Virus record (IMG/VR): IMGVR_UViG_3300022752_000225 | Location: 1-33,740 of that record | DNA length: 33,740 nucleotides | Reading direction: 5' to 3' (one strand) | DNA from: a virus | Shown here: one piece after another, positions 1 to 33,740 of the stretch | Position numbering within the stretch: the first letter of the stretch is position 1 | How the letters are laid out: the number at the start of each line of letters is the position of its first letter | Position numbers and translations under genes: made by a program | The notes under the pieces: generated by a model | Told to the model about the DNA's origin: nothing | Databases searched by the model: none | Seen by the model: the letters and a program-made list of their open reading frames with translations, nothing else

Positions 1-2
1 AC

Positions 3-476
3 CGGATCAGAGCATCTGGTGGCACGACCTTGGCTTTGCGTGAGTTTTACATAGGCAACAACTCGCGTGAAATTCAGATGGCCAGGCTTAACCGCGACGA
101 CTATACCAACCTGCCCAACAAGAACTTTACAGCCAACCAGCCTTACCAGTTTTGGTTCAACAGGACCATACCAGAGCCAGAGATTTATCTTTGGCCTGTA
201 CCGAATGAGTACTATGTGCAGATGACTGTTTGGTACTCAAAGCAGATCATGGATGTTGGCGATCTGACAGATGAATTGCAGATCCCACAGCGCTGGTATT
301 TGGCTACAATTGGCATGCTAGCGCATCAGTTAAGCATGGAATTGCCTGCGGTTCCTCTTGATCGCATCAGGTATCTTGAGGATCAGGCCGGCAAGTATCT
401 TGCCCTAGCAGAGGCTGAGGAGCGTGATCGCAGTCCTATCTACTTTGCGCCCAACATAAGTGTGTACACGAAATAA
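3..476 (+). CDS. Adaptor-like head-tail protein, 5'-truncated
   Basis: The frame is open to the left edge, so the gene starts before the window; the first possible internal start is a TTG at 30, which is probably not the real start. The visible part has the pattern of phage head-tail adaptor or connector proteins: a short segment ending in RLNRDDYTNLPNKNF, then QFWFNR and IYLWPVPNEYY, then a C-terminal helical half. In related phages such proteins sit in a ring under the portal. The stop overlaps the start of the next gene (TAATG), so the two are translationally coupled. Frame 2 also reads a short peptide ending at 43, so an assembly frameshift near base 40 cannot be excluded. The family call is moderate because the N-terminus is missing. 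Confidence 0.6.
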   Translation, partial: RIRASGGTTLALREFYIGNNSREIQMARLNRDDYTNLPNKNFTANQPYQFWFNRTIPEPEIYLWPVPNEYYVQMTVWYSKQIMDVGDLTDELQIPQRWYLATIGMLAHQLSMELPAVPLDRIRYLEDQAGKYLALAEAEERDRSPIYFAPNISVYTK

Positions 477-817
477 TGCCAATGTTTCTTGACACTGAGG
501 GATATTCAGATATTGCGATTGCAATATGTGACCGATGCCGCATGAAACGTCCGCATGCAACCCTTGGGCCGGACATCAACTTTCCAGGCTTGATGGTGTG
601 CGAAGAAAACTGCAGAGATGAAAAAGATCCTTATCGCCTGCCCGCAAGACAGACTGAGCGTATCAACTTGCGGTTTCCGAGGCCTGATGTGTCTGTGGCT
701 GCAATACAGAACAACCTTGTAACAAACAATCAACAGAATGTCATTGTTTCAACTGAAGGCAATACCCAAACGCCAGAAAATAACGGGAACCTTGATGGCA
801 TAGCGGTGTCACCATAA
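476..817 (+). CDS. Small cysteine-pair (zinc-ribbon-like) phage protein
   Basis: This 113-residue protein has a CDRC pair near residue 18 and a CEENC pair near residue 42, spaced like a small zinc ribbon, followed by DPYRLPARQ and a low-complexity Asn/Thr-rich tail. I recognise the pattern as a conserved but unnamed protein that follows adaptor genes in aquatic podovirus-type phages. The ATG overlaps the stop of the adaptor-like gene, and its own stop overlaps the ATG of the collagen-like fibre gene (TAATG). The context suggests a virion assembly or head-completion role. No enzymatic motif is visible. Zinc binding is inferred only from the four cysteines. Confidence 0.6.
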   Translation: MPMFLDTEGYSDIAIAICDRCRMKRPHATLGPDINFPGLMVCEENCRDEKDPYRLPARQTERINLRFPRPDVSVAAIQNNLVTNNQQNVIVSTEGNTQTPENNGNLDGIAVSP

Positions 818-3039
818 TGGCTAATCAGACGATTACGCAATTACCGGCAGCAGGTGCTTTAACAGGCGCAGAGCTTGTTCCCATCGTCCAAGATGGCGGC
901 ACCGTACAGACAACGGTGGCTGCAATTGCGGCGAGTCCAGCGACAAACTACAGCTTTATCACGGCAACCAGTGAAGGCTTGCTTACGGATTCGAGGCAGC
1001 TTGCAACATCCGGATCGGGTTTAACACTCACAGACAACGGTCCTGGCTCAACAGTGGCTTTAGCCTTGTCAGGAGCGCCTGCAAGCCTCATCGCTTCGGG
1101 CAATGGCATACAGGTCAAGACAGGCGCGGGAACGCTTACAGCACGCTCTATTCAAGCGGGAACGGCAGGTTTAAGCGTATCTAATGGTGACGGTGTTGCA
1201 GGCAATCCAATCGTTTCGCTTTCCGGGCTGGTTCTTAATCTTGCTAACACTTCAGGTGTAGGTCTTTTATCGCGCACAAGCGGTGGAGGCATCGGTGTCG
1301 TCACGCTGCAGGGAACTGCAGATGAGATTGACGTTACAAATGGAACGGGCGATGGTGTAAACCCGACGGTAGGGCTAGCAGACAATCCAGTTGTGCCAGG
1401 CACGGGTTCGCTGACTTTGCCTAAGGGCAACGTAATGCAAAGGTCATCGCCTGTTAACGGCATGATTCGGTACAACACTCAAAGTGATCAGTTTGAGGGT
1501 GTCATCAATGGCGCTTGGGGATCGCTTGGCATTTCAGGTTACTCTGGATTCTCAGGATCGGGCGTATCAGGATTTTCTGGATTTTCAGGATCGGGTATTT
1601 CTGGATATTCTGGGTTTGGTCTATCTGGATTTTCAGGAGAGTCAGGGTTTTCAGGGTTTTCGGGTATTTCAGGTTTTTCCGGCGTGTCAGGATATTCAGG
1701 TGACAATCCTGGATCAAGTGGATTTTCAGGAATCAGCGGGTTTTCAGGCTTCTCAGGGTCAGGCATTTCGGGTTACTCAGGGTCTGGCATATCGGGCTAT
1801 TCGGGACTTGGTGTATCGGGATACTCAGGACTATCGGGCTTTTCTGGAATCAGCGGATTTTCGGGAAACAGTGGGTTTAGTGGAATATCCGGATTCAGTG
1901 GTATCTCAGGATTTTCAGGGTCTGGGGTTTCGGGATTCTCAGGATTTTCTGGCGCAGGAACATCGGGTTTTTCTGGCTTTAGTGGTATTTCTGGCTTTTC
2001 AGGGATCTCAGGTTTTTCAGGGATTTCAGGCTTTTCAGGACTTTCGGGATTTAGCGGTATCTCTGGGTACTCAGGAAGCGGTATATCAGGGTTTTCTGGT
2101 GCAGGAACTTCGGGCTTTTCAGGATTTAGCGGCCAATCAGGGTTTTCTGGCATCTCAGGTTTTTCAGGAATTTCAGGGTTTTCGGGGGCAGGTTCTGCAA
2201 TTACGGTATCGGATGAGGGAACGCCTCTTACTACCAACGTACAGTCATTTGATTTTGTGGGTGCTGGCGTTGTTGCAACAGCAATCGGCAACGCGGTTAC
2301 GGTTACGATTTCAGGGGGCGGTGGCGGAGGTAGTTCAGGATTTAGTGGGTACTCAGGATTCAGTGGAATTTCAGGCTTTAGCGGAATCTCGGGATTCAGC
2401 GGTATTTCTGGGTTTAGTGGAATCTCAGGGTTTAGTGGCATTTCAGGTTTTAGTGGTATTTCAGGATTTAGTGGTTCATCAGGCTTTAGCGGAACATCGG
2501 GCTTTAGTGGAGCATCAGGTTTTAACGGTCAATCAGGCTTTTCTGGCTTGGGAACCTCTGGATTTTCGGGGTTCAGTGGCCTGTCGGGGTTTTCAGGAGA
2601 TAGTGGCTTATCAGGATTTAGTGGTGGATCAGGGTTTTCTGGAGTTAGTGGCTACTCAGGCGTTAGCGGGTACTCAGGGGCAGGAACATCGGGTTTCAGT
2701 GGAGTGTCTGGCTTTAGTGGAATTTCAGGATTCAGCGGTTATTCAGGAACAAGTGGATACTCAGGAGCAGCCGTTTTAGGTTTGTCTGGGTTTTCAGGGC
2801 AAAGCGGTTATTCAGGAACGAGCGGGTTTTCAGGCATCAGCGGATTTTCTGGTATTAGCGGATTTTCTGGGGCATCAGCGCCGACAAATGTCACAACAAC
2901 GGCTAGTGCAACAGCCGGCTTCATTTTATTTGCAACGAACTCAACAACCGGAAGCCAGGCTGTTTTGGTTGATGCAGGTTTGTCGGTTAACGGCAGCACC
3001 AATGCAATCACAGGCGGCGTGGACGGCGGGACCTTCTGA
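817..3039 (+). CDS. Tail fibre with collagen-like G-x-S repeats
   Basis: The 740-residue protein begins with a non-repetitive part (about 1-236) rich in Thr/Gly/Ala beta-type sequence, as in fibre shafts. Residues about 237-455 and 508-686 are Gly-x-Ser triplets ([12 protein letters not shown]), a collagen-like pattern in which Ser holds the third position and F, Y, I or V the second. Between the two repeat blocks lies a small domain (about 456-505) containing VSDEGTPL and a VTVTI strand, common in aquatic phage fibres. The C-terminal 54 residues are unique and end in GGTF. The most likely role is a trimeric fibre for host recognition. The stop overlaps the start of a glycosyltransferase gene (TGATG), which suggests that fibre and modifying enzyme are co-translated. 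Confidence 0.8.
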   Translation: MANQTITQLPAAGALTGAELVPIVQDGGTVQTTVAAIAASPATNYSFITATSEGLLTDSRQLATSGSGLTLTDNGPGSTVALALSGAPASLIASGNGIQVKTGAGTLTARSIQAGTAGLSVSNGDGVAGNPIVSLSGLVLNLANTSGVGLLSRTSGGGIGVVTLQGTADEIDVTNGTGDGVNPTVGLADNPVVPGTGSLTLPKGNVMQRSSPVNGMIRYNTQSDQFEGVINGAWGSLGISGYSGFSGSGVSGFSGFSGSGISGYSGFGLSGFSGESGFSGFSGISGFSGVSGYSGDNPGSSGFSGISGFSGFSGSGISGYSGSGISGYSGLGVSGYSGLSGFSGISGFSGNSGFSGISGFSGISGFSGSGVSGFSGFSGAGTSGFSGFSGISGFSGISGFSGISGFSGLSGFSGISGYSGSGISGFSGAGTSGFSGFSGQSGFSGISGFSGISGFSGAGSAITVSDEGTPLTTNVQSFDFVGAGVVATAIGNAVTVTISGGGGGGSSGFSGYSGFSGISGFSGISGFSGISGFSGISGFSGISGFSGISGFSGSSGFSGTSGFSGASGFNGQSGFSGLGTSGFSGFSGLSGFSGDSGLSGFSGGSGFSGVSGYSGVSGYSGAGTSGFSGVSGFSGISGFSGYSGTSGYSGAAVLGLSGFSGQSGYSGTSGFSGISGFSGISGFSGASAPTNVTTTASATAGFILFATNSTTGSQAVLVDAGLSVNGSTNAITGGVDGGTF
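1528..2182 (+). repeat. Collagen-like coding repeat block 1
   Basis: Six- and nine-base coding units for Gly-x-Ser triplets. The protein repeat is near-perfect, but Ser is written with TCA, TCT, TCG, TCC, AGT and AGC, so the DNA repeat is much less perfect. Several other frames stay open through this block only because of the repeat. Confidence 0.85.
2332..2878 (+). repeat. Collagen-like coding repeat block 2
   Basis: Second block of Gly-x-Ser coding units, after the VSDEGTPL domain. AGT/AGC Ser codons are more frequent here than in block 1. It ends just before the C-terminal domain of the fibre. Confidence 0.85.
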
Positions 3040-4328
3040 TGAAATATAGCATCGTGATTCCAAGCTATAACCACTGCGATGATTTATTAAAACCATGTCT
3101 TGAGTCGATTTTCAAGTACACCGATATGGCTGACGTTGACCTAGTCATATCGGCAAACGGTTGCAAAGACAACACAAAGGAATACCTAGAAGAGTTAGCA
3201 ACAGACTTTGCAAAGATTGGCTTTGAAAAGCACCTTAGGGTCGTGTGGAATGATCAGCCGCTAGGTTATTCAGGGGCGTGTAATGCAGGCATCATAGCCA
3301 CGCGCACTGATCGAATTGTTTTGCTGAACAACGATACAGTGCTCTTGCCGCAGTTTAAGAATCAATGGCTAGAGATGCTGGATCAACCATTCAATGATCA
3401 TGAAAAGTGTGGCATCTCATGTGTCATCAAGGGACCATCAGAGCCTGCTGGGCGCGATTTTGCAGTGTTCTTTTGCGTAATGATCAAGCGCAGCGTTTTT
3501 CATCGCATAGGCCTTCTTAACACGGAATACGGCGTTGGTGGCGGCGAGGACACTGAGTTTTGCATTCTTGCGGAAAGAGCGGGTTTTGAGGTTCTTGAAT
3601 GCTCGCCCAAAACATGGAATGGTAATCAATTTACAGGCGTGTTTCCGATCTATCACAAGGGCGAGGGTACGGTTCTTGACACCTCGCTTGTGCCGGATTA
3701 CCACGACGTGTTTTTGCGTAATTCACTCAAGCTTGCCAAGAAGTTTAATCCGGACTGGTATCGCTGGCGCTTGTCCAATCATTGGGAGCGTGCAGTTTTC
3801 TTAAAGGGCGATCCGGTATTTCCAAGGGAAACGACGCGTTATCAGTGGGCAGCTCGCCACATCAAGGGTAATCGTGTGTTTGAGCTTGGCTGCTCAAGCG
3901 GGTACGGCGTTCAGTTTATGCCTGAAGATGTGGAGTACATGGGTCTTGATTACGATCCCATTATTGTTGAAGTTGCTAAAGAACAGAACTGGAGTCCAAA
4001 GGCGCAGTTTGTGCATGCCGACATTAATACTTATGAGTTAGGTAATTACGACACCATCATTGCCTTTGAAGTCATTGAGCACCTTGATAACGGCTTAGAG
4101 ATTCTGCAAAAGCTTAAACAGCATTGCAAGGTGTTGCTTTTTACGGTTCCTATGAATGAGCCTGTAGGATTTTGGGGGCCGCATCATAAGCTTCATGGAT
4201 TAAATGAATCGCACTTTCCAGGTTTTGATTTCAACTACATTGATGAGCACGGCAACATTACGCTAGCTCCCAAACCAATTAGTGAGCAAAATAGGCTTAA
4301 CCTTTTGATTGGAGGTTGGCATGCCTAG
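3039..4328 (+). CDS. Glycosyltransferase family 2 - methyltransferase fusion
   Basis: The N-terminal half is a GT-A glycosyltransferase of the GT2 type. It starts with YSIVIPSYN, has NNDT at 97-100 as the nucleotide-sugar/metal motif, and an acidic GGGEDTEF segment at 167-174. The C-terminal part is a class I S-adenosylmethionine methyltransferase with motif I at 281-290 (FELGCSSGYG), an acidic residue after motif II at D304 and FEVIEHL at 343-349. One chain could therefore add a sugar and methylate it or a neighbouring group. The start overlaps the fibre stop by one base, and the gene ends 8 bp inside the next glycosyltransferase gene. The coupling to a Ser-rich fibre suggests that the fibre is the acceptor, although host-surface modification is also possible. 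Confidence 0.85.
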   Translation: MKYSIVIPSYNHCDDLLKPCLESIFKYTDMADVDLVISANGCKDNTKEYLEELATDFAKIGFEKHLRVVWNDQPLGYSGACNAGIIATRTDRIVLLNNDTVLLPQFKNQWLEMLDQPFNDHEKCGISCVIKGPSEPAGRDFAVFFCVMIKRSVFHRIGLLNTEYGVGGGEDTEFCILAERAGFEVLECSPKTWNGNQFTGVFPIYHKGEGTVLDTSLVPDYHDVFLRNSLKLAKKFNPDWYRWRLSNHWERAVFLKGDPVFPRETTRYQWAARHIKGNRVFELGCSSGYGVQFMPEDVEYMGLDYDPIIVEVAKEQNWSPKAQFVHADINTYELGNYDTIIAFEVIEHLDNGLEILQKLKQHCKVLLFTVPMNEPVGFWGPHHKLHGLNESHFPGFDFNYIDEHGNITLAPKPISEQNRLNLLIGGWHA

Positions 4329-5289
4329 TGTTCTTTGCTCCATTTCAACACGAGGCAGAACGCATACAACGCTGCCTTTGGCTTTGCAAGCGGTGATGAG
4401 CCAAACGCGCACACCAGACAAAATTGTGATTTTTGATGATAACGATGTGCATCAAGATCTGCGTCACGATCCAATATACAAAAACTTGTTTTGGATGATA
4501 AGTTCCAAAGGAATTGCCTGGGAGTGGCTTTGGGCCGCAAAAAAAGGTCAGCATCACAATCATCAGATGGCCAATTGGATGGGATATGAATGGGTCTGGC
4601 GCGTTGATGATGATGCGCTTCCAGAGCCGAATGTTTTGCAGACCTTGCTTGAGCATATTGGCCCTGATGTTGGAGGTGTTGGCGGCTCTATTCTTATGCC
4701 TTCGGTTGATGTTGAAGGCGCAGTGAGTTCAGGAAAGATTGATGCAATTGACTGTGAACCTCATCCACAATGGCAGCGCATCAAGAAGAAGCAGCAAGTT
4801 GAGCACCTGCATTGTAGTTTTCTATATCGCGCAGGGATTTATGATTACAACTTAGGTTTATCAAGAGTCGCTCATCGCGAAGAAACGCTATTCAGTTATG
4901 GCTTGTATCGCAAGGGATACAAACTCGTGATTGTGCCGGATGCAATTACCTGGCACTGGAAAGCACAATCAGGAGGCATTCGATCCGAAACGAGTACAGA
5001 TCTTTATGCACATGACGAGAACATTTTCCGCAATACCATGTCCTTTAAAGATCATACGGTTGTGGTGCTCAATAACGGGATGGGCGATCATTTAGTGTTT
5101 ACGCATGTTTTGCCTGAAATCAAAAACCCTGTCATTTTTGGTTGCTATCCTGAGATTGTTCCTTGTCGTTCGATTGCAGAAGCACAAACGCTTTTTGGTG
5201 ACATTGAGATGTTTAACATTTACGCCAAGATGGATCGATGGAAATGGCAGAGCAGCCTTGAGGGTGCATTCAGGAGGCTTTACCTGTGA
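4321..5289 (+). CDS. GT2-type glycosyltransferase with a GT9-like N-terminal half at its C-terminus
   Basis: I chose the ATG at 4321, which follows GGAGG at 4312-4316. Residues 1 to about 235 form a GT-A glycosyltransferase with IFDDND near 37-42 and VDDD at 95-98 as the DxD motif. From about 245 a second fold begins: VVVLNNGMGDHLVF with GMGDHLV at 253-259, resembling the glycine loop at the start of GT9 heptosyltransferases. The chain stops after only about 80 residues of that fold, and the next gene carries what looks like the remainder. The stop overlaps the next GTG start. The acceptor and donor sugars are unknown. Confidence 0.75.
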   Translation: MPSVLCSISTRGRTHTTLPLALQAVMSQTRTPDKIVIFDDNDVHQDLRHDPIYKNLFWMISSKGIAWEWLWAAKKGQHHNHQMANWMGYEWVWRVDDDALPEPNVLQTLLEHIGPDVGGVGGSILMPSVDVEGAVSSGKIDAIDCEPHPQWQRIKKKQQVEHLHCSFLYRAGIYDYNLGLSRVAHREETLFSYGLYRKGYKLVIVPDAITWHWKAQSGGIRSETSTDLYAHDENIFRNTMSFKDHTVVVLNNGMGDHLVFTHVLPEIKNPVIFGCYPEIVPCRSIAEAQTLFGDIEMFNIYAKMDRWKWQSSLEGAFRRLYL

Positions 5290-5744
5290 TCATCATCGCA
5301 CCTTATGCCAAGACTTTGTTAAGCGGCAGCAGAAATCCCAAGAACTATCCGTTCTGGCCGGAATTGTTAGCCATGATTGACGAGCATGTCGTTCAAGTTG
5401 GCGTATCAGGCGAGGAGCCTTTGGTAGCAGACTTTCGCAAGAACTTGCCGATCTTGGAGTTGCGCGGCTTGTTGAAGCAGTGCTCAACCTGGATCTCATG
5501 CGATAGCTTTTTCCAACACTTGGGCTGGGACGAGGGCAAGCAAGGGATTGTGTTGTGGTCGGTATCTGATCCCAACATCTATGGCCATCCTGAGAACATC
5601 AATCTGCTCAAGGATCGGTCTTATTTGGCTTCTAACCAATTTTTATGGTGGGAGAAATATCCTCATAACCCTGATGCGTTTGTGCGCCCAGAAGTGGTTT
5701 TTGAGGCGTTACAAGGGCTATTGTCGCTTGATCGCGCAGCCTAA
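5286..5744 (+). CDS. GT9 heptosyltransferase-like C-terminal half
   Basis: This 152-residue protein starts at a GTG that overlaps the previous stop (GTGA). It matches the C-terminal Rossmann half of GT9 (heptosyltransferase-type) GT-B enzymes: NYPFWPELL, then VVQVGVSGEE, then LRGLLKQCSTWISCDSFFQHLGW, then SDPNIYG. In GT9 proteins this half binds the ADP-sugar. It lacks the N-terminal half, which instead appears to be fused to the end of the upstream gene. The two polypeptides would need to pair for activity. Separation of the two halves is visible directly; the assembly is inferred. Confidence 0.7.
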   Translation: MIIIAPYAKTLLSGSRNPKNYPFWPELLAMIDEHVVQVGVSGEEPLVADFRKNLPILELRGLLKQCSTWISCDSFFQHLGWDEGKQGIVLWSVSDPNIYGHPENINLLKDRSYLASNQFLWWEKYPHNPDAFVRPEVVFEALQGLLSLDRAA

Positions 5745-5779
5745 AAAATGATGAAATTAAATGATTGACGGAGTTTGAT

Positions 5780-7186
5780 ATGCCAGCAACCAATTACACA
5801 CCCATTCAGCTTTATCGCACGAATACGGCATCAACAACTGCACCAAGCGGAGCTAATTTGAACGCTGGTGAATTAGCTATCAATTACAACGATAGCGGCA
5901 TGATTCTTTATGCCAAAAATACATCGGGTACAGTTATCAAACTGATGAATAACCCTGCAAGCTTGTTGTATCCCACGGCAGACGGATCAGCAGGGCAAGC
6001 CATTGTCACCAATGGCTCGGGAACTTTAAGTTTTGCTACAGCAGGCTTAGCATGGCAATCCGTCCAAACCACAGGCTTCACCGCAGTCGCAGGCAGAGCT
6101 TATCCCTGCAACACTACGAGCGCAGCTTTCACCGTCACGCTGCCAGCAACGCCAAGCGCAGGGGATTTAGTGACGTTGGTTGATTACGCTGCAACGTGGG
6201 ATACCAACAATCTGACCGTCAATCCGAATGGCAACAAGTTAAATGGAGCAGTATCAAACGGAACTTTGTATGCTGAAAGAGGGTCGGTCAATTTAGTTTA
6301 TGTTGATTCGACTCAGGGCTGGATTTCTTACGCATCAAATGGAACTACAAATATTGCTCAAGCACCACCGACTGTTGAATATCTTGTTGTTGCTGGCGGT
6401 GGTGGGGGTGGTTTTCGCTTTGGTGGAGGTGGAGGTGCTGGTGGGTTTAGAACAGCAACAGGACTAGCGGTTACGGCAGGAACGTCAATAACAGTGACTG
6501 TTGGATCTGGTGGGGCTGGAGCGGCAAACAACAACGTGCCTGGGTCAAAAGGTGGAGACTCTGTTTTTAGTACGATCACATCAACAGGTGGTGGCGGTGG
6601 TAGGAGCAGTTCAGATTCAAAAACAAGCACAAATGATGGTGGTTCTGGTGGCGGAGGAAACAGTAGCGCAAGCTCAGCGGGGTCTGGTAACACGCCGAAT
6701 ACAGCACCATCGCAAGGGAATAATGGCGGTGATGGTAATAGATTAAACGGAAGTTGTTATGGCGGTGGTGGAGGTGGTGGTGCAAATGGCGCTGGCACAA
6801 ATGGGCCAAGTTCTACTGGAGGAAATGGTGGCGGCGGTACAGCATCATCTATTTCAGGGCCATCTGTAACCTATGCAGGAGGTGGCGGCGGGGCGGCTGA
6901 GAACACTGCCGGATCGGGGGGAACAGGCGGTTCTGGTGGTGGTGGAAACGGTGGGAATGGAGGATCTCCAAGTTCAAGTACAGCTGGAGGTACTAATTTA
7001 GGTGGGGGTGGCGGCGCAGACTCAACTCCAAGCGGAACGGCAAGAGCTGGCGGCTCCGGCATTGTCATTATTCGCTATGCCGACACCTTTGCAGCGGCAG
7101 TATCAACGACGGGTTCACCAACCATTACGGTAGCCGGTGGTTATCGTGTTTATAGCTGGACTGGCAACGGTTCCATCACATTCTGA
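5780..7186 (+). CDS. Tail fibre/adhesin with glycine-rich domain
   Basis: I chose the ATG at 5780, which has GGAG about 7 nt upstream; an in-frame TTG at 5765 lies before that ribosome site. The 468-residue product opens with a motif common in phage fibres (YTPIQLYRTNTAS, NAGELAINYND) and a beta-rich middle. From about residue 198 (VEYLVVAGGG) to the end it is a glycine-rich domain with many GGGG runs. Such domains fold as polyglycine sandwiches in T-even gp38-type adhesins and form variable receptor-binding surfaces. It is the second distinct fibre in the window and lies between the glycosyltransferase cassette and the 2OG oxygenase gene. It probably makes the tip or a side fibre. Confidence 0.75.
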   Translation: MPATNYTPIQLYRTNTASTTAPSGANLNAGELAINYNDSGMILYAKNTSGTVIKLMNNPASLLYPTADGSAGQAIVTNGSGTLSFATAGLAWQSVQTTGFTAVAGRAYPCNTTSAAFTVTLPATPSAGDLVTLVDYAATWDTNNLTVNPNGNKLNGAVSNGTLYAERGSVNLVYVDSTQGWISYASNGTTNIAQAPPTVEYLVVAGGGGGGFRFGGGGGAGGFRTATGLAVTAGTSITVTVGSGGAGAANNNVPGSKGGDSVFSTITSTGGGGGRSSSDSKTSTNDGGSGGGGNSSASSAGSGNTPNTAPSQGNNGGDGNRLNGSCYGGGGGGGANGAGTNGPSSTGGNGGGGTASSISGPSVTYAGGGGGAAENTAGSGGTGGSGGGGNGGNGGSPSSSTAGGTNLGGGGGADSTPSGTARAGGSGIVIIRYADTFAAAVSTTGSPTITVAGGYRVYSWTGNGSITF

Positions 7187-7187
7187 T

Positions 7188-7790
7188 ATGAACTTGCATA
7201 ACTTATTTCCAACACCCGTGGGGTTCTTTGACCTCGGACGAGTATTAACGGATGAAGAAAAGTTCTTCCTGATGGAGTTGGAGCAGCGTCCCAATACGGG
7301 AAACCGCACAAGCACCGATAACTTTGTGCTCAGAAACGCCACGCTGACAACGCTTAGATCGTGGATGGAAGATTGCGTGGATCAGTATTTCAAAGCCACG
7401 GTCAATCCAAAACACAATGTCAGTTTAAGAGTGACGCAATCGTGGGTGAACTATTCCAAGCCGGGGCAGTATCACCACAAGCACGCTCATCCTAATTCGT
7501 ATGTCTCTGGCGTGTTTTATATCCAGACGTCCGATAAAGACAGGCTTTACTTTTACAAAGACGGTTGGCAACAGATCAAATTCCCGCCACAAGATTGGAA
7601 CACCTACAACTCTGAATCGTGGTGGTTTGAAGCAACGCAGGGAAGATTGATTCTGTTTCCATCATCTTTAACGCACATGGTTCCTACGGTTGAAGGCGAC
7701 GATGTGCGGGTATCACTAAGTTTTAACACCTTTCCTGTCGGCGTAGTCGGCGAGGAAATGGACTTAACCGGATTAAAGTTGGAGGTTTAA
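7188..7790 (+). CDS. 2OG-Fe(II) oxygenase family protein
   Basis: I chose the ATG at 7188, immediately after the fibre stop. The 200-residue product opens with LFPTPVGFFDL, as in the phage and cyanophage 2-oxoglutarate/Fe(II) oxygenase family. It has a His-rich metal segment HHKHAHPNSYVSGVFYI (96-112), a distal FPSSLTHMVP with H163, and VRVSLSFN with R174 as the likely 2-oxoglutarate contact. Family members hydroxylate proteins or small molecules, but phage substrates are mostly unknown. The location directly after fibre genes suggests modification of a virion protein. It abuts the next gene with no spacer. Confidence 0.75.
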   Translation: MNLHNLFPTPVGFFDLGRVLTDEEKFFLMELEQRPNTGNRTSTDNFVLRNATLTTLRSWMEDCVDQYFKATVNPKHNVSLRVTQSWVNYSKPGQYHHKHAHPNSYVSGVFYIQTSDKDRLYFYKDGWQQIKFPPQDWNTYNSESWWFEATQGRLILFPSSLTHMVPTVEGDDVRVSLSFNTFPVGVVGEEMDLTGLKLEV

Positions 7791-8180
7791 ATGGCGCACT
7801 TTGCAAAGCTAGATAAGAACAACGTGGTGCTAGAAGTTCACGTTGTTCATAACAACGAGCTGCTTGACCAAAACGGCGAAGAGCAAGAGTGGAAAGGGGC
7901 GTGGTTCCTGCAAAACTGGTCGGGTGGTTATCCGTACTGGAAGCAGACCAGCTACAACGGCAACTTCCGCAAAAATTACGCAGGCATCGGCTACACGTTT
8001 GACCCTGACCGTGACGCTTTCATCCCGCCTAAGCCTTATCCCAGTTGGGTGCTGAATGAGCAGACATGTCTCTGGGATGCTCCCGTAGCCATGCCTACAG
8101 ACGGGAAGCGGTATCAGTGGGATGAGGCAACGGTAAATTGGGTTGAGTTAGAACCTTTGCAAAGGAACGAAAATGGCTGA
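7791..8180 (+). CDS. Conserved phage protein following fibre genes
   Basis: This 129-residue protein begins MAHFAKLDKNNVVLEVHVV and contains WKQTSYNGNFRKNYAGIGY, then AFIPPKPYPSW and a Trp-rich C-terminus. I recognise it as a widespread family in cyanophages and other aquatic phages, usually next to tail fibre or oxygenase genes, with no established function. It has no signal peptide, membrane segment or catalytic motif I can name. The ATG directly follows the previous stop and a GGAGG-type site. It may be a virion decoration or fibre-associated protein. Confidence 0.75.
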   Translation: MAHFAKLDKNNVVLEVHVVHNNELLDQNGEEQEWKGAWFLQNWSGGYPYWKQTSYNGNFRKNYAGIGYTFDPDRDAFIPPKPYPSWVLNEQTCLWDAPVAMPTDGKRYQWDEATVNWVELEPLQRNENG

Positions 8181-8343
8181 GAAATGGATTCAGAAAGCAG
8201 TCAAAAAGCCTGGTGCATTACACAAACAATTAGGCGTTCCCTCGGATAAAAAGATTCCCGTAAAGATGCTCAACAAAGCTGCAAAAGCACCAGGAAAACT
8301 TGGCCAACGCGCTAGATTAGCAAAGACGCTCCGTGGATTTTGA
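8173..8343 (+). CDS. Small basic phage protein (56 aa)
   Basis: A short gene overlapping the end of the previous one by 8 bp, in a different frame. The product starts MAEKWIQKAVKKPGALHKQ and carries repeated Lys/Arg patches, including LGQRARLAKTLRGF at its end. It closely resembles a family of tiny basic proteins found in many phages (pattern KKPGAL, then KIP, then LGxRARLAxTL). A role in DNA binding or as an internal virion protein is plausible from the charge, but unproven. The position before the lysis genes is typical. Confidence 0.75.
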   Translation: MAEKWIQKAVKKPGALHKQLGVPSDKKIPVKMLNKAAKAPGKLGQRARLAKTLRGF

Positions 8344-8345
8344 TC

Positions 8346-8579
8346 ATGAGCGAGTTGAAACAAATCCCAGAAGTTGAAGCTAGACTGGATACGCACGAGC
8401 AGATTTGTGCGGAGCGTTACAAGGGCATTCAAGAGTCATTTCAACGAGTTGATGAGCGCTTCCAAGACGGGTCACAAAAGTTTAAAAGACTTGAGTACAT
8501 ACTCTATGCAGTCATGGCAGCGGTTCTTCTAGGGCCAGGAGCGGCGGCTGCATTCTTTAAGAAGCTCATAGGTCTGTAA
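8346..8579 (+). CDS. Holin-like protein with coiled coil and one membrane segment
   Basis: The ATG at 8346 gives 77 residues. Residues 1 to about 50 are charged and helical (EVEARLDTHEQICAERYKG and following heptads). One hydrophobic segment follows (ILYAVMAAVLLGPGAAAAFF), then a short basic end. This resembles XhlA-type or other small phage-lysis membrane proteins with a cytoplasmic coiled coil and a C-terminal anchor. It lies two genes before the lysozyme. A holin or anti-holin role is inferred from topology and context. The stop overlaps the next ATG (TAATG). Confidence 0.6.
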   Translation: MSELKQIPEVEARLDTHEQICAERYKGIQESFQRVDERFQDGSQKFKRLEYILYAVMAAVLLGPGAAAAFFKKLIGL

Positions 8580-9064
8580 TGTTTGATCTCCTCTCAGGCG
8601 GTTTACTTGGCTCCATATTCGGAGGGCTATTTAGGCTTGCACCAGAAGTGCTGAAATTCTTAGATAAGAAGAATGAACGCGCTCACGAGTTAAATATGTT
8701 CCAACTCCAGACGGATCTGGAGAAAATGCGTGGCGAATTCCGAGTGGAGGAAAAATATGTGGATTACTCTATCCAACAATTGGATTCCATCAAAGAGGCC
8801 TTTAAAGAACAGGCTGAAACGGCTAAGGCTGCGGGCTGGTTTGTGGCTGGAATATCTGCTCTTGTACGTCCCGGCATCACTTGGTGTTTATTTTTCATGT
8901 ATGCATCGGTTAAGGCGGCTGCGCTTGTTATGGCGTTTCAAACGGGCGCGAATTGGACAGAAGTCGTAACCAAGGTTTGGGATGAAGATGACTTTGGTGT
9001 GTTTACAATGTGTCTCACATTCTGGTTCGTTTCAAGAAGTATAGAGAAATATCAAAAGTCGTGA
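8579..9064 (+). CDS. Membrane protein of the lysis block, holin candidate
   Basis: This 161-residue protein has an N-terminal Gly/Leu segment (LLSGGLLGSIFGGLFRLAPEVL), a charged coiled-coil centre (about 28-80) and hydrophobic helices near 87-120 and 142-155. It resembles a family common in phages of Proteobacteria that sits next to lysozyme genes and shares the pattern GGLFRLAPEVLK, then FLDKKNERAHEL. The helices after residue 85 suit a holin with two or three membrane passes. The stop overlaps the lysozyme GTG start, consistent with coupled expression. It may act with the smaller upstream membrane protein as a holin pair. Confidence 0.6.
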   Translation: MFDLLSGGLLGSIFGGLFRLAPEVLKFLDKKNERAHELNMFQLQTDLEKMRGEFRVEEKYVDYSIQQLDSIKEAFKEQAETAKAAGWFVAGISALVRPGITWCLFFMYASVKAAALVMAFQTGANWTEVVTKVWDEDDFGVFTMCLTFWFVSRSIEKYQKS

Positions 9065-9531
9065 ATGAAGAAGCAAAAGTATTAGCTAGAGACGTATTAA
9101 TAAAGCCCTTTGAAGGGCTGGCTAGGCTTCTGCCTGATGGAAACGTAACCTCTTATCCCGATCCCGGAACCAAAGGGCATCCTTGGACAATCGGTTATGG
9201 ATCAACCGGCCCAGACATTCAGCCGGGAACTGTTTGGACAATGAAGCAGTGTGAGGATGCCCTAGACCATCACATTGAATACTTTTATGCAGGACTTTGC
9301 AAACTTAGTCCGACCTTTCCAAATGCCGCTCCGAGGAGGATTGCTGCAGTCACAAGCTGGGCGTACAATTGCGGGTTAGGAAATTACCGCATCAGTACGT
9401 TTAAAAAGCGCGTAGACGCATCGGATTGGGATGGTGCGGCTACCGAATGCCTCAAATGGAGTAAAGCCTCTGGGCGCGTTTTAGCGGGTCTTACAAGACG
9501 GAGGGCAGCAGAAGCTGCATTCATGCGATGA
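9061..9531 (+). CDS. Endolysin, T4-type lysozyme (GH24 muramidase)
   Basis: I chose the GTG at 9061, which overlaps the preceding TGA, rather than an earlier GTG at 9010 inside the membrane-protein gene. The 156-residue product has the muramidase arrangement: E18 in IKPFEG, D34 in YPDPG, T43 in WTIGYG, followed by AVTSWAYNCGLG and a C-terminal R-x-A-E motif (LTRRRAAEAAF). It cuts the glycan backbone of peptidoglycan. There is no clear signal peptide, so export depends on a holin. No spanin gene was recognised next to it. Confidence 0.88.
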   Translation: MNEEAKVLARDVLIKPFEGLARLLPDGNVTSYPDPGTKGHPWTIGYGSTGPDIQPGTVWTMKQCEDALDHHIEYFYAGLCKLSPTFPNAAPRRIAAVTSWAYNCGLGNYRISTFKKRVDASDWDGAATECLKWSKASGRVLAGLTRRRAAEAAFMR

Positions 9532-9704
9532 AATCACAGGTCAACAAAGCGGGCAATTACACGAAGCCAGAAATGCGTAAGAGGCTCTTTGACAGCATCA
9601 AAGGGTCAGCGGTGCAGGGAACTGCAGCGGGACAGTGGTCAGCCCGTAAGGCCCAGTTGCTAGCCAAAAAATACAAAGAAAAAGGCGGCGGTTACCGTGA
9701 TTGA
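9528..9704 (+). CDS. Small basic phage protein (58 aa, DUF6321-like pattern)
   Basis: The ATG overlaps the endolysin stop (ATGA). The product begins MKSQVNKAGNYTKPEMRKR and contains QWSARKAQLLAKKY and a GGGY end. This pattern recurs in very many phages and some bacteria as a tiny basic protein of unknown function; I associate it with DUF6321, from memory. Its position in the virion/lysis region and its charge suggest nucleic acid contact, but nothing proves this. It ends 8 bp inside the next gene. Confidence 0.75.
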   Translation: MKSQVNKAGNYTKPEMRKRLFDSIKGSAVQGTAAGQWSARKAQLLAKKYKEKGGGYRD

Positions 9705-9891
9705 GTTTGTCCAAAAGCAGCTTGAGGCTTCTGAGCGTCTCTACAGGGTTATGGCTGAGGATAACCAACTCCGTGCTCATAACCTGCAGATGTGGATTGA
9801 CATGACTGCGGACTATCAGAAAAAGCTTGCAGATCGTGACCGAAGTATTGAAGAGTTGCGAGCAGTGATTGCCAAGTATGAAGCGAAATGA
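9697..9891 (+). CDS. Small coiled-coil protein of unknown function
   Basis: A GTG start at 9697 lies inside the end of the previous gene. The 64-residue product is almost entirely helical and charged (VQKQLEASERLYRVMAEDN, then heptad-like KKLADRDRSIEELRAVI). I see no membrane segment, so it is not a typical spanin. Overlaps on both sides indicate that it belongs to the same transcript. A small scaffold or chaperone role is possible. Confidence 0.55.
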   Translation: MIEFVQKQLEASERLYRVMAEDNQLRAHNLQMWIDMTADYQKKLADRDRSIEELRAVIAKYEAK

Positions 9892-10112
9892 AAGAGCCGC
9901 AGCAAAGCCTCAAGGAGTGGACCGCACAGAACTGGCGCACAAAATCAGGTAAGCGATCATCAGATACGGGCGAAAGATACCTACCTGAAGCAAAGATCAA
10001 GATGCTGACGCCACAAGAGTACGCAGCAACAACACGAGCCAAGCGCGAAGGAAAAAGGCAGGGAAAACAGTTTGTGCCCCAGCCTGAGTCGATTAGAAAG
10101 AAGGTGTGGTGA
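9888..10112 (+). CDS. Small basic phage protein (74 aa)
   Basis: The ATG overlaps the previous stop. The 74-residue product contains LKEWTAQNWRTKSGKRSSD, then TGERYLPEAKIKML and EYAATTRAKREGKRQGK. I recognise this pattern from many phage genomes, where it sits beside the other small basic proteins seen here; its function is not known. It has high Lys/Arg content and no hydrophobic segment. The stop overlaps the adaptor start (TGATG). Confidence 0.7.
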   Translation: MKEPQQSLKEWTAQNWRTKSGKRSSDTGERYLPEAKIKMLTPQEYAATTRAKREGKRQGKQFVPQPESIRKKVW

Positions 10113-10744
10113 TGCCAGCTTATGCAATGACCTACAACAACCTGGTAACAGACATCCAGCAGTATCTGGAGCGCACTGACACGGCCACGGTTGATCGTAT
10201 TCCTACGTTTATTGGTTTAGCCGAACAGGTCATTGCAAGCCAGATCAAGTTTTTGGGTAACTTGACAGTCCAATCAAGTGCCATGATTGCAAGCAATCCT
10301 GTGATTGATAAACCGGCTCGCTGGCACAAAACAGTTTCGATGAATGTCACGGTTGCCGGCAAGCGTTATCCTGTTCTACTACGAAAGTATGAGTACCTAA
10401 GAGAGTACTGGCCCGATCCCACACAAACAGGGGTTCCCAAGTTTTACTGTGATTACGATTACACGCACTGGTTTGTAGCGCCAACACCGACGATTGCGTA
10501 CAACTTCGAGGTGCTGTACTACGAAAGAGTCGCACCATTAAGCACAGAGAACCAAACGAACTGGTTTACGGTTTACGCGCCACAGGCTTTACTTTACGGC
10601 TCACTCTTGCAAGCCATGCCGTTTCTGAAGAACGATGAGCGCACGCCGGTATGGCAGGCGCAGTACGATGCAATTATGCAAACCCTAATGGCTGAGGATA
10701 AGCTGCGTATCGCTGATCGCCAGGCCATCGCTGCGGATAGTTAA
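10112..10744 (+). CDS. SU10-type head-tail adaptor protein
   Basis: I chose the ATG at 10112, which overlaps the preceding TGA; upstream in-frame GTG codons at 10106 and 10109 are less likely. The 210-residue protein matches the phage SU10 adaptor family: an N-terminal helix MTYNNLVTDIQQYLERTD, IPTFIGLAEQVI, then a beta part with ARWHKTVSMNV and GVPKFYCDYDY, and a C-terminal helical bundle ending in ADRQAIAADS. In SU10-like phages this protein forms the ring joining portal and nozzle. Together with the fibre-like and nozzle-like genes that follow it forms the tail-building group. Confidence 0.85.
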   Translation: MPAYAMTYNNLVTDIQQYLERTDTATVDRIPTFIGLAEQVIASQIKFLGNLTVQSSAMIASNPVIDKPARWHKTVSMNVTVAGKRYPVLLRKYEYLREYWPDPTQTGVPKFYCDYDYTHWFVAPTPTIAYNFEVLYYERVAPLSTENQTNWFTVYAPQALLYGSLLQAMPFLKNDERTPVWQAQYDAIMQTLMAEDKLRIADRQAIAADS

Positions 10745-10746
10745 TC

Positions 10747-12234
10747 ATGAGCTATACAAGTCCATTTACGGGTGACGTGGTTCTCCCGACTGATGTTTCT
10801 TACGAATCCATCACGCTAGATGCTAATTTGCAATTGGTGTGGCCGATAAACGGCAATTTGAGCACCGAAACGCCTGCAGCAAGGATCATGGATGTATCGG
10901 CATCTAGTGCGGGTCTTGAGCTGCGGATGCCGCCTGCCAGTCAAGTTTCAACAGGGCAAGATGCGCTAATCAAAAACACGGGCGCAAATACCTTTACAGT
11001 CAAAACCTTTGGTGGTGCAGGAACCATCATCGCCATCGCTTCTGGTGAATCCAAATACATTTATCTTACCAACAATTCAACGACTACAGGAACGTGGGCA
11101 AACTTTGCCTTTGGCACAGGGACATCGTCAGCAGATGCCGCAACCCTTGCCGGCGCTGGTTTGTTGGCTTCAGGTTTAACGCTTAACCAAAGTCATCCGG
11201 TATCTTCCATTGTTGCAGGCCAATCATTTGTCGTGGGTGATCGAGCACAAACTTATGTTTGGGCTGGTGGAGCCACCACGGTGACCCTTCCTTCCGCAGT
11301 GACCGCCGGCAACAACTGGTTCATGCTTATTAAAAACAATGGCACAGGAACGCTCATTCTTGATGCGCCAGGATCACAATTAATTGATGGTGCTTTAACA
11401 AAATCATTTCAGCCAAGCGAATCGGCATTTGTTGTCTCTACAGGGTCTGAATTTGTTACGGTTGGATACGGTGTAAGCACGCAGTTTTCTTTCAATATTC
11501 TTACCAAAACCGTATCAGCCGGTGATTACACGCTAACGGCATCTGAAGCATCAAACACCATCATGATTTTTCAGGGGTCGTTATCAGGCAACGTCAATAT
11601 TATTATTCCTCCGGTGGTGAATTTTTACATTGTCAGCAATCAATGTAGTGCGCCTGGCGCAGAAACACTGACGATTAAAACGGCTGTGGTTGGTGGTAGT
11701 ACAGCCGTCGTACCTGCTGGCGGTCAGGCAACGCTTTTCTGTGATGGAACCAACGTCCTCAATGCCAACACCACACAGGCTGGTGGAACGTCTTTTGGCA
11801 TCATCAATGGGTCTGCCGGAAGTCCATCACTATACTTCAGTCTTGAAACCAACACAGGTATTTTTAGGCCAACCGCAGGTCAGTTTGGGATTTCAATTTT
11901 AGGATCGCAAAAACTAAATTTGACGGCTACGAGCCTTGATATTACAGGTGGTATTACGGCCACAACGACAATTACCACGGCATCAGGAACGGCTGCAGCT
12001 CCGTCTCTTACGTTTACAGGCGATACAGATACCGGAATTTATCGTACGGGCGCAAATGGTGTTGGCGTGACAGCCAACGGTTCGCAGGTAGCAAGATTTG
12101 AAACAACCGGAATGACAGTGACGGGCGTAGGTGCATTTTCAGGCGCAGTTTCTGGTGAATCTGGCACATTTACGGGTACAGGTTCATCTGCGGGCATTCA
12201 AGGCGCAAATAGTGTCAACGGGGGCACATTTTGA
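10747..12234 (+). CDS. Fibre-like virion protein with beta repeats
   Basis: The 495-residue protein has a beta-rich Thr/Ala/Gly composition throughout. Its C-terminal third carries the tandem fibre motif SPSLYFSLETNTGIFRP and APSLTFTGDTDTGIYRTG, seen in many phage fibres and structural proteins. It ends in NGGTF, the same C-terminal signature as the collagen-like fibre. No enzyme motif is visible. It lies between the adaptor and nozzle-like genes, so it may be a tail-associated fibre or trimeric spike. Its stop overlaps the TTG start of the next gene by four bases. Confidence 0.65.
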   Translation: MSYTSPFTGDVVLPTDVSYESITLDANLQLVWPINGNLSTETPAARIMDVSASSAGLELRMPPASQVSTGQDALIKNTGANTFTVKTFGGAGTIIAIASGESKYIYLTNNSTTTGTWANFAFGTGTSSADAATLAGAGLLASGLTLNQSHPVSSIVAGQSFVVGDRAQTYVWAGGATTVTLPSAVTAGNNWFMLIKNNGTGTLILDAPGSQLIDGALTKSFQPSESAFVVSTGSEFVTVGYGVSTQFSFNILTKTVSAGDYTLTASEASNTIMIFQGSLSGNVNIIIPPVVNFYIVSNQCSAPGAETLTIKTAVVGGSTAVVPAGGQATLFCDGTNVLNANTTQAGGTSFGIINGSAGSPSLYFSLETNTGIFRPTAGQFGISILGSQKLNLTATSLDITGGITATTTITTASGTAAAPSLTFTGDTDTGIYRTGANGVGVTANGSQVARFETTGMTVTGVGAFSGAVSGESGTFTGTGSSAGIQGANSVNGGTF

Positions 12235-14525
12235 CCAAGAAGGTTTTTGCCCTTGACACCAGGCCTGGCATCCAGCGGGACGGTACGATCTTTGATAAAG
12301 AGTATTACACCGATGGTAAGTGGGTGCGCTTTCAAAAGTTTGGTGGCGAGCTTGCGCGTCCGCGTAAGATGGGCGGATACCGCGAGATCGTTAATAGCCT
12401 TGCTGGACCATCAAGGGGCATCTTTGTCGTTGTCCGCAACCTCTTTAATAACATTTACAGTGGATACAACGACGGACTTCAACTGATTCCTGTCAACAAT
12501 AACGGCGTAGGGTCTGGCGTTACAGACTATAGCTTTGGCGGTCCTATCCTCACAACAACGCTCATCAGCGGCGGCACGGGATACGCTAACGCTACCTATA
12601 CCAACGTACCGCTGATTTACAGCACATCAGGTACAGGCATCGGTGCAAGGGCAACCATTGTTGTCTCGGGAACTGCGGTTACATCAGTCACGATTACAAG
12701 CGGTGGAATACGGTATGTCAAGGGTGAATTTCTTACCGCAGCCGCGGCTAATCTTGGCGGCTCTGGTTCTGGTTTATCTATTCAGATTGCAACCATTGAT
12801 TCGCCGTTTACTGCAAGCGATCAAAACTCATGGCAGTTTGATACGTTTACCGATACGGTGGGATACCAGACAAATCTTCTATTAGCCCATCCTTCAAGAG
12901 ATCTTGAGGACATTGATAGCGAAATTAATACGCGCTTGCTTTGCGGACCCTTAACGGGAACCATCCTTTGGGCAGCGGGTTTGTTTGCAGTGGACAACTG
13001 TACGACAACAAGCGGTTCAAAGACCGTTACGCTTACGGAAATCAATCCAAAGATCGCGTCCGGACAGGTAGTCAAAGGTTATGGGATCGCTGCAGGAACT
13101 ACCGTTACATCCATCGTTGCGACGACGATTACCTTGAGCGCAAACGCCACAGCATCAAGCACAACGACCTTGACGTTTGACAATGAAGTAAGCATTTCGG
13201 GCGGCGTGATTTCTCTTCATCCTTATGTGTTTGTATACGGCAACGACGGACTCATTCAGAACTGCTCTGCCGGCGACATCGATGACTGGGTATCAGCCGA
13301 TGCTAATCGGGTGAATGCGGCAACAGGGAAGATCCTGCAAGGTTTGCCGGTTCGAGGTGGCTCAAACTCACCATCAGGTTTGTTTTGGTCATTGGATAGT
13401 TTAGTCAGGGTTTCTTTCAACCCACAGACTTTGGGTGTACCTGGAACAGGAAACTTTGCTGCGCCGACCTATTGGCGGTATGACATCCTTACGAGCCAAT
13501 CATCATTCTTGTCATCATCGGCGGTGATTGAGTACGACGGAATTTACTTTTGGACAGGCGTTGATCGGTTTTTGCTGTACAACGGCGTGACGAAAGAGAT
13601 TCCCAATACGTTCAATCAAAACCACTTCTTTGATAACTTGAACTACAGCCAACGACAAAAGGTTTGGGCAACCAAGGTTCCGCGTTTTGGTGAGGTTTGG
13701 TGGTTTTATCCAAGGGGTGATGCTACTGAGTGTACTGACTGTGTGATTTACAACGTCAGGGATAACACCTGGTATGACACTGGACAAGCCTTAGGTTCGC
13801 AGCGCTCTGCAGGCTACTTCTCGCAAGTTTTTAGATTCCCTGTCCAAGCAGGTTATGAAGTTAACACAGTTAATTCCATCAACCTTGTGTCGATTGCAAA
13901 TGCTGGATCAGGATATTCAAACGGCACTTACAGCTATGAAAGCCTAACAGGTGGCACGGGAACGGGCGCTAACGCAACGATTACAGTCATTGGTGGCGCA
14001 GTAAGGTCGGTTGTCATCAATGACCGCGGCAGCGGGTATACCGTAGGCGACACCTTGAGTGCTGTGCTTGCCGGCGGCGGAACGAATTTTGCAATAACTA
14101 TTGACTCTTTGATTCAGCAAATGTCGCTTTGGCAGCATGAGACGGGCAAAGATGAAATCAAAGGAACAACGGTTCTTGCAATTGAAAGCTCATTTACAAC
14201 ATCAGATCTTGGTGTCGTTGCTGGTGGTCCTGCAACCTTTTCGCCTGTCGGCGAAAATAAGTGGACACGCATTGAGCGGGTCGAGCCAAACTTTATTCAG
14301 GTTGGTAACCTTGAGCTGTACATTGTGGGAAGACCTTACGCTGATGAAGTTGATCAGATTACGGGACCGTATACCTTTGCGCCAGGAACGGGCAAGATTG
14401 ACATGAAAGAGCAAAGAAGGATTTTGCGCTTAAAGTTTGTCAGCAACGTAGCCGGTGGTGACTTCCAAGTGGGTAAGATCATTGTGGACGCCGATACGGG
14501 TGATGTAAGAGGTTATTCAACGTGA
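12231..14525 (+). CDS. Tail nozzle-like/stabilisation protein with inserted modules
   Basis: It starts with TTG in a TTGA overlap; the N-terminus MTKKVFALDTRPGIQRDGT, then DGKWVRF and RPRKMGGY, is that of the family, which supports this unusual start. The 764-residue protein resembles the large virion protein next to SU10-type adaptors, likely the nozzle. Three segments look like insertions: two copies of a GTGY-N-TY / GTGxGAxATI domain at about residues 108-190 and 549-627, and a different Ser/Thr-rich domain at about 250-318 (TTSGSKTVTL, then YGIAAGTTV). Such domains are often displayed on virion surfaces. The core includes a tryptophan-rich part near 500 (VWWFYPRGD). Confidence 0.75.
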   Translation: MTKKVFALDTRPGIQRDGTIFDKEYYTDGKWVRFQKFGGELARPRKMGGYREIVNSLAGPSRGIFVVVRNLFNNIYSGYNDGLQLIPVNNNGVGSGVTDYSFGGPILTTTLISGGTGYANATYTNVPLIYSTSGTGIGARATIVVSGTAVTSVTITSGGIRYVKGEFLTAAAANLGGSGSGLSIQIATIDSPFTASDQNSWQFDTFTDTVGYQTNLLLAHPSRDLEDIDSEINTRLLCGPLTGTILWAAGLFAVDNCTTTSGSKTVTLTEINPKIASGQVVKGYGIAAGTTVTSIVATTITLSANATASSTTTLTFDNEVSISGGVISLHPYVFVYGNDGLIQNCSAGDIDDWVSADANRVNAATGKILQGLPVRGGSNSPSGLFWSLDSLVRVSFNPQTLGVPGTGNFAAPTYWRYDILTSQSSFLSSSAVIEYDGIYFWTGVDRFLLYNGVTKEIPNTFNQNHFFDNLNYSQRQKVWATKVPRFGEVWWFYPRGDATECTDCVIYNVRDNTWYDTGQALGSQRSAGYFSQVFRFPVQAGYEVNTVNSINLVSIANAGSGYSNGTYSYESLTGGTGTGANATITVIGGAVRSVVINDRGSGYTVGDTLSAVLAGGGTNFAITIDSLIQQMSLWQHETGKDEIKGTTVLAIESSFTTSDLGVVAGGPATFSPVGENKWTRIERVEPNFIQVGNLELYIVGRPYADEVDQITGPYTFAPGTGKIDMKEQRRILRLKFVSNVAGGDFQVGKIIVDADTGDVRGYST

Positions 14526-14773
14526 GCGTAGCGTTAATTTACGATCCGCGGTTTCATACCTTTGATTCGTGGGCATCGCTCATGTGTGAGTTGTTTGCTG
14601 CAAATCAGTTGCAAATACCAATTCTTGATCTTGATTGGAAGTCTTGGGCTGCTGGATTAATTGCTATTGATGTCTTTGCCAATGAGGCAACGCCTGATCC
14701 CTATGCTTTTGATGATTGGCAGGATTGGGCGTCTGCTTTAGTTGGGGCTTTTAACGCGAGCACAAACGCATGA
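14522..14773 (+). CDS. Small tail-region protein of unknown function
   Basis: A GTG start overlaps the previous stop. The 83-residue product is acidic and Trp-rich, with [28 protein letters not shown] and [12 protein letters not shown]. The spacing of the three aromatic W-A pairs suggests a compact helical protein. I have the impression that it is a conserved neighbour of nozzle genes in related uncultured phages, but I know no function. It ends with an ATGA overlap onto the large gene after it. Confidence 0.65.
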
Positions 14774-17700
14774 GTACATCTGCTGCTTATCAATATGCAA
14801 CAGGTCAGGGCACCGAAGAGGCGATGAATGAAAACATTCGCAACTTTTTGGCCACTCAACCAACCGAAGAAGCGACGCGAGCAGCGATGGCTCAGTATGG
14901 CGTCTCGGAAGAAGATGTTCGTCGTGCCACAGGCAAGTCATTTGCGGATTACTTTCCAGCGCAACCCTTTGCTTTAGCTTTAGATATAGCTTCGCAGACC
15001 CCTGTTTATACGACAAATCAAGCGCAGATTGAAACTGCGTCACCGCTGTCTGCCGCATATCAATATGCCACAGGAAAAGGTGGCATCGGCTTAGAGGCAA
15101 TGAATCAAAATATTCGTAATGCCTTAGCCACAGCACCGAGTCAAGAAGCCACACAGGCGGCAATGACCCAGTATGGAATATCTGATGAAGATATTGTTAG
15201 GGCAACAGGCAAATCATTTGAAGATTTGTTTCCAGCAATTTCTCCGTTAGGAGGCGTATCAACGGTTAGCGGAGCCGCAGCAAACGATATGGTATCAGGC
15301 GGCGCTTTGCCAGTCAGTCGAGATGAGGCGCAACAAACGGCTATAGATGCGGCAACCGTAAAGCCTGCGGAAGCGGTGGGAACTTACCGCGGTGTTCCGA
15401 TACCAACATTTACAGATAAATACATAGACCGCGGTGATGAAGGCACACAGATTCTTTCAGCAGCCGATCAACTTGCAAGCTGGAAACAAAACCAAGATTA
15501 TCTTGCGTCTTTAACGCCAGCGCAAAGAGCAATTGAAGCCGCAAAAACTGCGTTTTCATTTGAGGGTGGCATACAGACGGGGTACGACCCAGTTACATTA
15601 GGCGGCAAGGAATGGACCGTTGCCGGTGATGGCAAAACGCTTGTACGTTTGTCGGACGATCAGTCTGGATTGGCTGCAAAACAGACTCGTTATGATGTCC
15701 TGGATGCGGCTACAGGTCAGGTCGCGCAACAAGTTGGCGTAGAGGGTCCTGGCTTATTAAAAAGCTTTTTAACTAATCCAGTTACCGGATTGATCCTTAG
15801 TTTGGCGCTTCCTGGTGTAGGTACGGCTATAGGACAAACTTTAGGCATTACGAACACCGCCTTAGCTCAAGCTGTAGGTTCAAACATAGCAAAGTTTGGA
15901 CTGCAGATTGCTGGTGGCAAAAGACCAATTGATGCATTGAAAAACGTGGTGGTATCGGATTTGATGCAAGGTGTTACCTCAACCGTAAGTTCAATGCTGC
16001 CTACAGAACTGTCATCGGTTGGAAAGCAAGTTGTTAACCAATTAGTTACAACAGGCAAGATTGATCCGGCCTCATTAGCAACGACTGCTGGGATGGACTT
16101 TGCGGCTGGCCAGTTAGCAAATGAAACGGGCATGAAAAAGTCTGATGCATTGACGGTCATCAATGCAGGCCTAAAGACAATTCAAGGCGATCCGATGGGC
16201 GCTGCAACCATGTTGTTTGGCTCTGCAGTCAAAGCCGGATCTAAAGAAGCGCAGGCACAGCAAGTTTATGTCAATGCCAAAAATAGTGGCGCAAGTGATG
16301 CAGAGGCTTATGCTGCTGCAGAAGCTTTTTATGGACGCGACGTAATTGATCCTCGGATCTCTGGCCAAGGTGTTGGCGGAAGCGAGTTTGAAGACTATGG
16401 TGGCAGGGATGAGTTCAGAGGTGGTCTGCAAAACGTATTAGACACGCTAACTGGCGCATTAGGTAACGACACCGTATCTGGTGATGGCGCAGGACCAGAC
16501 ACTGTGTCATCAATGAACAGCTTATTCAACAGTAAAGAACCGGCCAGCTTTACTGATGCGGTTCAATTATTTAGAGATAATGGTTATTCAATAGGACAAA
16601 TCCACGACTGGATTGTTACTAATGGCATTTTTGATTCGGAGCAAGCAACAAACATTTTAACCAACATGTTTGGAGCGCCTTCAAATGAAGTCGTACCAGA
16701 AAAACAGGGTGTTGAAGGCGGCAAAGGCACTGACATCACGGCAACCACTCCAGCAGCACAGGACACGCTGAAAACACTTGGCGGCATCTTAGGGCTTGGC
16801 ACTGAAGATCCTGATGCGGCCTATCAAGCTCTATTCGGTGGCGCAGAAGGCGGTCTTGGCGGGAAGGCGGTGCTTGGCTTTGATCAGTTAAGCGGCCTGC
16901 GTGACGAGATTGAAATCATCCTTGATGACCCGGAGTTGCCTGAAGATGCACGCCGCGAAATTACCAAAATGTATGCCGAAGTTTCGCGCCAAGCAGACGC
17001 TGCACAAACCGCTGCATCGACTTCATTCCAAGACGACATCACTGCTGTAGCACAATTAGCTGCCGCGCAAGCCGCTGCTTCTGGTCAGCTTGGTGGCGGC
17101 CAACCCAGTGGGAGCACTCCAGGAGGAGGAACTTTCGGTGAGGATGGGGGTGGCACGCTTGGGGGAGGAACTCCTAGTGGTGGAACTCCTAGTGGTGGGA
17201 CTCCTAGTGGTGGGACGCCTGGTGGCGGAACTCCCGGAGGTGGCACCGCAGGAGGAGGCGGAGAAGCTGGCGTCCCAACAATTGGTGGAACCGCCACAGA
17301 AAAAATTGTGCTTGGTCCAGGCACGGGAATGTTAGGTTCTTCTTTAGGAAATTTGGCTGGACAAAATCTTCCTGCAACCCCGATTACTAAGGGCGGTCCT
17401 GGTGGTGAAACCCCAGGTGGAGGAACTCCTGGTGGTAAAGCCCCTATAAGTGAAACGTCTAGCGATGGTAAATCGGGCGTCTCGGGTATTTCGGGTGTTT
17501 CCGGCAGATCTGGTGAATCTGGAGTTTCAGGTACATCAGGTGTTTCTGGAACTTCTGGAATTTCTGGAACATCGGGAATATCGGGCGTCTCTGGAACATC
17601 CGGAAAGTCTGGAGTATCTGGAATTTCTGGTATTTCTGGAACCTCCGGCGTTTCAGGAGTATCGGGTGTTTCTGGAACTTCTGGCAAGTCTGGAGTATCT

Positions 17701-18642
17701 GGAGTATCTGGAGTATCTGGAGTATCCGGAGTATCTGGAGTATCCGGAACGTCTGGAGTCTCAGGTACTTCTGGAATTTCTGGTTACTCTGGTATGTCTG
17801 GTACTTCTGGAATTTCTGGCTATTCAGGTATTTCTGGAAAATCGGGAACATCTGGTACTTCTGGAGTTTCTGGAACGTCAGGTATTTCGGGCTTTTCTGG
17901 ATCTGGTTTATCAGGTTATTCAGGGTCTGGTTTATCAGGTTATTCAGGTTCAGGATTGTCTGGCTATTCTGGATCGGGTGTCTCTGGCTACTCTGGAACC
18001 GGAACTAAACTGCCAATATCATTAGGCGGTGGTCCATCAACGCCTGCAGGGCCGATATCAGGGCCAGAAATAGGGCGTTTGTATGGAAAAATGCTTGAAG
18101 CAAAAGTATTGCAAGAAAGGCTAATTGATCCGCTAGCGGAACTGAAACGAAGGATTAAAGAGATGGATTCAATTGAGCCAGAACTTGCCTCAGTGATGGC
18201 GCAGCGTCTAGGCCTACCACAGCCTCCACAAGAGCCTTCATACACCTATGGCAAGGAAACATCCATTGATGAAGTTTTGGGAACAGGTAGCCGTGAATAC
18301 GCTCAGGGAGGCTATGTAGAGCCGTTGAGAGCTACAGCGATGAATCCGCAGTTTATGTACCGAGCCGGAGGACTAGGCCGCGAGGACTTTAAACATGGCA
18401 AACACGTTGCCGGCGAGGGTGACGGTCAGTCCGATGACATTCCTGCGTGGCTTGCTGATTCTGAATTTGTATTGCCAGCGGATGTTGTAGCAGCATTAGG
18501 AAATGGCTCAACTAAGGCTGGAACTGATAAGCTTTACGAGATGATGTATGCAATACGGCGGCGAGCAAGATCCACTGGACCCAAAGAATTGCCGCCTCCA
18601 GCATTAAAATCTCCTCTTGATTACGTCAAAAAGGGTAAGTAA
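14770..18642 (+). CDS. Large virion protein, likely ejection or tail protein, with collagen-like region
   Basis: The 1290-residue protein is modular. Two copies of a 60-residue repeat open it (about 4-63 and 94-157; SAAYQYATG, then QYGxSxED and RATGKSFxDxFP). A Gly/hydrophobic stretch near 325-370 could insert in membranes. An Ala-rich helical middle follows, then a [10 protein letters not shown]-type linker (about 774-834), then collagen-like G-x-S triplets (about 900-1077). The C-terminus carries the phage virion motif [19 protein letters not shown] with [15 protein letters not shown], seen at the ends of large structural proteins in many phages. Its place before three more large virion genes suggests an internal or ejected protein. 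No lytic active site was recognised. Confidence 0.7.
17470..18002 (+). repeat. Collagen-like coding repeat in the large virion protein
   Basis: Gly-x-Ser triplet coding repeats with V, T, I or Y in the second position ([10 protein letters not shown] type). Ser codons are mixed as in the fibre gene. The last part returns to the SGYSGSG form of the fibre, which suggests shared ancestry of the two repeat tracts. Confidence 0.85.
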
Positions 18643-18644
18643 TC

Positions 18645-19676
18645 ATGGCCGGATTATTTGAAGGCATTGCGCCGCCAAACATAGAAACGACAAGGAGCAC
18701 TGCGCAGGCAGCTCCTCAGTACCTAACAGATTATCTGAGTAAGCTTGCTCAGTCAGGCATCGAATCAATTGGTACGATGGGCAAAGATGCTGAAGGTAAG
18801 CCGCAATTTCAGCGCTATACCGGCGAGCAGTTGATTGCGCCGATGTCAGAGTTGCAAAAGTCTGCTTATACGCAAGCTCCAGGCTTGTTAGGTGCTTATC
18901 AGTCACCATTGGATGAGGCTTTAAAAGCCGGCAAGTCCGCGATGGGTGTCAGCCCAGAGGACATCTCTAGGTTTTACGATCCGTATCAGCAGCAAGTCAT
19001 TGATGAGATGCAAAAGCAGTCAGATATCAACTTGCAAAGAAGTGTGTTGCCTGGGTTAAAAGCCTTAGGAGTCAGCGGCGGTCAGTTTCGAGGTAGCAGG
19101 GTTGGCGACATCAGTGGACAGGCTTTAGCAGATATCGCTGCTAACTTGCAGGCACAACAGACCGGCGCTCGTTCAGCAGGCTTTAAGACGGCCTTAGACG
19201 CCGCTCTACGCGAGCAAGGACAACAGGTGGGTGCTACATCAGCCCTTGGCCAATTAGGCGCTACACAGGCCGCTGCAGGCCTTGGTGAGGCCAAAGGATT
19301 AGCAGAGCTTGGCGGTCAAAAGACAGCCTATGAACAATCATTAGTTGAAGCACCCCTTACCCGCGCTGCAAATGTCGCTCAACTGCTGCGTGGCTATAGT
19401 TATCCGACAACCACAACCGAGACGTTCAAAGGTCCTAGTACGGTTTATGGTCCGAGCGTCTTCTCGCAGATTGCAGGCCTTGGTACTTTGCTTGGAGCTG
19501 CTTTCCCTGCCGGTGGAAAGGGGGCTGGCGATAGATTAATTGATTTTTTCAAAACCTTAAGAACTAATCCTAATCAAACTTCTGATCAATGGCTTGTTGA
19601 TTTAATAGGTACAGACACAGATACAACAACGACAGGCGGGTCGGTTATTGATGAATCTGGCCTCGGAAGCGTTTGA
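18645..19676 (+). CDS. Virion protein, probable ejection protein
   Basis: The 343-residue protein is Ala/Gln/Gly-rich and mostly helical. Motifs I recognise from phage virion proteins are FYDPYQQQVIDEM near residue 107, then LPGLKALGVSGGQFRGSR, then ANVAQLLRGYSYPTTTTE. The family is common in podovirus-like genomes downstream of the tail-tube genes. It may travel inside the capsid. It is separated from its neighbours by only 2 and 8 bp. No membrane segment is obvious except for a short hydrophobic FSQIAGLGTLLGAAF near 281. Confidence 0.6.
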   Translation: MAGLFEGIAPPNIETTRSTAQAAPQYLTDYLSKLAQSGIESIGTMGKDAEGKPQFQRYTGEQLIAPMSELQKSAYTQAPGLLGAYQSPLDEALKAGKSAMGVSPEDISRFYDPYQQQVIDEMQKQSDINLQRSVLPGLKALGVSGGQFRGSRVGDISGQALADIAANLQAQQTGARSAGFKTALDAALREQGQQVGATSALGQLGATQAAAGLGEAKGLAELGGQKTAYEQSLVEAPLTRAANVAQLLRGYSYPTTTTETFKGPSTVYGPSVFSQIAGLGTLLGAAFPAGGKGAGDRLIDFFKTLRTNPNQTSDQWLVDLIGTDTDTTTTGGSVIDESGLGSV

Positions 19677-19684
19677 GGTAAATC

Positions 19685-21283
19685 ATGGCAACTAAATCAC
19701 CATTAGCACTTGCTGAGATACCAGGCGAATCAAGCGCAATGACAGAAGCGCGTCAGTCATATCTTGACACGCAAAAAAAACTTCTTGAAGCCTTAGAATC
19801 ACGCAATCAGTTATTTGATCCGACACTGCTTGCGATGGCCCAAGGATTTCTTGCGCCAACGAAATCAGGTTCTTTCGGTGAAAGCATTGCTAATGTAGCC
19901 GCTTCCGTTGGACCTGTTGCAGAGGCCGAGCGCAAGCGCGATATTGAGATGGCACAGATCCGCGCAGAGTTGGCTGCAGGACAGTACGGCGCAGCACAAA
20001 AGGGTGAGGCACTGAAGCAGCTTTCAAGTGCCATGCAACCACCAACAGGAGGTGCTGCAACTGGTACTGCAGGTTCTGCAAATATGTTTGCTGGCATGAC
20101 GCCAGAAAGAGCTTTACAGATTGCAATGTATGACAAGGAGCTTGGTGAGCAAGCTTTTAAATATTTGAAAGCACAAACCGAAGGAATCGTGACGCAGCCC
20201 ACCGGACAGGTAAATGTTCGTACAGGCACATTTACACCGTTTCCTGGTCAAGCGCCTACAGAAAGAACAATTCCAGGTGTAGGAACCCTTAGAGTCAGCT
20301 TAGAAGACGCCATCAGAATTGATAAAGCATTACAAGATGGTGATGCTGAATTATTGTATGGAGTAGTTAAAAAGTATACCGTTGCACCTCAAATGCCCGG
20401 CGCTGAAGCTGTGCCATCTGGTCCTGCAGCAACCGCAACCATGCCGGCAAGAAGGCCGGTGCCTGTAACGCAGGAAGAGCGAGAAGCGCAAAAACGACAA
20501 GATGAAATTCAAGCTGCAGGTCAAAGGCGGGAGGCTGAGGAACGCGCTACAAGCAACGTAAAAACGGAAGAAAAGATTTTCAGTGATGCATTAGTCGCGC
20601 CAGACCTGATACGCAATTCTGAAACGCTCATCCAACTTGCAACCAGTCCAAACACTAAACGCACGTTTGGAATTTTGCAGCAGGCTGGATTTTTAGGCGC
20701 GTTGGGCCAATTAGGTGAAGATACATTACGAGTAGGGCCAGGCATCAATATCGGCATACCGTCCATCGAAACCGCCATCCGCACGGCAACACGATCTCCC
20801 GCAGAAATTCGTGCTGCAGAAATAGCAGCAACTGCGGCAACATCGTTAGAACTGAACTTCCGCAAATTGTTTTATCAAGGCACAGGCTCTGTGTCAAATG
20901 CGGAAAATGAGACTGTGCGTAGACTTGGCGGTTCAATTAAAGATACGCCAGAGGGTTTGGTAGCCAAAGCAGAAATGATCAAGGCTCGATCAGAATTTGA
21001 TCAAAAGGTTGCCAATATTTTCCGTGATGCTCAAAGTCGCGGTGTAAGTGTCAGAGATTTTAGAAAAGACAATAAACAGTATGATAAGGCGTTGCAGGAG
21101 TATGAAACTGAACTTCAACGTGTGCGCGATTCTATTATTAATTTCCGACCATCTACTCCTACAAGCGCCCCATCAGCGGTGCCAAGAACGGGCCAGCTTG
21201 TGCAACCTGGCTCTGCTGGACGGAAAACAATCTGGGAACTGAAAAACGGCAAATGGACTGATACAGGAAGGGCACAACAATGA
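19685..21283 (+). CDS. Virion protein, probable ejection protein (helical)
   Basis: The 532-residue protein opens with MATKSPLALAEIPGESSAM and is mainly helical and charged, with long Gln/Ala/Glu stretches (about 60-120 and 265-300) that could form coiled coils. A central hydrophobic patch (GFLGALGQLGEDTLRVG) precedes a Ser/Thr/Arg-rich helical part. The C-terminal 20 residues (GRKTIWELKNGKWTDTGRA) form a short beta-type tail seen at the ends of several phage proteins. No enzymatic motif was found. It overlaps the next gene by four bases, consistent with a block of internal proteins. The function is not known. Confidence 0.6.
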   Translation: MATKSPLALAEIPGESSAMTEARQSYLDTQKKLLEALESRNQLFDPTLLAMAQGFLAPTKSGSFGESIANVAASVGPVAEAERKRDIEMAQIRAELAAGQYGAAQKGEALKQLSSAMQPPTGGAATGTAGSANMFAGMTPERALQIAMYDKELGEQAFKYLKAQTEGIVTQPTGQVNVRTGTFTPFPGQAPTERTIPGVGTLRVSLEDAIRIDKALQDGDAELLYGVVKKYTVAPQMPGAEAVPSGPAATATMPARRPVPVTQEEREAQKRQDEIQAAGQRREAEERATSNVKTEEKIFSDALVAPDLIRNSETLIQLATSPNTKRTFGILQQAGFLGALGQLGEDTLRVGPGINIGIPSIETAIRTATRSPAEIRAAEIAATAATSLELNFRKLFYQGTGSVSNAENETVRRLGGSIKDTPEGLVAKAEMIKARSEFDQKVANIFRDAQSRGVSVRDFRKDNKQYDKALQEYETELQRVRDSIINFRPSTPTSAPSAVPRTGQLVQPGSAGRKTIWELKNGKWTDTGRAQQ

Positions 21284-22560
21284 CACCCTTAACCGATTAC
21301 TACAACAATCCTGGCGCACTCAAGCCGCCAAATGGCAAGCCGGATTTTTATGAAGGTCAGTTTGGTGTTGACGATAATGGCTTTGCCATTTTCAAAGAGC
21401 GTAAGTTTGGCGAGCGTGCTCTTGAAGGCGATATCAATGCAAAGCTTAAGCGTGGACTCAATACGCCGATGGCATTTGTTAAAGAATATACAAAGGGCGA
21501 CAAGCCTGAGAATCAAGCATCGTATGCTATTCACTTGGCTGGTGGTTTAAACCTTAAGAGCACTGATGACGAATTTCCAAAAGATGCTGCGCCAAAAATT
21601 GCAAAGCTGATTACGCAGTTTGAAAGCGGAAGATTCAGTCAAGCAGAAGATGCCTCTCAACAGCAAGAAACCGCAAAAAGTCCTGTAGAAAAAATTGAAG
21701 ATGAAGCTAGAAAACTTGCTGGAGAAGCCACAGAGAAATATCCAGAAGCACTTCGCGTGGCATTAGATGTTGCTGGCGCATCCGCTGGGCAAAATATTGG
21801 CCAACAAGCAGAGGCTGCACGCAGAAGGTTTGAAGTTGAGTCACGAAGAATGCAAAGGGCAACGCCTGCTGCTGCACCGCCCGCGATGCCACCTGCGCAA
21901 CCAACAACGCCGCTTGATCTGTCTAGAAAAGTACCTGGCTCTTCTGGTGCGGCTAATTGGACGCGGGTTATGGGTAAGGACATTCCTGATGTACTTGCAG
22001 AGTCCGCGGAGTCTATGCGCAAGTCCGATCCTAGAGGCGGTCAGGCGATCATTGATCGTGACATCAGGAACATGGAAAAGATTCGTAGCCTTGGTCATGG
22101 CGACTATCGTTTAAGCGGATCAGGACCATCTCAACTCATGTTGCCGGAACAAGCAGCAGAGTATCGCGCCGCGCAGGCTCAACCGCCAAAGCCATCCATC
22201 TTTAGGCAGGCCATGCAAAATGTATCTCAAGGTGCTGGTGCGGCTGGCCGGGGTATGAGCACAATGTTTCGCGCTATGCCAGGTTTAACAGGCGCATTGA
22301 GCGGTCTTGCTGCTGCAGAGCTTGGTCAAGAAGCGTATCGCAGAAGAGAAGATCCTGTTGGCGCATCAATTGCCGGCATGGGCGCATTGGGTGCTGCGGC
22401 TTCCCTCATACCCACAGTTCCAACTCGATTGGCTGGACCGGCTATGGCCGTTGCGTCACCGCTTGCATTGTATTTTTACGACAAGATGAGCAAAACACCA
22501 AGCTCGTCAATTTATGAAGGTCCGCTCAAATACTTCCAACAGGCTCCGCCCGCGCCTTGA
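21280..22560 (+). CDS. Virion protein with NNPG-type N-terminal domain, possible wall-acting ejection protein
   Basis: The 426-residue protein starts TDYYNNPGALKP, continues with GQFGVDDNGFAIF, GERALEGDINAKL and GLNTPMAFVKEY. The order NNPG, then F-x-x-G-x-A-x-F, then A-L and an N-T-P segment resembles domains of large phage virion proteins thought to act on peptidoglycan. The catalytic residue is not identifiable by eye. The rest is an Ala/Pro-rich linker (about 110-220) and a C-terminal half with glycine-rich hydrophobic helices (GLTGALSGLAAAELG, AGMGALGAAASLIP), suited to membrane passage during DNA ejection. It ends the late block and overlaps the convergent minus-strand gene by 35 bp. 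Confidence 0.6.
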   Translation: MTPLTDYYNNPGALKPPNGKPDFYEGQFGVDDNGFAIFKERKFGERALEGDINAKLKRGLNTPMAFVKEYTKGDKPENQASYAIHLAGGLNLKSTDDEFPKDAAPKIAKLITQFESGRFSQAEDASQQQETAKSPVEKIEDEARKLAGEATEKYPEALRVALDVAGASAGQNIGQQAEAARRRFEVESRRMQRATPAAAPPAMPPAQPTTPLDLSRKVPGSSGAANWTRVMGKDIPDVLAESAESMRKSDPRGGQAIIDRDIRNMEKIRSLGHGDYRLSGSGPSQLMLPEQAAEYRAAQAQPPKPSIFRQAMQNVSQGAGAAGRGMSTMFRAMPGLTGALSGLAAAELGQEAYRRREDPVGASIAGMGALGAAASLIPTVPTRLAGPAMAVASPLALYFYDKMSKTPSSSIYEGPLKYFQQAPPAP

Positions 22561-22846
22561 TTCTGCTGCCATGACAACCCTTGCACTCCGAATAGTAACC
22601 GCCTCTCGAACGCTTATAGAAGGCCTCTAAGGCTTTTGTTTCGCCGCAAGCACTACAGACCTTAAATCCCTCCTTTGAGCCTTGCCTGCGCTCAAATAAG
22701 CGCTCCTCTGGCCATCCTTGGTCTATCCTCCAGCGCAAGGTGTAGAAGCTGATTCTTGAGCGCCTGGCCCACTCCTTGAGAGTAAGCGTTGTCGAGCCGA
22801 TGGTGACCTCTCGGTTGTCGTAAATTTTCTTTTGCAGTGTTTGCAT
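22526..22846 (-). CDS. Small protein with HTH-like region and CxxC zinc knuckles
   Basis: The 106-residue product starts MQTLQKKIYDNREVTIGS. Residues about 20-52 (LTLKEWARRSRISFYTLRW, then GWPEERL) look like a small DNA-binding helical domain of the kind found in phage HNH-associated and regulatory proteins. Residues about 63-92 hold CSACGETK and CKGC, a four-cysteine zinc site typical of short proteins linked to HNH nucleases, but the HNH motif itself is absent. It overlaps the upstream gene by 124 bp in another frame and is convergent with the last late gene. A DNA-binding regulatory role is inferred. Confidence 0.7.
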   Translation of the reverse strand: MQTLQKKIYDNREVTIGSTTLTLKEWARRSRISFYTLRWRIDQGWPEERLFERRQGSKEGFKVCSACGETKALEAFYKRSRGGYYSECKGCHGSRIKARAEPVGSI

Positions 22847-22962
22847 TCGCGTCGTCGTTCTATGTAAAAGTATTTGTCGTTAGGTTCCCAGAAACTTCTG
22901 GTGTCAAGGACGGTGGTCTTCACTGACGACCCTGATGCGTCTGTGCAAAACGGGCATAGCAT
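22723..22962 (-). CDS. NrdR-like zinc-ribbon protein
   Basis: The ATG at 22962 has a GGAGG site about 10 nt upstream. The 79-residue product has CPFC at 3-6 and CKHC near 40, with RRRECKHCKRKFTTTE, which matches the zinc-ribbon head of NrdR-type regulators and similar tiny phage proteins. The ATP-cone of NrdR is missing. After residue 51 the reading frame is also inside the next gene, so the last 28 residues (Ser/Gly/Arg-rich) may have little selective constraint. The product may be a transcription regulator or nucleic acid binder. Confidence 0.65.
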   Translation of the reverse strand: MLCPFCTDASGSSVKTTVLDTRSFWEPNDKYFYIERRRECKHCKRKFTTTERSPSARQRLLSRSGPGAQESASTPCAGG

Positions 22963-23080
22963 TCTGAATTTCCCTCCGCAGTTCTAAAACATTCCAAGCA
23001 AGGTCATGCAAAAGCTGATCAGCATCGCTCGGATCAGTCCTGATTTGATTCTGCATCTTGTCGTGCAGCCGCTTGATCAT
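22904..23080 (-). CDS. Small helical protein (58 aa) with uncertain start
   Basis: From the ATG at 23080 the product is MIKRLHDKMQNQIRTDPSD followed by ADQLLHDLAWNVLELRRE and a basic end. It is charged and helical, and its end overlaps the zinc-ribbon gene by 59 bp. The frame remains open upstream to a segment reading IYEKNLQ. An AGGAG site sits 8 nt before an ATT codon at 23095, while no ribosome site precedes the ATG at 23080. The real start could therefore be an unusual ATT. The function is unknown. Coding is supported only by composition and by the tight packing of the three genes. Confidence 0.45.
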   Translation of the reverse strand: MIKRLHDKMQNQIRTDPSDADQLLHDLAWNVLELRREIQNAMPVLHRRIRVVSEDHRP

Positions 23081-23119
23081 CTGTAAGTTTTTCTCGTAAA
23101 TACTATTGACTCCTAGTTG

Positions 23120-23128
23120 TGATATAAG
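23120..23128 (+). promoter_or_regulatory. Extended -10 promoter candidate for the phosphoesterase gene
   Basis: TG-A-TATAAG forms an extended -10 box (five of six matches to TATAAT plus TG) 30 bp before the ATG at 23158. No good -35 box lies 17 bp upstream. The start codon itself is preceded by GGAG. This is an inference from motif alone. Confidence 0.4.
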
Positions 23129-23157
23129 CCTTTTGTCTTCAAGAACTTGGAGCGGTC

Positions 23158-24108
23158 ATGACACAAATGAAGTGTACTGATGAAGAGTTTATCGAGGCTT
23201 GGAAGCGTCTAGGCAGCATAACGCTTGTCTCAGAAGAACTTAAAATCACGGCTCGGCGAGCACAAGAGCGACGCAAAAACATTGAGGCCAAGTACGGCAT
23301 TCCTCTTAACACTTTCAACGACCAACGATCTTACAAAATCCTTCATCCAGAAAACAAGATCCGATCGATTGCAAACATCTCTGGTACGGTCATTGTTTTT
23401 TCCGACGCGCACTTCATGCCACAAGAGACAAGCGTGGCTTTTCATGCGCTGCTTAAGCTTATCAAGAAACTGAAGCCGGCAATGGTCATCGCAAATGGCG
23501 ATATCCTGGACGGCGGCACCATTAGCAAATACGGCCCCGAGTGTTGGGATGTGAGACCTTCTCTGAAGCAGGAGTTGGAAAGCGTTCAATACCACATGGA
23601 CCTCATTGTCAAAGCCTCTAAAGGAACCGGTGCAATTCTTCACAGGACGATTGGAAACCATGACATTAGGTTTGAAAAACGACTTGCTGGATTAGTTCCG
23701 GAATATAGGGACATCTCAGGAACTAAGTTAGTTGACCACATTCCCGAATGGTCGGTGTCTTGGTCTGTACTTGTGAATGAGAACACAATGATTAAGCATA
23801 GATTGCAGCACTCAGGCGTGCATAGTTCTTATAACAATGTTTTAAAAAGTGGACTTTCAACTTGTTCAGGACACACTCACCTCCTCGAAATCAAGGGTTG
23901 GACGGATTACCAAGGAAGGAGATGGGGTGTCTCAACAGGCATGTTAGCTGATCCAACCTCGCAGGCATTCTTCTACACCGAGGACAATCCGGTTCCTTGG
24001 AGTCAAGGATTTGCAATACTTTCATATGATAATGATGGTCGATTGCTTCCACCGGAGTTGTGTGAAGTGATTGACGGCGTCGCATATTTTCGTGGAACAT
24101 CAGTTTAA
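23158..24108 (+). CDS. Calcineurin-like metallophosphoesterase with N-terminal HTH-like region
   Basis: The 316-residue product carries all five metallophosphoesterase motifs: SDAH (D83, H85), NGDILDGG (D115), GNHD (166-169), a His before GVHSS (H218 area) and GHTH (238-241). These bind two metal ions and hydrolyse phosphate esters; family members act on nucleic acids or nucleotides. Residues 1 to about 50 form a basic helical segment (EEFIEAWKRLGSITLVSEE, then KITARRAQERR) that looks like a helix-turn-helix and suggests DNA contact. The gene has its own promoter-like site and is flanked by minus-strand genes on both sides. The substrate is unknown; processing of DNA ends is one possibility. 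Confidence 0.85.
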   Translation: MTQMKCTDEEFIEAWKRLGSITLVSEELKITARRAQERRKNIEAKYGIPLNTFNDQRSYKILHPENKIRSIANISGTVIVFSDAHFMPQETSVAFHALLKLIKKLKPAMVIANGDILDGGTISKYGPECWDVRPSLKQELESVQYHMDLIVKASKGTGAILHRTIGNHDIRFEKRLAGLVPEYRDISGTKLVDHIPEWSVSWSVLVNENTMIKHRLQHSGVHSSYNNVLKSGLSTCSGHTHLLEIKGWTDYQGRRWGVSTGMLADPTSQAFFYTEDNPVPWSQGFAILSYDNDGRLLPPELCEVIDGVAYFRGTSV

Positions 24109-24118
24109 GGGGCCTTAA

Positions 24119-24289
24119 ATGGAAGATACGTTTGTAACTGTAGACCTGACCGAATTCGAGTTTGATGCACTGGTTGACTGGCTTGGCGAGCAGGAAATCT
24201 CGTCTGGTCTGTCAAAACTGTATGACAAGCTGATTGCCGCATCTGAGGCAACCGACGAAGACGAGGAAGGGGAAAGCGAAGACGAGTAA
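24119..24289 (+). CDS. Small acidic protein (56 aa)
   Basis: It starts 11 bp after the phosphoesterase stop, with AGGGG about 9 nt upstream. The product begins MEDTFVTVDLTEFEFDALV and ends in a run of Asp/Glu (EATDEDEEGESEDE). It has two likely helices and an acidic tail, which could mimic nucleic acid or contact a basic partner. It shares a transcript with the phosphoesterase and is followed by the terminator. No homologue is known to me. Confidence 0.6.
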   Translation: MEDTFVTVDLTEFEFDALVDWLGEQEISSGLSKLYDKLIAASEATDEDEEGESEDE

Positions 24290-24305
24290 AACTCGTTTTA
24301 GCGCC

Positions 24306-24428
24306 TTAACCAGCCCGCCCACGAGGCGGGTTTTTCTTTATCCATTTTTCTCCTTGACGCTGCTGCGCCTCGTCCCAGGCTTTTTCAAGCCAGTTCATCC
24401 ATTCAGTTTTTGTCATCGGTTTAGCCAT
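24306..24428 (-). CDS. Small protein (40 aa) at the end of the minus operon
   Basis: The ATG at 24428 is preceded by GGAG. The product begins MAKPMTKTEWMNWLEKAWDE and ends in basic and Pro/Arg residues. Its last ten codons overlap the inverted repeat of the plus-strand terminator. The start lies inside the end of the previous gene (8-bp overlap). It is plausible as the last gene of a tightly packed operon, but short enough to be chance. Confidence 0.45.
   Translation of the reverse strand: MAKPMTKTEWMNWLEKAWDEAQQRQGEKWIKKNPPRGRAG
24314..24338 (+). terminator. Rho-independent terminator
   Basis: A perfect 6-bp stem (CCCGCC / GGCGGG) with a 5-nt loop is followed by TTTTTCTTT. It closes the 23158-24289 transcript on the plus strand. 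The reverse strand has no U-tract after the hairpin, but the minus-strand gene at 24306-24428 runs through it. Confidence 0.9.
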
Positions 24429-24579
24429 GGTTCTTCTCCTTCAGCTTGGCATCAACGTATTTATAAAAAGCCTTGCACCAACCTTCAGGGTCGTCGTTCC
24501 AGTCATGATTAGTCTCATACTCAACATGGCAAAAAGCCTGGTGTATCTCTTCGTCAGGCAGTCCGACCCACTCTTTCAT
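24421..24579 (-). CDS. Small acidic protein (52 aa)
   Basis: The ATG at 24579 overlaps the previous stop (ATGA) and follows a GAGGG site. The product starts MKEWVGLPDEEIHQAFCHVE and continues with ETNHDWNDDPEGWCKAFYK. It has the look of a small phage protein built of two helices. Tight packing with both neighbours supports coding. The function is unknown. Confidence 0.6.
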   Translation of the reverse strand: MKEWVGLPDEEIHQAFCHVEYETNHDWNDDPEGWCKAFYKYVDAKLKEKNHG

Positions 24580-25094
24580 CGCTTTGCCCTCACTGATTTA
24601 ACCCGGCTCCAGTTACTTTTTTTATAAATATCTTGGTTTTCAAAGTAGCCCTTAATCTCAAGGGTGTTGCGAACGTCAATTTGTTTGCTATGTTTTATCT
24701 CGCGTTGTTCAGAGCTAGCCTTACGTTGATCTGACATGCCATCACTTGTAGTAATGTTGTTTTTTGCAATCCATGCAATCAGTTGGTCAACGCTCCAATT
24801 CGTATCCCAAAGCTTTTCGTTGAGGGCCGGCAGGTAAGCAGCAACAAAACGGGTTGGAGTGCAGCGCTGTTGCCTGTAGTACCGAGGCACTCGCTTAAGC
24901 TCAAAGAAGCGCTCCATCGTTATATGCTCCTGATCAATAAACCTGGCGATACAAATGCTCATAGAAACCCTAGCCAAGCTTTTGAATGCGCTAATCAGAT
25001 ACCGATCCCAAAGCTCTTGCAGCATGTCTTCATGCGCTTCGTGCATTAGGCCTAGCAAGTCGTCTAGGCTTGATCGTTTGTGTGTCGTTTCCAT
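24576..25094 (-). CDS. Hypothetical protein of the minus operon (172 aa)
   Basis: The ATG at 25094 follows a GGAG site. The product is helical: SLDDLLGLMHEAHEDML near the N-terminus, then AFKSLARVSMSICIARFID, then FELKRVPRYYRQQR, and a basic C-terminal third. A segment LWDTNWSVDQLIAWIAKNN resembles a small HTH-like helix pair. No catalytic motif is visible. It is the largest protein of the small-gene operon and could be its core DNA-binding member. It overlaps both neighbours. Confidence 0.6.
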   Translation of the reverse strand: METTHKRSSLDDLLGLMHEAHEDMLQELWDRYLISAFKSLARVSMSICIARFIDQEHITMERFFELKRVPRYYRQQRCTPTRFVAAYLPALNEKLWDTNWSVDQLIAWIAKNNITTSDGMSDQRKASSEQREIKHSKQIDVRNTLEIKGYFENQDIYKKSNWSRVKSVRAKR

Positions 25095-25291
25095 GCGTCT
25101 TTCTCCTCGGGTGTAACGCCTAACCAGCCGCGGGCCTTAGCCTCAACAGCACGAGCAAAGGCGTGCAGAAAGTTATCGGCATTGAGCGAATCAGGCACTT
25201 TATCCATACACTCTCTGATGTCCTGATCGCTCATCCTGGCCGGGCACCACCGGCCTTGGTTGCAGTTTTGGCTGCAAGGTGGGCACTTCAT
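25064..25291 (-). CDS. Small Cys-rich protein (75 aa)
   Basis: The ATG at 25291 follows GAGGAG. The product starts MKCPPCSQNCNQGRWCPAR, giving four cysteines within 16 residues, a likely metal-binding knot. Helical residues follow (DIRECMDKVPDSLNADNF, then ARAVEAKARGW). It overlaps the next gene by 31 bp. The role is unknown; a nucleic acid or protein contact is plausible. Confidence 0.6.
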   Translation of the reverse strand: MKCPPCSQNCNQGRWCPARMSDQDIRECMDKVPDSLNADNFLHAFARAVEAKARGWLGVTPEEKDAWKRHTNDQA

Positions 25292-25461
25292 GCGTGCTCC
25301 TCAGCCCGGCGCAGGAACCGCGGGCCATCAGCCTCAGCCTCTAGCTCTCGGATGTCGTTGGCAGCATCGCTTACGCCATGCCAGTCTTTGCGAGCCATCA
25401 TGACGTGCATGTACTCAATGAGCACTTGGATCTGCACTTCGGGGTCGTTGTAATCTCTCAT
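25288..25461 (-). CDS. Small acidic helical protein (57 aa)
   Basis: I chose the ATG at 25461 because GGAG lies 7 nt upstream; the frame is open further upstream but without support. The product begins MRDYNDPEVQIQVLIEYMH and is mostly one or two amphipathic helices ending in RRAEEHA. It overlaps the previous gene by 47 bp and the next by 4 bp. No family was recognised. Confidence 0.55.
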   Translation of the reverse strand: MRDYNDPEVQIQVLIEYMHVMMARKDWHGVSDAANDIRELEAEADGPRFLRRAEEHA

Positions 25462-25624
25462 TGGCCATCTCCAGGGTTGTGTCAGCAATTCGGATTGCAA
25501 ACGCTGCAATGCGTTCAGCAGAGTCAAGTTGTAGGGTGTGGTCGTGGTAGTTCTTAACGCCACAAGCCAAGATGCCATTCAAAGCTGCAGCAATCAGGGC
25601 CATTCGATCATCACTCTTTGCCAT
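25415..25624 (-). CDS. Small helical protein (69 aa)
   Basis: The ATG at 25624 follows GGAGG by 7 nt. The product contains DRMALIAAALNGILACGVK and AERIAAFAIRIADTTLEM, two helices typical of a family of small phage proteins of unknown role that begin with a similar MALIAA segment. Its last 15 codons overlap the next gene in another frame. Confidence 0.6.
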   Translation of the reverse strand: MAKSDDRMALIAAALNGILACGVKNYHDHTLQLDSAERIAAFAIRIADTTLEMANERLQRPRSADPSAH

Positions 25625-25718
25625 CAGGAAGCCTCCAAAGTAAGTAAATCAAAGCGGCAAGCAACATAAATGCGCCTACCCCAAACAGGTCAAGCATTTG
25701 GTTAACTAATTCGGCCAT
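25611..25718 (-). CDS. Tiny single-pass membrane protein (35 aa)
   Basis: The ATG at 25718 follows GGAGG. The product is MAELVNQMLDLFGVGAFML followed by LAALIYLLWRLPDGKE, one hydrophobic helix with a short acidic N-terminus and a charged C-terminus. This topology suits a small inner-membrane peptide, for example a superinfection-exclusion or holin-type factor. It overlaps both neighbours. Confidence 0.6.
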   Translation of the reverse strand: MAELVNQMLDLFGVGAFMLLAALIYLLWRLPDGKE

Positions 25719-25899
25719 GATCGCCTCCAAGTTGTGCCGACCACTCTCTGAAAGCTTTCTGTTTTGCCATCGTATCTGCACACTCTTTGCTAGGCGGCAC
25801 CCAGCCATGCTTGCGCCAAGTAGCCGCAACGTCAGCCGCAGAGGCATAGGTTTTATAGCTGGCAATGATGTCTTGCCAACTGCGTACAGTCTCGTCCAT
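25702..25899 (-). CDS. Small helical protein (65 aa)
   Basis: I chose the ATG at 25899, which shares its A with the preceding TGA (TGATG). The product is MDETVRSWQDIIASYKTY, then AADVAATWRKHGWVPPS and a charged C-terminus (KQKAFREWSAQL). W-R-K-H-G-W-V-P-P resembles the DNA-contact part of some small phage regulators. The function is unknown. Confidence 0.55.
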   Translation of the reverse strand: MDETVRSWQDIIASYKTYASAADVAATWRKHGWVPPSKECADTMAKQKAFREWSAQLGGDHGRIS

Positions 25900-26099
25900 C
25901 AAAAGGGTGCCTCCTCAAATTGGGTTAAATCGGGTTTAGGTTTGAATGCAAGCTTTACTTGATTGCGTCGCACAAAAATCCATTCAGGGAATGGCCATTC
26001 TGTTTGGTTGATCAGCCGCACCACGCAAGTGCCGTCATCGTGAATGTTCTCAAGGACTCCCAATCCTCGCGATGTCTTGACCCTAGTTCCCGGATTCAT
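25899..26099 (-). CDS. Small SH3-like beta protein (66 aa)
   Basis: The product begins MNPGTRVKTSRGLGVLENI, then DDGTCVVRLINQTEWPFPE and RRNQVKLAF, a pattern of five short strands like an SH3 or KOW-type barrel. Such small beta proteins in phages can bind host proteins or RNA. It overlaps the upstream gene by 17 bp. The fold is inferred from pattern alone. Confidence 0.55.
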   Translation of the reverse strand: MNPGTRVKTSRGLGVLENIHDDGTCVVRLINQTEWPFPEWIFVRRNQVKLAFKPKPDLTQFEEAPF

Positions 26100-26280
26100 T
26101 TGTGACCTTTACTGCAGTGCTGGGCTCAAGACCAAGCTGATCAAGCAAGTCAGCAATGGCACGTTTTTGGGTGCGGCCCCAGCCAATCCTGTCACCTTGT
26201 GTGTAGGGGTAGGCAACCGCACGCCAGTCGTAGTCCCGCGTATCAAGCGGCGGTGGATCTTTGCGAACTATCACCTTCAT
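26083..26280 (-). CDS. Small basic protein (65 aa)
   Basis: The ATG at 26280 overlaps the previous stop and follows GAGGG. The product carries DYDWRAVAYPYTQGDRIGWG and TQKRAIADLLDQLGLEP, a mixed alpha/beta pattern resembling one half of HicB-type partially folded RNase-H-like proteins. This is a weak similarity. The function is unknown. Confidence 0.55.
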   Translation of the reverse strand: MKVIVRKDPPPLDTRDYDWRAVAYPYTQGDRIGWGRTQKRAIADLLDQLGLEPSTAVKVTNESGN

Positions 26281-26552
26281 GCTGATGTCCCTCGTTCAAT
26301 CAATAATTCGAGGCCGCCCTTAGCAGACAAAATAGTGGTGTAGTCATGGCCATGCTGCTTCAATGTGTCCATGATCACGCGAGACGCGATGACCTGATCT
26401 GAATCATTCCAATCTGGGTTAACAAGCTGATGGAGCACGTCAATCATGTTGAGTGCCAATTCAAGGCGAGCAGCATCTGTCCTACCGTTGACTTTAGCCG
26501 CCTGTTGCGGGAACTTGGACTTGATGTAGCTTCTGAGTTCTGTTGCATTCAT
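26277..26552 (-). CDS. Hypothetical helical protein (91 aa)
   Basis: The product starts MNATELRSYIKSKFPQQA and is predominantly helical with DWNDSDQVIASRVIMDTLKQ and a C-terminal LSAKGGLELLIERG. It has no membrane segment or recognised motif. A gap of 34 bp to the upstream gene contains a purine-rich ribosome site. It belongs to the same minus transcript as its neighbours. Confidence 0.6.
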   Translation of the reverse strand: MNATELRSYIKSKFPQQAAKVNGRTDAARLELALNMIDVLHQLVNPDWNDSDQVIASRVIMDTLKQHGHDYTTILSAKGGLELLIERGTSA

Positions 26553-26586
26553 GGTGTTCTCCTAGTAGGGGCCGAAGCCCCGGTTA

Positions 26587-26871
26587 TTAGCGGCTTGTGA
26601 CTTTGACTGAGAAGACTGCGCTGGTCTTGGTGAACTGCTTGTAAGCCTCAGCGCCGTGGACTGCGATGAACGCATCTTTGTCAAAGGTGCTGCGGTTGGT
26701 CTCGGTATAGGTGGCTTTGAAGAGCGCACCCTCTACAACCTTAGGACCGCCTGCGTTGGCGGCGTCCTTGATGGCGTCTTTGATGGCATCAGCTTGCTTG
26801 GTGAGGTCGGCGATCTGTGCGAGCAATGCGCCGAGGGTGTCGATGGTGTTGAGTGCTAAATCGTTAATCAT
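26587..26871 (-). CDS. Phage coiled-coil protein, first gene of the small-gene operon
   Basis: The 94-residue product has a coiled-coil N-terminus (LGALLAQIADLTKQADAIK, then DAIKDAANAG) and a beta C-terminus with VEGALFKATYTETNRSTFD and VFSVKVTSR. I recognise the pattern from conserved phage proteins of early operons, with no agreed function. It is the first gene after the promoter at 26922-26950. Its leader carries TAACGGAGTAAC, identical to the leader of the gene at 30163. Confidence 0.65.
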   Translation of the reverse strand: MINDLALNTIDTLGALLAQIADLTKQADAIKDAIKDAANAGGPKVVEGALFKATYTETNRSTFDKDAFIAVHGAEAYKQFTKTSAVFSVKVTSR

Positions 26872-26921
26872 CTGAGTTACTCCGTTAGTTACTTTGTTAA
26901 CAGCACGTCGCTGTGAGAAGG

Positions 26922-26950
26922 ATATTGCGCCTGTTTAGTCCAGTTGTCAA
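26922..26950 (-). promoter_or_regulatory. Sigma-70-type promoter for the small-gene operon
   Basis: On the minus strand TTGACA (26945-26950) is followed after exactly 17 bp by CAATAT (26922-26927). The -35 box is perfect and the -10 box weak, which suggests activator dependence. The operon start codon at 26871 lies 51 bp downstream of the -10 box. Confidence 0.65.
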
Positions 26951-26959
26951 CGCGCTAGC

Positions 26960-26989
26960 TACCGCTCATACCCAAAAAACTTACCGCTC
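26960..26989 (-). promoter_or_regulatory. Twin 8-bp direct repeats upstream of the promoter
   Basis: TACCGCTC occurs at 26960-26967 and again at 26982-26989 on the plus strand (GAGCGGTA on the minus strand). The repeats are 22 bp apart, about two helical turns, and the nearer one lies 9 bp upstream of the -35 box. This is the usual geometry for a dimeric or cooperative activator. Confidence 0.5.
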
Positions 26990-26992
26990 GTC

Positions 26993-27745
26993 CTATTGAT
27001 AATTATTTTTTGCCTGCCAAAACCGCAAAAGCGCTTCAAACATCTGCCAGCCGCGGGTTACGTCTGCATCTGACCACTCATACATAGACACCAAGTTTGG
27101 ATGCGTTGTCGAGACAAACACATTCGCGCATTTCGCGCTTGCAGATACGATTCCCATCAGGCCAGCGCGGTAGGCAGCTAGCTGCATCAGATGCTCGTCG
27201 TAACCCACTGGATCGTCCTCTGGACCGAATGCTTTTGTTTTGATGTCCACCACTGCGACATTGCAGTAAAGATCAACCTTGCCGCCAAAACCTTGCCTGT
27301 GAGCAAAAGAGCGCTCGCTTACCCACGTCTGCTTGCCGTATGCTTGGTCAAGGACTTGTGCCACAGAGCGCGAGTACTCAGTCTCCTCACCTCCCTCAAA
27401 TGCTCCTTGCACTTTGGCGTGGATGTCCGTACCAAGGTCTCGTGCATCTTGAGCTTGCTGCTTGCTGTCCTGAATCACGCGCTCGGCATACGCATCGATA
27501 GACTCATCATCGCGCTTTGGCAGGGTAAGTGCTGCCAACAGCAATTGTTGCTGCTTCCAGGCCTCCAGGCCGGGCTTGGCTGCGACGTTTAGGATGGTTG
27601 TGACGGAAGGTACTAGGTCGTACTTCCGTGCATCTCTTAGCGTTGTATTGCGCTCCCTGCCGTTGGCTCCTTTGACTGTGTATCGTGGGTTTCCCTGGCG
27701 GTCATACCAGTGCGTACTTTCTTTAATGTGAACTTTGATTTCCAT
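26993..27745 (-). CDS. PD-(D/E)xK nuclease of the Cas4/RecB type
   Basis: The 250-residue product shows the exonuclease core: GTDIH with H109, E144 in VSERSF, D158 in GGKVDLY, VDIKTK with D167 and K169, and QLAAYR at 188-193, the QxxxY motif of RecB/Cas4-type nucleases. No iron-sulfur cysteine cluster of the true Cas4 type is evident (one Cys at 161 and one near 205). It probably acts as the phage recombination exonuclease, making single-stranded ends. The ATG at 27745 follows AAGGA. Directly upstream in its transcript lies the hairpin and pentanucleotide array. Further upstream are the RAMP-like and SSB-like genes. Confidence 0.82.
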   Translation of the reverse strand: MEIKVHIKESTHWYDRQGNPRYTVKGANGRERNTTLRDARKYDLVPSVTTILNVAAKPGLEAWKQQQLLLAALTLPKRDDESIDAYAERVIQDSKQQAQDARDLGTDIHAKVQGAFEGGEETEYSRSVAQVLDQAYGKQTWVSERSFAHRQGFGGKVDLYCNVAVVDIKTKAFGPEDDPVGYDEHLMQLAAYRAGLMGIVSASAKCANVFVSTTHPNLVSMYEWSDADVTRGWQMFEALLRFWQAKNNYQ

Positions 27746-27836
27746 GTTGTTCCTTATGTTGAAAACCTCACCAAACCGTACCTTGCGTTGCCATGCACCG
27801 CCGTGCCCCGCCTTACCCCGCTGGATTCAAAGGCAC

Positions 27837-27864
27837 TGGAAGGGGTAGCACGCTACCCTATCCA
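27837..27864 (-). repeat. Hairpin unit 1 of 5
   Basis: The 28-nt unit reads, on the plus strand, outer stem TGGA/TCCA, 2x2 internal loop, inner stem GGGTAG/CTACCC and loop CACG. All pairs are Watson-Crick. It is the copy nearest to the nuclease gene and lacks the adjacent CTGA hairpin. Confidence 0.85.
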
Positions 27865-27964
27865 CTACCCTTACCATACCCTGCCGGACCCAGCCCGGAC
27901 GCGCCATACCCAACCTTGCCTTGCAGAGCCGAACACTGCCATACCCGACCAAAGTCAAAGGCAC

Positions 27965-27992
27965 TGGGATAGGCAGCAAGCCGCCCAACCCA
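27965..27992 (-). repeat. Hairpin unit 2 of 5
   Basis: Outer stem TGGG/CCCA, inner stem AGGCAG/CCGCCC, loop CAAG. Two A-C oppositions on the plus strand become U-G pairs in a minus-strand RNA, and the loop becomes CUUG, a known stable tetraloop. It lacks the adjacent CTGA hairpin. Confidence 0.85.
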
Positions 27993-28113
27993 CTACCCTC
28001 GCCACACCAAACCTAACCGTGCATCGCCTAACCTCACGACACCTTGCCTTGCCGGACCAAACCTCACCGCGCAACGCCACACAAAACCTCACTAGGCCAA
28101 CCCAAAAAACCAC

Positions 28114-28153
28114 TGGAAGGAGCGGCTGACCGCCCAATCCACTGATTTCTCAG
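28114..28153 (-). repeat. Hairpin unit 3 of 5, with adjacent GNRA hairpin
   Basis: Outer stem TGGA/TCCA and inner stem GAGCGG/CCGCCC, loop CTGA, occupy 28114-28141. CTGATTTCTCAG at 28142-28153 forms on the minus strand a 4-bp hairpin with a GAAA loop, directly stacked on the unit. One A-C opposition becomes U-G on the minus strand. Confidence 0.85.
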
Positions 28154-28232
28154 CCCTCACCACACCGAGCCAAACCTGACCGCACCTAACCCGACCTGAC
28201 CGTGCCGTGCCTTGCCACGCCTGAAAAAGCAC

Positions 28233-28272
28233 TGGAAGGAGCAGCACGCTGCCCAATCCGCTGATCTCTCAG
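28233..28272 (-). repeat. Hairpin unit 4 of 5, with adjacent GNRA hairpin
   Basis: Outer stem TGGA/TCCG and inner stem GAGCAG/CTGCCC, loop CACG, occupy 28233-28260. CTGATCTCTCAG at 28261-28272 gives on the minus strand a GAGA loop, still a GNRA type despite the base change. The terminal outer pair is the only one in the family that does not pair in the minus-strand RNA. Confidence 0.85.
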
Positions 28273-28331
28273 CCCATGCCTTACCTGACCCTACCTAACC
28301 ACACCCTGCCTAACCGCGCCTGAAAAAGCAC

Positions 28332-28371
28332 TGGGAAGGACAGAACCCTGCCCGACCCACTGATTTCTCAG
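28332..28371 (-). repeat. Hairpin unit 5 of 5, with adjacent GNRA hairpin
   Basis: Outer stem TGGG/CCCA and inner stem GGACAG/CTGCCC, loop AACC, occupy 28332-28359. CTGATTTCTCAG at 28360-28371 gives a GAAA-loop hairpin on the minus strand. This unit would be transcribed first from the minus-strand promoter. Confidence 0.85.
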
Positions 28372-28440
28372 TTCCAAACCTCACCAGGCCGCGCCCCACC
28401 AGGCCGCACCTAACCCTGCCAGACCAGGCCTGGCCAGGCC

Positions 28441-29010
28441 TTATGACTGCTCTTCAAATGCTGTAACCCTGAAGCAACCAAATGGCCCGCGCTTCTCAGG
28501 TCTAAAGTCACCAATGCCAATGTACTCGCCGGCCTCGGTCAACAAGCGATGCGCATCATCAATGCCGAGCAGGTTGTCATTGACGACCAAATCAAACTTG
28601 GCTCCCCAGCAGTCAAACCGCGGGCGGTGGCGCATGATCCGACCTTTGGTTGCTGGAATAGTCACAGGCCGGCTATCAACCTCAAAATCCTTTGCTGGAC
28701 CAGCGCCGTTCAAGATCGTTACCGAGTCGCTATTCATGCGAACCGCTGATGGAACAATGAACTTCAACGTCTTCCTGCTGCCGCGCATTTTGTGGTTAGC
28801 ACCGGCATTAGCCATGCAAGCAGGAATACTAAAAGCGTTGAAGTAAAACGTGCCATCAGGGGCGATATAAGCCACCTTGGTGGCCTCATCGCGTGGGTTT
28901 GAGTTGTCAACCTTCACCCGACGGGTTGCCTTGCCCTGCTCGGCTTCTTCGCCAAAGCGGTGGATTAAAAGAGGTGATGTGCCGCGGATTTCAACTGATA
29001 CTGTTTTCAT
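28441..29010 (-). CDS. Conserved phage protein with RAMP-like features
   Basis: I chose the ATG at 29010, which has GGAG 6 nt upstream; a TTG at 29022 would include that site. The 189-residue protein begins MKTVSVEIRGTSPLLIHRF and contains SRPVTIPATKGRIMRHRPRF, then ends IGIGDFRPEKRGPFGCFRV. This belongs to a widespread phage family whose members sit in early or recombination operons. The C-terminal G-x-G ... G-x-x-G pattern resembles the glycine-rich loop of RAMP (Cas7-type) RNA-binding proteins; I hold that as an impression, not a proven fold. Its stop codon abuts the pentanucleotide array. It could equally be a single-strand annealing protein working with the nuclease. Confidence 0.7.
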   Translation of the reverse strand: MKTVSVEIRGTSPLLIHRFGEEAEQGKATRRVKVDNSNPRDEATKVAYIAPDGTFYFNAFSIPACMANAGANHKMRGSRKTLKFIVPSAVRMNSDSVTILNGAGPAKDFEVDSRPVTIPATKGRIMRHRPRFDCWGAKFDLVVNDNLLGIDDAHRLLTEAGEYIGIGDFRPEKRGPFGCFRVTAFEEQS

Positions 29011-29036
29011 GTATAGCTCCAAATAAAAAAGTTAAA

Positions 29037-29312
29037 TTACATCCAATACCTAGGCCAAAGAAGTGTCGTGGTTTCATGAGCGCCCCTGTTGATTAACTCT
29101 GGCTCAGTCAGCTCCTCCCGCGTTGGCAAGACCCAAATCCCTTTTTTAGTCCAGTGCGGAACAGCAATGACCTGAAATAAAATAAAGACCTTGGTCCACA
29201 CCCGCTCGGCCATGCGATCTTCAGGCCTGGGTACTACAACGCTCGGATCCGGAAAGGTTTTGGGAGCCTTGGGTGTCTTTTTAGTCAACTTGTCAGAAAG
29301 GGATCGAATCAT
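29037..29312 (-). CDS. Hypothetical protein between SSB-like and RAMP-like genes (91 aa)
   Basis: Three ATG codons stand in tandem at 29318, 29315 and 29312; I chose 29312 because it leaves 6 nt after GGAGG. The product has a basic, Pro-rich N-terminus (LSDKLTKKTPKAPKTFPDP), then AERVWTKVFILFQVIAVPHW, then LTEPELINRG. It overlaps the SSB-like gene by 20 bp. No motif was recognised. It may be a small partner of the recombination proteins. Confidence 0.6.
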   Translation of the reverse strand: MIRSLSDKLTKKTPKAPKTFPDPSVVVPRPEDRMAERVWTKVFILFQVIAVPHWTKKGIWVLPTREELTEPELINRGAHETTTLLWPRYWM

Positions 29313-30003
29313 CATCATCCTCCATGCCTTTGTTGCTGTTTATTTGCTCATGCTTGTCAAACCAATCATCAGAATCTGCAAACCGTGATGGTTTGGACGG
29401 TGCCTTGTTAACCGCCTTTTCATACTCGGGCGATTGCATGATCGTTTTCTGCAGATTCTGACTGACTTGACTTAGCGCTTCAGCAGAGAAATGGTCGAAA
29501 CTAAAATAAATTGACTCATTCTGTTGAGCTGGCAATCCAAGCTTTCTGATGACTGCAGGAACGGTTGTGACGTTGTCCACATTGGCAAAGGTACGATCAC
29601 CCTTGACGCTATGTTTGATGGTTAGCATGCAGTGTTTCCCAAGCAAGGATCGGATATCCCAACCCTTCTGGCCGCGGACTTGGCCGAGTTCCTCAGGCGT
29701 AAAGTCCTTGCCGCCCCGCCAACTGACAATGTGCTGCCGCAGCTTTGACTTCTCGTGCAGGCTTTTCGTGTAACGCTGGCTGATCGACAGCGGCCTGCCA
29801 TCAGACAAGGCTAGAGGCTCGCCATCTGAGTCCTCGCCATGAAGTTCCCACATCAACCTAAGCTGTTTGCCGGATTTTTCCTCGCCCATGTATACATATT
29901 TTTGCGTGCCTAATTCCACTATTCCGTAGCAAACGGCCAAGTGGGAGCCGCTTGGCACGAGCTTAAATTCTCGTTCCGTTGTACCGCCTTCAGATATAAA
30001 CAT
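29293..30003 (-). CDS. SSB-like single-stranded DNA-binding protein
   Basis: I chose the ATG at 30003 with AGGAG 8-12 nt upstream; a GTG at 30009 is too close to that site. The 236-residue product is beta-rich over residues 10-165 (SHLAVCYGIVELG, then KQLRLMWELHG and LGKHCMLTIKHSVKGDRTF), fitting an OB-fold. It ends MEDDDDSIPF, close to the acidic DDDIPF tip by which bacterial SSB recruits host repair and replication proteins. Lys/Asn-rich linkers precede the tip. It leads the recombination operon just after a short gene. Length and tail support an SSB function; the fold is inferred. Confidence 0.75.
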   Translation of the reverse strand: MFISEGGTTEREFKLVPSGSHLAVCYGIVELGTQKYVYMGEEKSGKQLRLMWELHGEDSDGEPLALSDGRPLSISQRYTKSLHEKSKLRQHIVSWRGGKDFTPEELGQVRGQKGWDIRSLLGKHCMLTIKHSVKGDRTFANVDNVTTVPAVIRKLGLPAQQNESIYFSFDHFSAEALSQVSQNLQKTIMQSPEYEKAVNKAPSKPSRFADSDDWFDKHEQINSNKGMEDDDDSIPF

Positions 30004-30163
30004 TGTCACGCTCCTTTGATAAGTAAGACAATCCTAATTCGCTTGCAAGCCAACTCCAATCTTCCTGGCTTGCTACCCCGTTACGCGCTCTGAGATACGC
30101 CTCTTCAGTCATCCTCTCGCGCTCTTCCATCACCTGCTGCCATTCACTGTTGTCATCTCTCAT
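29990..30163 (-). CDS. Small charged protein, first gene of the SSB-like operon (57 aa)
   Basis: The ATG at 30163 follows CGGAG. The product is MRDDNSEWQQVMEERERMT, then EEAYLRARNGVASQEDWSWL and a short C-terminus. It is acidic and helical. Its end overlaps the SSB-like gene by 14 bp. It is the first gene of the minus transcript from the promoter at 30197-30225, a typical place for an early regulatory peptide. The function is unknown. Confidence 0.6.
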   Translation of the reverse strand: MRDDNSEWQQVMEERERMTEEAYLRARNGVASQEDWSWLASELGLSYLSKERDNVYI

Positions 30164-30180
30164 GTTGGTTACTCCGTTAA

Positions 30181-30195
30181 GTTGTGATGCACAAC
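30181..30195. promoter_or_regulatory. Operator candidate (inverted repeat)
   Basis: GTTGTG-ATG-CACAAC is a perfect 6-bp inverted repeat with a 3-bp centre, just downstream of the minus-strand -10 box. A second looser repeat, GTGTT...AACAC, lies at 30199-30216 between the promoter boxes. Both suit binding of a small dimeric repressor such as the Cro-like protein encoded at 30276. Confidence 0.6.
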
Positions 30196-30196
30196 G

Positions 30197-30225
30197 AGTG
30201 TTTCATGTCTCGAACACCTTGTCAA
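30197..30225 (-). promoter_or_regulatory. Sigma-70-type promoter for the SSB-like operon
   Basis: On the minus strand TTGACA (30220-30225) is followed after 17 bp by AACACT (30197-30202). The -35 box is perfect. The start codon of the first gene at 30163 lies 34 bp downstream of the -10 box. The inverted repeats overlap this promoter. Confidence 0.65.
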
Positions 30226-30240
30226 GCGATTTCATAGGGG

Positions 30241-30269
30241 TTGCAATACTAGAAGCGTTCGATTATTCT
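30241..30269 (+). promoter_or_regulatory. Sigma-70-type promoter for the Cro-like gene
   Basis: TTGCAA (30241-30246), a 17-bp spacer and TATTCT (30264-30269) form a good promoter. The ATG at 30276 lies where transcription should begin, which predicts a leaderless mRNA. The promoter faces away from the one at 30197-30225. Confidence 0.65.
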
Positions 30270-30275
30270 AACGCC

Positions 30276-30476
30276 ATGACGATACGAGAACTGATGGAAG
30301 CGGTAGGCGGGATCAGGGCTGCAGCCAGGCTGATGGGCGTTGCGCCGAGCACAGCGCATTACTACTGCAGCAAGAACCGTGTGCCGATCAAGAAACTTAT
30401 GCTGCTTGCAGCGATGGCCGAGAGGTTTTCAAGTGGGAATTTGAGATACAAACAAATTTTGAGGGAGTTTGGATGA
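30276..30476 (+). CDS. Cro-like repressor with helix-turn-helix
   Basis: I chose the ATG at 30276; the frame extends upstream, but that part lies across the promoter. The 66-residue product has MTIRELMEAVGGIRAAARL, then MGVAPSTAHYYCSKNRVP, a compact HTH in the Cro/YdaS manner in which the second helix begins at VAPSTAHYY. It should bind the inverted repeats of the control region and switch between the divergent operons. No Shine-Dalgarno site precedes the ATG. The stop overlaps the next start (ATGA). Confidence 0.75.
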   Translation: MTIRELMEAVGGIRAAARLMGVAPSTAHYYCSKNRVPIKKLMLLAAMAERFSSGNLRYKQILREFG

Positions 30477-30691
30477 TGCAACCGATTGGATCGATTGAAA
30501 TTGAGATGGACGACGAGAAGTACCGACTGGTGATTCCAGAAAACTGCAGCGGTTATGAAGCTGCATGCCTAGCGCACATGTTGGCATTTGCAACCGTCAG
30601 CAATACCGCGCTGGATTTCAAGACTTACATCCAAGAACAACAGATTGAGCGCTTGTGGGAGCGGGTTGAAAAGCAGCCGACAAGCGTGTAA
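30473..30691 (+). CDS. Small acidic protein following the repressor (72 aa)
   Basis: The ATG at 30473 overlaps the previous stop and follows GAGGGAG. The product contains IEIEMDDEKYRLVIPENCSG and YEAACLAHMLAFATV, then a helical C-terminus with IERLWERVEKQP. It has a beta hairpin followed by helices. No family was recognised. By position it could be a cII-like or anti-repressor-type regulator. Confidence 0.55.
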   Translation: MMQPIGSIEIEMDDEKYRLVIPENCSGYEAACLAHMLAFATVSNTALDFKTYIQEQQIERLWERVEKQPTSV

Positions 30692-30793
30692 CCTCCAACG
30701 GGCATGGCTACCTCGACGGAGGGAAAAGCGGACTCGTCACCCGCCTGCCTACGCCCAACTTCAGTGACGACGAACCTTTGACGAGGGTAGATT
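30692..30793 (+). other. Structured intergenic leader before the replication genes
   Basis: The 102-bp gap contains two inverted repeats: CCTCC...GGAGG and TCGTCAC (30734-30740) ... GTGACGA (30764-30770), the latter perfect over 7 bp with a 23-nt loop. A 25-codon frame from an ATG at about 30703 also fits but has no ribosome site. The gap may act as a leader or attenuator for the initiator gene at 30794. Confidence 0.4.
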
Positions 30794-31399
30794 ATGCGTA
30801 TTAAAAACTGGAATCGTTTCCAGCATTTCCGTGATCGGAAACCGCCTTGGGTAAAGCTTTACCGCGATTTGTTGGATGATCGTGATTGGCACAACCTTGA
30901 ACCAAAAGCAGCAAAAATGCTTGTTATGCTCTGGCTTCTTGCCAGCGAGAATGATGGCCATCTTCCGAGCGATGAAGACATTGCTTTTAGGCTGAGATTG
31001 TCAATTCAGCAGGTGAAACATGACATTTCAAAGCTGTCCCACTGGCTGGAGCAAAGTGATATCAAGCCGATATCAGGTGGATATCAAGATGATCCTCTAG
31101 AGACAGAGGGAGAGACAGAGACAGAGGGAGAGGGAGAGAAGCCCCCCGCTAAAAAAATCGCTACGCGCTTGCCCTCTGATTGGGAGCCAAGCGAAGAGCT
31201 AATCGCTTTTGCTCGTAAAGAAAGGCCAGACCTCAATTTGCGCACAACAATCATGTCGTTCATGAATTACTGGCACGCTAAAGCTGGCCAAGACGCAACG
31301 AAGCTTGACTGGGACAAAACCTTCAAAAACTGGGTGCTTAAGGAAAAGCAAGGTCCAGCCAAGCCTGCTGCAATCAATCCCTATGCAGGTGCGCTATGA
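30794..31399 (+). CDS. Replication initiator or helicase loader (DnaT-like C-terminal domain)
   Basis: The 201-residue product starts MRIKNWNRFQHFRDRKPP and has an N-terminal winged-helix-like domain (about 15-90; KLYRDLLDDRDW, then LPSDEDIAFRLRLS and QQVKHDISKL). A Glu/Thr/Gly-rich linker (about 103-115) follows. The C-terminal half (LPSDWEPSEELIAFARKE, then FMNYWHAKAG, DKTFKNWVL) resembles the DnaT-type DNA-binding domain that helps load a replicative helicase. This two-domain layout is like lambda O or other phage initiators. It directly precedes the helicase gene, with one small gene between. Confidence 0.75.
   Translation: MRIKNWNRFQHFRDRKPPWVKLYRDLLDDRDWHNLEPKAAKMLVMLWLLASENDGHLPSDEDIAFRLRLSIQQVKHDISKLSHWLEQSDIKPISGGYQDDPLETEGETETEGEGEKPPAKKIATRLPSDWEPSEELIAFARKERPDLNLRTTIMSFMNYWHAKAGQDATKLDWDKTFKNWVLKEKQGPAKPAAINPYAGAL
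31099..31141 (+). repeat. Polypurine repeats inside the initiator gene
   Basis: The linker of the initiator is encoded by a 43-bp all-purine run except for C in repeated AGAGACAGAGGG units, three direct or near-direct copies. Phage initiator genes often carry the origin in such an interdomain position, so this is an origin candidate. Confidence 0.5.
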
Positions 31400-31692
31400 G
31401 GGGTCATGACTTTGTGATTGCTTGCAAGCTAGCTTCTTCCTCGCCCCGCGCCGTTTTTGTGGAGTTTGATGGCGAGCCTGATCCAACCCTGCCGATTCCT
31501 GTTGTCGTGGCCGCGCCGTTTGAGCGCGACTACCGCTGGGCGAAGGATTTGGTTGTCCACGTTGTAGGAATCGATTCTGAGGCCGTTTTTGAGGCCGTAG
31601 AGGCGTTAAAACTGTTTAAGGCTAGGAGGATATTCGCCCACTACCGCGAAACGCTTCCAGGGCTTGTATGGGACTCTGAGAGGGATGTATGA
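31396..31692 (+). CDS. Hypothetical protein of the replication operon (98 aa)
   Basis: Overlaps of 4 bp on both sides (ATGA) show that it is translated with the initiator and helicase. The product starts MRGHDFVIACKLASSSPRAV and shows alternating strands (FVEFDGEPD, PIPVVVAAPFE, VVHVVGIDS) then a helix and HYRETLPGLVWD. It may be an alpha/beta protein of about 100 residues. No motif was recognised. Confidence 0.6.
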   Translation: MRGHDFVIACKLASSSPRAVFVEFDGEPDPTLPIPVVVAAPFERDYRWAKDLVVHVVGIDSEAVFEAVEALKLFKARRIFAHYRETLPGLVWDSERDV

Positions 31693-32597
31693 ATACGATA
31701 CCTGACAACATTGATTTTCAGACTTGGTACGACTTGATGGAGCCGGCGGTCAAGATAAGGCCAGCTCGGGACATTGTCCGCGAGGCTATTGCGCTACTGC
31801 AAGCTGATCTGCCGGCGCCTGTGGTTATGCCCTGGCAAAAGCTTAAGGACATGTTTTCATTCCGAGCCGGTGAAGTCACGGTTTACGCTGGCCAGAACGG
31901 CAGCGGCAAGTCAATGATTACGACAATGATCGCGCTGCAGCTTATGGCTCAAAAGCGCAACGTCCTGATTGCAAGCTTTGAGATGAAGCCAACGACCACC
32001 TTGCAGCGCATGGTCAGGCAGTTTGCAAACACGCAGTTTCCGACGATTGAGGATTATCAGCGCTTTTCAAGCTGGGCGGGAAATTACCTGTGGTTTTATG
32101 ACCGTCAAGGAGAAGCTAGCAGGGAGCAGGTGATTGGCGTAGGCAACTATGCCGCGAAGGAACTCAAGATGCAGGACTTCTTCATCGACTCATTGATGAA
32201 ATGCGTCCGCGGTGAAGATGACTACAACGCACAGAAAGACTTCGTATCAGATTGCACGAACCTGGCCCGCGATACCAACTTGCACGTTCACCTAGTCCAC
32301 CACATCAGGAAGGGGCAGACGGATGAGTCTTTGCCGCAGAAGGTGGACATGAAGGGCAGCGGGTCCATTGCCGACCAGGTGGATAACGTGTTCATGGTCT
32401 GGCGCAACAAGAAAAAAGAAAGGTTGATTGAGGCTGGCCAACTTGTTGAGCCAGATGAACCTGATGCGATGCTTTTATGCGAGAAGCAAAGAAACGGAGA
32501 AAACGAGCCGCGGTTAAGACTTTGGTATGACCGCAAGTCCCAACAATTTACGGAGAAGCCCGGTGCAAACCCCTACCGATTCGATTCCGATTTTTGA
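31689..32597 (+). CDS. DnaB-type replicative helicase domain protein
   Basis: The 302-residue product has the RecA-like helicase core: Walker A GQNGSGKS at 68-75, Walker B-like FFIDS at 164-168, a sensor segment VHLVHHIRK at 200-208 and GSGSIADQVD near 223-232, then a second strand pair ending in LRLWYDRKSQQF. It lacks the primase part and the DnaB N-terminal domain, so it is a minimal SF4 helicase as in other small phages. It likely unwinds the phage replication fork and is loaded by the DnaT-like protein. It ends inside the RusA gene start. Confidence 0.88.
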   Translation: MNTIPDNIDFQTWYDLMEPAVKIRPARDIVREAIALLQADLPAPVVMPWQKLKDMFSFRAGEVTVYAGQNGSGKSMITTMIALQLMAQKRNVLIASFEMKPTTTLQRMVRQFANTQFPTIEDYQRFSSWAGNYLWFYDRQGEASREQVIGVGNYAAKELKMQDFFIDSLMKCVRGEDDYNAQKDFVSDCTNLARDTNLHVHLVHHIRKGQTDESLPQKVDMKGSGSIADQVDNVFMVWRNKKKERLIEAGQLVEPDEPDAMLLCEKQRNGENEPRLRLWYDRKSQQFTEKPGANPYRFDSDF

Positions 32598-32958
32598 GGT
32601 CACGTTACCGTGGCCACCAACCATAAACACTTATTGGCGGCACAAAGTTACTGGCAGGCTGGCAACCGTGTACGTCACGCCTGAGGGCAAGGCTTACCGC
32701 AAAGCAGTCAATGACCTGGTGCTTGAGGCCGCAATGGTGCAGCGCTATCTCAAGCAGGCTGGCCCTGTCCGAGTAGTGATTGAGGCTTTCCCGCCGGACC
32801 GCAGGAAAAGAGACTTGGACAACATCCTGAAGTCGTTGCTCGATGCGCTAACGCACGCAGGGGTGTGGGAGGATGACAGTCAGATTGAAGATTTGAGGAT
32901 TTACAAAGCAACTATTGCCGGCATGGTGAAAGTGAGGATTCATGAGCAAGCAGCATGA
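32563..32958 (+). CDS. rusA: RusA-type Holliday junction resolvase
   Basis: I chose the GTG at 32563, which has GGAG 7 nt upstream, and not an ATG at 32527. The 131-residue product opens FEVTLPWPPTINTYWRH and holds RKRDLDNILKSLLDAL with D84 and D86 and the acid pair D104-D105 in VWEDDSQIEDL, matching the catalytic Asp set of RusA. The enzyme cuts four-way junctions from replication and recombination. It overlaps the helicase gene by 35 bp and the next gene by 17 bp. Confidence 0.9.
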   Translation: MQTPTDSIPIFEVTLPWPPTINTYWRHKVTGRLATVYVTPEGKAYRKAVNDLVLEAAMVQRYLKQAGPVRVVIEAFPPDRRKRDLDNILKSLLDALTHAGVWEDDSQIEDLRIYKATIAGMVKVRIHEQAA

Positions 32959-33274
32959 CCCAAATGACGCCGTTGACTACATCATCAAGCACGCCGCGCA
33001 GTTTGCGGATGCCAAAGCTCAGCGCGTTTACCTTGAAGAGTTCAGGAAAAGCAAAAAGGCAATGCTGATGCGAGATAGTCTGGAGACGGCGCTCGGAGCA
33101 CAGGAACGCGAGGCTTATGCTCACCCGGAATATCTTGAGCTGCTTGTGGGCATCAAGGAGGCGGTGCGAATCGAGGAGAAGTTGAGATGGGACTTGATCG
33201 CAGCGCAGGCAAGGATTGAGATCTACCGGACGCAGCAGGCTAATCTCAGGGCTGAAGGCAAGGCAACAATATGA
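32942..33274 (+). CDS. Conserved phage protein of the replication block (110 aa)
   Basis: The product carries AVDYIIKHAAQFADAKAQRV, YLEEFRKSKKAMLM, REAYAHPEYLELLVGIKEAV and EEKLRWDLIAAQARIEIYR. I recognise this helical family from many phage genomes, next to RusA and Ref-type nuclease genes. Its function is not established; it may be a small partner of recombination or packaging enzymes. It overlaps both neighbours. Confidence 0.75.
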   Translation: MSKQHDPNDAVDYIIKHAAQFADAKAQRVYLEEFRKSKKAMLMRDSLETALGAQEREAYAHPEYLELLVGIKEAVRIEEKLRWDLIAAQARIEIYRTQQANLRAEGKATI

Positions 33275-33597
33275 CCAAGGACGAGAAGCAGCATCTCAAC
33301 AAAGTTGCGGCTATTGGTTGCGTGCTTTGCCATCTACAGGGCACGCCTGGCAGCTTGGCCGAAATCCACCATCCGCGCAAGGGAACCGGCATGGGACAAC
33401 GGGCGAGCCACTATGACGCAATCCCACTTTGTCCGGAGCACCATCGCGGTAGCACGGGCATCCACGGCATGGGTGTCAAAGCATTCACGGCGCATTACGA
33501 CATTGACGAGGCAGGTCTGCTGCACATCACACGCCGTTTGGTAGCGCATAAAGACCACTTGTCGGTTGGATGGCGAAAGTCTACACAAGTGGACTAA
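33271..33597 (+). CDS. ref: Ref-type RecA-dependent nuclease
   Basis: The 108-residue product has GCVLC (C17, C20), AEIHHPR (H33, H34), the GTGMGQRASHYDAIPLCPEH block (C54, H57, H58), and GIHGMGVKAF with H65. This is the C-terminal zinc and HNH-like nuclease domain of phage P1 Ref and relatives, which nick or cut at RecA-bound loops. The N-terminal basic region of P1 Ref is short here. It probably takes part in recombination with the host RecA. The start overlaps the previous stop. Confidence 0.85.
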   Translation: MTKDEKQHLNKVAAIGCVLCHLQGTPGSLAEIHHPRKGTGMGQRASHYDAIPLCPEHHRGSTGIHGMGVKAFTAHYDIDEAGLLHITRRLVAHKDHLSVGWRKSTQVD

Positions 33598-33648
33598 AAG
33601 CGTGTAGGATTTTTCCTGTAGTACTTAACAACGTAAGGAGTAAACGAA

Positions 33649-33740
33649 ATGGCTGTAATCATTCACGACGAGAGGGCTTACTACGCAGGCGCACGTCGCA
33701 ACATCATTGCGAATGCGAAAAAAACTTTTGCCAAGACGCA
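33649..33740 (+). CDS. Start of a gene cut by the right end
   Basis: The ATG at 33649 follows AAGGAG. Thirty codons are visible, beginning MAVIIHDERAYYAGARRN, and the frame is open at the edge. The product cannot be assigned from this fragment. Its own ribosome site and a 51-bp gap before it suggest a new translation unit after the Ref-type nuclease. Confidence 0.5.
   Translation, partial: MAVIIHDERAYYAGARRNIIANAKKTFAKT

What the first reader, a model, noticed from the sequence alone, without database searches (positions are those of the whole stretch)
817..7790. Possible fibre-modification cassette: Ser-rich collagen-like fibre, glycosyltransferases, methyltransferase and 2OG oxygenase
The fibre gene is coupled by TGATG to a glycosyltransferase-methyltransferase gene, which is coupled to two more glycosyltransferase genes. 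A glycine-rich fibre and a 2OG oxygenase follow. Nearly every third residue of the collagen-like tracts is Ser, an acceptor for O-glycosylation, and collagen-type proteins elsewhere are hydroxylated and glycosylated. The repeats have no Pro or Lys, so a classical hydroxylase role is unlikely, and the oxygenase target may be another protein.
Basis: inference. Interest (0 to 1): 0.6.

Follow-up and report, generated by a model that had tools for sequence, protein, structure and literature searches.

The report
Phage sugar-enzyme cassette for collagen-like fibres
A small set of sugar-transferring enzymes, so far found only in phages, travels with an unusual serine-studded, proline-free collagen-like tail fibre across many freshwater phages, which suggests that these phages coat their fibres with sugars made by their own enzymes.

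Summary
The fibre (817-3039) has 119 Gly-X-Y triplets, 89% with Ser at Y and no Pro or Lys. Three overlapping genes follow: GT2-methyltransferase (3039-4328), a second GT2 with a C-terminal extension (4321-5289), and a separate heptosyltransferase-like (GT9) C-lobe (5286-5744).

Across IMG/VR, every distinct relative of the second enzyme with at least 6 kb upstream has a Gly-X-Ser collagen there (35/35). Phages sharing this fibre's N-terminus split perfectly: collagen tract with enzymes 15/15, neither 36/36. Pro-type phage collagens have the enzymes in 0/84. An isolated phage, P19250A, has the same arrangement. A second protein in the window (14770-18642) has another Gly-X-Ser tract, which largely tracks the enzymes too.

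The 2OG oxygenase and glycine-rich fibre do not belong to the core.

Most likely the enzymes O-glycosylate, then methylate, Ser of these tracts. The acceptor, sugar and benefit are inferred; no biochemistry was possible. Gly-X-Ser collagens without this enzyme family also exist (17 long-record loci), so the link is strong in one direction only.

The parts
817..3039 (+). Collagen-like tail fibre, 740 aa: conserved N-terminal domain (aa 1-234), Gly-X-Ser tracts, short non-repetitive C-terminus
   Evidence: N-terminal domain shared with non-collagen fibres
1528..2884 (+). Gly-X-Ser region (interrupted at about 2200-2330); proposed acceptor of O-glycans
   Evidence: 119 triplets, 106 Ser at Y, no Pro/Lys, both Ser codon families
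3039..4328 (+). GT2 (GT-A) glycosyltransferase fused to a class I SAM methyltransferase, 429 aa
   Evidence: Pfam; the two halves are separate or absent in relatives
4321..5289 (+). Second GT2 glycosyltransferase with invariant DDD (96-98) and an ~80-aa C-terminal extension carrying an invariant G-x-G-D-H motif (proposed partial GT9 N-lobe); core gene of the cassette
   Evidence: AlphaFold2 pLDDT 89.9, GT-A fold; invariants
5286..5744 (+). GT9 (heptosyltransferase)-like nucleotide-sugar-binding C-lobe as a free-standing protein, 152 aa
   Evidence: AlphaFold2 pLDDT 94.4; VIA-align Z 16.2 WaaF, 15.5 TibC, 14.9 WaaC; hhalign vs WaaC/F/Q/U E 1.3e-5; separate ORF in 30/30 relatives
14770..18642 (+). 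1290-aa protein, probably virion-associated, with a second Gly-X-Ser tract (aa ~900-1077, nt ~17467-18000); probable second substrate
   Evidence: the tract is absent from homologues in enzyme-negative phages
5780..7186 (+). Glycine-rich fibre-like protein; neighbour, not core
   Evidence: Pfam PF21722; homologues occur in enzyme-negative phages
7188..7790 (+). 2OG-Fe(II) oxygenase (2OG-FeII_Oxy_5, phrog_81); neighbour, not core
   Evidence: present with and without the cassette
7791..8180 (+). phrog_7759 protein of unknown function; often next to the 2OG gene

Best explanation
This is a phage virion-protein glycosylation cassette whose substrate is the Gly-X-Ser collagen-like tract. Soluble, cytosolic enzymes act on newly made fibre. 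One or more glycosyltransferases (the core GT2 at 4321-5289 together with its GT9-like part, completed in trans by the 5286-5744 C-lobe) put a sugar on the Ser at position Y. The GT2 of the fused protein, where present, extends the glycan and its methyltransferase domain caps it. The tract at 14770-18642 is modified in trans. In collagens without Pro or hydroxyproline, sugars at Y plausibly stabilise the fibre or mask it. Shown: gene content, folds, and the tight phylogenetic association of the core enzymes with Gly-X-Ser tracts. Inferred: that Ser is the acceptor, the order of enzymes, the sugar, and the benefit.
For: (1) Enzyme to tract: 35/35 distinct loci with >=6 kb upstream; all 18 enzyme-bearing records of >=20 kb carry exact (Gly-X-[Ser/Thr])6 DNA matches. 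(2) Same fibre N-terminus, different C-terminal part: tract+enzyme+ 15/15, tract-enzyme- 36/36, Fisher p 3e-13; 6 vs 17 clusters at 90% identity. Three independent switches on starred branches, both traits changing together each time. (3) Tract to enzyme: 70 of 87 informative Gly-X-Ser loci, against 0 of 84 Pro-type phage collagens. (4) The link is not only adjacency: the tract lies 4 bases to 6.7 kb upstream, or downstream, of the core gene, and relatives at about 31-44% identity in large phages also have it in the same record. (5) A second, distant protein gains or lacks its tract largely with the enzymes. (6) Y is Ser in 91% of 14,331 triplets beside the enzymes, while X varies. (7) The isolated phage P19250A has a 1201-aa Gly-X-Ser protein 15 bp before MT-GT2-GT9C homologues. 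(8) No membrane-spanning stretch in the enzymes: maximum 19-residue hydropathy 1.39 or less.
Against: No direct evidence of modified Ser. 17 Gly-X-Ser loci in records of 20 kb or more lack this enzyme family, three of those records having other GT2s. The evolutionary switches on the fibre tree are only three (sign test p 0.25). Where the genes are adjacent, tract and enzymes could be co-transferred without a functional link. One enzyme-positive relative (L107) lacks the second protein's tract.
Confidence: 0.7

Rival explanations
1. The enzymes modify the host surface (LPS or O-antigen) to block superinfection, and they go with this fibre because both concern the same receptor.
For: This is the usual reading of phage glycosyltransferases near tail fibres in aquatic phages (PMC7029224); the fused GT2 has weak matches to GtrB-like O-antigen conversion (phrog_841, 0.0014); GT9 relatives include LPS heptosyltransferases.
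Against: The association is with the repetitive tract, not with a receptor-binding tip: tract-bearing proteins have many unrelated ends and a second, non-fibre protein also carries it. No transmembrane segments, no flippase or polyprenyl-phosphate enzyme seen beside them.
Confidence: 0.15
2. Hitch-hiking: the tract-bearing fibre part and the enzyme genes form one recombination unit and have no biochemical relation.
For: In this subgroup the enzymes start within 3 bases of the fibre stop, and only three switches are seen on the fibre tree.
Against: The pairing persists when the genes are kilobases apart, in different order, in unrelated phage backgrounds and at about 31-44% enzyme identity, and the unlinked second tract largely follows it.
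Confidence: 0.1
3. The fibre is the substrate, but the acceptor is not Ser: Tyr at X, or residues outside the repeats.
For: Tyr is common at X in some tracts (27% in P19250A).
Against: Tyr at X is only 2-10% in several cassette-bearing fibres whose Y positions are 96-100% Ser (window, L187, L283), so Tyr is not needed.
Confidence: 0.08
4. The glycosyltransferases hypermodify phage DNA.
For: Some virus glycosyltransferases do this (cited in PMC12619734).
Against: It does not explain the tie to Gly-X-Ser proteins.
Confidence: 0.02

Closest known systems
Virion glycosylation in mycobacteriophages (Freeman et al. 2023, as cited in PMC12619734)
   Same: Phage-encoded glycosyltransferases modify structural proteins of the virion
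   Different: Glycans there are at the C-termini of capsid and tail-tube subunits; here the proposed substrate is a long collagen-like repeat, and the enzyme set differs (not compared by sequence here)
BAHT / TibC-AAH autotransporter heptosyltransferases (eLife 2014, PMC4358343)
   Same: GT9-type C-lobe (Z 15.5 to TibC); TibC modifies Ser but not Thr of repetitive surface proteins
   Different: No four-Cys iron finger in the C-lobe; lobes split over two genes and joined to a GT2; substrate not a beta-helix
Glycosylated collagens: BclA of Bacillus spores (PMC8968730) and Riftia cuticle collagen with galactosyl-Thr (PMC10141479)
   Same: O-glycans on Gly-X-Y repeats; in Riftia they replace hydroxyproline for stability
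   Different: Acceptor there Thr (Riftia; for BclA from memory), usually with Pro at X (from memory); here Ser with Phe, Tyr or Ile at X, on a phage fibre
Mimivirus collagen with its own hydroxylation and glycosylation (mentioned in PMC8968730)
   Same: A virus encodes both the collagen and the enzymes that modify it
   Different: Lys hydroxylation and glucosylation (from memory); here no Lys in the window's fibre tract and no linked oxygenase
Collagen-like tail fibres of E. coli prophages, EPcl proteins (PMC3368898)
   Same: Collagen domain inside a phage tail fibre
   Different: Recombinant EPclA is unglycosylated; no linked enzymes described

Membership tests
GT2 glycosyltransferases (GT-A fold) | GT-A fold and Pfam PF00535 above cut-off with acidic metal motif | tested here: met
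   3039-4328: 61.9 bits; 4321-5289: 24.2 bits against 23.3; invariant DDD 96-98; GT-A structures Z about 16-18
GT9 heptosyltransferases | GT9-type C-lobe | tested here: met
   Z 16.2 to WaaF, rmsd 2.1 over 134 residues, the GT9 rows above the next unrelated row at 11.8; hhalign E 1.3e-5
GT9 heptosyltransferases | Pfam PF01075 above curated cut-off | tested here: not met
   10.8 bits in the window, up to 21.6 in relatives; cut-off 22
GT9 heptosyltransferases | N-lobe with GD motif | tested here: inconclusive
   Invariant G-x-G-D-H and predicted beta-alpha-beta at 246-274, but profile match only P 0.05
GT9 heptosyltransferases | Both lobes in one chain | tested here: not met
   C-lobe is a separate ORF in 30/30 relatives checked
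BAHT (TibC-like) | Iron finger of four conserved Cys in the C-lobe | tested here: not met
   No invariant Cys; one nearly invariant (C66) in alignment A3; defined in PMC4358343
BAHT (TibC-like) | Dodecameric ring; transfer of heptose to Ser | not testable with these tools
   -
Collagen-like proteins | Long uninterrupted Gly-X-Y repeats | tested here: met
   Pfam Collagen 3.5e-38; 119 triplets
Collagen-like proteins | Pro-rich X/Y and triple helix | tested here: not met
   No Pro in the tract; the triple helix itself could not be tested
Phage virion-protein glycosylation systems | Glycan demonstrated on a structural protein | not testable with these tools
   needs virions and mass spectrometry

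The most novel reading that the evidence does not exclude
Phages have a collagen that does without proline: O-glycans on nearly every Y-position Ser, made by a virus-only enzyme set with a GT-B enzyme split between two proteins and tethered to a GT-A enzyme, take over the stabilising role of hydroxyproline along the whole fibre.
Probability: 0.3. Interest if true: 0.8.

Novelty: new variant of a known kind. Interest (0 to 1): 0.62.

Why it matters
Phage glycosyltransferases near tail fibres are usually assigned to LPS or DNA modification. This gives a large, comparative case that one family modifies a fibre, names the probable acceptor motif, and points to a cultured phage (P19250A) in which it can be tested at once. 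If true, it shows how a Pro-free collagen could be built and offers enzymes that glycosylate collagen-like repeats in bacteria.

Tried and rejected
Classical collagen hydroxylation: rejected, no Pro or Lys in the tract, and the 2OG gene is not tied to the cassette (cut-off passed in 9/28 vs 3/23). L084 looked like an enzyme locus without a tract, but its contig ends inside the GT2 gene. L018 (5.8 kb upstream, 0.8 kb downstream) is the one locus at >=5 kb without an upstream tract; its kin L020 has the tract further upstream. Cellular origin of the core GT: 85,000 species genomes gave four hits, all MAG contigs, probably viral. Pfam, and hhalign of the whole GT2, did not show a GT9 N-lobe. Foldseek similarity of the core GT2 to polypeptide GalNAc-transferases and ColGalT1 is not used as evidence: all GT-A folds score alike. 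Lower Thr content at Y beside the enzymes (p 0.001) is a hint only, because lineages are not independent. L099 (tract in the second protein, no enzyme in its 22-kb record) lacks the upstream region and is uninformative. No paper found describes the association; the library holds open-access papers only.

Full report
WHAT IS THERE. The window is a 33.7-kb phage record from IMG/VR. The fibre gene 817-3039 overlaps the next start (TGATG). The GT2-methyltransferase gene overlaps the second GT2 gene by eight bases, and that gene overlaps the last by four (GTGA). The fibre tract holds 119 Gly-X-Y triplets with no Pro and no Lys. 106 of the Y positions are Ser, 74 by TCN and 32 by AGY codons; the two codon families cannot interconvert by one silent step, which fits selection for Ser, although repeat expansion has shuffled the units. 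A second Gly-X-Ser tract lies in the 1290-aa protein at 14770-18642.

THE ENZYMES. The first protein is GT2 plus methyltransferase. The second is a GT2 with GT-A fold (AlphaFold2 pLDDT 89.9; Z about 18) and an 80-residue tail with an invariant G-x-G-D-H motif. The third, without any Pfam match at E <= 0.1, folds confidently (pLDDT 94.4) as the C-lobe of a GT9 heptosyltransferase: Z 16.2 to WaaF, 15.5 to TibC, 14.9 to WaaC, against 11.8 for the next unrelated row. Profile comparison with E. coli WaaC/F/Q/U gives E 1.3e-5. It is a separate ORF in all 30 relatives examined. The tail of the second protein is plausibly the missing N-lobe, reduced in size, but the profile evidence is weak (P 0.05). 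In one large phage the methyltransferase is fused to the second GT2 in a 905-aa protein, with the C-lobe still apart. None of the enzymes has a membrane-spanning stretch.

ENZYMES IMPLY TRACT. Searching viral contigs with the second GT2 gave 80 loci. In the pooled set of 100 distinct proteins, all 35 with at least 6 kb of upstream sequence have a Gly-X-Ser collagen there, and 42 of 43 with at least 5 kb. Searched whole, all 18 records of 20 kb or more match the (Gly-X-[Ser/Thr])6 DNA pattern. The distance from tract to gene ranges from 4 bases to 6.7 kb, and some tracts lie downstream. The GT9 C-lobe accompanies the GT2 in 98 of 100 (the other two are cut by contig ends), the methyltransferase in 81, the first GT2 in 55. 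Several loci have the tract directly before the second GT2 with no detectable methyltransferase, so the minimal unit is tract, second GT2 and C-lobe.

CONTROLS. Loci fetched by the fibre's N-terminal domain alone, blind to tract and enzymes, split without exception: 15 with both, 36 with neither, none mixed (Fisher p 3e-13; 6 and 17 clusters at 90% identity). The tree of that domain needs three changes, and tract and enzymes change together each time; three is too few for the sign test. Loci fetched by Pro-type collagen repeats have the enzymes in 0 of 84. Loci fetched by the Gly-X-Ser repeat have them in 70 of 87 informative cases; 17 in records of 20 kb or more do not. So the enzymes need the tract more strictly than the tract needs these enzymes. 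Whole enzyme-negative records of related phages have no Gly-X-Ser match; the single hit is a Gly-Thr-Thr repeat. Homologues of the 14770-18642 protein carry the tract in enzyme-positive phages (L094, L105, L112, L117, L119) and lack it in the enzyme-negative ones examined (for instance L101, L132, L137, L158, L159); L107 is the exception. This protein lies about 9 kb from the enzymes, so adjacency alone does not explain it.

AN ISOLATED PHAGE. Methylophilaceae phage P19250A (KX815270) has a 1201-aa protein full of S-G-Y-S-G-F repeats, annotated as tape measure, 15 bp before a stand-alone methyltransferase (59%), the GT2 (62%) and the C-lobe (63%). It lacks the first GT2 at this place.

WHAT DOES NOT BELONG. 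2OG-FeII_Oxy_5 passes its cut-off in 9 of 28 enzyme-positive and 3 of 23 enzyme-negative records. The glycine-rich gene also has homologues in enzyme-negative phages.

MECHANISM. Inference from the above: the enzymes act in the cytosol on the fibre and put a sugar on Ser at Y; further sugars and a methyl group follow where the extra enzymes exist. Ser is the best acceptor candidate because it is the one constant residue besides Gly (91% of 14,331 triplets beside the enzymes), whereas Tyr at X can fall to 2%. TibC, a GT9 relative by fold, modifies Ser and not Thr (PMC4358343). Galactosyl-Thr is reported to stabilise a worm collagen (PMC10141479), which suggests, but does not show, what glycans would do for a collagen without Pro. 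Sugar identity, enzyme order and benefit are open.

FAMILY AND NOVELTY. The second GT2 family was found in phage contigs and four MAG contigs only. The third protein works like a GT9 C-lobe, but Pfam's cut-off and the one-chain architecture are not met, so it is not filed as a GT9 member; nor is it a BAHT, lacking the iron finger. As a whole it is a new variant of phage virion glycosylation. No held paper describes it.

Noticed in passing
L002 5306-8911 (KX815270 21390-24995): P19250A_0023 is annotated as tail tape-measure protein but is a Gly-X-Ser collagen-like protein of 1201 aa.
   Followed up: yes
window 3-476 and 10106-10744: Two SU10-adaptor-like genes in one phage, one on each side of the fibre and lysis region (the first open at the window edge).
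   Followed up: no
L479-L482 (genome contigs): Four species-genome contigs (MAGs named Nitrosotalea, Mucilaginibacter, Opitutae, actinobacterium) carry the phage GT2, probably viral contigs binned into MAGs.
   Followed up: partly
L101/L335 and L022/L117 (IMGVR_UViG_3300047121_000347, 101,830 bases): One viral contig holds two versions of the adaptor-fibre region, one with and one without the cassette; possibly two phages joined in assembly.
   Followed up: no
L216 1365-3476; record G087 37609-37943: Thr-type repeats (Gly-Phe/Tyr-Thr, 98% Thr; Gly-Thr-Thr) in phages without the core GT2; a natural contrast to the Ser-type tracts.
   Followed up: partly
L166 211-5592; L484 5204-7918 and 7909-9774: Large phages with giant multi-domain glycosyltransferase/methyltransferase fusions related to this cassette (1794 aa and 905 aa), next to further GT2/GT4-type enzymes.
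   Followed up: partly
L230, L231, L269, L224, L277: Groups with two or three very large Gly-X-Ser/Thr proteins in tandem; no core GT2 and no PF00535 hit in the records of L224, L230, L231 and L269 (L277's 10.9-kb record checked for the core GT2 only). What, if anything, modifies them is unknown.
   Followed up: no

Follow-up and report, generated by a model that had tools for sequence, protein, structure and literature searches.

Repeated hairpins beside a predicted RAMP-protein gene in an uncultivated phage as guide-RNA tails of a probable VIPR locus

Five related 28-nt hairpins lie on the minus strand of the DNA analysed here, a virus record of 33,740 bases (hereafter the window), at 27837-27864, 27965-27992, 28114-28141, 28233-28260 and 28332-28359. 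The question raised by this locus is what such a series of structured elements does in a 695-base stretch between two minus-strand genes, one of 193 aa, which ends at 28441, and an exonuclease gene with its start at 27745. The first-pass annotation had viewed the hairpins as a free-standing RNA family unlike any described. The first part of that proposal was not upheld: the hairpins are the tails of guide RNAs, and the informative part of the locus is the YNNGG tract between them. The second part holds for Rfam, where no match to the hairpins was found at gathering threshold, but the system itself has been described (PMC13142463).

In that 2026 preprint, VIPR consists of a phage-encoded RAMP protein, Vipr, which is small and has an RRM core and a G-loop, and of vrRNAs that each combine 9-16 YNNGG repeats, constant in GGY and variable in NN, with a constant structured 3′ tail (PMC13142463). 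The RNAs, of about 100 nt, are expressed, bound by Vipr and repress transcription of their targets; guides read DNA as NN-skip-NN, with one base skipped, usually the wobble base; and the system represses competing elements, with phage SUSP1 as the prototype, an accessory vap gene as a typical component and seven VIPR types in all (PMC13142463). The window locus matches this anatomy in its RAMP gene, its YNNGG tracts, its structured tails and a SUSP1 homologue that has arrays. We therefore read it, with a probability of about 0.9, as the VIPR locus of a phage, that is, a gene-silencing system related to CRISPR and made up of a Vipr protein and vrRNAs. The features of the locus, in the order in which the minus strand is read, are as follows.

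28441..29022, minus strand: vipr gene, encoding a predicted RAMP protein of 193 aa from a TTG at 29022, with an ATG 12 bases further in
28374..28443, minus strand: vr1 guide tract, 14 YNNGG units, the first of which (TAAGG) overlaps the vipr stop codon
28324..28373, minus strand: vr1 3′ tail, a CUGA-GAAA-UCAG mini-hairpin, the 28-nt hairpin at 28332-28359, then a U run
28274..28323, minus strand: vr2 guide tract, 10 units
28225..28273, minus strand: vr2 3′ tail, a mini-hairpin with a GAGA loop, the 28-nt hairpin at 28233-28260 and a U run
28155..28224, minus strand: vr3 guide tract, 14 units
28106..28154, minus strand: vr3 3′ tail, a mini-hairpin with a GAAA loop, the 28-nt hairpin at 28114-28141 and a U run; missing in the related phage L009
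27997..28096, minus strand: vr4 guide tract of 20 units, of which five have a degenerate GG
27957..27996, minus strand: vr4 3′ tail, the 28-nt hairpin at 27965-27992
27869..27953, minus strand: vr5 guide tract of 17 units, of which three have a degenerate GG; L009 has the identical tract
27829..27868, minus strand: vr5 3′ tail, the 28-nt hairpin at 27837-27864
27766..27825, minus strand: vr6 tract of 12 units, of which three have a degenerate GG; without a tail and just before the exonuclease gene

The architecture first described for the hairpins (a 4-bp outer stem, a 2x2 internal loop, a 6-bp inner stem and a 4-nt loop) was recovered in all five units. Their register is ungapped, as had been implied by calling them exact 28-nt units, but they are not exact copies: over 38 nt, four of them share 71-84% identity with the reference copy. 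When the aligned rows were read as minus-strand RNA, 49 of the 50 stem pairs in the window formed, the sole failure being one C-A opposition, and five G-U pairs were present on that strand, both as originally counted. The minus strand had been named as the functional one; the flanking genes are encoded on it, and the hairpins pair better as RNA from it. T-rich runs after the hairpins and GNRA mini-hairpins (loops GAAA, GAGA and GAAA) beside three of the units were likewise present, and in two of these three the minimum-energy fold uses an extended stem instead of the GNRA hairpin. The folding z-scores of the five units were -3.05, -1.66, -3.88, -3.85 and -4.25, so that one of the five is weak.

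Pairing was also assessed over nine rows, five from the window and four from L009, which come from two closely related phages only. On the minus strand, 88 of the 90 pair cells (97.8%) formed, and the two failing cells are a single C-A opposition common to one window unit and its L009 copy. Sliding the partner columns never brought pairing above 64.4%. The earlier claim of compensatory change was borne out in part by 500 shuffles. None of them matched the real rows in the number of cells paired, the number of cells changed on both sides or the covariation score; however, 3 of the 10 hairpin pairs had changed on both sides, an ordinary count that 162 shuffles reach, and the number of pair types is low, being reached by 499.

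Homologues in related phages had been expected, and one was found: a covariance model of the tail recovered its own nine sources and then nothing better than 16.7 bits (E 0.026), in the viral locus L023, so that the tail was found in the window phage and its close relative L009, 2 of the 39 sources searched. A degenerate pattern of the hairpin unit matched four stretches in viral contigs, none with a GG array, and these were taken as chance. When positions 27700-28460 were compared with Rfam at E values up to 5, two sub-threshold chance matches and no ribozyme family were obtained.

From 27766 to 28443, past the interval originally annotated, the minus strand carries a GG at 5-base intervals in the stretches that separate the hairpins. 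The grammar of the array is YNNGG on this strand, with 86 units in six tracts, a count that takes vr1 as 13 units (14 with the unit overlapping the vipr stop codon). Position 1 is C or T in 86/86 units, the first G is kept in 76/86 and the second in 85/86, and both N positions carry all four bases; the tract parser favoured Y and GG in picking the phase, but the phase is common to the whole tract. The vipr stop codon TAA itself begins the first unit (TAAGG, window 28439-28443, minus strand). A constant structured 3′ tail is present on 5 of the 6 tracts: the five hairpins are the 3′ tails of five vrRNAs, and the sixth tract has none. Two tracts, vr4 (20 units) and vr5 (17 units), exceed the published 9-16 units (PMC13142463), and degenerate GGs occur in vr4-vr6. 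The locus does not form a CRISPR array, in which near-identical direct repeats alternate with unique spacers of like length, as its 38-nt units are 71-84% alike, are spaced 99-149 bases apart and are accompanied by 5-nt units.

The 193-aa protein encoded beside the tracts matches phrog_4652 (E 3.8e-22), a family of unknown function, and scans of it found no Pfam, PADLOC or NCBIfam family. An AlphaFold model based on 23 sequences from the window and the fetched loci reached a pLDDT of 83.6. In a Foldseek search of the PDB with this model, the best 50 matches were all CRISPR effector chains, the top one (E 7e-6) from a type III-A Csm complex; realignment by VIA gave a Z of 11.4 and an rmsd of 4.4 over 164 residues for a Csm chain, followed by entries named Csm3 at Z 10.2-10.8. 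The predicted fold of Vipr is that of a CRISPR RAMP protein, and the G-loop GxGDxRPxxxGPFGxF is invariant over the 23 Vipr sequences. By tblastn, the window protein matched phiSUSP1 with an E of 2e-4 over 97% of the query, at approximately 23.5% identity. The SUSP1 homologue has arrays before and after it and, to judge by this locus layout, is presumably the Vipr of the preprint (PMC13142463).

Comparison of the window with L009 showed how the tracts vary. Over 81 sites for each position of the aligned units, Y had changed at 6, the two N positions at 5 and 2, and the two G positions at 0 and 0; GG was thus changed at 0 of 162 sites vs 7 changes in NN, and the other aligned positions, tails and flanks together, had changed at 22 of 216. 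L009 lacks an 83-base stretch that holds one tail and the first part of vr4, and vr3 is joined to vr4 there; this stretch was either lost in L009 or gained in the window. The two phages further differ in vr2 by two pentamers and several NN changes, and one vr1 dinucleotide, CT in the window, is TT in L009, leucine still being possible at the target codon. These patterns bear on whether the locus is a decaying archive, in which vipr and some guides would be intact, vr4-vr6 would be relics and the system would be little used. We regard such decay as unlikely: the degenerate GGs are indeed confined to vr4-vr6, and vr6 is without a tail, but the 17 units of vr5 do not differ between the two phages, and Vipr, 99% identical to the L009 copy and 53-77% identical to the other 21 sequences aligned, retains the invariant G-loop residues.

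A blastn search of the region against phages gave two weak 32-base matches in Felixounavirus-type Escherichia phages, one of them classed as Felixounavirus. Because these matches sit in an array of the same kind, they led to the Vipr protein family: both phages carry such pentamer arrays, with hairpins that differ by eye, beside a 195-aa protein that forms one family, phrog_4652, with the 193-aa protein of the window, and the homologue of Escherichia phage SME50 and the window Vipr both match this family. In all 33 fetched viral relatives of the 193-aa protein, a GG array was present on the gene strand. Counting a locus as positive if at least 7/10 GG were in register no more than 800 bases from the gene, we found arrays on its strand in 51/54 homologue loci and on the opposite strand in 0/54. 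Under a stricter rule (9/10 anywhere in the locus), 48/54 Vipr loci were positive on the gene strand vs 1/161 control loci, and the single passing control (L203) is a plain G-rich stretch. The 54 loci include near-identical contigs (for example L022-L029) and leave out L001 (the window's own copy), L002, L003, L042 (the contig of L009), L142 and L144 (partial). Among them are distant homologues (21-31% identity) from Mycobacterium, Gordonia, Pseudomonas and enterobacterial phages and from Paenibacillus, Azospirillum and Bradyrhizobium plasmids. The array rule was failed by three of the 54 (L131, which is phiHSIC, L135 and L143); in L135 the array lies inside the annotated gene end.

The genes around vipr were compared in the same loci. 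The exonuclease (27745..26993) was rejected as a general partner, since 0/79 exonuclease-relative loci (L043-L121) had arrays and since it lies 2.1 kb from vipr in L009; weak exonuclease matches (27-28%) were found more than 1 kb from vipr in L035 and L040. Among the 14 largest gene clusters within 3.5 kb, those common to more than 4 of 26 loci were vipr and overlapping antisense or array frames. No neighbour gene of the window recurs beside vipr except in L009, and no accessory (vap) gene was recognised among the neighbours compared. Because its neighbours do not follow vipr except in L009, vipr and the arrays appear, judging from gene content, to move as a unit.

The targets of the guides were sought in the IMG/VR viral collection by applying the one-skip rule (PMC13142463) to eight-unit cores of vr1, vr3 and vr5. 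The tail-proximal core of vr1 gave 20 matches, 19 of which read N-[PST]-Q-x-x-x before the searched YALGALE. The skipped base falls at the wobble position, the wobble frame is the longest open frame in 18/20, and DUF2800 was found in 5/5 scanned of the 19 matched proteins. In 19/20 matches the AA of the TAAGG unit fits an Asn codon ahead of this motif. The second core of vr3 (units 3-10) gave 28 matches, 26 of which carry, in the wobble frame, the integrase motif GH-xxx-[KN]TTQRYAH; its KTTQRYAH part follows from the search, and GH lies five residues before the searched TTQRYAH. Here the wobble frame is the longest in 24/28, and PF00589 was found in 10/10 proteins scanned. As the viral matches include near-duplicate contigs, 19/20 and 26/28 are not independent counts. 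The first core of vr3 gave 7 matches, 2 in integrases and the other 5 in two unrelated sequences. For the whole guides, the best matches were L161 for vr1 (25/28 bases over 14 units; 9/12 outside the searched core) and L189 for vr3 (26/28 bases; 10/12 outside the core), 16 bases of each being required by the search.

A control in which the same eight vr3 units were placed in reversed order gave 16 matches, 6 of them in one near-identical sequence, and the wobble frame was the longest in 1/16. Since the control also piles up in one sequence, pile-up in a family is not telling by itself. This control concerned vr3 and was judged by reading frames and peptides rather than by HMM; by construction it cannot encode the integrase motif, so that it tests frame and spread and not the motif. 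When the units outside the core were permuted, 4 of 120 distinct orders of vr1, the true one included, were as good (20 rows; best order 7.5 vs 6.75), and for vr3 1 of 360, the true order itself, was as good (26 integrase rows, the two other matches being dropped). On these sequence matches, the gene families indicated are DUF2800-type nucleases for vr1 and phage tyrosine integrases for vr3.

Other searches gave no targets. With up to 3 mismatches, the full vr1 and vr3 patterns were found in 0/299 and 0/299 genomes of one phylum, which was guessed and may not be that of the host, and the vr1 pattern had no match in 3 further genomes. Neither eleven units of vr5 nor the complete vr2 matched any of 50 virus records; for no guide searched was a perfect target found; and with the one-skip rule on both strands of the fetched loci (2.08 Mb, own genome included), no guide rose above 12 shuffled guides. 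Of the 6 matches to the vr5 core, 3 lie in one YqaJ-like motif (one scanned), but the remainder of the guide matched at chance level, with 4-5/18 bases, so that no target is claimed for it. The decoded peptides of vr5 (antisense) and vr4 (sense) had no tblastn match in phages.

The part of each gene that is read may itself be of interest. The vr1 guide spans what we take to be the Q-x-x-x-Y motif of a PD-(D/E)xK nuclease, and vr3 presumably spans the T-T-x-R-Y-A-H segment with the nucleophilic tyrosine of the integrase. It is tempting, but at shorter than even odds, to suppose that, through the one-base skip, a guide copies a protein motif by the first two positions of its codons and that the guides of this phage are aimed at catalytic codons, in a Vipr clade that has no recognised accessory gene, has its own hairpin tail and remodels its guides by recombination between arrays. 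If true, guides to catalytic codons would remain effective against competitor phages that have diverged widely, and hardly any silent change would allow escape. Two of six guides are decoded here, and a database search favours guides to conserved motifs; that both decoded guides cover catalytic-motif codons may be a new aspect, which two guides and a biased search cannot establish.

Serial intrinsic terminators or mRNA-stability elements between co-directional genes, with the pentamers as incidental spacer, would also account for a hairpin with a U run after it in an intergenic stretch of this kind and for the good folding energies of 4/5 hairpins. We nevertheless hold this explanation to be very improbable: it leaves the 5-base grammar unexplained, the arrays are linked to one protein family in 51/54 loci, including loci without these hairpins, and two guides match phage gene families. 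The terminator and guide-tail readings do overlap, in that a vrRNA tail may also end transcription. Almost no weight is given to the tracts forming G-quadruplexes of two layers, in RNA or DNA, or serving Rho as C-rich rut sites on the plus strand, for although GGN3GGN3GGN3GG fits the two-tetrad motif and the plus strand is C-rich, neither accounts for the pyrimidine at position 1 in 86/86 units or for the association with a RAMP protein, and quadruplex formation would not make NN read as codons.

Assignment of the locus to VIPR thus draws on a predicted protein fold, homology, the repeat grammar, the tails, the association of arrays with Vipr and the gene families that 2 of the 6 guides apparently read. 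The locus is a further example of an already described system (PMC13142463), now in an uncultivated phage. On this reading, the minus strand encodes a predicted RAMP protein of about 20 kD (Vipr, 29022..28441) and then, in the next 680 bases, a set of vrRNAs, each a YNNGG tract followed by a hairpin tail. By analogy with the published mechanism (PMC13142463), Vipr subunits would line the tract and keep GGY from pairing, and the NN dinucleotides would pair with a DNA strand, one base being skipped between pairs, and silence the bound gene. The guides correspond to codons of the coding strand, the skipped base being the wobble base. Transcription, processing, RNP assembly, DNA binding and repression at the window locus are all carried over from the described system (PMC13142463). 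Since vr1 points to DUF2800-type nuclease genes and vr3 to tyrosine integrase genes, the likely use of the system would be to silence competing phages or prophages in the same host.

With SUSP1 VIPR, a type II system (PMC13142463), the window locus has several features in common: the RAMP proteins are homologous, the YNNGG tracts lie on the strand of the gene, the 3′ tails are structured, both loci are phage-borne, and the guides read coding sequence and skip the wobble base. SUSP1, however, has one vrRNA upstream, three downstream and a vap1 gene (PMC13142463), whereas in the window all guides are downstream and no vap was recognised; the tails differ as well, being a 28-nt hairpin, accompanied in some units by a GNRA mini-hairpin, in the window, and being described with a pseudoknot in the SUSP1 clade (PMC13142463). 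The close IMG/VR relatives (L010-L041) share Vipr proteins 52-77% identical and gene-strand GG arrays, but the tail model gave nothing convincing in the 21 of these 32 loci that were searched, and of 7 relative loci whose arrays were read, several have long tracts that are unbroken or otherwise punctuated, for instance blocks set apart by two bases, and no window-type hairpin was seen. With CRISPR class 1 (Cas7/Csm3 and crRNA), the locus shares the predicted RAMP fold, an RNA guide with a constant end and a modular guide array. Unlike class 1, it has no CRISPR-type repeat array and spreads its guide information as NN in pentamers; among the scanned window neighbours there were no cas genes beyond a phage exonuclease, which weakly matches a PHROG labelled 'CRISPR/Cas system associated'. 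Structured RNA elements between guide tracts are also found in hammerhead-interspersed VIPR arrays (PMC13142463), but no ribozyme family in Rfam was matched at gathering threshold, nor in the region of the arrays when E values up to 5 were allowed. These findings place in an uncultivated phage an RNA-guided system that was described very recently, and they show that its guides can be translated from the sequence into motifs of phage proteins. As Vipr homologues with adjacent arrays, labelled hypothetical or left without annotation, occur in phages of Mycobacterium, Gordonia, Pseudomonas and enterobacteria and on plasmids of Paenibacillus, Azospirillum and Bradyrhizobium, the aims of VIPR guides become testable on many more loci.

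Several further observations were made along the way. At window positions 30701-30770 (plus strand), between small early plus-strand genes, Rfam reports an int-alpA RNA at 36.8 bits (gathering threshold 35.8). A Pacearchaeota MAG contig (L143) encodes a Vipr homologue at 37% identity with no GG array within 800 bases. In the Mycobacterium and Gordonia phages L122, L123, L125, L127, L128, L130 and L132, Vipr homologues annotated as 'hypothetical' are accompanied by GG arrays, that of L123 being weak (7/10). Array punctuation takes other forms elsewhere: in L021, very long, near-unbroken YNNGG tracts (3394-3904 and 4555-4929) flank the Vipr gene with no window-type hairpin, and at 3685-3971 of L023 pentamer blocks are parted by the dinucleotide TA. 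Limnohabitans phage DC33 (L004, PQ492659.1) is filed under Inoviridae, yet it has a 39-kb circular genome with an L-alanyl-D-glutamate peptidase gene, and its taxonomy looks wrong. Escherichia phage SME50 (L002, Felixounavirus) carries unannotated GG arrays at 2707-3067 and 4252-4475 with hairpin-like elements of its own, and these arrays flank the Vipr homologue and one further gene.
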